This document shows positions 1-64,000 of a stretch of 64,000 nt of DNA, piece by piece. Under the pieces are notes generated by a model. That model was not told the DNA's origin. It searched no databases and worked only from the letters and a program-made list of their open reading frames with translations. Source of the stretch: Cucumis sativus (taxonomy: Eukaryota; Streptophyta; Magnoliopsida; Cucurbitales; Cucurbitaceae); contig NC_026660.2 of assembly GCF_000004075.3 (NCBI RefSeq), positions 29,639,498 through 29,703,497 of the forward strand, given 5' to 3'. How positions within the stretch are numbered: position 1 is the first letter of the stretch; each line of letters begins with the position of its first letter. The position numbers and the translations under genes are program-made.

Positions 1-3000
1 GGCAAGTGGCAAGCTTATGTGTTTTTAATGTAAATTGTGAAATATTTAGAAATTAAACTAAACTAACCTTACCCGATTGCAAATCTTAGACATAAAAAAG
101 GGTTTCAACAGAACCTGATATGGTCAATATTTGAAGGTTTGGTTTTGTTTTCACTTTCATGTGAAACACGAACAGACACATAGCCAGTTGGGATGTTTAG
201 TTTTATTTTGACTACTTTTCATTCAATTAAATGATATGGTAGGGTTCATATGCACAGGGTTGAGGATTCAGGTAAAAAAGTTACAGTTGAGCCGTTTAGC
301 AGAAATATTACCTCTTTTTTTAGTATAATAATTAGATGTTATGGAAACGATGTTAATTACTATTAAGCTAAATAAGTTTTGCCTTAATGTATTAATGACG
401 ATTGATGTAGATCGAATGACAGTGAGGGAAACGGATTGGATTGGTCCAGGTGGATTGGATGGTATCATATTTTGAGAAATAAAGGAGAAAGATTAATGAG
501 TAGTGGTAGTGTGGAAGAGAATGACGTTATCGTTATTTTAAATATTTGAATTCGAAGGGATTTGGTTCGATCGGATGTGGGTGACAGAAGGTGGGTTACC
601 GACTCACCGTCACCCACGTTATCCCACCTTCTCTAATTTACAATCCCAGTTCGAGTTGGGCCTTGGGCCTGAGCCTGAGCCTGGATCTCCACCTACCTCT
701 TCTAAGGATCCGACTCAAATCACCCTATAACCCTTCCTCTTTTCTCCTTTCTCTCTGATGTCTATTATTCAATATTCAACACCAAAATTATGCCCAAAAC
801 TTTCACTACTAACAATATAATATATAATGGTATTTTTCTAAAAATCACCCATTTAACAAATCTATTACTCCCCTCACATGTAGTTGTGAATTTCAATCAA
901 AATTCACTCTATTTTAAGTTAGTTCGCATCTTATTTTATAATTGTCGTAACTCTTTTTATAATCTTATTACTCTACAATTACATATATATCTCATATTTG
1001 TAGTACACCTCAATTATATAAACTACATTTTTATTGAGCGTCACGATTGTGTAAATAAATTGTGTTGGAGAATCTTTGAAAAGAAAATTTTGATTGAATC
1101 AAGAAAGTAAAATTATTAAAATTAAAATAAACTAAAAGAGAGAAAATGAATAAAGAATTAAATTAATGTTGTTACCCTAAACTCAATTTAGTCTCTCTAT
1201 TTAAGTTTTTCTATAATGTATGTTTACCCCAATATTTATTTTTTCCAACCTTTATATTTTGTAATCTTTTGTTTCCAAAACTATTTTAAAAACATTAATT
1301 GTATTTATTGCATTTATATTAATAACATTTTCTAACTATCGTTTTTCTCAATTTAAATTTAATTTAACACTAATTAATTTAACATTAATATAGCATAGAT
1401 GGAACTATAATTATTTAATTAAAATACGGTTAATGCATGACATAATTAGAAGGATGTTTTTGTCCAAAACTATTTTTTTAAAAAGTTGGCTTTTTAAATA
1501 GATATAGACATTGATTTGACAAGACTAAAGATGAGAAGTTTTATCAAAAAGAAGAAATCACTTTGAAAGATAATCTGCATTTACTTTAATTCATTAAGAC
1601 TTAACATTAAGCATTATATGGAAACCAAGAGGCACACCACAACTTAATTTATGATAAAGATATTAAATTTTAATGAAATCAAAATATATTCATTATGATG
1701 AAACCTTTTCTTTGGCCAAGAGATCAAATTATCCGAGTAATGAAATCTTTTGGCCAACCAAAGATTTTATCTAACTTCACCTTTACACACTGCAAAAAGA
1801 AAATATATATCCTTTTCACTTTTGTTTCTTTTTCCTCTTTTCTTTTCTTTTCTTTTATTAATTTTTTAACCTTAATATAAATTAAATGAGAGAATATTTG
1901 CCACATGAATCACAAGTCATTAGTTTTAGCTTTAGAAGTAGTGTGTTTCAAATTATTCTAAAATGGGAAGAATTACTTTTAAACATATGTTTTTAATAAT
2001 TTAAAACTAATTTTTAATGATATGAGAATTGTGTAGTATCAAATTAATATAGACATATATATCATTGATCAAAGGATAATTTCAAAATCACTCATCTCAA
2101 AATGACTTAAAGTTATTGTTTCAATTTTTGTTCTGTTTTTTGGTGAAAGAAAATAAGACTTATTGACACTAAAACTTATAAAGTTATATATGATGAGAAG
2201 ATTGACACAAAATAAAGCATTTAGTTGATTTGCATAATGCAGGTAGGAAGGGGAAAATGTTAGGAAAAGTAAGTAATAATAATAATGAAATAATGTGACA
2301 TATTGAGCATTCAGCATTCAGCATTGAGCATATTAAAAAAGGTTGAAAGGAAAGATAAAGAGTAAGATAGTGACTCTTTACCTTACCAATCAAGCGAAAG
2401 TAATGTATATATCGGATAGGAACTATGAACTATGAAGGGACCCTTCAAATTATTCTCTATTTTCATTTTTTTCCTCCTTTTCAATTCCATTTTTCTCTCA
2501 GCCGCAAAATTCAAATATATATAATTTATTGTTAATTAACTTTACAGGGAAAAGTATATACAACTTTTCTTCTCCAAACATTGATACATATTAATTTTAA
2601 AATTATCAGTGTTTATTATTATTATTTTTTAAAAATGTGGATGGAAATGAAAAGTGAATTTTAAGGAGAAAAAGAAAAGGAAGGGTATAATGAAGAGGGA
2701 CCAAGGCTGCGTTGTTGGTTGGAGCATAATGTGAATGTCAAATCCAAAGTGTGTATAAAATAAAAGAAAACAATAACTTTACAGAATGCAATTTGGCACA
2801 ATCTCTCATGCCTTCATAATACTTCATATCTGGACTTAGAGAAGAAGACCACCAGGAGAGTTGGAATATCATTTATATATATCATATAATGTGGTGTGAT
2901 TGTGAAGAATAAGATTATTATGCCCCACTTGTAAGTGCAAAGCTAACATTTTGCATTATTCTATCGTGGAAATTCCAACAAAGCTTTGTGGGGACTCTCA

Positions 3001-4600
3001 TTTTTTGAAAAATTCATTAAAACTAATACAATTTGTCCAAATGAAGATTCAATAAAAATCCTACGCATACACTATGCATCTTACTAAATTAATAGTAATA
3101 AGCAGATAAACTTGGGAAATTACAGGTGTTGTGTATTCAAATAAAACTTTCATTATCAAGATCTTGTAAATCAAAATACATTGATTTAAAAACATATAAA
3201 TTTTGTTGAGAATGCATTGAAATTTAAAAACATGAACATACCACTTTTTATTTGTAAAAGGAAAAAAATATATATGGGAAATCTATGGTTTAGTCATTAG
3301 TGGGGGGATGTTAGAAAAATTATAACAATTCTGTATGACTTTTAAAGTGATGACTTATTTGGAGATCCTTTTTATATAATCTAAAAAGCCCAAAACTTTG
3401 GGAGATAAGAATGAACATTATAATTCCTAGATTTTGAATATTTTATATAAAGAGGAAAATGATAAATACATATAAATTAATAATAATGCTGTACAGACGT
3501 AGTGTAGTGTCTCATCTTGCTCAAGATATGCAATAATCTTCCTATCCACCCTAACTATATCATTTTTTTTCTTTTATCTCCTTTCTTCTCTCTTTTCCCA
3601 ATTTATATTCTTTTTATAATTAATACTTTGCACCTTTACCAATTAAAAAGAGTAGCCACCCAAATGTCACTTATTTAGGTGAGATTGGGTAAGTTTCAAA
3701 CCTATTTTATCCCTTAATATCCCTTTGGTAACTATTGAATTCTTCTTTAAAAAATCCTTTATTTTCAAATAATTATTATATAACAATAAATACCTATATT
3801 TTTAGCCAATGTTTGTTTGTTTTTTTTAAATATAATAGATTAAATTTAAAGAAAATTATAGGTAAATGTAATGTTTACAAGCTAGAGTTAAAAAGATGGT
3901 TGTAAGTAAAGTTCAAATCATTCAAATTCTAAGTAAACTTAAGTGTGATTAAATGAAACACTTATTTAGTGAATCACAACATACAAAGCTAAGCAATCAA
4001 AATCACAGGGGTAAATTACATTGAGTCATATTTTAACATCAACATAATTCAATAGTTTAGGCAGTTCTGATAACAACTAACAAAATATATGCGTATTCCA
4101 AAAAGATGAAAATGTAAAAGTGGGGGATAAAGTAAAGTATAAAAGTAATTAGATTATTATTGGAAGCATATCATATAGCATATTCAAACTAAAAGAATCA
4201 CATCACAGTTACGATAACAAAATTATATTCAAAACAGAAAGTGAAAATTTATGAATTCTGATACACAATTCCCAGAGATTAATAAAAGTCTCCCCCCATC
4301 TTTCAATTTTCTAAATCAAAATACAAACAAACACACATACATATATATTATACATAGATTATATATATAATATATATTTCCTTTTCAATTACTACCCGAA
4401 ACCATCTGATCTCAGCCCTCCAAATTTACATCCGATCCTTCACTTGTAACCCACCGGCAGCAAAATCATAATTTCCCCCAACTTCATTTGTACATATATA
4501 TATATATATTTATAATCAAACATAGAGATTTTTTTTTTTTTAATTATTGAAGAAAATTAATCAATTTCGGGAAGAAGAAAAAACTCCCCTCAATTTCCAT
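1..4600. other. AT-rich intergenic spacer
   Basis: No coding region is supported here. Open frames are short, low in complexity and have no family resemblance. At 656-669 there are two TGGGCC motifs, preceded at 577-632 by interleaved inverted repeats (separate entry). The CT-rich stretch after 735 looks like a plant 5' leader, but no convincing reading frame follows. The rest is A/T-rich spacer with simple repeats, for example the TA runs around 4345-4375 and 4495-4510. Confidence 0.65.
577..632. repeat. Interleaved inverted repeats (A-B-A'-B' order)
   Basis: Arm A (GTGGGTGAC, 577-585) is exactly complementary to A' (GTCACCCAC, 609-617). Arm B (AGAAGGTGGG, 586-595) is exactly complementary to B' (CCCACCTTCT, 623-632). 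The arms alternate, so the two stems cannot nest and an RNA copy would form an H-type pseudoknot. Two TGGGCC promoter-type motifs follow at 657-669. The function is unknown. Confidence 0.7.
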
Positions 4601-5104
4601 TTAAAGATCAGTTGGGAACTCGGAAATGCTCTCTAAATGCGGCCTCCAAACTCCGACTCTCCCCCGCCGCTTGTCCTTCTGAACCGTTGTCAATTTCTCC
4701 GACAGAATTTCACTCAGGTACCGATCTGAAACTACTAAATTCGTCACCGATATACCCGAGCCCACGCCGGTTCCGGGTAATGGCAATTCCTTCTTTTTCT
4801 TCTTGGAGAGAGATTTGGAGCGGGGCTTTTCCGGGGCAGGAGGAAGGGGCATGAGAAAGTAAATTTTGCCGCGTTGGAGCTCGGCGTCGGGCGGGAGGAT
4901 CACAATCTTAGGGACGACGCGGTCGTCGGAAGTGGGGGAGGAGGGTTTTTTGAGCACGTGTTTAGGATTGGCCTTCATGACATCACTGGCGCGGATGGAG
5001 CCGGCGATTTCTTGGACGTGGCCGTCGCAATGGACGATTCTGATGACGTCGAGAGAGCCACATGGGAGTATGCAGGAGAGGCAGCATCTAATGGCGTTCT
5101 TCAT
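4601..5104 (-). CDS. PADRE (DUF4228) domain protein
   Basis: Encodes a 167-residue protein in one exon, starting MKNAIRCCLSCILPCGSLD. The N-terminal cysteine-rich start, the segment DVIRIVHCDGHVQEIAG, the SIRASDVMKANPKHVL stretch and the later GKIYFLMPLP strand are typical of plant DUF4228/PADRE proteins. That family contains many genes induced by pathogens or abiotic stress, and its biochemical role is not established. The open frame runs on upstream to about 5326, but that part is a lysine/glutamate and phenylalanine-rich translation of a GAAA-type repeat. I therefore chose the start at 5104, where family similarity begins. The middle is basic (KSLSKKKKKELPLPG) and could act in nuclear localisation. 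The reverse-strand open frames in the same DNA are shadows. Confidence 0.85.
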   Translation of the reverse strand: MKNAIRCCLSCILPCGSLDVIRIVHCDGHVQEIAGSIRASDVMKANPKHVLKKPSSPTSDDRVVPKIVILPPDAELQRGKIYFLMPLPPAPEKPRSKSLSKKKKKELPLPGTGVGSGISVTNLVVSDRYLSEILSEKLTTVQKDKRRGRVGVWRPHLESISEFPTDL

Positions 5105-5290
5105 GGGCGGGGTGTAGAGCTCTGTTTTGGGTTGTTCTGTTTTCTCATAAAGAGGAGAAAAAAGTAAGGGAGTTTTTTTTCTTCTTCTTTCTTTTCTTTC
5201 TTTCTTGTTGCAGAGAATGATCAAAGAGATGTATAGAAATAGAATTGGAAGGGAAATTATATTGAAAGCGAAAGTGAAAAGAGTTTTTTT

Positions 5291-5317
5291 TTCTTTCTTT
5301 CTTTCTTTCTTTCTTTT
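5291..5317. repeat. (CTTT)n microsatellite
   Basis: About six CTTT units, roughly 190 bases upstream of the PADRE start codon. It probably lies in that gene's leader or core promoter, where it reads as GAAA on the coding strand. Confidence 0.8.
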
Positions 5318-6808
5318 GGGTTCCAAAAATCTGTGTTACCAATGATGTCTATATGCATAGTTATATATATATTTATAATACCAACCTTTTTAGCTTTGCC
5401 TTTCACTTCCTTTAGAATTACATCTCAAAAGTGTGTGTTTGTGTGTTGTGTTGTGTATGTATGAAGGGAGAATTTCCTTTTCTTTTAAAGAAAAAAGAAA
5501 ACAAGAATTGTTATGGGTTTGGATTGGATGAAATTCATGGCATTAATAATTGGCAGCCTCCACCTGTACTTTCCCCTTTGGATCCATCACACAAAGGGTC
5601 CCCTCCTCACCCCTCTCCTTTCCCCCCTTCAATAATTCATTAGTTTTACTACTACTTTTCCCCCCTTCACCCTTCTATTCAATCTAATTCTCTATCCATT
5701 TCACTTAACCACCTCCATCAATAAGGTTTGGATTAACCCGTTACATTATATATTGGTATGAACTATGTAGAAATAGAGTCCATTTTTCATATTATGACAT
5801 TTTCACAAAAGAAAAAAAAAAGAAAATTAAGTTGAAGTTGAAACAAAGGTCTTGGTGTGGTCTGGCAAATAGCAGGAGATTAATTAGGTATAAATGAATC
5901 ATAATCTGTTTTTAGAACACGTGAATGGGGAGAGGAATGAAACGTCATAACAAATATTAGGTGAAGAAGAGGGAAGTGCAGCACTGTTATTGTAGTTGTA
6001 GTTGTAGCTAGGTCCCATTATATATATGTGTGTGTATGATTCTTTGGTTAAAGAATATGTTTGAAATAAAGAAATTAGGGGGGGAAATCTTGAAATTTGA
6101 GGTTAGAGGTACAGATTCATTTGGTTTCATTGTCTAACCCTAAACCCCAAAGCAAAATGTCATGTGGGTTGTTGTTCCTTTCAATGGAAAGTCAGGCCCT
6201 TTCATTGTGTGTATTTACTTTTTTGTTTATCTCTTTTGTTTTGACTTCATCAGTGGAGTTGTTGTATCTACTTACACTACCTTTTTTTTCTTTTCTTTCT
6301 TTCACACACATACATATATACATACACACACCCATTTTCTTTATATTTCATAACTAAAACCCAAACCTATTCAATTCAAACACATTATCATTACATAAAA
6401 CAAACCCCCCATTATCATCATCATCATCGTCTTTATCCATAAAAACCAAAAGCCAAAATAAAAATAATAACAATAAGAAGAAAAAGCGCATCTCATTTTG
6501 TACATTGAATTTGTACCCATAAACCAATATTCTTTGATTTGATTCATTTTCATTTTAATACGGATTATTACATCCTTTTTATTTTTCATTCTTTTCTTGA
6601 GTTCACTAACTTTCGTCTTTAAAAGAAAAAAGAGAGATTTAATTAAATTGTAATTGGACGAAGGATGTCCTATTGATCTTGGGTTAATGTCCCATCAAAT
6701 GTATGTGCCCCCGCCCATTTGTTAGTGGGCAGCATGTGATTTTGTGGTATCAACAAAGAAGAGGGCTCCATCCAACACTTCTTTCTTTCTTTCTTTTTCT
6801 TTTTCCAT

Positions 6809-6843
<35 letters not shown>

Positions 6844-8414
6844 TTTACCCATATTATAAATAGAAATTTTGTATGATATAGTTACTTTTTTATTTGAAGT
6901 TTAGTAGAGTTCTGCATAATTTAAATCTAACATGATTAGTTAATTAGTTTGGTTGTGATAAGATGAGTCATCTTGTATGATGTTTTTTCCTTATATCCCT
7001 TTAGTTTTAGTTAGATGTAATACACCAGAAGAGAAACTTGGAAAAAGAAAACCTCTTTTTTCCAAAATGTTTAGTAAAGCTCTCTTGTATAATAAAAAAT
7101 TTTAAGTAGAGGAACCTGAATGAAAATGAAGCTAATAATAAGGCTATAATGGATTAAAAGCTAATTGATGACAGAGTTTTGAATTTCCTCTTTCCAGAAC
7201 AAATAGACAAACAGTTATTTTATCATCAAGTTTTGGTTTTATGTGTAATTGTTTTATCCTTAAAAACACTTTGGATTATATGATGTGACAAGCATCAAAA
7301 GTATAAATACACATATGATATGACAATTCATATTTTATTCCATATTAATTTTCAATTTGCAGGCTCCCTCTCTCGGGTCCTTTTGAGCAACCACACTGTT
7401 CATTCAATTTTTCTTTTTCTTTCATTATTTATGGAAAATTTTCTATTCGTATGAGAAAAATGGTTTTTTCTTTTCATAAAGCCCCGTGAATAAAACAAAT
7501 GCAAGAGTTGTTGTTGTAGGGGACTTAGTAGAGTTTAAACCTTAAAGAAAGTCTGCAGATATTTGATATAAGATATGAACACTACTTTTCTATCCAACTA
7601 TATATCAAGGTGGCCGTCCATTTGCATAACAGAGAACCTATACTGATGTAGTTAATTAGTTGTGTATGGTCACCAACACATTAAAAATCAAGTTAGCATT
7701 AAAGGAATTAAGTATCTTTTTCAATATACTTCAAATGTCTGGAACCCTTTTTATTATATAAGAAGAGATGGTTTCATTAAAAATCACTTTGACTGACATA
7801 TAAAGTGGGAAAAATGCAACAAAGTTGAAAGAAATAAATATAAAGTTCATTGTGGGTTATACTATAAAGTTGAAAGAAATAAAATTGAGAGAGAATGGTA
7901 TTACAAAAATTGTATATATTCATATCTGATCTCTAAGTACTCAAAACATATCTCTATTTTCTCTGACTTTAACCTCCAAAAATCCAACACAAAGTACTAT
8001 TGGACCTCTCCCAAATGGCCTACATTTTATCCACAACACTACACAATAACTAACCATATCTTTGAAAACACTATTCCCTCTACAACATATAATTGAATTC
8101 ACATACACCTAATTGATTTCAGGACAATAGAATTTTTAAAATCATCCATGTGTTTGAATGCCTCTTTTGTATGTCTCTTCTTGATGTTATTACACTACAA
8201 AATTATTGCACTACCCCAGATAAATCCTTTCTTTTGGGATTTGATTGGACTCCCTATCCTTTATTTTTTTATTGGGATAAAAAAAATATTTATTAAGTTT
8301 TAAACTAATAATAATTGATCTAAGCAATAAATATATATGAGAATTTAAACTTCGATCTCAAAGAATAGTACATATTTGAGCCCATTGGACGTGAAGTGAA
8401 GACTAGAGAGTCAG

Positions 8415-8450
8415 ATGTCACGTGTAGGCCCAATTATTTCGAGGCCCATA
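8415..8450 (+). promoter_or_regulatory. PEX7 proximal promoter: G-box and GGCCCA elements
   Basis: A CACGTG G-box at 8419-8424 is followed by two GGCCCA motifs, the reverse complement of the TGGGCC site II element, near 8427 and 8443. They sit about 170-200 bases before the PEX7 start codon. Site II elements are common in promoters of constitutively expressed plant genes. No clear TATA box was seen. The regulatory role is inferred from position. Confidence 0.5.
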
Positions 8451-8620
8451 GCATTCTTTAAAATAAAAGTTGAAAAAAAGAAGAAGAAAATTGGAATGGA
8501 ATTTCCGGTGATTAAATAAAAAAGAAAAAGGAAAAAAGAAAAAGAGATGTGTAGCTTCGAAGTTCGAAATAAGCGAGAGGGTGAGATCAGAAAGAGAGAC
8601 TTTCTTCCTACCATTCAACT

Positions 8621-9571
8621 ATGCCCGTCTTTAAGACTCCCTTCAATGGCTACTCCGTCAAGTTCAGCCCCTTCTACGAATCCCGCATCGCCGTCGCTAC
8701 CGCCCAAAATTTCGGAATCCTCGGCAATGGTCGCCTCCACGTCCTCGATCTCAATCCCGCCGGTCCCATATCCGAACACATCGCCTTCGACACCGCCGAC
8801 GGAGTCTACGACGTCTCTTGGTCCGAATCTCACGACTCTCTTCTCGTCGCCGCCATCGCCGATGGCTCTGTCAAGCTCTACGACCTCGCTCTTCCACCCA
8901 CTTCTAATCCCATTCGATCCTTCCACGAACATACTCGCGAGGTTCACTCTGCTGACTACAACCCCGTTCGTCGCGACTCCTTTTTGACTTCCTCTTGGGA
9001 CGATACCAGCAAGCTTTGGACCCTAGACCGCCCCACCAGTGTCAGAACATTCAAAGAGCATGCCTATTGCGTCTATTCCTCCGTCTGGAACCCTCGTCAC
9101 GGCGATGTCTTCGCTTCCGCATCTGGCGATTGTACCGTTCGCATTTGGGATGTGCGAGAACCAGGCTCCACTATGATAATTCCGGCTCATGATTTCGAAG
9201 TTCTATCTTGCGATTGGAATAAGTACGACGATTGTTGTATTGCTACGGCTTCCGTCGATAAATCAATTAGGGTATGGGATGTTAGGAGCTACAGGACCCC
9301 GGTTTCTGTATTGAATGGCCATGGGTATGCAGTTAGGAAAGTCAAATTCTCCCCTCATCGACAGGGTTTGTTAGCCTCATGCTCCTACGATATGACTGTG
9401 TGCTTGTGGGATTACATGCTCGAGGATGCTCTTGTTGGAAGATATGATCATCACACTGAATTCGCTGTAGGAATAGATATGAGTGTGCTTGTTGAGGGCC
9501 TGCTTGCCAGCACTGGATGGGACGAGCTTGTTTATGTATGGCAGCATGGGACGGACCCAAGAGCCCCTTAA
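8621..9571 (+). CDS. PEX7: Peroxisomal targeting signal 2 receptor PEX7 (WD40)
   Basis: A 316-residue WD40 propeller in a single exon, the size expected for plant PEX7 (about 317 residues). In the cytosol PEX7 binds the N-terminal PTS2 nonapeptide of matrix proteins such as thiolase and malate dehydrogenase. It then docks them at the peroxisome with PEX5 and PEX13/14. The start MPVFKTPFNGYSVKFSPFYE is the family N-terminus. WD-type repeat ends are visible as GSVKLYDL, DTSKLWTL, CTVRIWDV, KSIRVWDV and MTVCLWDY, with a last blade ending ELVYVWQHG. The strong GC bias at third positions in the first half sets it off from the AT-rich surroundings. The frame is intact. An overlapping +1 frame of 146 residues, rich in Ser/Pro/Thr, is a shadow. 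Confidence 0.97.
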   Translation: MPVFKTPFNGYSVKFSPFYESRIAVATAQNFGILGNGRLHVLDLNPAGPISEHIAFDTADGVYDVSWSESHDSLLVAAIADGSVKLYDLALPPTSNPIRSFHEHTREVHSADYNPVRRDSFLTSSWDDTSKLWTLDRPTSVRTFKEHAYCVYSSVWNPRHGDVFASASGDCTVRIWDVREPGSTMIIPAHDFEVLSCDWNKYDDCCIATASVDKSIRVWDVRSYRTPVSVLNGHGYAVRKVKFSPHRQGLLASCSYDMTVCLWDYMLEDALVGRYDHHTEFAVGIDMSVLVEGLLASTGWDELVYVWQHGTDPRAP

Positions 9572-12500
9572 GAAAAGGAAAGATTTTGCTGCTTCCTTTA
9601 AATTTATGAATTTTTCATATTACAGTTCATAGGTTTTAAGTGAATAAGCCATTTTAGTGTTACGTAAAAAAAAAAAAAAGAAGAAGAAGAGAGAAAGCGC
9701 TACTTGTTGGCAGAATATATGTTCGTCAAGATTGAACTGAGTGTGTTATAATAGTCATTTGCTTTGTTCAAGATTGAATATATATAAACTTATTTTTCTC
9801 AAGAACTTGAGATCTACATAATCTCTTCTACGCTGTCTTTGTACGTTTTTTCAAATTATCTGCTTGAGAAATCCACTTGAATGAATGTCTACTAGTGCTA
9901 AAAAAACTCTTATCTGCTTCCCATATCCTTATTCCTTTTGTTGAGTGTCTGCTAATTACATTCTGAAGGAATCAGTTTGAGTATGTAACAGTGAGCATAT
10001 TCGTAGTTTTAAGTTACATTATCTTCCTCCTAGAGTATGAAGTTTACGTTGCCTTTTCACAAGATTCCTCTTTTAGGATCATCTTAGTTGCTACTGTAGA
10101 GTCTTTGGCCCGTGAGATATTGTAAGTACTCTACCTTTCGTTGTGTTATCCTGGAATGAATGTTTCACTCCTTGCAGAATTTTTTTCCCTCCATATTTTG
10201 CTTGACCTTATGGTTGGATATTTTGATTGAATGATAGGCTGCTAGGCATGCATGCTTGTTTGAACGTGACGTAGACTACTTATGTAGATGCCAACTTGAA
10301 ATTTGCCTGATTGAATTATCCAGTGCATCATTTCAACAGAAGGGATCAAAACTAGAAAACTAGATTAGGAGCTTAGCAGAATTCTGGCTATTCTAGAACT
10401 AGATATGCAATTCACTAGTTAGTGATCCTAAAATTACGACTATCTTCTGGTGTTTAGACTTGGAATGAGTTTATGATGACTCTTGAGACAAGTATTTTCA
10501 TTTTAAAAAACTCTTTCTATAATCACCTTATAAGAGGAACTAATGCTGTGCTTCCTCTAAGTATCATGTATGTGTTGGAAAGTGCTTTGGATCGGTCAGA
10601 AGCATTTTATCCCTGACCCACCTTTACTCTTGTGGTTCATTTATGATCAATAGGAACTCTGTGTGGACTTCTCTTAAATGGTTTTTTAAACCTTCACCCA
10701 TGTATTTGGGATCTCCTTTTAGTAAATATGTACTGGTTTTGGATGGGAGTAAAGACAATAATTTGAAATCGCATCACCTTTAGTTGCTGGGGCTGTATTT
10801 CATAAGTTGTTCTGCTGCATAGAAGAATGAAAAGTCATACAGTATTCTTGATTGCCTTTATCTACCTACTCTAATGTATCTGTGTGTTGTATGGTTGTGA
10901 TTATTATAAAAGTGAATGCTTAGAAAGTTGGCATTTTCCAATTCATGCCAAAAAAAGTTACCAACTGTAGATGTAGGATGTTGAAAAGGCTGCAACCGCA
11001 CACTCTCATCTTGTATTACTAACTGTACACATTCAGGCACACACTTGCACATAAGAAAGATGAAATCATTCTACCGAAACTCTCATCTGTATAATATAAC
11101 TTGAGGAATTTAATGAATTTGAACACTTTACCTTTCACTTGTGTTTAACATATCTTTGTGTTTATAGTTTCTATCTGTATATATTAAGCAAGTGATTTCA
11201 AGCTCTTAAAAAGTTAATTCGAACAATTTAATTTTATTATAAATTAGTTTGTGATTCCTTGATGCAGTGTCAATACCCCTATTGACCCAAAGCTTTAAAT
11301 TCAATGGTAGTTACATTCTGAACTGTTTTGTATAATTTGGTTGAATGTTGTTTCTCGTTATCTCAATTTTGTTACAGTACAGCCAGCAGAAGGGAAAGAG
11401 AGAGGAAGGCAAACATAAACAGAGGTTGGGATTGGTAGTTGGCACTGCCTTCTTCAGTCAAACACAAGCACCACTGACTTCTGATTTCCATTTTGCCTCA
11501 TAACCTATCTCTCTCTCCTTCTCTATGTGTCGTCAAAAGCTCGGCCTACATGTCTAATTTAAGCCCAACTTTGTTCGTTTTTATATGGCCCTTTTGAAAA
11601 ATAGCCCAACGTTTCATGAATTATTCCAGCCCTAAGTTCAAAGGAGGAGTGGGATTCAGTTCAGATTAGCCCTTTTTTTAGAAGTACCAGTCTTTTGATT
11701 CCAATACAACACACACACACACAAACTTTTATATTTTAGTAAAGATTAGAATGAATATACCAATGCAAGTTACTTAGATTGTTGAAATTTCCAATTGTTG
11801 TGTGTGAAATTTCCCAAGTCCAAGGGCTTTAGTACTTGTTTTACTCTCTCTTTTTCTTTTCTTTCTTTTTCTTTTATTAGTTTCAGAATGGAGAAAATAT
11901 AAATCTTCTTCGTTTCAATAACTTTGAGGTAATTATTGTTCTTCCACGTTTCAAAAAAAGACAATCCTTTTCTTAAAGAAAAAACAGTTCTTAACTATTT
12001 AACTTTAATCTTCAAGCAATATTTATTAATTATTTTTTAGTTAAAGAAGCATATGGTTGTGTAGGGTGATTCAAACTCTAGTTAACGGTGTATCTCTTAA
12101 CTAGTAAAATTTATATTTAGTTAGCAATCATCAAACTTTTGGTTTGAAGTTTTGATCATGTTACTTGTCACGAATAACTTTTGTGAGCTCTATGCAACTA
12201 CCCTCCAAATTTACAAATTTTATTTTATTTATTTTTTAAGCTCAACAACATCCCAATTGAAATTTACAAATTTTATTTTATTTATTTTTTAAGCTCAACA
12301 ACATCCCAATTGAAATAGAGACTCTCTTAAAACCCCATGATTAAAAATATACCCTTTAATTCGGTTGAAATTCACCGAAGTTAGTGAATGATGGATTTAA
12401 TAGCATATCTAAAGATAAGTTAAACCATTATCCAAACATAACTTAATATATAGATGAACACAAAAAGTGAAAGGCATTTGTTGTCTGATGTTGGATATGC

Positions 12501-12964
12501 AGTCCATGACGTATAGAAATGAGTTGTGAACATTATTTGTATATTAAAGTGAAGATTATGCAATAGGTGTGAAGAGAAAACCTAAGTATACAGATTATAA
12601 TTATATAAGAGTTTTCTACTTCCATGGGGATTCAATGATGTGTGTGCACGTGTTCGGTTATGTATGCAATGAATGTGAATGCCCAAACCAAATGACCTCA
12701 TTCTCAATCAACTAAAAAAAAAACGAAAAAAAAACTTCATTTCCTTTAATATCTCCCTGCCCTATAATTATTATTCCTTACAATTATGGGGTGGGTGATT
12801 TTGCAATAAGAGACCACATTATTCTCATATCTCTCCTCTCTGCACTGATAAACCAACTTTCACTTGATCACCAGAAAAGAAAAAAAAACTAATGGTTGTA
12901 GCCCTATTCTGTCTCTCTATATATGACATCACACACACAATTAATATTATATATATGTTGGCAT
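9572..12964. other. Intergenic spacer downstream of PEX7
   Basis: Convergent spacer between PEX7 (+) and the GARP gene (-). The part from 9572 to about 11400 is less AT-rich than most spacers here and may include a long or spliced PEX7 3' untranslated region, but I could not find an exon with coding character. It contains a 53-base tandem duplication at 12207-12316 (separate entry). Nothing else is supported. Confidence 0.55.
12207..12316. repeat. Perfect 53-base tandem duplication
   Basis: The unit starting AAATTTACAAATTTTATTTT occurs at 12207-12259 and again, apparently without mismatch, at 12260-12312, followed by the first few bases of a third copy. The identity implies a recent replication or repair slippage event. 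Confidence 0.9.
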
Positions 12965-15112
12965 TTAAGAAAGTGAAAGCTCAGTGGTAATTTGTTGAGT
13001 AGTTGTTGTATGCCTCAGTCCTAACTCCAGCTCTGCTTCATTCCATTCTTCTCTCTTTTCATCTAACATCAATAATCTCTTCTCTTTCTTCTTCATCTCA
13101 ACATCACTCCCCTCTTGATCTTCCCAATTATAATTTCCTCTTCTCCTCATCAATTCACAGCTTCCATTATTATTATTATTATTACTGTTGTTATTATTAT
13201 TCATTCTTCTCATATTCAAATTAGTACTCCATCTATTCTTTTGCTCCAAAACTTGCCTGCATGCCACATCTACATTTCAATTAGGCATTTCAATGAAAAG
13301 TCATTCTAGACAGATTTTAGTTAAACGAACGATATATATAATACCTGAAAGGAGGAGTGGGATGATAAGGTGAGTGAGAGTGTAAAAGAGTTGTAAGAGT
13401 TCCAAATTGGGTATGTAGATGCCTTGTGAATGGATAACAACGAGAATATTGGTGAGTTGTTTGCTGAAGCAGCATGCTCATATTGCTCCCCCCATTACTG
13501 TTGCTATTGTAGTATCTCCCACCTCCATGCATCAACCCCATCCTTATCCCATCGCATGCTTCTCTTATAACTATTATATAATTAACCCAAGAAATATATA
13601 TATGTATAACACTTGTATACCATCAATTTCAAAGTGATTGAAATTAAATAAATAAAAGAATAGAGAGTAAGAACTTAATTAATTAGTACCTTGCCCTGAT
13701 TGGTCGAGCTTCTTACTTCGATACATCTGAAAAAGCAATATGTTCTTATTTTGTGGAGTTAATTAGGGTTTGGGAAAGCTAAAATTAATCACATTATTAT
13801 TACTATTAGTATTTGGAAGTACCTGCAAATGGCTTTTAACATGGGCAATGCTAAGTCCTTTCACATTCATTAACTGAAGAACCAACTTGGGTGTTGCTCC
13901 TACAATTATATTTTATATATAAATCCATTAATTACAAAATCATCTAAACTCCAATTAAATAAAACATAAAATTAAAGATGAAAGATTGAAAAATTGAAAA
14001 ATTGAAAAATAAAACAATAAATTAGTTTAAAAAGAATTAACAATAAGGGAATGATAATTACTTTCTTGTCCACCAAGCCTTTGAACAGCATGCACAAAAT
14101 TGAGATGAAGCTCAGGTGTCCAACGTAGTCGTGGCACTTTTGATCTAACATATTGCCTCACTGCTGTTCTTCTTCCATTGTTATTATTATTGTTGTTATT
14201 ATCACTATTGTTCTCATTATTATTTGTTGAACTGTTTTCGTATTTTCTTTCTTCATTTTGTTCTATTTCTTCTATAGTCATTTCATCACCATCTTCAACA
14301 CTTGCCTCTTCATTCAAATCAAATAATGACCATTTTCTTGACGGCATCAATGCATTCAACTTCTCTTCAACGGCTCCGCTTTCATCGCTTCGACTGCGTT
14401 TCCTTCGGTCTCGAAAATTCAATAATAAGTTGCTGCAATACTGTGAGACAAGAAAAGCCCATATGGAAATATGGATGTGAGGATATATACGCCTGTGTGT
14501 TGTTAACTTGTTGTATATATCAACTGCACACGATATATTTTATTACTACAGAAACATATATATGGTATTTCAATAGCTATAACCTAAGTGTTATGTGTGA
14601 GAGAAGAAAAAAATAGGATATATTATCTTAAACAAATTCTCAAAAGGGTAAAATCTTGACGTTTAAATGCCCTAAATCTATTATCTTGCTTTCTGAACAA
14701 CCAAAGAGTGATGTATGTACCGATTTACTACTGTTTATGATTTTTGTTATAGAATATTTAAGATGTGTGCAAAGGAAAATTGCAGAAGGATCGTCATTCA
14801 GATGACTTAACCATGAAATTTAGGTTTCTTTCAAAACCTAAAACTTAAGGTCAATTTAGTCATAATTGTAGAATCCATTCACAGAAAGTTTAATTTTTTC
14901 AATACATAAAATACAATGGAGAGTGTATTTTCAAGATCATCAATTGGAAGACTGTACAATCCAAAAAAAAAAACAAAAAAACAAAAAAAACCAATATATA
15001 CCACAAACTCACAAACTATAATCTGAAGTCAATTCTTTAGAGAAATAGAGAGAATAAGGATTAAAGAAACATATATACTAACCATTAATTGAAAATGATG
15101 AGGTTCCTTCAT
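12965..15112 (-). CDS. GARP/G2-like MYB transcription factor, six exons
   Basis: My exon model is 15112-15083, 14440-14062, 13899-13823, 13726-13690, 13561-13345 and 13256-12965, giving 343 residues. All joins are GT-AG and in phase. The B-motif DNA-binding domain spans about residues 108-168: VRSKVPRLRWTPELH, then LNFVHAVQRLGGQE joined to RATPKLVLQLMN, ending SHLQMYRSKK across the exon 3/4 junction. This GARP subgroup resembles Arabidopsis At1g14600/At2g38300, which bind DNA as single-MYB factors. LFDLNE (49-54), LELGL (323-327) and the C-terminal ELSLS are EAR-type motifs, suggesting repression through TOPLESS. Asparagine runs come from AAT/AAC microsatellites. No ATG opens the second exon in frame. 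A 30-base exon (MKEPHHFQLM) at 15112-15083 has a GT donor and joins in phase to a CACAG acceptor, which is why I start there. A (TC)n tract lies about 150 bases upstream of the start. Confidence 0.85.
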
Positions 15113-15254
15113 CCAGAATATCTGAACTTTATATGATCTTCCTCTCTTTTGTAGGTAATGATTGAAGATTCAATCTTTGAACCAAAAGAAAAGCTGATTT
15201 CACCACAGCTTCAAATAATCAACATATATGAACTCAATTCCAAGTTGATGTTTA

Positions 15255-15258
<4 letters not shown>

Positions 15259-15301
<43 letters not shown>
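15259..15301. repeat. (GA)21 microsatellite in GARP gene leader/promoter
   Basis: About 42 bases of uninterrupted GA. It reads as CT/TC on the strand of the GARP gene, about 150 bases upstream of its start codon. Such tracts are common in plant leaders and bind BBR/BPC (GAGA-binding) proteins; whether this one does is not shown. Confidence 0.9.
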
Positions 15302-15304
<3 letters not shown>

Positions 15305-16563
15305 AAAGTATATTTTGATATTTCTAAAAGTAACTTGGTTTTAATATTTGGAATCAGATATACCATGATTCATGAGAGATATATATTCTTGGACTTTTTT
15401 CTTCATTCATTCATGCACATATTTTTATGAAAGAAAAGTAAGAAATGACCATATTTTTGGATGTCTCGCCACTTGTGGTTGTAATAATAATCCAATAATG
15501 CTAACCAATGGAGTTTAATTTCCACAAAAACTGTTGGAAATATTCATGTGACTTTCTCTCTTTTTCTTTCATTCCTGGCCCCCTCTCTCTCCTTTGACAG
15601 TTGTCTCTCTCTCACCTTAATTGACTCAGTACCTCACCTCAATGCTACAAAAACTTCCTCTAATTAGCCATAAATTATTATTTGAACACATCATATGCTA
15701 CTGTAGCTAACACATGCTTACACTTATTTGAGTTTAGATTATGCACCCCTAATGGTTCACACCTTTTATTACATTTCTTACAATTCAGTATTCTTTCTTC
15801 TTGTCTTGAATTGTTTCTATCAAGAATTAAGGTCATCCTCTTGAACCACTCCATCACAATTTTTTAACCACATACTTCCTCGAAAAAATTTCATAAAAGA
15901 TCGTTTAATGTATAAATATTTCAAGCTAAGAACCCATACTTGACTTTAGAATTTTCTTGGATGAAAACCAATATTAAAAAGAGAAAGTATAAATTCTTTT
16001 AGTGTATATCTATTCTTTTACGTTTTTCTAAACTATATTCTTGGAATTCCTTTTATAGAAATGTGATCTTGCTTCAGAGAATAATTATTTGTAATTTATA
16101 TTATTAAGAGACCATCACAAAACAAATATATTAGCTATTTTGTTAGATAATTTTGACAGTGAATAGATAGACTTGATATTGAAAAACAAAATATATGGGG
16201 TCCCATACCTATATACATCTTTTTTTTTTCAATGAATTCCTACCTAAACTTTGGACTTTTCTTATTTGCAAAATATGAAGGCCACGGTTTTTCTTTTACG
16301 TTATTCACAGTTTTAATTATTATTATTGGGCAAATATATATATAACAGCAACCATTAGCTGCCTCAAATAAAAAGGTAAAAAATTTTTGGACTTTACTTT
16401 AAATATAGTGTGTGTTAATATGTTATGTAATGTGACGTTAGAAAAAGAATGAAAATGATATATAAAAAAACATGCATTTACTCCATCTTTGTTGAAGCAT
16501 TTTTTTTCCTTATCAATAAATTATTATATATACATTCCAATTCCAATGTGTTCAGATTTATTG

Positions 16564-16590
16564 ATAATAATAATAATAATAATAATAATA
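16564..16590. repeat. (ATA)9 microsatellite
   Basis: About nine uninterrupted trinucleotide units in spacer DNA. Confidence 0.85.
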
Positions 16591-19500
16591 GTAATATAAA
16601 AGAAAAATCCATTTTGTGGTTGCACACGTATCTGTATAATAAAACCGAAGCTTAAAGGTTAGCCTTATTTATTGGTTTCGTGTGGGAGTGTGTAAAAAGG
16701 CAAACAATTAAGAAGTTCCAACTTCCATAGCCAACAAAAACCTAATAATAAATTTGTAAAAGAATAATTAAAGGTATGGTCTATAAATAATATATAATAT
16801 GTAGAGCAACCCCACACCTATGACTTCAACCCCCCAAATTCTCCATTAACAATTCTTATCAGAATTCTTGCGTTACCATCACACATTTACATGTCATCCA
16901 ACCACAGGCACACCTACACTTTTCATTCATTTCCCCTAGTAGCTCATATGCTTTATATATATATATATACTAATAAAAATTACTACAACTAATAATGCCA
17001 TGATTTCTTATGCAAATCAATTCGAAAAACTAGATGAGAGATAAAGTGAGGTGTGAAGATCAAAGCCTAGGCTTTGACATAAAGACAGCATAAGAGATAT
17101 AAATGCCCAACAACATAAAATGGTTTTATAAGTTAGATGAATAATGTGATAGATTTACAATGAAGACAGAACATGAATGGGTACGTAGGCATGATTAATT
17201 AGAAAGAATGGATAAATATATATATATATTCTAATCTAATTATATCTACCACATTTTTTTTTGGAGTAATTGATCAAATGAAACGTGATTTATCCATAAA
17301 AATATGAGTCCACACACGAGTGAGTTGGGAAAAAGTAAAAGGAGAGCCATGGTTTTTGTTTCATCACCTACCCAATTGACTAATAATATATCTTATTATA
17401 TGCACTTGTTTCCGTAGGGTAATAATTGGAGGGGAAATAGAACTGAATGGGTCCCTAAATTTATTCTTCCCCACTAAGAAGGTGCAACTATTCTTTACAT
17501 AATTCTGCAAAAATCCGCATTATTATTTATGCTACTGGGTTAGTACCATATATAAGAATTGGCTATCTGTGTTATGAATTACATCAATTTTAGCTACCCC
17601 TACTATGTGGGTTCTTCTTTTTTCCCCCCTAAAAAAAATACATCAATCATTCATAATTTATACTCCAAATCAAAATCCATGTGGAAGCTAAGAAGATATT
17701 ATTTATTAATTACTTGTATCTATTATTTCTACATCGGTTTGGTTTTTATAAATTGTAAGAGCTTAGCTAGGTTAGCTCTGAATAATTTTATAATATGGAG
17801 TGATTAGCACCTAAAACTTCCCTGTTCTCTTCTCTACCGGTTGAAGGAATGTTAATTTAGTTGTAATTGCCCATGATTTTTTATAAAATTATTGACAACT
17901 TATGACGATGACGATTTTAATTATTAATTATTAGATCAATCACATTTAGTTTCTTAAATCCTTGAAGACAACATTAAGATCACAAATAATGGAAACAACA
18001 TTTTTGTTAGAATTAAAGGCAAACTAATTATTTATTATATTATTATAATATGCAATGTAAGATGTATAGTCATAAATTTGAATTATTTGGTGACCTAACT
18101 TGAAAGAAAATGTGAAGCATTTTGTCTTCTTATATTGTTGAGATTGTTTGACATTTTCCATTTTCCGGTTTTGGACTTTCTAGGTGATTCTCAATTCCAA
18201 TAAAGTTACTCCTTTTATTATTTACTGTTTTCATTCAAAGAGGCCATCCAAACTTGGCATCAAAACATCATAGTTTTTTCCATAAAAACAAAGCAAAATA
18301 ATTCAATTGAATATAAAGGGTTTGATGTCATTAATTAATTAGCTTAACAAAGTGGGATAAAAGACAAGATAAATAAAAGATTTGATTACTTTGAGCTTTC
18401 ATTAATGTTTTGAAAACTTTTCACAATTTGGTTGATTCCTTATATTAATAAAAGTTTGTTTTTATTCATTTAATTGTTATCATTTCATTCTTCAGATCAT
18501 AGAGCACTGATATCCAATTTCAAACTATATATGATTACTTTCTATAATAATGTAAATTAAATCAGTGAAGTAAAGTAGTGCTTTTTTACAAAAGAAAAAA
18601 AAAAGAATTGTTTGACCATATTTTTAAGAGAAAGATTGACATGAGGTTTTGTTCCACTACACAGAGCAAAAGTTTTTCTTCTTTTGTTGTATATAATAAA
18701 ACTTCATCTCATCATTAAACGTTAAATGTTACATGGAGAAAAAATATAATAATTATAAATATGTCAAAAAGTGTAATGTCGTAGCACGTATGTCATCCAT
18801 CTCAATGAGTACTAATGAAGTTTTTTTTTTCTTTCTCTTACGACTATGCTCTTAGCAGTAATTATTTGTGTCGATGCCAGCAAATGGAACAACGGTAAGT
18901 CTTAATTAATTTAATGAAAAATATTCTAAGTTTCTTCTAAAATGAAGAAACTGAATAATCAACGTAGTTTTAGGAGGAAAGTAATCCTCAAGGCTCGCTT
19001 TCATGGGTTCTTTAGGTTTACTTCAGTCTCCCCCATGGCTTTTCAGTTCATTCATTCAGACTAATCTCCTAAAGTACTCATGAGGGTTGAATAAATGTTG
19101 GGTCTTGCGGATTTTGGTTTGTTAACTTGATCAGCTTTTATATGGACCTCTCCTATCTTTTTAAATTCTCGATTTTGGTCTATCTCAATAAATTAATCCA
19201 CGTGACACTTAACATTATATTCCAATTATGTATTTGAATTGGTAGAATTCCACACCGAAAGGAAAAAAAATAAAATAAAAATTTCTGTAAGTTTGGTATG
19301 AAAAGGATTTGCAACTGTAATCATAATGTGCGTTTGAAATTAAATGGGCCATGAGTTATAAATCTGGATTGTAATGAATCTATACAATCAATGTGAAGAT
19401 ATAGTTTTGTTTTGAGTTTGAAATGGATGGAGCTGCAGTTTCTTTCTTTCTTTGAGAGTAAAGAGGTGGGATATCTCCATTATTCATCTAAGCTAAGCTA

Positions 19501-20065
19501 CTACATTCAACTCCTACACTACCTATAAAACCTAACTCTATTCCAATATCTTTAATTATTATGTATTAGGGTGACTCCAATTTTCAATTTAATCACATTT
19601 AATGATTGATATAAAAGTCAAATCCAGCGTTAAGAATCTTCTATCACAGTCGTATATATATTTTTTACATTACAAATTATTCAATATGAACACGATGATC
19701 ACCATTTCTCCACCATCTATTTTCCAGTCTCTTTCTATCTCACAATTATACAGATGAAAGTAACAACTATACATATATTGAAGAATTCCACTTCATTATT
19801 CTGTTTGACACTTTTTTTTTCTTTCTTTCTTTCTAATAGTCGATTCGATTCAAAGACTAAAAGAAGTTATGATAACTATACTTTTGAAAGCCATGGATTC
19901 AAGATATTTCTTTCGTGTAAATCAAGATTCAGGATCCAAAACTCACGATATCTTCTTCATAAAGTTGAAGAATGTTTTTGAGAAATGGGGAATGGAATTT
20001 TGGATATTTGCATTTTTGGTACGAGAAATCATGTGCAAAGAGGGCCCAGTTCCGTTTCCCTCCTA

Positions 20066-20086
20066 ATGGGCCGAAACCCGGCCCAT
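20066..20086. promoter_or_regulatory. Paired TGGGCC site II elements as inverted repeat
   Basis: ATGGGCC and GGCCCAT face each other around GAAACCC, a perfect 7-base inverted repeat. A further GGGCCC lies at 20042. Site II elements usually mark promoters of housekeeping genes, yet no gene is visible within 2 kb. The role is unknown. Confidence 0.4.
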
Positions 20087-20578
20087 CTTCCCGCTCACTT
20101 TGTAATAGGAGGAGACATCTTCACCATTAACATATATTATATGTCATGAATTATACAAATTTTAATTTTCTTTTTTTATTATGTAGACAGTAAACATATA
20201 AACTAAACTAATATACAATTTTTAACTATACTCTACTCTTGTATATACTTTTTTAATGTTTGTGATTGTCTCAACTCTCAACATATATAACAAATTTGAG
20301 TGCAGAAATGTTTGGTAAGTATGAGATATTATTTATTAATGTGCATTAAATTACATGTCCTTAAACTGTATGAGAGAGTTCAATTTTATCTCTAGTAAAA
20401 GAAATAGTATGTCAATTGAATGGGTCATTTTGGTGTTAAATGTAGAAATTAAAAGTATATACTTCAAAAAAAAAAAAAAAACAATGGGAGGTAGGATAAT
20501 GGATAGTCTAATGAGTAGTTTTACGCTGTTAAGTGGATTGAACTTAAATTCAGCCATTTATATTGGTGTGAACTTCTC

Positions 20579-20678
20579 AATAATTTTTTTCACGTTAAAT
20601 ATTGTGAGGGCTGTTCCACATTTAACGTAAAATTATTGATCATTTTAAACTTCAACCTAAAATTATTGATTATTTTAA
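20579..20678. repeat. Inverted repeat plus short direct repeat
   Basis: The arm at 20579-20600 (ending CACGTTAAAT) pairs with the arm at 20620-20637 (starting ATTTAACGT). Nine bases match perfectly, with further A/T pairing outside. The right arm runs into a 21-base direct repeat (20628-20648 and 20658-20678, starting TAAAATTATTGAT) with one mismatch and a 30-base period. This could be the remnant of a small miniature inverted-repeat element, or chance in AT-rich DNA. Confidence 0.5.
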
Positions 20679-21416
20679 CCTCATGCCTTGAAGCTGATTC
20701 AAACTTTAGTTCATCTGTTTCATTAGACCATTCAAATATTGATTCATCTAGTTTCAATAAACATTCGGAGTTCTCAATGCTAATTTATCGTCGACAGTCA
20801 AAAAACTTTTTGTTATCCATAAGCTTTTTATTATAAATTTTGAAAACATACCTTTTCTTTTCTCTGCAGGAAAATTACTGTTTATTGTTATTTAATCAAT
20901 TTTGGAAAACTTAAACTTGAGTATGCATTATTAGCCAAGTTGGTGCTCAAATTTCATCCCTGTTAAGAGTTTTGTTGGATTGCCTAATGACCTTGGCCTC
21001 CTAACCATTCTTTCTAGACGAGAGCATGCGTTGATAAAGTTTATAAATTATCCATAAAGTTTGTAAAGGCGTTACAACTCATTGAATAATTGAACAATGT
21101 ATAGGTTTAACTGAGGATAATTGGAGTGAAGAGACGTTACAAAAGTTAAAAATGTAACAAAGAGAGGTTAGAGTTCGAATTTGATAATAGGTTCGTTCAT
21201 ATATTTATTTTTGGGGAGAGATAATAGGTGTCAAGCGATGGGAAGATGGGATAGAAGGTGAGGGCACGTAGCAGGGTGAGTGCATGATTAACGTGCAACA
21301 AATGAAATATATATATATATAATATAAAAACAAATAAATATGGATTTGGAAGAGCATATAGTTAAGAAATATAGAGAGACGTGGAGTAGTGCATGAGTTT
21401 GTGTGCAGTGGGATTT

Positions 21417-21450
21417 GGAGTTGGAGTTGGAGTTGGAGTTGGAGTTGGAG
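21417..21450. repeat. (GGAGTT)n hexanucleotide repeat
   Basis: Nearly six tandem copies of the hexamer in spacer DNA upstream of the site-poor region before the DOG1-family gene. No reading frame uses it. Confidence 0.85.
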
Positions 21451-22424
21451 ATTGTGTGTACTGAATCCTAATAATAATGAATAACAAAAACAAGAAGAAA
21501 GTAAGTTAGATGCATGAATGTTTGGGCCTCTACCTGTTGCCCTTATAAGCCAAGACGAGGTTCTAGTTGTTGCAAGTTGGCAACTGCGGTCGCCTCATAT
21601 TTGGGCGTCTTGCAATTCATTTTCCCCCTTCATCGGTGGGATCAAGACACCTAATATTTCTACCTTCCAACACATTTCTTTTATATTCTCCTAATTTGTC
21701 TTTTAATAATCTACCAATCCTTACCTCTAACTATACAACAATTCTTCGTCACTCCCACACCTAATCAAATCCTACTTGTTAATGATAACTACTTAATATA
21801 TACAACTACGTACCCATTTCATCATTCTTCAAAAAAGTGTATTTTCTTCTGAGTTATTGTTCCCAAACTCTCTACTACTCTATTGACTCTGTATTTCTTT
21901 TAAACCCTTCAAACAATAAATTCCCAAGGCCTTTCTGTCAATTCCAACAACTCACATAATGATCGAGAGAATAAAATCTATAAACAAATTGCTAAGAAGA
22001 CACACATTGTCTTTTATCCCTTAGAATAATTTAGACAAAAAGAAGAAGACTATTCAAAACCATGCTTTCGTTTCTCAAGCTACAATCTCGTGACATAATA
22101 TATCATTTTAATGAGTAGTAACCATACCTAATCATTTATTAAGCTCATAACAATTGGTTGTTAGCTTAACTCATTTGATATTTAATTGGTTTAACAAACA
22201 AACAAACAAAAAAACTAAAAGTGTATTGACTTGGTTTGAGTGGACTATATAGTGATATGCAATCTTTAATGGATGAACAAAATATATATAAACTTAAATT
22301 TAATGCTGCGAAAGAAGAACAGAAAATACAAACCTAAGACACCATAAAATTAGTTTTGTTCCGTTTAAATTTTGTGAAATGTGAAGCGAGTTCCAAAATT
22401 TGTTTGATATGATATTATAAATTT

Positions 22425-23216
22425 TTAGGAATTACGAAATCTGCCGTGCCTTCGATCGCTTCGTTGTCCCCATTCGCGTATGCTAAGATGGAGCTTCTTA
22501 CTGAATGCCAAGAACAACACCGCCTGTAACGGTCTGAATATCTCCGTCAGCTCATTCAGCGTACGGATCCTCAATTTGTCGGCTTGTTGGATGAGTCTCA
22601 CCATTTCCCCATCTTGCTTTTCCAAAGCCCTTTCCAATTCCTCACTTCCACCTTCCTCTTTCATTGATCTCATCGCAATTCCCACCACCGTCTGATCCGC
22701 CATCTCCTCCTGAACCCTCGCCAGCTCCGACGTCAGTCTCTCCTCTTCCTTTATCGTTCTCATCTGCAGACTGTCCAGCTGCTCCATTTGCTGCGGCGTC
22801 AACTCTCCAGCTAATTCCTCCATCGACTTCATCCCCTGAAGAAATTCCGCCATTCTGGTCTCCAGTTCGTACCCGGTGAGGGAATAGGCTAAACGGATGA
22901 AAACAGAGGGCCGGCAACCGGCGATCCAGAGGAGTGAAGCTTCTCTTGTGCTGCACCAAACAGGGGCGAAGAATAGCGACACGTCGTTTTTGGCTAGCTG
23001 CATTCGTCGATCAATGTAGTCTTGGAACTGCTCGATGCTCTTGTCTACAAGCTGTGTGAGTTGGCGCTCTGTTTCTTCATGGTTTGAATTTGGTCTGTTT
23101 TCGATGGCTTTCAGAGCTTGGAAAAGCTCCTTCTGGCTGTCCTCTTGAATCTTCATCCACTCCAGAAAACACCGCTCCGATGCAGCTTGGTCGCTGGTAC
23201 TCCCCTTTTCCGCCAT
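22425..23216 (-). CDS. DOG1 domain protein (DOG1/DOGL4-like)
   Basis: Encodes 263 residues in one exon. DOG1-family proteins control seed dormancy, ABA sensitivity and seed reserve programmes. Arabidopsis DOG1 binds AHG1/AHG3 phosphatases and haem. The family signature is seen at the N-terminus (RCFLEWMKIQEDSQKELFQAL), in the middle helix pair (LFFAPVWCSTREASLLWIAG, then RPSVFIRLAYSLTG) and in the LTPQQMEQLDSLQ segment. The C-terminal helix RTLNELTEIFRPLQAVLFLA also belongs to it. There is no bZIP in front, which separates it from TGA factors sharing the domain. The start is firm, because an in-frame TAG directly precedes the ATG. The family has both intron-containing (DOG1) and intronless (DOGL4) members, so the single exon favours the DOGL4 type. 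Its neighbours (CIPK, BIN2-like, RPL11, RLP) match the Arabidopsis DOG1 and DOGL4 neighbourhoods as I remember them. Confidence 0.93.
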   Translation of the reverse strand: MAEKGSTSDQAASERCFLEWMKIQEDSQKELFQALKAIENRPNSNHEETERQLTQLVDKSIEQFQDYIDRRMQLAKNDVSLFFAPVWCSTREASLLWIAGCRPSVFIRLAYSLTGYELETRMAEFLQGMKSMEELAGELTPQQMEQLDSLQMRTIKEEERLTSELARVQEEMADQTVVGIAMRSMKEEGGSEELERALEKQDGEMVRLIQQADKLRIRTLNELTEIFRPLQAVLFLAFSKKLHLSIREWGQRSDRRHGRFRNS

Positions 23217-23716
23217 CTAATTTTTATACCAATCTTAATCACCTTCTCCATCTCTATATATATACATATATACATACAATACAACATAGGTAGCAATTTG
23301 TATAAAACGACAAAACATGGCATAAGTTCAAAGTTTGAGAAATTCTGTGTGTGTGTTTTTCTTATTTTGAGATGAAATTGAAAGAAATAATAATTCCAAC
23401 CTTATCTATATGTATCCGACATTGAATTAAAATTTATATATAGAATTGAAGTAGAATTAAGAAGAGGAAATATAGAGAACGTACGTGTCGCTGTCTAGGG
23501 GAACAGAGGAGAGAGTGTAGTGGAGACTGGAGAGATCTACTGATACACAAAAACACACAAAAAGAAGTACATTAACAAACCCAGTGGATTGGTATTGTCA
23601 AAAGCTTTGATTTATGTTTATGGTGTGCTCTAAAAGGGGTAATTAAACAAATAAGAGAGAAAGAGAGAGAAATAGAGTGGACCTTTGATTTGGTGTAACA
23701 GCCGTTAAGGGTACGA

Positions 23717-23907
23717 CGTTTAGGGAGTCAAGGAGGCGTATTCTGACTCTGCTTCTTCACTGTCCAATGCTTCATTCCATGAATATATCCCAACAAATAA
23801 TACACTCCACAGCGTTTAGGGAGTCAAGGAGGCGTATTCGGACTCTGCTTCTTCACTCTCCAATGTTGCATTCCATGAATATATCCCAACAAATAATACA
23901 CTCCACA
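23717..23907. repeat. 96-base imperfect tandem duplication in DOG1-family promoter
   Basis: Copies at 23717-23812 and 23813-23907 begin CGTTTAGGGAGTCAAGGAGG and differ at about four positions. They lie 500-690 bases upstream of the DOG1-family start codon. Their base content is higher in G+C than the flanks. They contain no clear reading frame. Confidence 0.9.
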
Positions 23908-26049
23908 TTAATACACTATCCTTAATTTCATCACCATTTTTCTTCTTTTCTCTCGATTTATGCCAACTTGCAAGTTCGAACAACACCCAACTTGATTTTG
24001 CTACATCCTTTCCTTTTTCTAAATAATAAATTCTCCTTCTTAAATTTTTAAACAATCTACTATTTCTTATAGTATATAATATATATTGTGGGCGCCTCGG
24101 TATTTGAAAACCTTTTATTTTCTCTCCTTCTTCGCATGGATGTGCATTATTCTTTCTAAAAAACTGCTGTCATTATTTGGGAATTATAGGTAAATGATTC
24201 TTAGTTTTAAAGCTCGAAGGTAGGGGACCAAAATTTGTAACTTTACCCTTTCTATCTTTAACTTTATCGCATTGGTCCGCTAGTAGCTTAAAAGAGTAGT
24301 TGTGGAAGGATGTTTTGTTACGGAGTGGATCCGTATTATTTATTAATAGTACTTTTCATTTCTTATCTCTCTATGTATGGTAAAATGGGAGTATAGCGAC
24401 ATGTAGGTTTAAATTACTAGCTTCCAAAACTTTACTATCCGACACAGGGTACCAAACTTAGATTATCATTGATTACAAATGAATAAGAGGTTTGAGTACC
24501 CGCACCGCCGTACCAAAACAAAACTTGTTCTCTTTGTGGAAGCATTGGACAAATAAACCTAAGCTCCAACCAACAGTTTCTAACTCTAAACAGTTGTTTC
24601 TTAGCTTTGAGATAATATTGTAATTTTGGTGTGTCTGCCCATTTAAAACTTCGATTCTCATTATAAACACCATGATCTTTTGGCTCAGTTTATAAGGTAA
24701 GGTGTTGCGCCAATTACTTCCTTAAATTTTTTAGGAATTTGTTCATTCATATCTCCAACCCTTCTAATTATTCTTTTAATTTAGAGCACGTCATTATTAT
24801 TTCATGTGAAATCATACAATTGAAAGAGGAAACTAATTAAAGGTCAAATTAAGCAAAAGAAAATTGGGCCATCAGCATTGGACAATGATGTGGCCCATAA
24901 TTCTCTCCCTAATGATCTGTATCATTTGGGATCACTACCCAACATGGCCATACCCACAATGAACGTCTTCTCTTTTCTATGATGTCCAAGTTCAAACCTT
25001 TACATTCTATCTCTCATTCCATATCCATATTTATTGCATCAAACAAAATAGTTACCAAATGTAAGTCTTAGTGAATTAAGTATTCAAATATCATTAAGAG
25101 TTAGAATAAACTTGTATTATATCAAACACTTCCATAAATTGTTATTAGTGAGAAGTTGGATGATAGGGCTTATTGTTTTGATATCATGACAAATGGGCAA
25201 TCATATGATGAAAAGTTTCAAGCTGAAACTAATTTCTTTATGTTTGTAAACTAATTTTATTATGTTATGATAAATCGCCATCATAAATTCAAATTTCAGT
25301 TATTCCAAATGATATGTTATGATTAATAACCAAATTTATTGTGCTTTTTTGTATCCAATTTTCGTTTTCTTGTAGCACTGATTATTTTCGTTTGTATCTA
25401 ATAAATATAATAATCTTATGCTTTATTCATGGTGAAATGAAAGTATAAAAAAAGAGTCGCTCAGAGCATACGTATCCAAAGTACATAAAGCGTATATATG
25501 AAAGTATATAAAGAGTGTACATGAAAACAAATCATGAACGTGAATTCAAATTTTCAAATCCTTGCCACCCCCATCGTTAGAAACTTACACAGAATGACTG
25601 AAGGAATCTGCTCTACCTGGCTTCTGTTTTTTTCTTATTGTTGTTTTTATTTTTATTTTTACGGTAGAGATCTCATGTAGAGACAACAAGCCCCATTATG
25701 TGAGCTGAGTGTAAATTCTCAAAGAATTTTGAATGAATGTTTATACCATCTCATGTGGTTTCCTTTGGTGTGGACAGGGAGTAGGTGTAGGTGTTGATTG
25801 TTAAGACCTAACGAGAGTGTCATGTGTAGGAGAAGATTTGGATCACGTGTGCTCTAGTTGTCCTTTGGATTTTGTGGAGACATCACAATGACATTTGTTC
25901 CATGAAACAGGAGTTCGATTCTGGAATCTCTTAGTTTAATTGACATTATATTTAAGATTTAGAGATTTTTAGGTGTTCAGTTAGAAATCATAGTAGATGC
26001 TTTTTTGTTGCAGAAGAAATGGGATAATTGTCTTCTTGAAGTTGGGGTT

Positions 26050-26230
26050 ATGGTGAAGGTTTGTTAGCTGTTAAGCGAGAGTGACTTGGGATGAATTCGC
26101 TGCTTATGGTTGAATTTGATGCATCGGGGGTTATCAAACTTCTTAATGGAATAGTTTCTTTACTTTCTAATATTCAGATTTTTATTGAAGATATTGCTTT
26201 ATTTTCTTGTCACCCCTTGTAAGAAAAACA
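26050..26230 (+). mobile_element. Possible decayed RNase H-like fragment of a retroelement
   Basis: One frame reads NSLLMVEFDASGVIKLLNG and continues with SLLSNIQIFIEDI. This resembles the plant RVT_3-type RNase H segment (a V-E-x-D motif, then V-I-x-L-L-N, then I-x-x-D-I) carried by non-LTR retroelements and by genes derived from them. The piece is short and plainly decayed, with no ends or partner domains visible. Chance resemblance cannot be excluded. Confidence 0.35.
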
Positions 26231-28019
26231 AGTATGTTGATGTTACCACATCTTTGACTTCCTTTCAAGAGTGTTCTTTAAACTGAAAGAAGTTTTGTCA
26301 AGCAATCTCTGGGGTCCTCTCAAGGGTATCACTCTCTCCAACATCCTGAAAAAGGAGGTTGGGAGTTGAGTTGTTTGTTACTTGTTACGTTGACTTTACC
26401 TCTAAAAGAAACAAAAACAAAACATAATATAAGAATAGTAGGGTGTTCGATTTTCAGGTTTTGTAAACTATGCTTATTTTATAACATTCGGTTTTAAAAT
26501 CTTCAACAGATATAAAAATACTGTGCATGAGTTTAGAAATTCAAAGTTACTAAAACAGTTTTCAAAAGACTAAGAAAGAAAGAAACCCGAATAAGCAGGT
26601 TAGAGGCGTTACAGAATTCAATATTATAATTAAATTTGGTAAAGTAAACATGGTCGATACGGATGTTACAGATTCTCCAAATAATTGTAATTATGTTAGG
26701 TAAAGGCCAAAACTATGTCGTTCCTTTTTTTAATATAATAAAAATAAAGGAAGTTTGAAGGAAAAAACAATGATTATGAAAGGAGAAAACAAAGAAAAAA
26801 GACACATGGAGTCGGGTGACGTGTCGATGCACTCCTGGCTCCTCATATCTTATTCATACAATCATACTCTTTAAGAGTATCATTTGAAGAGGGAAAAGAG
26901 GTTCCAAGTCGCAACCATAACGCATAAACAACTCAACTCAACTCACCCACCACCATACACCACACTCTTTTAATTAACATATCTCATTCCTCAAAACAAA
27001 TCATTCTTTAATTCATTGTCCTTTTTCTTTTTAAAGCAAATCATTTCTTCCTGTTATGTATTGTCATTATATAATGCACTGCGATGAATCAAGACAAAAA
27101 CACCCCCTAAGCATTGTCAGCTTACAAGACAGAAAGTTTTTGAACGTCTTAGAAAAAACTCTTTTTAAAATTCAGAACTCCAACTTTGTGTCTCTTATGA
27201 AACCACCGTTGAATTCATTGAAATGACACCTAGTTCAGTAGTGGAGAAATATGATTGAATGACTCAAAGTTTGTCTTTTAACTTGAGTAAGTTATCACAT
27301 AATAGAGCCTAAAGCCAACCACGAACATTATAACAAGCCCCTTCTCTTTTTCTCAATTTAAACACCAACATAGAATTGCCTTGGATTTATCCCACCATTC
27401 CATAACAAAACATTCATTATTTGATTATGTAAGGTCAGTAATCATATATCAAAACCAAAACCAGTCTCATCTCTCCAATATCATTAACAAAAAAATGTAA
27501 CTACACAAGAAAATCAAAACTTCAATATGTAAAATCAATAATCATATTAGATTTTTTTCCCCTTTTTGTTTTTATTTCTTCATATGCTTCATACGTACAG
27601 CTTATAAATGTCTGCCAGTGCCAAATACACAACTTTCACTTTACTCTCTCTTAGTCTCCACTCTAAGCTAGCCTTCTCGAAGTCAAAACAAGATTACATC
27701 ACACACACCTTTTGAAGATTACATATTAACATCTAATAAATCACCACTTTTTTTTCTTCTTCTCTTTGTTTCTTTTTTTGTTCTACTTGCATTGAATCTA
27801 AAAACCCCACTCTAGAGAGGCAACCAAATTACAGAGAAGCACAATGAACAAAAACAAAAACAAAAAGAGAAGCTCAAAAGAAACAAACAAAATGAAGGAA
27901 GTTATCATACAATGGGGTTGGAGCTTAAGTTAGAGCAGAGGAGAAGAAGTCAAAGAGAATGAAAGAAAAGCATACCCTTTTCTTCTTTCCCTTATTTTAT
28001 CTGTTATCCGGAAACTTCT

Positions 28020-29423
28020 TCATTCAGTATCTGATGGTATATGTGAAGGATCACCAGAATCCTCCACCTTCAGATTCAACAATGCTGGCTTCAATTCATT
28101 GTTACAGAACTGCTCATACTCTTCTTTATCTCCCCCTTTCCTCTTCACCTCTACCATCACCAATTTCGGCGTTAACTCGAATACCTCAGCTGCGATTGTC
28201 AATGGCCCTTTCACTCCTTCCCGTGACCCCTCTAAACTAACCCTGCAATCCTTCTTCCTCACAGTGAAACTCACCAATTTTGCAATCTCCTCCAATTTTG
28301 ATATAATCTTCGACACCGGAGCACTTGACACAAATCTTGCCTCTTCCCCTCCATCTTCAAATAATCCAGAAAGATCAAATCCCGGTGAAAACGAAATTAT
28401 ATCAAATGCATTCAAACTCGCGGGTCTTGGGAGTGAGGTAACCTTTCGTCTGGTCTCAATTATTTCGGAATCCGATTCCGATTGTGACTGATCCGACAAG
28501 GAATCAACATCATCGGTATCATCCTCAATGCTGCATACCTTATCATCTTCGATGTAGAATTTGATATGCTTATACCCCTTTTTGAACCATCTATTCTCCA
28601 TGATTTCAGGAATTGTGAAACGAGTTTCGGGATTTGTATCTAAAAGACGTGTTAGAAGTCGAATTAGCTCCGGCGAGAACCATCTCGGACAACGGAACTC
28701 CCCTTTGTAAATCTTCTTATACATTGCCATAATGTTTTGGTCGTGGAAGGGTAAATAACCTGCCATTAAAACAAACAGAATAACCCCACATGACCAAATA
28801 TCGACCTTCGCGGCCTCGTAGCCTTTCCGGGCCAAAACCTCCGGAGCCACATACGCCGGAGTACCACAAAAAGTATGAAACAACCCATCTTGTCGAATTT
28901 GATCGGAGACGGCGCTGAGGCCAAAATCGGAGACCTTGAGATTCCCATTCTCATCGAGCAGTAAGTTCTCCGGTTTAAGGTCGCGATGATAAACACCACG
29001 GGCGTGACAGAAAGCGACGGCGGAGATTAATTGCTGAAAGTACTTCCGTGCGACCTCTTCCTTCAATCGGCCCTTGGAGACCTTCTTGAAAAGCTCACCT
29101 CCGCGGACGTATTCCATAACGAAGTAGATCTTGGCCTTAGTGGCCATAACCTCGAAGAGTTGCACAATATTAGGATGTCGAACACGTCGGAGGATTGAGA
29201 TCTCGCGTTTGATGTGAGCGATTAAACCGCCCTTGAGGATCTTCTCCTTGTCGATGACTTTAATGGCTACGCTATCGTTGGTTTTGATGTTTCGGGCATG
29301 GTAGACCTTGGCGAAGGTGCCATGGCCAAGGAGCTTCCCGATCTCGTATCGGCCAAGGAGAAGGGCGGGCATATCTTTCCTGGTGGTTTCGGTCTTCTTG
29401 TCAGGGTCGGGCCGGTCGGCCAT
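28020..29423 (-). CDS. CBL-interacting protein kinase (CIPK12/18/19 type)
   Basis: A 467-residue Ser/Thr kinase of the SnRK3 family in one exon, as in the intronless CIPK clade. CIPKs are recruited by calcium-bound CBL sensors and phosphorylate ion channels and transporters in stress and nutrient signalling. The kinase domain covers about residues 26-280: glycine loop GHGTFAKV (33-40), Lys55, HRDLKPEN (146-153), DFG (166-168) and APEV. The activation loop has the CIPK form [20 protein letters not shown]. The NAF/FISL motif [18 protein letters not shown] (338-355) binds CBL and autoinhibits. The PPI region after [12 protein letters not shown] would bind ABI-type PP2C phosphatases. The linker at 298-322 is acidic and serine-rich. 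All catalytic residues are present. It closely resembles Arabidopsis CIPK12 along the whole length. Confidence 0.96.
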
Positions 29424-31323
29424 TGAAGAAGAGAAGAAAATTGGGGGAAAATGCAGAGGCGGCGGAGGAAGGATTGTGGGGTTATGTGAGAGATTAATTT
29501 GGAGGGAAATGCTGCAGCATTAAAATAGATGGCAGCTTTTTCGGGATGAATTTTGCTGGATTTGGGGTTTCAGAATTGAGAAGTGAGAATTGAGAATTGA
29601 GAATTGAGAGGAGGCCGTGATTGTGAAACGATAAAAGTTTTTATTTTTATTATATATTTCCTGATTTTGGAAAGAGAGAGAAATAGAAAAATAGAGAAGG
29701 AGAGAAGGAGAGACGGTGGGTTTAAATATACGATTGGAAACCAAAGGAGGCGTTATGTTAAATATTATTATGTTTATGTTGTGGCTGTGCCTCTGCTTCT
29801 GCCTCTCGCCTTTAGGTATATACCATTACACATACCCATCACTATTATAGCTATTAGGGATTTTGTGTTGTTGGATTCTCTCAAACATCATTGCCACCTA
29901 TTCTTCCAAACTTCTCTTTCACAACTCTATCCATCCATTTTTTCTTTCCTTTTCTTCTTCTTTTTTTTCTTTTTACTTCTAAAATAATAACTTCTTTTGT
30001 TTTTTCATATTAAATCCCACCTTATACTTTTTGTTTTTAATTCACAACCTAAATCCATTCATGATATAGAATAACACACACATTCACGTTTTTCCCTATC
30101 TCTTCTATTACTTCACAACCTATATTATATATTTTCTATCAACCAAAACATTCGAAAATTAACATACCCAATATTTTTCTAAAGCAACCACAAAAACTAG
30201 AAAACTGCTAAACTATCTACAATTGAAGTTAAAAAGTATGTAATAAAAATGTACAAGTTGCCTTCCCAATACCAACCATAGGTTAACTAATGTTAATAGA
30301 TTTCAAATAGTATAAATTTGTGTCATAAACTCCAACTACGATTAGAATCTATTAGAGGTAACGCATTATATAGTTTATAGATTCTATCGATGAATATCTC
30401 ATATTATTTATATATAATTAATTTTAACGACTTATATAAAGTTATATCAATGACTTAAAAACTATTATCTCCAACATATTCTATCGGGGATAAAATTGAA
30501 GGGATGATATAAACTTATACGGTAAAGTTTGTTGCAATCTTGTGCCCCATTATTATAACTAAAACAAGTTAATAAATAGTTAATATTTTAAGTAGAGTAA
30601 TTATTTTAATGGTTTATAAGGATGTGAAACCAAAATTGTAACGTTTAACTTTTTGAAAAGATGTATCATTTTCATTAACCTCGAACACATATGACACGTG
30701 TCAACTATCTCTAAATTAGCCTCCTTTATCCGTTGGATCTTCTCTCAGTTAGGACTAAGAACTATTCTCAAAGAAGCTATAATTAGAAAGTTTAGTAGGG
30801 CTTTTCCAAACCCACTTTGTGTCACCCTGCCTCAATTTATTATAAACAATCCAATTCACACCTCTGCTCCAACTATCGTAATAATGAAATAGTAATTATA
30901 ATTTTAATGATTCTTTTAAAAGGAAATTCTAAAAATTGGCTGGAATTTTTAGACAATTTTGAAATACCATCTAAAAAAATCCAAATCACAATAAAATTCG
31001 ACAACAAAGCCATTGAATACAGTGTGTTATTTACTAAGTCATTTTTGTAACTATTTTTTGACATTCCATGTTTAGAGATGAATTTTGAATTATTCCTTCT
31101 CTGCTTTTACACACACATATATATAGAATCATTAAGATGTAATTTGATTGGTTTTTTATTTAATGTCTTAATTGATTTTCTTTTAATCAGTCGCGTAAAA
31201 GGCGATTTAACTTTTTTATTTTGTTTCAAAGCATAAAAATGTTTTGTCCTGTATGATAAAAAGAATGCTTTTTTTATATTTTACTAGATTTCGACTAATC
31301 ATCAACCCAAATTATAAGCTTTG

Positions 31324-31412
31324 AAGTCATCAATGTAATGTTGGTAAGACATCTAATATTTAAATAAAGTAATTTCTTAAGTCATCGATGCTGTGTTGGT
31401 AAGACATCCAAT
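31324..31412. repeat. Imperfect 34-base direct repeat pair
   Basis: Copies at 31324-31357 and 31379-31412 share the core GTTGGTAAGACATC and differ at about five positions, with a 55-base period. They begin AAGTCATC in both cases. The origin is unknown. Confidence 0.7.
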
Positions 31413-34064
31413 TTCTTGCATTTCTTTTTTACCAACTTGAAAATGTTTAATTTGTTTATTAGAGAGGGAAAAAAAAAAACTTTGAACAAAGAATCACTCA
31501 CATAAAAATTCAATGAATCCAGAAATAGGGAAAATAAATAAATGTGGGGGAGAAACAGTGCCTACACAAAACTAGCGGGGCCCAATAACAGTAAACTTTT
31601 CTCTGTGGCCAATGCACGTTTCCGTTGAGATGGCGCTGACGTGTCTTCGTGTCCCACACGTCTCCAATATAAAATATCTCTCTCCTTGCATCCTACCTGG
31701 CAGTTGGCACCACCCTAGCTCCCTCAATTTTACATTCTACATTTCCAAACCAAACAATACGGGCTCAACTACGATCTTCATTTAGCAAAGTATTTAATCA
31801 TAATAACAGTGAAAAGATAAAAGCAAAGTACAATGACATATATTTAGCACCTCCGATTTAGTTTTACATGTATATGTATGTATTAAATTTTAAAATGTAG
31901 TTTTAATTATAAAATAACAAGTGGAAGAATTGGGAAAATGAAATCATGAGTTTAGGTTAATGTTTAAAATTTAAATAGTGTGGTTTGGGGTCGGAGTTGA
32001 AATATGTAATGTGGTGTGGTCAAATCTCAAATGTTAAAGATAAGAACGGATAAGGTGAGTCAACTTAGTGGACGGTGTGTGATTTGTTGACACGCATTAT
32101 ATGGGAATTGCATGCGAGGTACACGAAGTTCCCTGTATTGGCGAATGGCACCCCCAAGCTTTTGATTTTTGCACGTCAAGGGGCGGTGACGCGTGACGGT
32201 GAAAGATGGCAACTAATTCTAAATTAGAAATCCATCTCTCCTCTTGGGGGCACCGCACCACTACTTTTTCGTTTGTTTTTTTATATTTATTTTCCAACTC
32301 ATAAATGGCCGACACACTTGCTTCTTTCTCCTTCTTCTTTTTTCCAATAATTTCTTGAGAATTCAAACTATATGCCTATATCATGAGTTTTGTTTCCCAA
32401 AAAACGTGGAAAAAAGGTACCTTTTGCAAATTTGCAAAATATCCCGTTAAGGACTATTTTATGTTGATTTCTTCCAACAATCATTCTTGGGATAGATTTT
32501 GGTATCAATTCCAGCTTACTTACCCGATAAGTCAAACTCATTAAGTAAATCTTTTTAAAAGTGAAACTTCCAAAATTGCAATTGAACTCAAAAGAAAAAT
32601 GTATATAATTTTCAACAAGTATCAAAGTTGTAAAACATATGGATCACAAACACACGAAACAAAACTCATGATATAGGTATGTAAATATGTTTTTAATTTG
32701 AATGTAGGTGAGAATGGTTTTATGATATAGAGTTTTGGAGAAAAGATGAAGAAGAGTGAGATTGAAATAAATAAAAGAAATTGGTAGTGTTATTGAAAAT
32801 TGAAACAGTATAACCGTGTCCTAATAAACTCCACGTAAGCAGAAGTTAGCTTTGTGAATCAATATTATTATAAATTAAGAAATGAGAATAATCTAAAAAT
32901 AAATTTGGTTGTAAATTAAATATAATATATGTTCCCTTCTTTTTAAAGTCAAGATTGAAGAGAGAGTACTTGAAAGTTGCAACCAATATAACCGCCCAAC
33001 CACTTATCTATCAACTTATATTTGCCATAAAATAATGAGATCAACGGTAGGGATGCCACGATGGATACGTATATGTATTATATTTGACCATTTTTAATGT
33101 CTCTTTCATTTCTAAATAATTAATTATAACAATTTAAGGTCAACATTCTTACGAATTTTGTCCATTTCAATTAATATTCTCAATTAAAACCCCATTTATC
33201 GTCAACTTAAATCTGACACAGATGGGTTTTAGTTGGCCAATCTTTTAAATCAAAATTTTTAAATATATATATATATTCATTTTCACAAAAAATGTAGTTT
33301 GGATAAGAACATTACTAAGCTTCCTCACACACACACACACACATAAACATGTATATATATATATTAGTATTATAACATACTTTTTTTAGTCTATATTATA
33401 TATATATAATTAAGTAGATCTGTTAAGAGAGGAGAATAAGTAAAATTGTATAAGAAACTTTTGATAAAATATTTATATATGGTATACTTTAAAATAACGA
33501 AATATATTTTAGGGTTATTTAATATGATCACAGTACGTGCAGGTTTGGTTTTTCAAACCTAGCTTGTGAGTTTAATAAATGTTTGAGTACTTTTAAATTT
33601 TCCAAATGCCCTCCTCTTCTTTTTAAGCTTATCTATCCATTCATTTGATCTAAAGTGTTTAGAATAAGTATTTGAGCATTTGTGGTTGTGTCTGATATCT
33701 CTTACGTCATCAAATGATGGTAAGTGACAAATATAAAATAATTACATATATGGCATAAAAAGTAACCAAAGACTAAAGAAATATACATTCAACTGCCGTT
33801 TTGAATTCTTCAAAATTTTAAATTAAACTACAAGTGATAACTTTCTATTTGCATCATTCCAAGTGCTTGTTTTCGGTTTTTTCAAATTGAAAAACTATCA
33901 TAAAACAGCTATTAGTGATACCAATTTAAGAAACTATAAAATATAATATCGTATGATGGTGTCATATTTTAGTTTTGGTGTAACTTACAAAAGAAAAAAA
34001 AAAAAAATAACAAAGATCCTAAAATCTCTTTCCATTTTTTAGCACAATAGCCCTAAAAGAAGGG

Positions 34065-34345
34065 TGGGCTTGGTTGTAGCCCGTTGGGCTTTTCATAGTT
34101 ATGGCCTCAATGCCCAAAAGAGTAAAGAGTAAAGGGTAGCCGACACGTCTGATTGAGTGTCTACGGTGGATGGGCCATGGGCTCGATGATTAATGCCTTT
34201 TAAACACGGATGTTTCAGTGGCAGCCGAACAAACGCTGAGTAGTCAAAGCTCGTCACTCCTCCACGCTGACTGTTGGAATTTAGGGTCAGAACCTATTTT
34301 GAAAAATTGACCATTAACCTACTTTTGGTTGTGCCTAAACCCTAA
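34065..34345. promoter_or_regulatory. Site II / telo-box cluster without an obvious gene
   Basis: TGGGCY motifs occur at 34065, 34085, 34171 and 34178, with an AAACCCTAA telo-box at 34337-34345. Site II plus telo-box is the classical arrangement of promoters for ribosomal-protein and other housekeeping genes. No reading frame with coding character follows on either strand before the BIN2-like gene at 36149. It could be a distal promoter of that gene, a non-coding RNA promoter, or a relic. Confidence 0.45.
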
Positions 34346-36012
34346 TCCCTACTCCAAAATTAATATAAGATTTTAAAAATAAATAAATTATAATACTATG
34401 TTTAAAAACCTCAGGATACAATACATGGTGTGTAAGGGTAAAAGGTAATAAAACAACAACACCAACAAATTTTGAGTAAAAGGTGATGAATGATGTGAAA
34501 AAAAGAAAGAAAGAAAGAAATAAGAAGATTTGAAGATTGAGCACGCCAAAGGGGTAGCATCATGATTAATCTTGGGGGGTTTTCTTTTTTTCCTTTTCTC
34601 CAGCGGCACATAAAGTGAGACCTGATTTTCTTTTATTAAAAGTAGGGAATTTGGATGGAATTAGTGGCTTTTGAGAAGGCAAGTGTGTGCTCTCGTTCTG
34701 AATTAAGAAAGGTGTGGATGAGTAAAATGTGGATGCATGGTCAAACTTTTTTTTCTTCCCCCACCCTTGAAATCCACAAAGTTACTTTAACCTCCCCCCC
34801 CACTGCCACTCACTCCTAATTCCAAAATTCCCTTTTTTTTTTTTTAACACAAACGTCCTCTTTCCCATATCACATGTTTCAATTTCATAATGTATCCTTA
34901 AGCGTTTACTATAGCCATGTTCAAAATGATGTTATTGAGAAAAGTATATATTAGGGGGTTTGGTATGGGGGTGATGAGTGGAGAATGAATTTGCAACTTA
35001 AATTCAAATTTGGTATTGGCTAGGTAGGTAGGCAGATTGACAAAATTTCACCCTATAAAAGTAAATGATGTTTGAATATAACCTTTTTCGATATGTTTTT
35101 TTTTTAGTTTGGATGATCAAATATATAAATAGGGTAAAAATATTGGGGGGCGGGGGTTTGATGTTTTCAATTCTTCATTTTAGCTTTTGTTGGTAGTGAT
35201 AGTAAGAACAATAATTTGATGGTGAAGTGTACATGTTTTATTCTGCCTGCCAATTCAATGTCATTTTCTTACGTCCTAATTACAATTTGACTTTTATATC
35301 CCAATGTTTCTTCTTCCTTTTCCCATTTTTCTCTTTTTACCCCTTCCCCATTTCCTCTTTTCTCATTCTAAGTAACATGCACACACCAACACACTCAAAT
35401 AACAAAATCAAAAGAATGAAAGGTGGTATTTGGACTTAAAGTTATGCTAAACTTAACAAACTTGACCCTCCGTTTGTTTAAGAAATGCTTTGAAAACAAA
35501 CAAATTAAATTTGGAAAAATAGTAATAAAAAAAAGAAAAGATAGAATGAAAGAACAAAGAAACCATAAACCAACAAATTATGATGAAATACAGATTTCAC
35601 ATGGACCCATATTCTTTGATTATTGATATAAGAAAAGATATGCAAGAAAAAAGAAAAAGAATATAGGGGGGGGGGAATGATATTTTATGATGTCCACTTA
35701 AAAAGAGCAATAATTAAGGGAGAAGGAGAAACACAGCAGGTGGAGAAATTATTGGGAGTTGGGGAATGGGCAATGGGCAATGGGCAGTATGGATGTTTAA
35801 GGGCATTTTAGTCATGTAGACGTCGGCAGCCAGTCTTCGTCTTTCGAAGGTTATTTCCGTCATTTTATTCCTTCCCCTTACAAATCCCTTTTTCAATTCT
35901 CTCTCTCCTACAGTGATAAAGAAGAGTAGGAGAGAGAGAGAGAGATAGAAAGAGAGAGCAAGAATAGAGAGTGCTGGAATCACATGGCCTTGTTTTCCTG
36001 TCACCTCTCCCT

Positions 36013-36086
36013 TTCTTCTTCTTCTTCTTCTTCTTCTTCCCTCCCATTACTGCAATCCCCTTCTTCTTCTTCTTCTTCTTCTTCCT
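36013..36086 (+). repeat. Two (TTC)n tracts in BIN2-like leader
   Basis: About nine TTC units at 36013-36039 and about eight at 36061-36084, less than 140 bases before the start codon. They are preceded by a GA tract at about 35931-35944. CT-rich leaders are common in plants. Confidence 0.85.
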
Positions 36087-36148
36087 CCTCTTAGTCGCCA
36101 ACTCAACCAACCACTCGCTTCTCTTTCCTTCCTTCTCTGATTCCGGCC

Positions 36149-39100
36149 ATGGCGGACGTTAAGGTACCCTATTACTTATCCCTTTCCCTTTCTTCTTCGA
36201 TTGCAATCTTGGCTTTCTGGGGTTTCGGATAACGGGTCCGATTAGTTGGGGAATGTATGTATATCTGAGCATTGTTAGTAGTGTTCGGGGTTTCCCCCTT
36301 TCGTCTGCTCTATTCTTGAGTTTTGTTAGTTCTTAGGAGTAGGCCGGTGATCTCGTTCGGCATTGTGAGAAGAGGATCAGGAAATACCTTGTGTAAATCT
36401 ATTCTTGCCTGTTTTGATCTGAGATTTGGATGATTTTCTTTCTGCAGACTTTCTTGGCTGTGTTTGTTTTCATTTCTGTACTCATGAGAGCTTCTGATTA
36501 TGACTGATTCTGAGCTGTTGATCTCTCTCCAGTATTCAAGATTTTTTTTGTTTGTTTCTTTACTGATCATTTTTTAGTTTAACTCAGCCCGATGCATCTA
36601 CGTTAACTCACTTTATTAAAGATATATGACGCATATATATATTTTTTATGCTACGTGAACTAATTTAATTTATAGATCGCGCTTGCTACCCTTTGTTTGA
36701 CATTGATTACTGTTAAATTACTTGCATGGTATAGCTCAAACTTTTCTTCCCTTGCCTGTGAATTAATTTTCTATTGAAGATTTTCCTCCGGAGGTCAAAG
36801 CATTTCTGTTCATTTTTTATTTGGTTTCAGCAACTCCTTTTCTTGGATGATTTATTTTCCTACACCCATTCTTTTTTAGCACTTTTAAGGGATCACTGTT
36901 TGTTGGTCGTTCCTTCTTTCTTCTTCTATTTTTTTTTTTTAGAATTCAAAACCGTTGCTCCGTTTGTTAGGGCTTCATTTTGATAGTTGTTTATTGAGTT
37001 TCTATTCAAAGATTTGTAATCTTTAACGTGGTTAATCAACTCTAAACAATCAGCTATTCAGTTCCAATTATCCAATTGATTCCTTCCAACCTCATAACAC
37101 AGTATATACTTTGCAGGAAATGCCAGGCCCTGTCATTGATGGAAATGATCCGGTTACTGGTCACATAATATCCACGACTATTGGAGGCAAGAATGGGGAG
37201 CCCAAACAGGTTAACATTCACGTTAAATCCCATTTCGCTTACATTCTATTTCTCCTATGTTTATGCTACAAAATATGGAGATTTGAACTTCCATGTTGCT
37301 GTTCAGCAGTCTATATGCTTCTACACAAACTTATACGTCTGCTTTTTCTTGATCCTTTAGACCATAAGCTATATGGCAGAACGTGTTGTTGGGACTGGAT
37401 CATTTGGTATTGTTTTCAAGGTATTCTACATGTTATTCCTTTAGCATTTTGATCCTATTGACACTTTCTTGATAAAATAAGACTGTAACGATGCGCAAAT
37501 GTTCTCTTTCTCAGGCCAAATGCTTGGAGACTGGTGAAAATGTGGCTATAAAGAAGGTTTTGCAGGACAGAAGATACAAGAATCGTGAACTCCAGTTAAT
37601 GCGTGTGATGGATCATCCAAATGTCATTTCTTTGAAGCATTGTTTCTTTTCCACTACTACAAAAGACGAACTTTTTCTCAACTTGGTAATGGAATATGTC
37701 CCTGAAACCATGTTTCGGGTTTTGAAGCATTACAGTAATGCAAATCAAAGAATGCCGATCATCTATGTCAAATTATACATGTACCAGGTATAGTATTTCC
37801 TCCATTGTAATCTCAACTTTCTTGATCAAGGCATTGGCCTTTTCTCATGTCAATTGTTGTTTCTTTCAGGTTTTTAGGGGTCTGGCCTATATCCACACGG
37901 TTCCTGGAGTTTGCCACAGAGATTTGAAGCCTCAAAATATTTTGGTATTGCTCTTTGATGATTGGAAAGTGGATTTGGAAATTGAGATGAGTTTTTTGTT
38001 AGAAAGAACATTTGTAGTCCTATACTTCTGTTAGATGACTGCCTAATGTCCTGCTTGGTTTTTGCAGGTGGATCCTCTTACTCACCAAGTTAAAATATGC
38101 GACTTTGGAAGTGCAAAAATGCTTGTACGTTGATAAATTTTCAATATCTTGTTTCTTTCACTTATATTGTTTTTGACAGTTCTAGAGTGTAGCACTCGAA
38201 CTTTTTATTTAGTTTGTTAAAAAACTTAAAAGCTCCAATTTTCCTTAAGAAAGCATATTTACTATTGGCACTTAGATTCAAGATTGGCTTGTTACATTGC
38301 ACGCTGCACTTATAAATCTTGCAAGGCTTTTTCATGCTCATAAGTGAGAGCTCAAACAACATACTAGGATCAATTGTAGTTCTCTCTAGGTTGTATGGGG
38401 TGTGGGCTTTGGGTCCATACGTCAGTTTACCTTGTCATAAGAGTTCACTAGATAGTGGTCACTCACTTTTACAAAGCTTTTCGTGGGGTCTATTTGATTA
38501 ACAAAACCAGGAGTGAATCACCGTGGTTACATTACAAACTCAGATGGACTAATTATATTGTAAAGACTACTGTTTTTGGGGTTGCATTTTCAAATATTCT
38601 TAACTAGCTGCTTAGAGTATAAATAGTCTATGAGGTTCTCAATTCTAAATGCTGTATGAGGCCAAGTAGTTATTTATTTCTTTTGCAATTATTTTAATAA
38701 TTGCAATCCTGAGATGTTTTTTTGGATGGTCAATACTGTCTTACGAAAGAAAAATGATACTGTAAACAAGGATCATAAATGAATTTTGTTTGATCTTTGT
38801 ATGCTATATTCCTATCAAGAGTAGTCCTGCTACTATTTGGATGAGTAGAAAGAAGTTAGTTAATTGCCAAGGCTTTAAAGTAACAGATGCTATATTTTTT
38901 CTGCCCCATTTTCGGCGTTGTCTTATTCTTGTAAACTTATCCATGTGCTCCAGATGAAAGGTGAAGCCAATGTTTCATACATATGTTCACGCTTCTATAG
39001 AGCACCAGAACTCATCTTTGGAGCTACAGAGTACACAACTTCAATAGACATTTGGTCTGCTGGCTGTGTCCTTGCAGAGCTACTTTTGGGACAGGTAAGC

Positions 39101-40314
39101 ATTTTCAATGATTTCTCAATTTAACCTTTGTCATAACCAGTATAACGATAATTATGTTTCTGCAGCCATTGTTTCCCGGAGAGAATGCAGTTGACCAGCT
39201 TGTAGAGATTATTAAGGTACCATGGGATACTATTAGTTTCTTACCATTTCCAGATTGGGTACAAATTACTTACTTTGCAATGGCTATCTTGTAGGTTCTT
39301 GGCACACCAACTCGTGAAGAAATTCGATGCATGAATCCAAGTTATACAGACTATAGGTTTCCACAGATAAAAGCTCACCCATGGCACAAGGTCTGTAACA
39401 ATACAAGTTGATCCTAGGGCCTCTTATCTCCCATGGTCTTTTGTTACTTGTGAGCTTTTTCTATGGGAAGCTGAGCCTTTCCTCTTGCATTATGTTCTGA
39501 TCAGGTTTTCCACAAACGGATGCCTCCTGAGGCAATAGATCTGGCTTCTCGATTGCTTCAGTATTCACCTAGTCTTCGCTGCACAGCAGTAAGTACAATA
39601 TGCTCCGGATCTGTCTGTGGACTTGTTTTAAGACGCCATACGTTTCCATGCTAGAACTTATTCTTTGTTGATTCTTGACTGAAGAATTGGAATAGTGGAT
39701 GTTGGCTTTTCTCTGCAACTACGATATATTTTGCTCTTCTTAAGAGTATCCTTTTCTCCTTGTAGCTGGAAGCTTGCACACATCCTTTCTTTGACGAACT
39801 TCGAGAACCCAATGCTCGTCTCCCCAATGGTCGACCATTCCCACCTCTCTTTAACTTCAAACAAGAGGTTTGTTTACCATTTCACATTCTATATTGAATT
39901 GTAGATAACTGTAATTTAGACATTTTGTGGCATTTGTCTTTTGAGCTTAGATGGACAAAAGTTGTTCTAATTGTGATGAAGAAGTGACTTTATATATGAG
40001 TTTATTTTGCCTGTTTTTACGGAGTAAGAATAATGGTTCATGTTGATTCCAATTGCATACTGCTGTGCGTCTGCACTGATCACGATTGAAAGTAACTGAA
40101 ATTATTCTATTCCAATCAATTGATTGGTGATTTGTTGTGATGACTGGAAGTTTACTAGTTTAGGCGTCCATTACCATTTTATTTTCATTAAATGTGATGA
40201 TAATTGAGGTTTCTGTTGCAGCTGTCAGGGGCCTCTCCGGAGCTTGTTAACAAGTTGATACCTGATCAAGTGAAGCGACAAATGGGTCTTAATTTGCATC
40301 TAGCCGTTTCGTAA
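36149..40314 (+). CDS. GSK3/shaggy-like kinase, BIN2 group (12 exons)
   Basis: Exons: 36149-36163, 37117-37209, 37361-37420, 37515-37787, 37870-37944, 38068-38124, 38954-39094, 39166-39216, 39295-39390, 39505-39588, 39766-39867 and 40222-40314. Every exon is a whole number of codons, giving 379 residues, against 380 in Arabidopsis BIN2. Such kinases phosphorylate BZR1/BES1 and so restrain brassinosteroid responses. Visible are the glycine loop GTGSFG (47-52), Lys69, HRD (163-165), DFG (184-186), the activation-loop Tyr200 and the TREE motif at 261-264 where gain-of-function BIN2 mutations map. The N-terminus [16 protein letters not shown] and the C-terminus [17 protein letters not shown] place it in subgroup II (BIN2/BIL1/BIL2), not in subgroups I, III or IV. 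The five-codon first exon is separated from exon 2 by a 953-base intron. I leave the symbol blank because the exact paralogue cannot be decided here. Confidence 0.96.
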
Positions 40315-41733
40315 ATATAGGCATATGTGCGGTTGGGTTCTTCTTGTTCATGCGTGGTGCAAAGCCTACTGACCAACTTTAAGTTCCAACTCCACCTGTA
40401 TTAAACTGGGGCTGTTTACATCGCTCTACTCTGAGACTTGCAGGTCGAGGGACCATATATCGACGCTTCCTCGACGTGTTGTCTTCCTCGTTCTATCCAA
40501 CCATATTCCACCCATCCCTCAATCTCATATAATACCTCAACTTGTTGTATATGTTTGATAGTATATTGAAGAAAGCCAGAGTTTGACTTAGCAGAAACCT
40601 GCTAGAAGAGGGATAGTAGTAGGGCAAATTGTGCATCTTTAGTTAGGAAGAGGGTATCTAATTTTATATGTGGCTGAAGAAAACAAAAATTGGAATCTAG
40701 TTGGTTAGTTTTGTTGTTTCCTGTTCCAGGGTGGTTTCAAGATGGCTGACTTTAAATTTGCATAAAACTTGTAGTTAATATTATTGTGTTCTACGAATCT
40801 CTTTTCCTCTCTTAAAATTAAACATGAATCTATTTGTTCTTCAGATCTTCATTCCACATTTCCTTTCTGCATTCAACCTTGACAAAAGAAAACTTTTAAA
40901 TTTTCCGAATATTTAATCTATTAATAGCATTGAAACTAATAAGATAAGTTATCAATATCTGTTGAGCATGTGAAGAATAATTTGGGATTAAAAAAAACAA
41001 CGATTTTTTGGCGCTTGAAAGTTATTGCCCTCTCGAGCTCTATGGAGGTGGTACCGCTAGAGAATCGATGAAATTAAAAATGGAGAGTAGAAAAAAGAAA
41101 AAGGAACATGAACTCTGTTCATTATCACCGATGATTGCGCCAAATTCTTAAAGCTGGAATCATTAATGTTGGCGCCACTCCACTGGGGCTCAGTGATACA
41201 TCGAGCCCTAAACATTTTTTTAATTTCAAGTTTCCCCACTTCCAGTAATCCCCTAAACTAATTTAATCAAACCTGTTGATTTTTCTGTCCATAAATGTCA
41301 GATATCCAACGGCTCATCATTTCCTCACTCATCTGCAGTTCACAGCCAAGATGGAGAAATTATGGTCTTCACCGCATAAAGGATTTCCTCACTCACAATC
41401 TACGCCATTAAACTTACACACATCTCGAGATTTCCTGGTCTTGCGCTTGATTTTCTAAATCTGCCACTAGTTTTTGTTTTTTTTTTCCTCTTCGCTTTTT
41501 GTACCTGAATTTTAGTTTGTTTTTCAACGCACTAGCTAGTCGGAATTCTAGAGAATCAAGATTTTTTCAAGCTTGTCATTATTTGCAATGAGATATGGAC
41601 TGTATAGTTTATGACCCGAAAAACTCAATTAAACATATTATTCTGCAGTTTACACTACGGATTGTAGTGGGTTCTTGCTTCTTATACTTGGGTAGTTCTA
41701 GCTTTTGTTTTTTCTCCCCTTGCTTGTTTGGTA
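40315..41733 (+). other. Spacer between BIN2-like and LRR kinase genes
   Basis: The tandem genes are 1.4 kb apart. The first several hundred bases are probably the 3' untranslated region of the kinase. Two perfect TTTGGCGC E2F-type motifs (41007-41014 on +, 41137-41144 on -) and a GTTGGCGCC at about 41169 lie 560-730 bases before the receptor kinase start. No gene is supported. Confidence 0.6.
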
Positions 41734-44700
41734 ATGGAAGTTGTAAAAGTAGCTCTGCTACTGTTATTCTTCATCTGGGTGGTCTCTGCCTCAGACAGTC
41801 ATTTGTCTCCCAAAGGAGTAAACTATGAAGGTCTTGCCATTTTCTGAATACCCATTTTATGTTATTTGAAGTTGGTTGAATGTTTGTGTCTCATTCTCTG
41901 ATGTTTTGGTCTGTGCTCAGTGGCGGCTTTGATGTCAATGAAGAGTAGGATAAAGGACGAGCGGAGAGTGATGCAAGGATGGGACATAAATTCGGTCGAT
42001 CCATGCACCTGGAATATGGTTGCTTGCTCTACTGAGGGATTTGTGATTTCTCTGTAAGCTTCCCTATCCTGTTTCCTACCTAAACATCTGTTTTTCATAC
42101 TTTGATGGTTTATGATTTGGATATAGTGCAGGAGTAAATGTTAGATAAACCTGAAATCTGTTACTAATTGTTGTTCTTATTGCTAGTGAGATGCCAAATA
42201 TGGGTTTATCTGGAACGCTTTCCCCTAGCATTGGGAACCTGAGTCATCTTAGGATAATGTGAGCAGTTAGCCTCCCTTTTTCATAATTTTATCGGAATCA
42301 TTTGTTACACGTTTATAATTATTGTTTTCTGAGGTGAAAATTTATTGGTTGTTCTTACTCATCTCGTCTTGTCTCAGCACTCAGATAGCCTAATGTTGGA
42401 ATGTTTCTCATTCAAGGTTTAACTTACTTCTTTGAATGTCTAAATTTCTTTTATGTAAATAATTGTAGGTTGTTGCAAAATAATGAGTTATCTGGTCCAA
42501 TTCCCGATGATATAGGAGAACTTTCAGAGCTTCAGACTCTTGACCTTTCTAACAACCAGTTCGTAGGCGGGATTCCAAGTTCTTTGGGCTTTCTTACTCG
42601 TTTAAATTACTTGTGAGTATGTCTGGAATTGCAAGATTTTTCCCCGCTGCTTCCATGCTCTTCTACTTTCTAACTATTGATTTTACTGTTGTCGTGTAAC
42701 CTTTGCCTGCCAAGTTTTCAGGAAGCTCAGTAGTAACAAGTTAAGTGGACCAATACCAGAATCTGTTGCAAATATCTCAGGCCTTTCCTTTTTGTAAGTG
42801 TTCTATATCAATTCCTTGTGTTTTGCTGCATTCACATAAGTGACTAAATGCTTTGGTTGCTAGGGATTTATCGAACAATAATCTCAGTGGTCCAACTCCT
42901 AGAATACTTGCGAAAGAGTACAGGTGAGATTTCTTATGAGAAAACTTAATCTAATGCCAAATGTGGTTGCTTACTTATGAAGATCAGAATTATAAATCAA
43001 GTTCATTGTATTTTCACAATTCTCTAATGTATACTATGTAGAGTATAATGTGAGAATGACTTGCAAAGATTCTGGATCCATTTTTATTTTTCTTATTCCC
43101 TTTCTTTTAAAATCAATAGTCATTGATTTTTTCTCCAATGCCATTTTATTACCTTTTGACTGTGATTGCCTTTTTTCTGCAGTGTGGCAGGGAATAGCTT
43201 CCTTTGTGCATCTTCATTATCTAAATTTTGTGGTGTAGTTCCGAAGCCAGTTAATGGTAATCAAGCTTCATTCTCCATAATTGCTGTATCTTCAATTTTG
43301 AACGTTAATGGTATAACCTCACTAATAACTGTTATTGTGTAGAAACTGGTTTGTCTCAGAAAGATAATGGCCGTCATCACTTGGTTCTTTACATAGCTCT
43401 AATTGTGAGTTTCACATTTGTGGTTTCTGTTGTGTTACTTGTTGGCTGGGTGCATTGTTATAGATCTCATCTTGTCTTCACATCCTACGGTACTTTCTGA
43501 ACTTTGGATGAGCTTGATGACCTTTTACTTCTTTCTTCTTTCTTCTCAGTTAGAGTATAATGATTGACACTGTTTCACTGCACTATGTTGGTTCAAATCT
43601 GCAGTGCAGCAAGATTATGAATTTGATATAGGTCATCTGAAAAGGTTTACATTCCGCGAGCTACAAAAGGCAACAAGTAATTTTAGTCCCCAAAACATTC
43701 TGGGACAGGGTGGTTTTGGAGTAGTTTATAAAGGTTATCTTCCAAATGGGACATATGTTGCTGTCAAGAGACTGAAAGATCCAAATTACACTGGAGAAGT
43801 GCAGTTTCAAACTGAAGTTGAAATGATTGGCTTAGCAGTGCACCGCAACCTCTTACGTTTATATGGCTTTTGTATGACCCCAGATGAGAGATTGCTGGTT
43901 TATCCTTATATGCCAAATGGGAGTGTTGCTGACCGTCTTAGAGGTTTGTTTAACAAATGATGATGAAAATTTTATATTGCCAGCCTACCCTTTCCCTTTT
44001 CCGACTCTCTTATGATCTCCATTTAGTATTAACTCTGCTGAAACTAGGATATTGTCAACAGAAATCATCATACTTCGCTTGAGAGCAGAGTATGCAACTT
44101 AGATGACACAAGAAGCAACTCCTAGTTCTTAACGAATAGGGGTTTAGTTTATCAATTTACTATCATATATTCTCATCAGCCAACTTGAGAATCAAGCGAG
44201 TTCAACGTCATTCTTCTGAAATTTCAATTCCTGCTCTTATTCTTGATGATCTACTTTTTCTCAACCTCATGATTGTTTATATGCCAACCACTTTCAGATG
44301 CAGGCCAAGAGAAGCCTTCATTGAATTGGAACAGAAGATTGTGTATTGCCGTTGGCGCAGCACGTGGACTTCTATACTTGCATGAGCAGTGTAACCCAAA
44401 AATTATTCACCGGGATGTGAAAGCTGCAAATATTCTTCTAGATGAAAGCTTTGAAGCGGTGGTCGGCGATTTTGGTCTGGCAAAGATGTTAGATAGGAGA
44501 GATTCACATGTTACTACTGCAGTTAGAGGCACAGTGGGACATATTGCCCCGGAATATCTTTCAACTGGACAATCTTCAGAAAAGACTGATGTTTTTGGAT
44601 TTGGCATATTGGTTCTTGAACTCTTGACAGGGCAAAAAGCACTTGATGCTGGCAATGGTCAAATTCGAAAGGGAATGATCCTCGAATGGGTAAGTCTCTT

Positions 44701-45314
44701 TCTTATGATGAGTTGTTTGCTTAGCATTTGGTACTCTCATTAAACTTACTATCTGTACTACTCTCTTCCTATAATAACTTTTCATAATGTTCCTTTGTTT
44801 CACATTCTAGTGTTATATTTCTTTTTTAATTTGAAATGAGAAGTTATTCATGAAGTATGTTTATCAACTAAGACCTAAAATTCAAAAACCAAGATCAGTC
44901 TGCTCACATGTTTTCAGATGGAATTGAATTTGTGTATTTTTATTTTTATTCCTTTGAATCTCAACTATTCTGACAAAAAGGTGAAATAAGCAGGTTAGAA
45001 CATTACATGAGGAGAAGAGGTTAGATGTGCTGGTGGACAGGGATCTTAAAGGATGTTTTGATGCCATGGAGCTTGAAAAATGTGTAGAGTTGGCTCTGCA
45101 GTGTACTCAATCACATCCACAACTTCGACCAAAGATGTCCGATATCCTGAAGATTCTAGAAGGTCTCGTTGGACAGTCTAGCCAAATGGAGGAATCACCA
45201 GTTGGAGCAAGTCTTTATGAGGATAGACCTCACAGTTTCTCAAGAAATTACAGTGATATTCATGAAGAATCTTCATTTGTGGTCGAAGCCATGGAGCTTT
45301 CAGGACCTCGGTGA
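41734..45314 (+). CDS. LRR receptor-like kinase, subfamily II (At5g45780-like)
   Basis: Exons: 41734-41830, 41921-42053, 42187-42258, 42469-42612, 42722-42793, 42864-42923, 43183-43256, 43343-43489, 43605-43943, 44298-44689 and 44994-45314. Joined they encode 616 residues. The layout is SERK-like: a signal peptide ([20 protein letters not shown]); a cap with the [14 protein letters not shown] motif; and about five LRRs, encoded largely by 72-base exons that each start in the same phase. A transmembrane segment follows at about 230-253, then a cytoplasmic kinase. The kinase has GQGGFG (300-305), Lys321, HRD (417-419) and DFG (437-439), so it is an RD kinase and looks catalytically competent. 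It has [14 protein letters not shown] where most relatives have YGYGI or FGFGI. Its closest match from memory is Arabidopsis At5g45780, whose ligand is unknown. The first exon was chosen because it supplies the signal peptide and joins in phase. Confidence 0.94.
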
Positions 45315-45976
45315 CAACAAGAGTTTAGAAAAACAAACAGTATTGCATCTCAAAGAGATGGAAAGCACTTATCTCCATAACATGTTCCACAAAATCCAGA
45401 TGCTAACAACAGACCCTCATGGTGACTTGTGTAATTCTATCATTTTGTATTGTAGGATTCGTTGGGGAAAAAGAAAAGTCACACGAGAAGTTCACACAAT
45501 CAAGGAATTAACTTCCAATAATGTTCCTGAAATGGTAAAAATATAAAAATTAAAGACTGGTACAGTTCAACACCATTGGGATATCAAATACGTTAGCAGA
45601 TATTGAGGTTTGAGATTCTTTATTTTGGGGACAAAACAAAGTATACAGAAGAACTGTCATGATGTATTTGGAGAAGAAGTTACGCAAATGTGGCTGTAAG
45701 TCATCTTTGAAAAAAAGGTTATTTGATTCTGCCCCTTCAATGAGCAAAATAAAACATGGGAATGGCCTTTTGGACCCTTTTTCTTTGCCTGCCATTGGTT
45801 TTGTTATTTGGAAGGCACGCTGTTCCTTCTGACTTGTGACAATTCTAAGACCCCACTTCCCTTTTTTTAAAACAGAATAATTTTGGGTTCAATGTCCATT
45901 CAACTCTTTTCTTATTGGAGCTTTCTCTAATAGTTAAGCATCATGTAATACTAATTTCACAAAATCAAAATTAGTC

Positions 45977-46014
<38 letters not shown>

Positions 46015-49000
46015 TCTCTTGGAGCAAGAGCGATCAAGGGGTTGTCATTTCATATTAATAATGTCAATTTTTCCCACTAGAAGAGAAAAAGTCAAGGGTG
46101 GACATTCAAACTACATCCTCTCTTCATCTTCCAATTTCATATCAACATCCTAAATTAATTGCGTGATATTCTCCACTTCAATGAGTCTATACTTTTTCTT
46201 CCAAAAACTTGATCCTAAATGTTGGCGTGAAAAACTTGCACAGGATTGTTATTGTCATAGCCTTGACCTTCGGTTCACTTTTTTTTGGCTTGGTCTTGTT
46301 TAAGTTGGTATATGTAGGAAAGATATAGTTCAAGTAAACACACAAAACTAAAACTAAGGTGTTGACTTCCCTTTGGAGATTTTGTATGGGGGCAACCGAA
46401 ATGAGATATTAGTGCAGGGTTGAAACAGAAATACAATAACAGTGGCTGGCTCAAGAAAAAGAAACAAATATCTTTCACAACAAAACTTATATTAATTGGA
46501 TTATATCTACAGGGAATCCGTGAAATGCAGTTTAAAAATAGTTTGTGGATGATGAGGTAAGTTGGAAGAGATATTTTGTGTGAATTGTTCAAATTATGAA
46601 GTATGTTGAGTGGTAAGCCGAGGAAAAGAGAGATGGGCAAAGGTTATACATATTGTGTGGGTTTTGTAATATAGAAAAGATTTGAAGGTAAGGAATTAGG
46701 GAAGAAACTTAGAAGAGATAATATATAAAAGTGAGACAAAAAAGGTCCCACTCCCCAGTTGGTGCAGGCAGCACCAAGTTTTGTGTATGGGAAATTAGTA
46801 AGTAATTAAGCAAGTGCCCAACTTGGGAAGGCTGATATGGATGTAAGCACAGAAACAAAGAGATCCTCATTTTAGACTTTTTCTTTTCTTTTTTTTTTAA
46901 AAAATTTAGAATATCTTCAACTTTTTCAATTCATATTGTAATTTAATTTCTCCAATTTGAAATTGAATATGAATATGAATATGAATCTGGTGATCTTTAT
47001 TTCAATTTCCACTTTTTCTTTTCCTTCAGTACAATTGCGTCCATTTCTTTATTCCTTTGCTTTTTGTAAGTATAACAAATTGAAGTGTCAAATCAAAGTT
47101 AAAAGGATTTTAAAATAATGGTGCTTAGGTTGTTTGATTGATTTCTATAACTTATCTTCCTCTCCCACAAAAATCTATAAGCAAAAAAGAATTTATATTT
47201 ACTATATAGTCTCAAATATCCAGTAATTTATTTTGAAAATCATGTTTAAATGTATTATAAGGGCATCTCACCAAAAGTGTTGCAATATAGCATCTTTGTT
47301 TATTTTAAGATTATATTTCAAAATATTCTTTCTTTCTTTTCCATTTTTCTTTTTTAAAGAGTAAGTATTCTCTTTCAAATCTTCTCACAATTTAAGATTA
47401 AGATTATATTGCATCTTAAAAGAAGTTATGGTTTTTCGTGGTTTCCACTTAATCCCATAAATTATTATAACGAATATCATTTTTAATAATTCAAAAATAT
47501 TACATAAAACATTCAATTAAAATAAGAGGAGATAATGGAAGTGATACTTAACAATCCTCAAACTTAGAGGAACTTCAAATAAAATTAAGTTAAAATACTA
47601 TTTTAGTTTATATACGTTTTGGTTTTTATTTTTGAAAATCGATAATAAATTATTATTAGATATTAAATGAAAAAATGATTGAATTTAAACGAGAATAAAA
47701 TATTAGGTATTGTAATCACGTTTGGTTAAATTAAAAGTTGTTCCCAATCTTGAAATTTGTCCTATGCCAAGACTAGAAATCTTTGTTAAGGATTTCTTTT
47801 GTTCACTTTTTACTTTTTAGTGGACAGTCCATCTTAACTTTACTTGAATTGTAGAATACAAACTACTTTTTGGTTCACTCCATATTAAAATTAATATAAA
47901 GTTCTCTCTATATAATATACTTTTGAAGCAGAAATTAATTTGATCAATTACGTAATATATATATAGAATTAAAATGGGTTGATGAAGAAGGAGATGGACA
48001 AAGCGTAGAGTAAGGTTCTTAATACAATTTCAATTCAACCTTAAGCAAATGAAACAGGTTGGATTTGATGGACAATAATTTGATGTGGGTCTCTCTGGTT
48101 TTGCTTCGGAATTTTGGCACAATCTAAAGTCTTACACAAAAACACCTATTCTTACCTATTCATTCTAAAGTCTCAACATTAAACATAAACATAATAAAGA
48201 AAGAAGGACGATATAGAAATGAGTTTTAAATAGTGGATTGATTTTGAATATGTATATAATTTCTTTTTTTCTTCTAAACACAAGTTGTCGTGTTTCCCTT
48301 TGTTTGCGATAAAGACTAAGTTGGTTTGGCGTAAGTTTCCAATGGAATCAGTGAAGGATACTTATCCTTCCATTTGTAGTTGCTTTCAGTACATACCCAA
48401 TTTGCTTCCCATAAAGATGAATTGTATTCTATTCAATTTCCCTCTCTTTACTATTTCTTAAATCGTTTACTTAATACCTAATTTTACACTCTCCCCTCAG
48501 ATTAGTGTTTATCCTTTACTTCTTCTTCCTTTTATTTTTTTTTATGTCACATCCAGATACTACTGCCAGAGAGAGAGACAGGAGGAAATAGAGGTATTTC
48601 ACCTGGAGGAGGCCATTTGGAGCCGACCCAGATGACCAGATCTCTCTGTTTTGTTGTTTTCATTTTCAATTTATGAAGTAAACGCTTTCCCTGGAAGAAT
48701 TTTTCGTATTTAAAAGTAAACTCTCTACTCATTTTCTTCTGTGGAGTTTCTCCTCAGGAACAAGGCATTTATATCTTTCATTGGTGAAACAAAGCTGTAA
48801 CCAAAATGATGTTTCTCATCATGTACACTAAAGCCTTTGGATTATAAGATGGGGCGATTCTTTTGAGTTTGTTTTTCTCCCTTTTCGTGGGGGATTACCC
48901 ACTTTCATTTTCGACTGAAATTTTCATTATGTATCAATTAGTTGAGTGATGCATTCTGATACTGTGGTGAGTTACTAGTTTTGTGAACGAAGTATTTCGG

Positions 49001-49049
49001 AACAGCTTTTGCGGGAATCTGGGTTGACAAGAAAAATATTTTTTGGTAA
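45315..49049. other. AT-rich intergenic spacer
   Basis: Contains the LRR kinase 3' region, a (TA)15 microsatellite at 45980-46010 and the upstream region of the RING-CH gene. A 121-residue reverse frame at 46275-46640 has no coding character and is not a gene. Nothing else is supported. Confidence 0.6.
45980..46010. repeat. (TA)15 microsatellite
   Basis: About 31 bases of uninterrupted TA repeat, 670 bases downstream of the LRR kinase stop codon. Confidence 0.85.
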
Positions 49050-50969
49050 ATGGATCGCGAAGAAAGGAATCGCCAAGATGGTGGTGATGTGTCGAGTCGA
49101 GTAGAAACAGCGGTGCCTAAACCCACAAATGATTTGGTTAATGGCGATAGGATCGAGGCTACCATTGTGATTATCCCAGAAAGCCTCGCCTCTGCTGGCG
49201 GCGACAAGGAAGCTCACGGCTTCGGTGGAGAAGCTATACCAAATGTTAATATAGAGACAAGGGAGGGTTCGAATCTGAACCCTTCAGAAACTGTACTGGT
49301 TATTGATTCGGATGGGGCTGCATCTAGAGGTGAAGACGGAGAATCGCTTGTGAAGAACAATGGAATGGGGTTGGGGAAGGATTTGGAAAAGTTGAATGTA
49401 AAATCAAAGATGTCAGAAGCGAAGGACAATCCGATGTTGATAAATGTAAAGCCAAAAGGGGGTAAAGGGTTTATTGATGACTGGAATGGAGAAAGGGTCT
49501 GTAGGATCTGCCATTTGGCGTCCAATCAAACCTCAGAGGCTAAAACTGGGACCAGTACTTCAGAATTGATTCAACTTGGTTGTGACTGCAAAGATGAGCT
49601 GGGAATTGCGCATGGTCACTGTGCTGAGGCATGGTTCAAGCTCAAAGGAAACAGGTTCTTTCTTCTCTCTCTCTCTTCTAGTTTGATATGAAGCTATGTA
49701 CCGTTTATTTAAGATTTGGCATTGACATTTGATGAAGTGTTGTGGTTTTGGTTATCTATTTTTGTTCTATTACTTTGGCTGCTAATCCGGCCATTTAACT
49801 AATACTTTTGACTTTTATCTTTCCTCATTTGTTTTATAATCTAGTCTTCTTTTGGCTCTTTTGCGTCCAAAAGGATTACCCGATTTAGTTTACTGACCTG
49901 TAGAAATAGTAACCCCTTTCATTTCTGTAAGCACACAAATTAAAAGGAGCCAGTTTATGAATATGGAGGAAGAAAGTTTAAGGCTGTATCCATCCTTTTG
50001 TTGGTTTCTGTCATATTGTAAAAGTCTCCTGTAAAGTTAGTCTACCCTTGATTTTGTTTTGTGCTATCAATTTAAATCTGTCGCTGCTATACCAACTTGG
50101 TTCTTCCTTCAGGTATAGTATTGGAAAATTGTAATAAGGGTTCATCGAATTAAGTATCTCTTCCCCTAAAGCGTTTTTCAAGGTGGCATGAGCAGTTATA
50201 CAATCAATGAAATGGAGTAATGACATAAAGTTACAATCACGTGTCTAAGGGGTTCAAATATGGTTATAGAATATTATGAAAGGGTTACAAAATGTTTATT
50301 TTTATCACCTCTTTTGGTTCAAACTTAGAACTTCCCATTTCCAGGTGTCCCTTCAACCTCTTCAAGAGGACTTTAATACTAACTCTAGAGTTGGGAGTGA
50401 TATTTGATGGCTGATTGTGTTTGAACAATTCAATGATAGATTTAAGGATAATTTTTGTTTAACAGCTTTTGGCGTTTCACATAGATACTGCCAAATGGAT
50501 TGTAAAGCAAGTTGAAACGAAGTAATTTCCTTGAAGTTGAAATATGCTGCACAAGAGATTGAGTATTGAATGGTATAACATTGATAAAGTCAACTACTTG
50601 TTTCTGTGCATTTGCATGTGAAAATAAAAGGAAAAAAAATCCAAAACGATGATTTGCCAATTGGCAACTCCTGTTTTTAAATTACATTGTCTTTCATATT
50701 GTCAAATGAGCCGATGATTATCTAATCATAATCATTTTGGTTAATACAGAATGTGCGAAATTTGTGGTGAGACTGCTAAAAACGTTGAAGGAGTTGGGGA
50801 CAACAGATTTATGGAAGAGTGGAACGAGGGGAGATCAGTAGACAGCAGTGGAAACACATCAAACGGGGGTGGTGGATGTTGGAGGGGACAGCCATTCTGT
50901 AACTTTTTGATGGCATGTCTGGTAATAGCTTTTGTTCTTCCATGGTTTTTTCGTATAAACATTTTCTAG
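49050..50969 (+). CDS. RING-CH (MARCH-like) zinc finger membrane protein
   Basis: Two exons, 49050-49654 and 50750-50969, encode 274 residues. The joined sequence gives a complete C4HC3 RING-variant finger: Cys151, Cys154, Cys178, Cys180, His188, Cys191, Cys204 and Cys207. The intron falls between Cys191 and Cys204, so only the splice makes a full domain. RING-CH proteins are E3 ubiquitin ligases that usually act on membrane proteins. A single hydrophobic segment near the C-terminus (CNFLMACLVIAFVLPWFF, about 250-268) would anchor it as a tail-anchored protein with the finger in the cytosol. The first 145 residues are acidic, of low complexity and without a recognised domain. Substrate and physiological role are unknown. 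The 1.1-kb intron holds no other gene I can see. Confidence 0.9.
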
Positions 50970-52205
50970 CAAGTGTCAAGAAAAAAAAGAAAAGAAAAGA
51001 AAAAGAAGAATTCTTCTTTTCCCATGGAACGGTTGACGTTTTCAACTTAACTTTGCTCTAATGCTGTTTAAACCCTGTACATCTTACAATCTTGCCAAAC
51101 AGATGAATTTGTGGCTGTTTTTTTTTTTTTTTTTTCAGTGCAGTTTCTGCAGCTTTTGCTTCGAGAATTGCTCACTTTTCTGTTAACAAAGCTTTTGTGA
51201 ATGATTATGACCGATGTTTGAGTTTGTGATGATTTTGTAAGATGGAAAATAGTTTTTTGCTTTTAAAGGCTCCATTTCTGTGTAATGAAAACGGACATGA
51301 CATAGCAGGTGAGTTGCTACAATAAATTCCTCAACATCGCACTTAGGACTTGGAAAAAAATTTCAAGTCAGTTTTCGTGTTGGATCATTTGCTTGATGTA
51401 ATTCAAGAATTTGAATTTTCCAAAATGAAAAATATAGTTTGACCAAGCTTGCTTATTATAGTCATTTGGTCATTTTCAAATCGATTGGGTTATCCTTGAA
51501 GGCATAAACATGTGACACTTGACAGAAAGGCGCTCTACATTCAAGAGTTCAACAGGACAACGAGGAAAGTTGATAATTTATTAAAATGGTTGGTAATGAA
51601 AATATTTGTTGTATACTAAGAAAAAACTTGGGACTCTCTACAAAATTTTATATTTAATTAGCTAAATTTGACATCCTTGTTATACTTCAAATAATAATAA
51701 TGATAATTCACAAACAAACAAATTTCTTTTTGATCAATCATCAAACTCATACGTGGTACATGAAATTCAATCTTGCATGAAGAGTATACAAAAGAGAAAA
51801 ATATAAAAATATAACAAAAATACAGCTAATACAAGCAAACTCATGTTCTACCAACTTGATAACAATCTAATCTATATTAAAGTTCAGTAGAGCATTTTCT
51901 TTTGTCAGCTATAACCTACTTATTGGTCATTTTTGTTCAATTTAAAATACAATACATGCCAACAATAATTCAATATGCTATTTTTTTTTTAAAATTTTCT
52001 CAAGTGACAATGACAAAATAAATTCCCTTTTGAACTTCTTAACTAATCAAGAATTAAGGGGGGGGGGGGGGGACTTTAAAATATTTAAAAATGATGAAAG
52101 AGATTCCTCCACATTTCATTTGAAAAGAATCACCATAATACTATAGCTATAAACTATGTAATAATTATTTTATAAATAAAATTTTTGATAGCGTAGAAAT
52201 AGGAA
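50970..52205. other. Intergenic spacer with poly-G run
   Basis: Downstream region of the RING-CH gene. It contains a T run near 51118-51137 and a 15-base G run at 52058-52072, close to the tRNA gene. No coding region is seen. Confidence 0.6.
52058..52072. repeat. Poly-G run (15 G)
   Basis: Fifteen consecutive G in otherwise AT-rich DNA, 134 bases before tRNA-Glu. Such a run is rare in plant spacer and error-prone in sequencing. Confidence 0.8.
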
Positions 52206-52278
52206 TCCGTTGTAGTCTAGTTGGTTAGGATACTTGGCTCTCACCCGAGAGACCCGGGTTCAAGTCCCGGCAACGGAA
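52206..52278 (+). tRNA. tRNA-Glu (anticodon CTC)
   Basis: A 73-base cloverleaf without intron. The acceptor stem TCCGTTG (52206-52212) pairs with CAACGGA (52271-52277), with discriminator A. D-arm, an anticodon loop CTCTCAC with CTC at 52240-52242, and a T-arm GGGTTCAAGTCCC are present. It decodes GAG. The anticodon stem CTTGG/CCGAG contains one U-G wobble (T at 52235) where most plant copies, as I recall, have C; the stem remains paired. A T5 Pol III terminator follows at 52282-52286. The gene lies only 181 bases before the start codon of RPL11, inside what should be that gene's promoter. Confidence 0.97.
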
Positions 52279-52281
52279 CCC

Positions 52282-52286
52282 TTTTT
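52282..52286 (+). terminator. Pol III terminator of tRNA-Glu
   Basis: Five T residues, three bases after the tRNA discriminator base. Confidence 0.8.
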
Positions 52287-52383
52287 ATTAAATTTTTGTT
52301 AATTAATATATATTTTTTTAATCTGACTATTCATGAGGGACAGTTTCGTCAATTTACCGTCTAAGAGATATTAATAGCTTTAA

Positions 52384-52392
52384 AAACCCTAG
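52384..52392 (+). promoter_or_regulatory. Telo-box in RPL11 promoter
   Basis: AAACCCTAG lies about 70 bases before the RPL11 start codon. Telo-boxes near the transcription start are typical of plant ribosomal-protein genes and support coordinated translation-machinery expression. Confidence 0.65.
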
Positions 52393-52459
52393 TTATCACT
52401 TTCTCACATCTTTACCCGCCGGAGCTTCGTTTTCTGCTCTCAACTTCGATACGGCAAAA

Positions 52460-54274
<1,815 letters not shown>

Positions 54275-55906
54275 AAAAGGTTCTCTACTATCTTTGATAG
54301 CATGTTCAAATTTTGGCAATATGTTTTCTTGTTTTAAGATTTTTGTCTATCAGAACTTCAATTTCTTGTTTAAGGAGCGTTTTAGCTTTTCTTATTTTAT
54401 AGTGTGCTTCGTTTCAACTCTTTTGACCGCATTGAAAGTTAATATTCACTTTTTGTTAGCTGATACAATGTCAGTCAGTTGTTTTGTTATGAAACCATAC
54501 TACACAAGCAAATATTCCAAGACCTAGTGGGATACTTGTGTATATAAAGCATTTCGTTCTTTAAAAGAAAAGGAATCCTCGTCTCCTCACTCAAAGATGT
54601 TTTTGTTATACTAAACTTCCCTACTTTTTTTTCCTCCCTTGTGTGTGAGGACAAAGATAGGCCATCAATTTTATAAAAATAAAAAACCACATACAAACAC
54701 GATTCCATAACACCCGAGTCAGTTTCTAAGCTGCATTCTCATAATTGTTTCCATCCTAAATTGCACTCCCGAATTTCATAGCCGTTATTTTTTTTTTATT
54801 TTTTTTTCATTTTTAGAAGTGGGTGTCGCCCTTAATCTTTGCTTCATAGCTTGTCGTGGATGATCTTCGGCGCCATTTAAAAAAATAATGGAAAAGAAGA
54901 AAAACGTATTTGATGATAGCTAGCTATTACACTTTTTTTTTTTTGTCTAATAACCTTTACTTATTTATTCTCTAAAAGTTTGAATTAAAATGGCAAAGGA
55001 TAGTAATACTATGCTGATGGTTGTGTTTTCTAAGAACTAGGAACGTAAATTAAAGATTGGAAACAGTTATTTTTAATACAAAATAGAGATGCGTAAACTA
55101 TAACACAAGGTTTATGTTTACAGAGATTCACCTTTTGATGAAATAATGTATTAGACTAAAGTGTTAGCCTATGATGTATCCATTTGGATTCGTGTGGTAG
55201 CAAAATGAGGGCTAAGGCTAGAATGGGAAAAGGATGACAAAAGAGGAAGGAAAAAGGGAAAAAAAAACTTAGGATCATGATTTAATGGTGCTTATCATTA
55301 AATATTGGGGCCCTTCCAAATGTACAGCTGACAACTCTTTTGTTATTTGAAGCAAAGATTAATTCCATAAACAAACTGTATCCCATCATCAACTATTACT
55401 TTTCATCATTATAATTGCCTACCCATTACCCAAGTCAATAAGTCCATCTTATGAACTACATATTGTTTTTCTTCTACCCATTGCTTTGCTTCTACTAGAC
55501 TGCTCTACATATTCCAATCAGATCGGTTTAAGAATATAATCTTTCTTTAGCTTCATCAGCTTACTACCTTATTTAACTAAATTAAGCATATATTCTATTA
55601 ATAATACAAAATAGATATGCTTGTAATGGAAGGAAAGTACAATAATCAAGATAACATGTCTCTCATAACGAATTGCATAAATATATATTAAGAGATTTCA
55701 CCATCAAAGCTGAGAAAATAAATAAAAAAAATGGAACCAGTAGCTCTTAATTCAATTCCACCCTTCCGACTTCAAAACAAAAAACAAAAAGAATTTTCTC
55801 ATTGACAAGTGTAATATCATACTTACGTGTGAGATCAGATCTGTTTCCAAAATAATGTTTCTATCTCTAATGCAATTTATGATGGCGATTCCATAGCTCT
55901 GCGATC
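54275..55906. other. Convergent spacer between RPL11 and RLP gene
   Basis: Holds the 3' ends of two convergent genes. No coding region, RNA gene or clear repeat beyond poly-A/T runs is seen. Confidence 0.65.
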
Positions 55907-57202
55907 TCAACGACAACACTTGGATAAGAGAACAGAGAAAACAATGAGAAAAACTAAAGAAGATAGCCCAATTGCCACTCCAAGAACTACCTTGTTGGGC
56001 CCGTGATGATGATTATTTTCCTTGTGATTAACATCATTCTCATCACTCCCATCATAATCACTCCCACTATCATCCTCCACCGAATCGCCGTCGTCCGCGT
56101 CTTTATCCGGCGGTGGGGGTACCGGCAAACCATGTTTATCACATGGAGCAATGCCAAGGTTCAACTTTGACGATAATATCGAATGGTTATAGCATAGGTT
56201 GTTATTCCCCTGAATCTTAAACACTTCCAACCTCTTGATGAACGACTCATTGAAAGGAATTACACCATGAAACATATTGTTCTCTAGATTCAAGTACTTC
56301 AAGCTTTTCATCTCGGAAATGAACCTGGGAATCGTTCCATTCAACTGGTTCGAACCCAAATCAAGATGAATCAGCCCTGGGATGGCCGAAAAAGACTCCG
56401 GGATTGGTCCCGAAAGTGAATTAGAAGCTAAAGACAAGTTTCGTAGCGAAATCAAGTCCCCAATTGAAGTGGGGATCTCATATTTGAGCCAATTTAACGA
56501 CAAGTTCAAGGTTTCAAGATTTTCAAGCAATGTAACGGAGGTGGGTATCTTTCCCCTGAGCTTATTGCCGGAAAAATCAATATGGGTAAGGTTGAGATTG
56601 AGGTGTTTAGGAACAAAGCCTGTGAGATTGGCATGAGAAATAGTAAGAGACGTGAGGGATTTCATATTACCAAGAATGACATAAGGGCCAGAGGCAGTAA
56701 TAGAGACATCAGAGACAGTGAGCTCAGTGAGGTTCCGAAGGCGGCTGAGCCAAACACCCGTAAGCTTACGGAGACTTCGAATGCAAGTGAAGGAACGGAG
56801 GGAAGTGGCAAGATCGGAGGGGAAGTGAATGGGGGAAATGGGGCAGTTGAGGAACTGGAGAGATTGGAGAGTAGAGAGGGACTTGAGGGCAGTGAAAGAC
56901 AAAGCGACGTCGTCGGAGCAGTTGGCGAGGCGAAGGGAAAGAAGGTGGCGGAAGGGGGCAGAGGAGTCGCAGAGAGTGACATTGTGAAGGGAGGACGGGA
57001 AACATGGGTCTCTAGAAGTAGGAATGTTAAGAGATTGAAGGGCTCTTAGTTGCTTGGGGTCGAGGGTGGAGGAGGAAGAGGACGGCGAGGGTAAGGAGGT
57101 TGGGGCGGCGGTGGGAGACACAGAGGATGTGATGGGGAAGAGAAAAAGGAAGAGGAAGAGAAAGAAAGGGAATGAAAATGGTGAGGGTTGAGTAGGTTTC
57201 AT
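55907..57202 (-). CDS. LRR receptor-like protein (RLP51/RLP55 type)
   Basis: Encodes 431 residues in one exon: a signal peptide ([17 protein letters not shown]), a Ser/Pro-rich spacer and a cysteine-containing cap ([16 protein letters not shown]). About eight to ten LRRs of the plant LxxLxLxxNxLxGxIP type follow, for example [17 protein letters not shown], then a short capping region with paired cysteines. After a proline stretch there is a very acidic Asp/Ser-rich juxtamembrane segment and one transmembrane helix (about 405-427), with only a few cytoplasmic residues (SKCCR). There is no kinase domain, so it must signal through partners such as SOBIR1-type kinases. It resembles the small RLP group that includes Arabidopsis RLP51/SNC2 and RLP55, where RLP51 acts in immunity. 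The open frame extends 26 codons upstream. I start at 57202 because the signal peptide begins there. Confidence 0.92.
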
Positions 57203-58640
57203 TGTGATGGTTGTTAGTAGAGTATAGGGTTTAGAGGCTTTGATTTTAAAGAAAAACAGAGTGAGAAATGAGAGGGGCATAAAATGGAAGAAGAGAAACA
57301 GAGAAAATGAAGAAGAAGAAGAAGAAGAAGGCCCACCAATGGAAACCTTTTGGGGAATGTGTCATCTTTGTCCTAAAATGCCCCCTTACATCCATCTCTT
57401 CACAATTTCAGAAAGAACTAAACTAATCAATCCCCCTAATTTTTCTTCTTTTTTTCTTTATAGTATTTTCAACGTGTCTTGAAAATGGGGATCTCTTAAA
57501 TTCACAGAATATTTGGAAACTATAGAAAGATATATTTAAAATAAATATTTAGTAGTGTGGTATCGTTCAAATATCTCTCATGTGGTGGACTGTCGTGTTA
57601 AAAATAGAACTATTTTTATTATATCCTCTTCATTAAGAAGACAAGGAAAGAAGTAAGAAGTACGTTGACCGTTGAACTTTCCAACGAAGGCAAAGAAAAA
57701 GAAGATAGTAAGAGGGCAGTAATGCAAATAAATAAGGAATGAAGGTCACATGCGTAGATTGGTAAAAATGATGAGGACAGCTAAATGGCAAGGCATAGGA
57801 AGTACTTCTTGCTACCACAACAACTTTTTCTTTTTTGTATATATAAACTAAATGATAGAAAGGAAGCCTTATAGACTCTCTAACAAATAACAGTCAAAGA
57901 CTCATCCAAACAAACACCTCTCTCTAGTTTCAAAAAAAAAGTGTAAACAAACACTAGTTTCAAAAACTAAAGAACAAATCATTGTCAAATGTAGCAAAAA
58001 ATTTTTTAGGAAAAAAAAGAACAATTTCTATTTTACAAACACACTTTCTATTTTGAAAAAAAAATAAAGTAGTCTTATCTTGGGTCGCACCCTCTTGTTT
58101 TAGTTTGATATAGTTGTTTAATTACAGTTTATCTAATAACAAAAAATTTCATAGATAACTTTGTTTAGTCAGTATGTATTGGATTTAAATGTAAAAACAT
58201 GATTGCACATATCTGAGGATGTACTTAATACTTTTATTTTTATCTTATAATATTTAAGCACAAATAATCAAACTTCTATTTTTGAAGTTGGATCTGTTAA
58301 TTACGCCCGTTTCGGCTATGGAAACGCTTATTGCTAATTTTACACTCCTTCATTGATCTATGCATTATTTTTAGTTTTTTTTTTTCCTCTTTCCATTTTA
58401 CCCGTTCTGTTCACAGAATTTTCAGTAGTTTATATCGATTTCATATCTTTGAATCTTCAATCTATATTCCAATGTACAACATTTGAGAAGTAACACTTAA
58501 TAATCTACATTCCTCTGTATTGCTCACTCCCATTCACAAACACAAATTTATAGAAAGAATAATATCATTGAAAACAAGAATACTTGATCTCATTTTTAAT
58601 CTTTCAAAAAATAAAAGAAAGAATGAATGAATGAATGGTG
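57203..58640. other. Intergenic spacer
   Basis: Promoter side of the RLP gene and 3' side of the DUF1685 gene (both -). A GAA repeat at about 57309-57330 lies in the probable RLP leader. Nothing else is supported. Confidence 0.65.
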
Positions 58641-59276
58641 TTATCTAACAGTGGAAGCAACAGTATGAGCCCACCACCTGAGATTTTGTTTCATATCAAT
58701 TTCACTGTTGAAAGAAGGCAGCTTCCAATTCTTTAATAATGGACTGATTATTTCTTCTCTTCTTCTATCCATTGCTAAGACCTCCCATACTTCTGAAAGA
58801 TAAGGTCTTGAGACTCTTGATTCTTCATCGTCATCATCCAAACTTCTCTTCTCTTCTCTTTCTTTTTCTTCTTCTTCCGATCCTAACCTATTCAATCCTG
58901 GAATTACTGAAGCCAACTCTGAATTCCTATCTTCCTCTGAAAAAACAAACCCCAAATCCTTAAATCCTTTCACCTCTTCAAATTCAAGCTCTGACAGGCT
59001 TTTTCTTTCCAACTTCCTCCTCCTTGATCTCTTTGTTTTCGATGCTTCTTTGAAGGGTGTCGTTTTGGGGTTTGTTGTTTCTGAGAATGGAGATCCGAGG
59101 TTGGAAGTGGAGAGAACTGAATTGGGTGAAAGAGAAGCAGAGCTGGAGATTAAGCCACTTTCTTCATCTGGGTTGTCCTCAGAATTGGATAAAATTGTAA
59201 AAGTTGGTTCCTGTTGGAAGATTTGACGGTGGAACCAAATCCATTCGTAGGAATTCAAGACCTTCTCTGCTTCCAT
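58641..59276 (-). CDS. DUF1685 domain protein
   Basis: Encodes 211 residues in one exon. The plant-specific DUF1685 core is recognisable: KSLSELEFEEVKGFKDLGF at about 92-110 continues with VFSEED, then LASVIPGLNRLG. The family-typical C-terminus DMKQNLRWWAHTVASTVR is also present. The N-terminal part (EWIWFHRQIF) also occurs in relatives. A basic KRSRRRKLERK stretch just before the core could act in nuclear localisation, and an acidic stretch follows. No function is established for the family. The open frame continues 50 codons upstream, but that part is AT-driven and lacks similarity, so the start at 59276 is preferred. Confidence 0.88.
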   Translation of the reverse strand: MEAEKVLNSYEWIWFHRQIFQQEPTFTILSNSEDNPDEESGLISSSASLSPNSVLSTSNLGSPFSETTNPKTTPFKEASKTKRSRRRKLERKSLSELEFEEVKGFKDLGFVFSEEDRNSELASVIPGLNRLGSEEEEKEREEKRSLDDDDEESRVSRPYLSEVWEVLAMDRRREEIISPLLKNWKLPSFNSEIDMKQNLRWWAHTVASTVR

Positions 59277-61060
59277 GAGCGGGGGAATATTGAAGAACAA
59301 ATTTGGTTTTCTTCTTTTTCTGCCGAAAACAAGTGGGAAGAAAGAATTGACATAATCAGTTGGTAGATGCCATTGATACATATATATATATATATGAACA
59401 CCATAAAAAATAGTCAAAACAACCACCTAAAATAGCGTTACTTGATGCATAGAGATAGAGCACGTTTTCAATTTGGACGTGATTGTTATTACAAAATAAT
59501 TAATTAGTATGTTGGGGTCGCACATTTAGGGGGACGTGTGTGAGGTTGAGAAAGAAGAGTAATGAAGAGAAAGTGAAAGAGGAAAAGGCGTGTGTGGTGT
59601 GGTGTGGCGTGTGAATTAGTACGTGAGGTTTGAAATTGAACATATTAGGTGAAGTAGGCAATGATGTAGTCTAATCTAAATCTTTCTCTTTATATTTTAA
59701 TTCAATCATTCAAACTTTCAACCACACTCCCAGCCCCATCTATTGCTAAATAAATGCTCTCTATTATTATATCTTAAAATTTGTCCACCTTTTTGTATAT
59801 TAGGCTCTTTCTGTTCTCATCATCATTTGTTTTCTAAACCCTTAAATTACACTAATGTCAATAGGTCACAACCTAATTTTAAAAACTAACATGACACATG
59901 ACATATTCTTCCCCTATTGTATAAGCATTTTCGTTTCCTTGGTCCATGGATTGAGATAAAAAGTTGGATAGTTAGATGAAAGAAATTAAAGGTTAAAATA
60001 TAATCAAGATCAAGTGGTGTTGAAACGCAAGTGAAGAATAATTGTCGACATAATAAGTTTAGTGTTACAAAACATGCCCAACACATGGACTATTACATTA
60101 GAATGTGAATCCATTTCATTACATGTTCCCAAAAATAAACCTCTAAAGATGATGAAGTGATAGTCCACATATCTTTAAAATTAACATGGTAATGTGTCTC
60201 CTAGTTAATTTGCCACAAGCGTTGATCTCATGGTTGTGTTCATCACCCACTCCAAAAGGCTTTGAACTAATTGAGATAATTACCATGATTGATCATCTTG
60301 TATCGAAGATGAGTTTGAGCTTGGGCATAGCATGTTGCTCTTTAACCTGCCATAACACTGCTTGAATTGTCACATTTCGAAAAAAATATGAGAAAATCAT
60401 AAAATGCCGACAAAATATAAAAAATAATCATTCTAATTAACAATATTATTGATAAAATTCAAAGCCATTAAAAAAAGAAACAAAATCAGAAGCAGAAGCA
60501 GATGTTTCACGAGGGAACTGTTATTGTGAAAAAAATAAAGAAGAGTAAAAACTAGAAATCATTGTGTTCATAGTTTGTAGGAATACAGAGTTCACACGTG
60601 GGTCTCATGAAAAAAATAATAGTTATGGAATTAATTAATTGACGTCCTACTAATTTAAATTGAAACAAATAAAATATTGCCCTTTACAATAAACAATATT
60701 ATCTTTAATTCGCCCCACGCTGCGGCTGAGGCAGCTCAGCCCTTTCATTAATACACTTTCACACCACAAAATTATAACACACTATTTCTTCATTCATTTT
60801 TTTATATAATTATACAGTGACATTCAACAATACTCAAACTCATTCTACTTTGCAGTCAGTTAAGCTAATCAGAATACAAATTCAAAATATTTTTGCAAAC
60901 TAAATTGAACGGTCTTTCTCGACAATTTCAGGATGATGTGAGATTTTACCTTGAATTTGACTCCATTGAAGAATGGAGGCATAATAGATGAATAATGCAG
61001 GTAAAGACAGCACACTTGGCTTCTTCACCATGTTATAATATGTTTATCGTTCTAACGGGT
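59277..61060. other. Intergenic spacer
   Basis: Upstream region of the DUF1685 gene and downstream region of the first MIR399. No gene supported. A small palindrome-like GCTGAG/CTCAGC lies near 60722-60740. Confidence 0.6.
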
Positions 61061-61176
61061 GAGAGTATTGCGGGGCAAATCTCCTTTGGCAGTTAGCTAG
61101 CGTGCTTCTTGACACAAGTCATCAAGAGCATGCATGGCATGTCTGCCAAAAGAGTAATTGCCCAGTAATGAGACTC
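61061..61176 (-). ncRNA. MIR399: MIR399 precursor (miR399d-like mature)
   Basis: The minus strand folds into a long hairpin. The 3' arm at 61071-61091 carries the 21-nt mature miRNA, beginning UGCCAAAGGAGA and ending UUGCCCCG, which matches the miR399d form I know from Arabidopsis. The 5' arm at about 61142-61163 holds the star strand (GGGCAAUUACUCUUUUGGCA). It pairs with the mature strand apart from one small bulge, one mismatch and wobbles. The terminal stem is supported by a second complementary pair, GCATGCTCTTGA with TCAAGAAGCACGC. Mature-on-3'-arm is the rule for the family. miR399 is induced by phosphate starvation, moves from shoot to root and cleaves PHO2 (UBC24) mRNA, relieving degradation of phosphate transporters. 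A TATA box and PHR1 sites lie upstream (separate entries). Confidence 0.93.
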
Positions 61177-61268
61177 ATACCGTAATACTTCCCTCCTGTC
61201 TTAACAAAAAGGAAATTTAATGTGGATGAGAATGTAAGGTTATATGGAATTATGGGTGTGTTCTTCAT

Positions 61269-61277
61269 GTATATATA
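61269..61277 (-). promoter_or_regulatory. TATA box of the minus-strand MIR399
   Basis: TATATATAC on the minus strand, about 95 bases before the hairpin, predicting a transcription start near 61245. Inferred from position and sequence only. Confidence 0.55.
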
Positions 61278-61326
61278 ATATAAGGAGAAACTGTTGGTGG
61301 AGGTGGAGGTGGAGGTGAAGGTGAAG

Positions 61327-61360
61327 GCATATTCTCTCGGCACATCCTCCTCGTATATGC
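61327..61360. promoter_or_regulatory. Paired P1BS (PHR1-binding) sites
   Basis: Two GNATATNC motifs, GCATATTC at 61327-61334 and GTATATGC at 61353-61360, lie 50-90 bases upstream of the minus-strand MIR399 TATA box. P1BS elements bind PHR1-type MYB-CC factors that activate phosphate-starvation genes including MIR399. Their dense placement just upstream of the core promoter suggests direct control. Confidence 0.75.
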
Positions 61361-63225
61361 CATCGGACTATTGCATATTTTGTTGAGTGGTTGTATTGTG
61401 GGGGAACGGCGCTCGTGGTTTCTTTGAGTATTAGGGTTTTGATTTTTCTCTTATACTCTCCAAATTCTCAATTAACAGAACCTAATTTTTTTTAAAGACA
61501 ACAAAACCTAATTATTAGCACATCAGTACTATTGTCAAAATCTATTTCATTTTTAGATTCCCCTTTTTGCCTTTTTCAATTCTTAATTAATTCCTTTGAA
61601 CACTGAATTCATAACTTTTTTTAGAAAAAATTATGTTCGTTTCCTTTAATTTGTATCCATCTAATTACATTGAATATTCGGTTTTGTATTCAAATGAGGA
61701 AGAAATGTAAAGAGAATATTAGATGGGCAGATTTTTAAATTAAATTAACATGTCTGCAAGAATGTGGTTCTCTCCTCCCTAACAAAAGGGAAAAACACAC
61801 ACACAAAGAAAATAGAATTAAATAGACATGAACATATTCGATCTGCTTTTCTACCATTTTGCTTAGGCTTCGAAAAATGAAAAAATGATTTATTTGATCC
61901 TACTGTCAATTTCTTTAGAAATTAATACACATATATTTTTCCTTTTTCTTAGATATATGAAAAATATCAATATCTTGATTAAATTGACAGATTTTTAGTA
62001 TCCTCGTTACACCACAAGACACAAAGATCAAGTGTATTGTATATCACAGAAGAAAAAAGAGCTAACTAGAGAGAAGTTTAGTTTTCCCTAAGATTTCCAA
62101 CTTATGCAATGATTGGAGTTATATATTTTCCATTGGTGAGAACATCAATTTTTAGTCTCTGGTATCAAACTCCTGCAATTTTAATTTCATCAGAATGATT
62201 TATATTATACTAATGCAAGTGTTAGCAATTTTTATATACCATCATAACTTAACTTTTTTTCTAATCTACACAATGATTTTAATGATAAGAAGAGAAATTA
62301 GAAAATCATAAAAAAAAACCCAGAATCAATCATGGAATAAGTGGTATATACAATTAATTTGGAAATCTGTTAGAAACCATGCAACAAGTTCCAAGTTAGT
62401 AATCACACTTTAATTATTGTTTTTAAATTGAAGCAATGGTCTAATAATATGGCTCTAGCTGATTCCATTTTGACCAGCATACTAACATGATTATTATAAG
62501 GATTGTCTATACATTAATTATTATATAAAAATGATGTTTTCAAGGAAGTATAATACAACATAATCTTTCTCAAAATGTTCAAATACGATCTTACAAAAAG
62601 TGTGTTGTTCTGATAAGGTTTTAAACGAGTCAAATTTTTTGTTTATCTTAAATGGGCATAAAAAGGAAAGAGGAGAGAGGACTAGAGAATCAGATCAGAG
62701 CCAAAGCTGAAAAGAAAGGTCAGCTGGCAGCTGGCAGTGGCATATACTCTTTCTCACTAACCAAAGCATATCCAATCACCAATACTTCTTCACCTTCAAC
62801 TCTACGATGCTTCGTTTATACAAAAAGGTTTATTAGGGTTTTCATTCTAAATAATAATAATAGGAAAAAAACGGGTCATTCTCCTATACTTCTGAGAAAA
62901 ACGTACTTAAAGATTTCATCCACTTGAATATCTCCATTTGGTTAATTCTTTTTTAGCTTTCTTATCCCATCTTAGATCCAAAAAATATTGATGCATTAAT
63001 CAAAAGGAGAAAAAAACAATAAGAAATACATGCAGACAAGGATAAATATTATATCATAATTACAAAAATGAGAAGATTTATTAGAACAACACAAAACGTT
63101 GGCATCATTTGGCATATAATTTGAATATATTTTACTGCCTGCTGGCTTAGTTTTTCCTACAAATCATATGTTTTATAATAATCCATCCAACTCTCTGTAA
63201 AAGATTTATACAAGGATGAACTTAG

Positions 63226-63420
63226 CACTACAAAAAAACCACGTCTATTTTAGCATTTTTTTTTTCCTTTTTTCCAGATGTTTGGAAAACGACGTAAGGG
63301 TTTATAAAATTGCAGCAATTTTTAACGAGACATAACAAATTGTTGCTATTTATAGGCATTGAAGCAGTTTGTTTACAACAGAAAATATTTATGGTGTAGC
63401 TTCGCTATAGCTATTAGACA
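63226..63420 (+). mobile_element. Possible CACTA (En/Spm-type) transposon end
   Basis: CACTACAAAAAAACCACGTC at 63226 matches the usual 5' end of plant CACTA elements. It is followed by GCAGCAATTTTTAACGAGAC and TTGTTGCTATTTATAGGC-like segments that resemble subterminal repeats. No matching opposite end (TTTTTGTAGTG) was found in the window, so it is a partial element or its other end lies beyond 64000. Ordinary DNA transposon remnant; no transposase is seen. Confidence 0.4.
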
Positions 63421-63680
63421 CAAACCAGATCGTTGACTTAAATCTCAAACTAAACACAATTAGTTTCATTTTATGTGGGGGAAGGGGACAGTGGTTAATG
63501 GATGGAGAATACAGATCTAAATATAGAATATGGAAAATCTCCAATATTCGTTTGAAAAATAAAATATAAAAGAGGAAGAGTGAAATTGGGGTTAAAAAAG
63601 AGATCGATGTGGCCCTAAAAGTAAAAAGAATAGGGGGGAGGAGGAGGGGGACCTAATTTTGATATTGCAACAAAATTATT

Positions 63681-63744
63681 GAATATGCTTTGGATATATA
63701 ATAGGGTATGAAGAAAGTGTAGAGTTACGTTGAATAGCATATCC
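63681..63744 (+). promoter_or_regulatory. TATA box with P1BS sites for the plus-strand MIR399
   Basis: P1BS GAATATGC at 63681-63688 is followed after a few bases by TATATAATA at 63695-63703. A second P1BS, GCATATCC, is at 63737-63744 near the predicted transcription start. The hairpin begins about 120 bases downstream of the latter. Confidence 0.65.
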
Positions 63745-63859
63745 AACATATTGTGCGAATCCCAAACCATTTAAATAATTGTGGAGAGTGTTCTGGGAAT
63801 TCCCAACTCTCTCATGTAATTTGAACAACAGTATTATTTTTCAGAAGAAGTAGCCAAGA

Positions 63860-63990
63860 ATAACAGTGCGAGTCTCTATTGGCAGAGATTTATTATTATC
63901 TCAAAGAAAAATAAAAAAATATTTTTGTTTTTGCTTCTTTTTTCGATCTTCTCCTTCTTCTGCCAAAAGAGACTTGCCCTGCCATTCCAT
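63860..63990 (+). ncRNA. MIR399: MIR399 precursor, variant mature sequence
   Basis: The plus strand folds into a hairpin. The 5' arm at 63866-63886 (star, GUGCGAGUCUCUAUUGGCAG plus A) pairs with the 3' arm at 63961-63981 (mature, beginning UGCCAAAAGAGA and ending CUUGCCCUG). Over the arms and their flanks about 24 of 29 positions are Watson-Crick paired, and one more is a G-U wobble. Arm order, length and the UGCCAAA start are those of MIR399. The mature form differs from the commonest miR399 at two internal positions: A at position 8 and C at position 13. PHO2 is the expected target, but the variant could shift target preference. The loop is A/T-rich and about 74 bases long. The precursor ends just before the window edge, so further MIR399 copies may follow. 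Confidence 0.85.
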
Positions 63991-64000
63991 TCAGCTACAC

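Follow-up and report, generated by a model that had tools for sequence, protein, structure and literature searches.

Near the end of the window, the 64,000-nt stretch of cucumber (Cucumis sativus) DNA analysed here (C6:29639498-29703497, in a genome of 226.6 Mb and 88 contigs), lies a hairpin, m2, whose 3' arm encodes a miR399. A sequence-only reading of this DNA had taken it for a second MIR399 hairpin with a divergent mature sequence, not known from other plants, and had suggested that the changed bases might alter target choice. The puzzle of m2 is one of function: it is a published member of its family with a poor predicted fit to the family's usual target. As argued below, m2 is probably an authentic MIR399 gene and a source of csa-miR399b, expressed as a PHR-driven non-coding RNA, and at best a weak guide to PHO2.

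The m2 hairpin and its relatives

The precursor, as delimited by Rfam RF00445, occupies 63854..63991 on the + strand. It scores 65.4 bits against the covariance model, above the curated cut-off of 57, and this is the highest of the 13 matches scored genome-wide (from the best 44 of 10379 candidates). The stretch 63841-64000 has a folding energy of -47.1 kcal/mol, compared with a mean of -25.5 for shuffled sequences (z -5.72), and none of 200 shuffles was equally stable. A second MIR399 hairpin thus does lie at the end of the window. Its mature 3p strand, TGCCAAAAGAGACTTGCCCTG, runs from 63961 to 63981 on the + strand, giving a 21-nt 3' arm product, UGCCAAAAGAGACUUGCCCUG, whose eighth base is A and thirteenth base C (A8 and C13), as had been noted from the sequence; an identical 21-mer is found in published small-RNA data. 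The pattern TGCCAAAGGAGANTTGCCC, with up to three mismatches, matches twice in the window against 0.04 times by chance. Compared with the UGCCAAAGGAGANUUGCCC type, which we take to be the pattern of 21-nt MIR399 3' arm products, the mature strand of m2 has a single difference, A8.

Pairing, with 2-nt 3' overhangs assumed, places the predicted star (5p), GTGCGAGTCTCTATTGGCAGA, at 63866..63886 on the + strand. The 19 paired positions of the mature/star duplex comprise 16 Watson-Crick pairs, one G-U pair (position 15) and two mismatches (positions 7 and 18). A plant MIRNA should, as we understand the criteria, form a duplex with few mismatches and yield star reads from the locus, and under the assumed overhangs the m2 duplex has few. 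The star has kept its pairing with both changed bases, through A-U at position 8 and C-G at position 13, each of them Watson-Crick. No read of the m2 star (63866-63886) appears in the available main texts on cucumber and melon miR399. m2 is an authentic MIR399 gene and an ordinary, published family member.

The 13 matches, six of which exceed the cut-off, reduce to eight places because five places match on both strands: m1, m2, m3, C1_a, C1_b, C5_a, C5_b and C5_c, the three on C5 being below cut-off. m1, the first MIR399 hairpin of the window (61061..61175, - strand; mature sequence TGCCAAAGGAGATTTGCCCCG; RF00445 59.3 bits, fold z -5.74), is a divergently oriented neighbour of m2 in the same cluster. 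m3 lies 3.1 kb downstream of m2, beyond the window (C6:29706498-29706587); its 21-mer is identical to that of m2, and the two hairpins are alike over 53 nt with 87% identity. Each is also similar to C1_a (G8, A13) along 32-35 nt, a stretch taken up in good part by the mature sequence. In the star of m1, a U stands opposite G8 in a G-U pair, and a change from G8 to A8 therefore need not break such a stem; we infer that A8 may actually have arisen by this route.

The C1 and C6 clusters each contain a divergent hairpin pair, 2.7-3.2 kb apart. The likeness between the clusters runs crosswise, m1 resembling C1_b and m2 resembling C1_a, which suggests that they may be the product of an old segmental duplication.

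Upstream motifs, transcript and published record

The P1BS motif, which we take to be GNATATNC and to bind PHR1-type factors, occurs twice upstream of m2, as expected of the miR399-PHO2 module: GAATATGC at 63681..63688, 166 nt upstream, and GCATATCC at 63737..63744, 110 nt upstream (both unstranded). Between them, a TATA-box-like TATATAATA can be read from the sequence at 63695..63703 on the + strand. A P1BS lies within 200 nt upstream of all eight MIR399 hairpins, compared with 6.3% of 400-nt stretches in a background taken from positions 1-60000 of the window; in the 10-kb C6 cluster, 4 of 11 P1BS motifs are away from any hairpin. This cluster also holds a degenerate A8 relative between m2 and m3 (C6:29705812-29705950) and a weak MIR399 relative beyond m3 (C6:29707760-29707920), with poor folds of -17.5 and -19.5 kcal/mol respectively. 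Both of these decayed MIR399-like elements keep a P1BS within 250 nt upstream.

The lincRNA CU6NC2935 has been placed, in the accessible part of its description, among the putative targets or mimics of csa-miR399b, with the site at lincRNA positions 148-130 (PMC4370693). Positions 130-148, GTGCGAGTCTCTATTGGCA, are the star arm of m2 (63866-63884); GTGCGAGTCTCTATTGGCA occurs once in the window and at one place among the genome search matches listed. It follows that the lincRNA, if unspliced, would begin at 63737, the first base of the second P1BS, and run along the + strand from about 40 nt below the TATA-like box. Since the supposed target site is the m2 star arm, CU6NC2935 is most likely the primary transcript of the m2 gene, misread as a target or mimic of miR399b. 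Another lincRNA in the same text, CU5NC2035, contains perfect complements of two csa-miR399 sequences, and these match both arms of C5 hairpins (C5:2099086-2099164 and C5:2103557-2103636). CU5NC2035 therefore appears to be transcribed antisense to a MIR399 gene.

The mature sequence of m2 is already known. The same 21-mer was printed from melon in 2011 (PMC3163571) and 2020 (PMC7327070), on the evidence of the portions seen of both papers. It appears in the former as a miR399 variant (miR399|a; three sequences, no star, 95% similarity to reference miR399) and in the latter as cme-m1429-3p, classed as novel yet similar to the miR399 family. These match m2 in sequence but come from another species. 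From cucumber, the 19-mer csa-miR399b (PMC4370693, 2015) equals 63961-63979, and the 21-mer csa-miR399 3p (PMC6238408, 2018) equals 63961-63981. Neither differs from the m2 mature strand, and the available text of the two papers names no locus of origin. The 2018 sequence is the dominant csa-miR399 3p in shoot tips, with a count of 6739. Thus the 21-mer is listed as a miR399 in two species and the variant had not gone unreported, while the 3' arm product, the lack of which from small-RNA libraries would have told against the sequence-only reading, is present there in a sequence shared with the twin m3. Those 6739 reads fit m2 and m3 equally, as their 21-mers are identical, and the 5p sequence given in the accessible text (PMC6238408) is the star of m3 rather than that of m2. 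Of the genomic sources found for the published csa-miR399b, m2 is one and m3 the other.

According to the same partly available source, the miR399 family is up at high temperature in both photoperiods, and down under long days at high temperature (PMC6238408). Elsewhere in cucumber, family levels are given, in the text consulted, as low, with 14 normalised reads in leaves and 25 in roots (PMC3316546), so dominance within the miR399 family need not equal abundance. The accessible text of a further melon study (PMC11013280) contains no miR399 sequence. LL-miR399a of Lilium lancifolium, UGCCAAAGGAGACUUGCCCUG, has C13 as in m2, but G8 rather than A8 (PMC5811567, in the part seen). Within the open-library main texts, as far as these are accessible, the only literature to combine miR399 with the 12-mer UGCCAAAAGAGA is on cucumber or melon, and A8 therefore looks Cucumis-specific.

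Pairing with the PHO2-like gene, decoys and other targets

The PHO2-like gene of cucumber spans at least 29.2412-29.2455 Mb on the - strand of C6. Its three miR399 sites are grouped in 330 nt and precede both a long reading frame encoding UBE2O-type SH3 domains and a piece of an E2 domain. The MIR399 cluster is on the same chromosome, about 455 kb away. In all three sites CCTTTGGCA stands opposite positions 9-1; position 8 faces C and position 13 faces A, so that A8 and C13 both mismatch. Positions 1-7, 9-12 and 14-19 pair, through a G-U at position 11 in one site.

Six mature types were compared by a position-weighted target score (0.5 for a G-U pair and 1 for a mismatch, doubled at positions 2-13). 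A8/C13 scores 5.5, 6 and 6.5 on the three PHO2 sites, compared with 1.0-5.0 for the five other cucumber types. The ratio of duplex energy to perfect-pairing energy is 0.59-0.66 for A8/C13 and 0.74-0.91 for the others. By both measures it is the worst of the six on every site, and the good complementarity to PHO2 expected in the miR399-PHO2 module is found at none of the three. The G8 hairpins (m1, C1_a, C1_b, C5_a, C5_b and C5_c) share with m2 the hairpin type and the upstream P1BS, but have U, A or G at position 13 and pair better with the PHO2 sites. Two central mismatches need not abolish the action of a plant miRNA. For two cucumber UBC24 (PHO2) transcripts, cleavage sites from degradome data have been attributed to cme-miR399c in the accessible text of PMC6769560, and the cme-miR399c primers printed there fit the G8/U13 type. 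The genome has one further UBE2O-type match, C2:13397745, which was dropped as a candidate miR399 target, having no site nearby among the matches listed.

Target mimics would be a second class of partner. A gapped mimic pattern matches 32 places in the genome, four of which we take, by resemblance, to be IPS1/At4-like: GGGCAACTCCCATCCTTTGGCA at C3:30252935, 30261147 and 30342953, within about 90 kb, and GGGCAACTAACATCCTTTGGCA at C6:23174446. These have C opposite position 8, and on the two sequences A8/C13 gives energy ratios of 0.51 and 0.48, compared with 0.61-0.82 for the other types. On the other distinct gapped sequences it gives 0.44-0.60, except on m1's own star (0.67). A8/C13 is the poorest fit of the six types to both the PHO2 target and the likely decoys. 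A candidate A8-specific decoy at C6:10480240, with U opposite position 8, was set aside because A8/C13 (0.60) does no better there than its paralogues (0.58-0.69).

The genome was also searched for other targets. One search listed 54 rows (7 with a reversed-pattern control), of which 42 were scored here, the other 12 being repeats or MIR399- and PHO2-region sites scored separately. Another listed 86 rows (30 with the control), of which 19 were scored, one per repeated site; 11 further distinct sequences from it scored 3.5-6.5, none at or below 3.0. Control numbers of this size imply that many listed sites are due to chance. Ten non-MIR399 sites scored 3.0 or less over 18-19 positions, and the seven inspected (all except C4:12804196, C6:16736864 and C6:6978886) score 3.5-4.5 over 21 nt. 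The site with the best partial score, C1:948087 (3.5 over 21 nt), falls, by reading of the translations, in an intron of a gene that we take to be ATM-like; in the two pieces scanned there, Pfam found no family above cut-off. Read in the same way, C4:3763707 lies across the splice acceptor of a presumably RCC1-like gene, C2:12336130 across a splice donor (in a gene assumed to be glutaminyl-tRNA-synthetase-like), C3:30949652 at the end of an intron of what we suppose is a hydrolase-like gene, and C1:29505319 in a transposable element, presumably reverse-transcriptase-like. C1:23742756 and C7:17148783 are outside any evident reading frame. There is thus no convincing new mRNA target of A8/C13 in these seven of the ten best sites, in a limited search that scored the best genomic candidates and extended to neither wobble-rich sites nor those with two mismatches plus wobbles. 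The proposal of altered target choice therefore stands in one part, the predicted weakening of PHO2 pairing by both bases at all three sites, and finds no convincing example in the other, the gain of new targets.

A probable weak guide to PHO2 and the competing readings

In the sequence of events favoured here, PHR-type factors would probably switch on m2 through the P1BS motifs, and transcription from a putative start at about 63737 would produce the non-coding RNA known as CU6NC2935. The Dicer pathway would then release the 21-nt 3p miRNA, presumably from m2 rather than only from its twin. With A8 and C13 it would meet each of the three PHO2-like sites with two mismatches in the central region, which makes m2 most likely a weak PHO2 guide at best, and the canonical MIR399 copies would do most of the PHO2 cleavage. 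Judged from predicted pairing, the effect of the m2 miRNA on PHO2 in planta is most likely weak cleavage at best.

A rather unlikely alternative is that A8/C13 regulates PHO2 at full strength, being abundant enough to offset the two mismatches, and that the differences are near-neutral. Such a role would fit the dominance of the 21-mer among miR399 3p sequences in shoot tips (PMC6238408, in the part available) and the remaining positions up to 19 that still pair with the three sites, but A8/C13 has the worst scores and energy ratios of the six types on every one of them. That it has instead been neofunctionalised towards targets presenting U to position 8 and G to position 13 seems unlikely. 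The presence of an identical 21-mer in both cucumber copies and in melon suggests selection, or else a recent origin; the best score among the seven inspected loci, however, is 3.5 over 21 nt, and, as read here, five are in introns, splice junctions or a transposable element while two have no evident frame. More doubtful still is the idea that m2 is a paralogue that yields no product, all reads coming from m3. The published 5p sequence is that of m3, as far as the source is available (PMC6238408), and the m2 star has two mismatches, but m2 ranks first among the 13 scored Rfam matches, folds strongly and has P1BS and TATA-like motifs upstream, and a published transcript carries its star arm (PMC4370693, likewise seen in part).

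Compared with m2 as an authentic gene and weak PHO2 guide, a bolder view of the duplicated Cucumis MIR399 pair is a tentative possibility: having drifted from PHO2 and from the IPS1-like decoys yet being dominant in shoot tips, it might represent a miR399 that responds to phosphate or temperature but has come loose from the classical module, and that either is idle or has other targets. The dominant miR399 3p of cucumber shoot tips is the predicted worst pairer with the cucumber PHO2-like gene, and summing all Cucumis miR399 reads may therefore overstate PHO2 repression.
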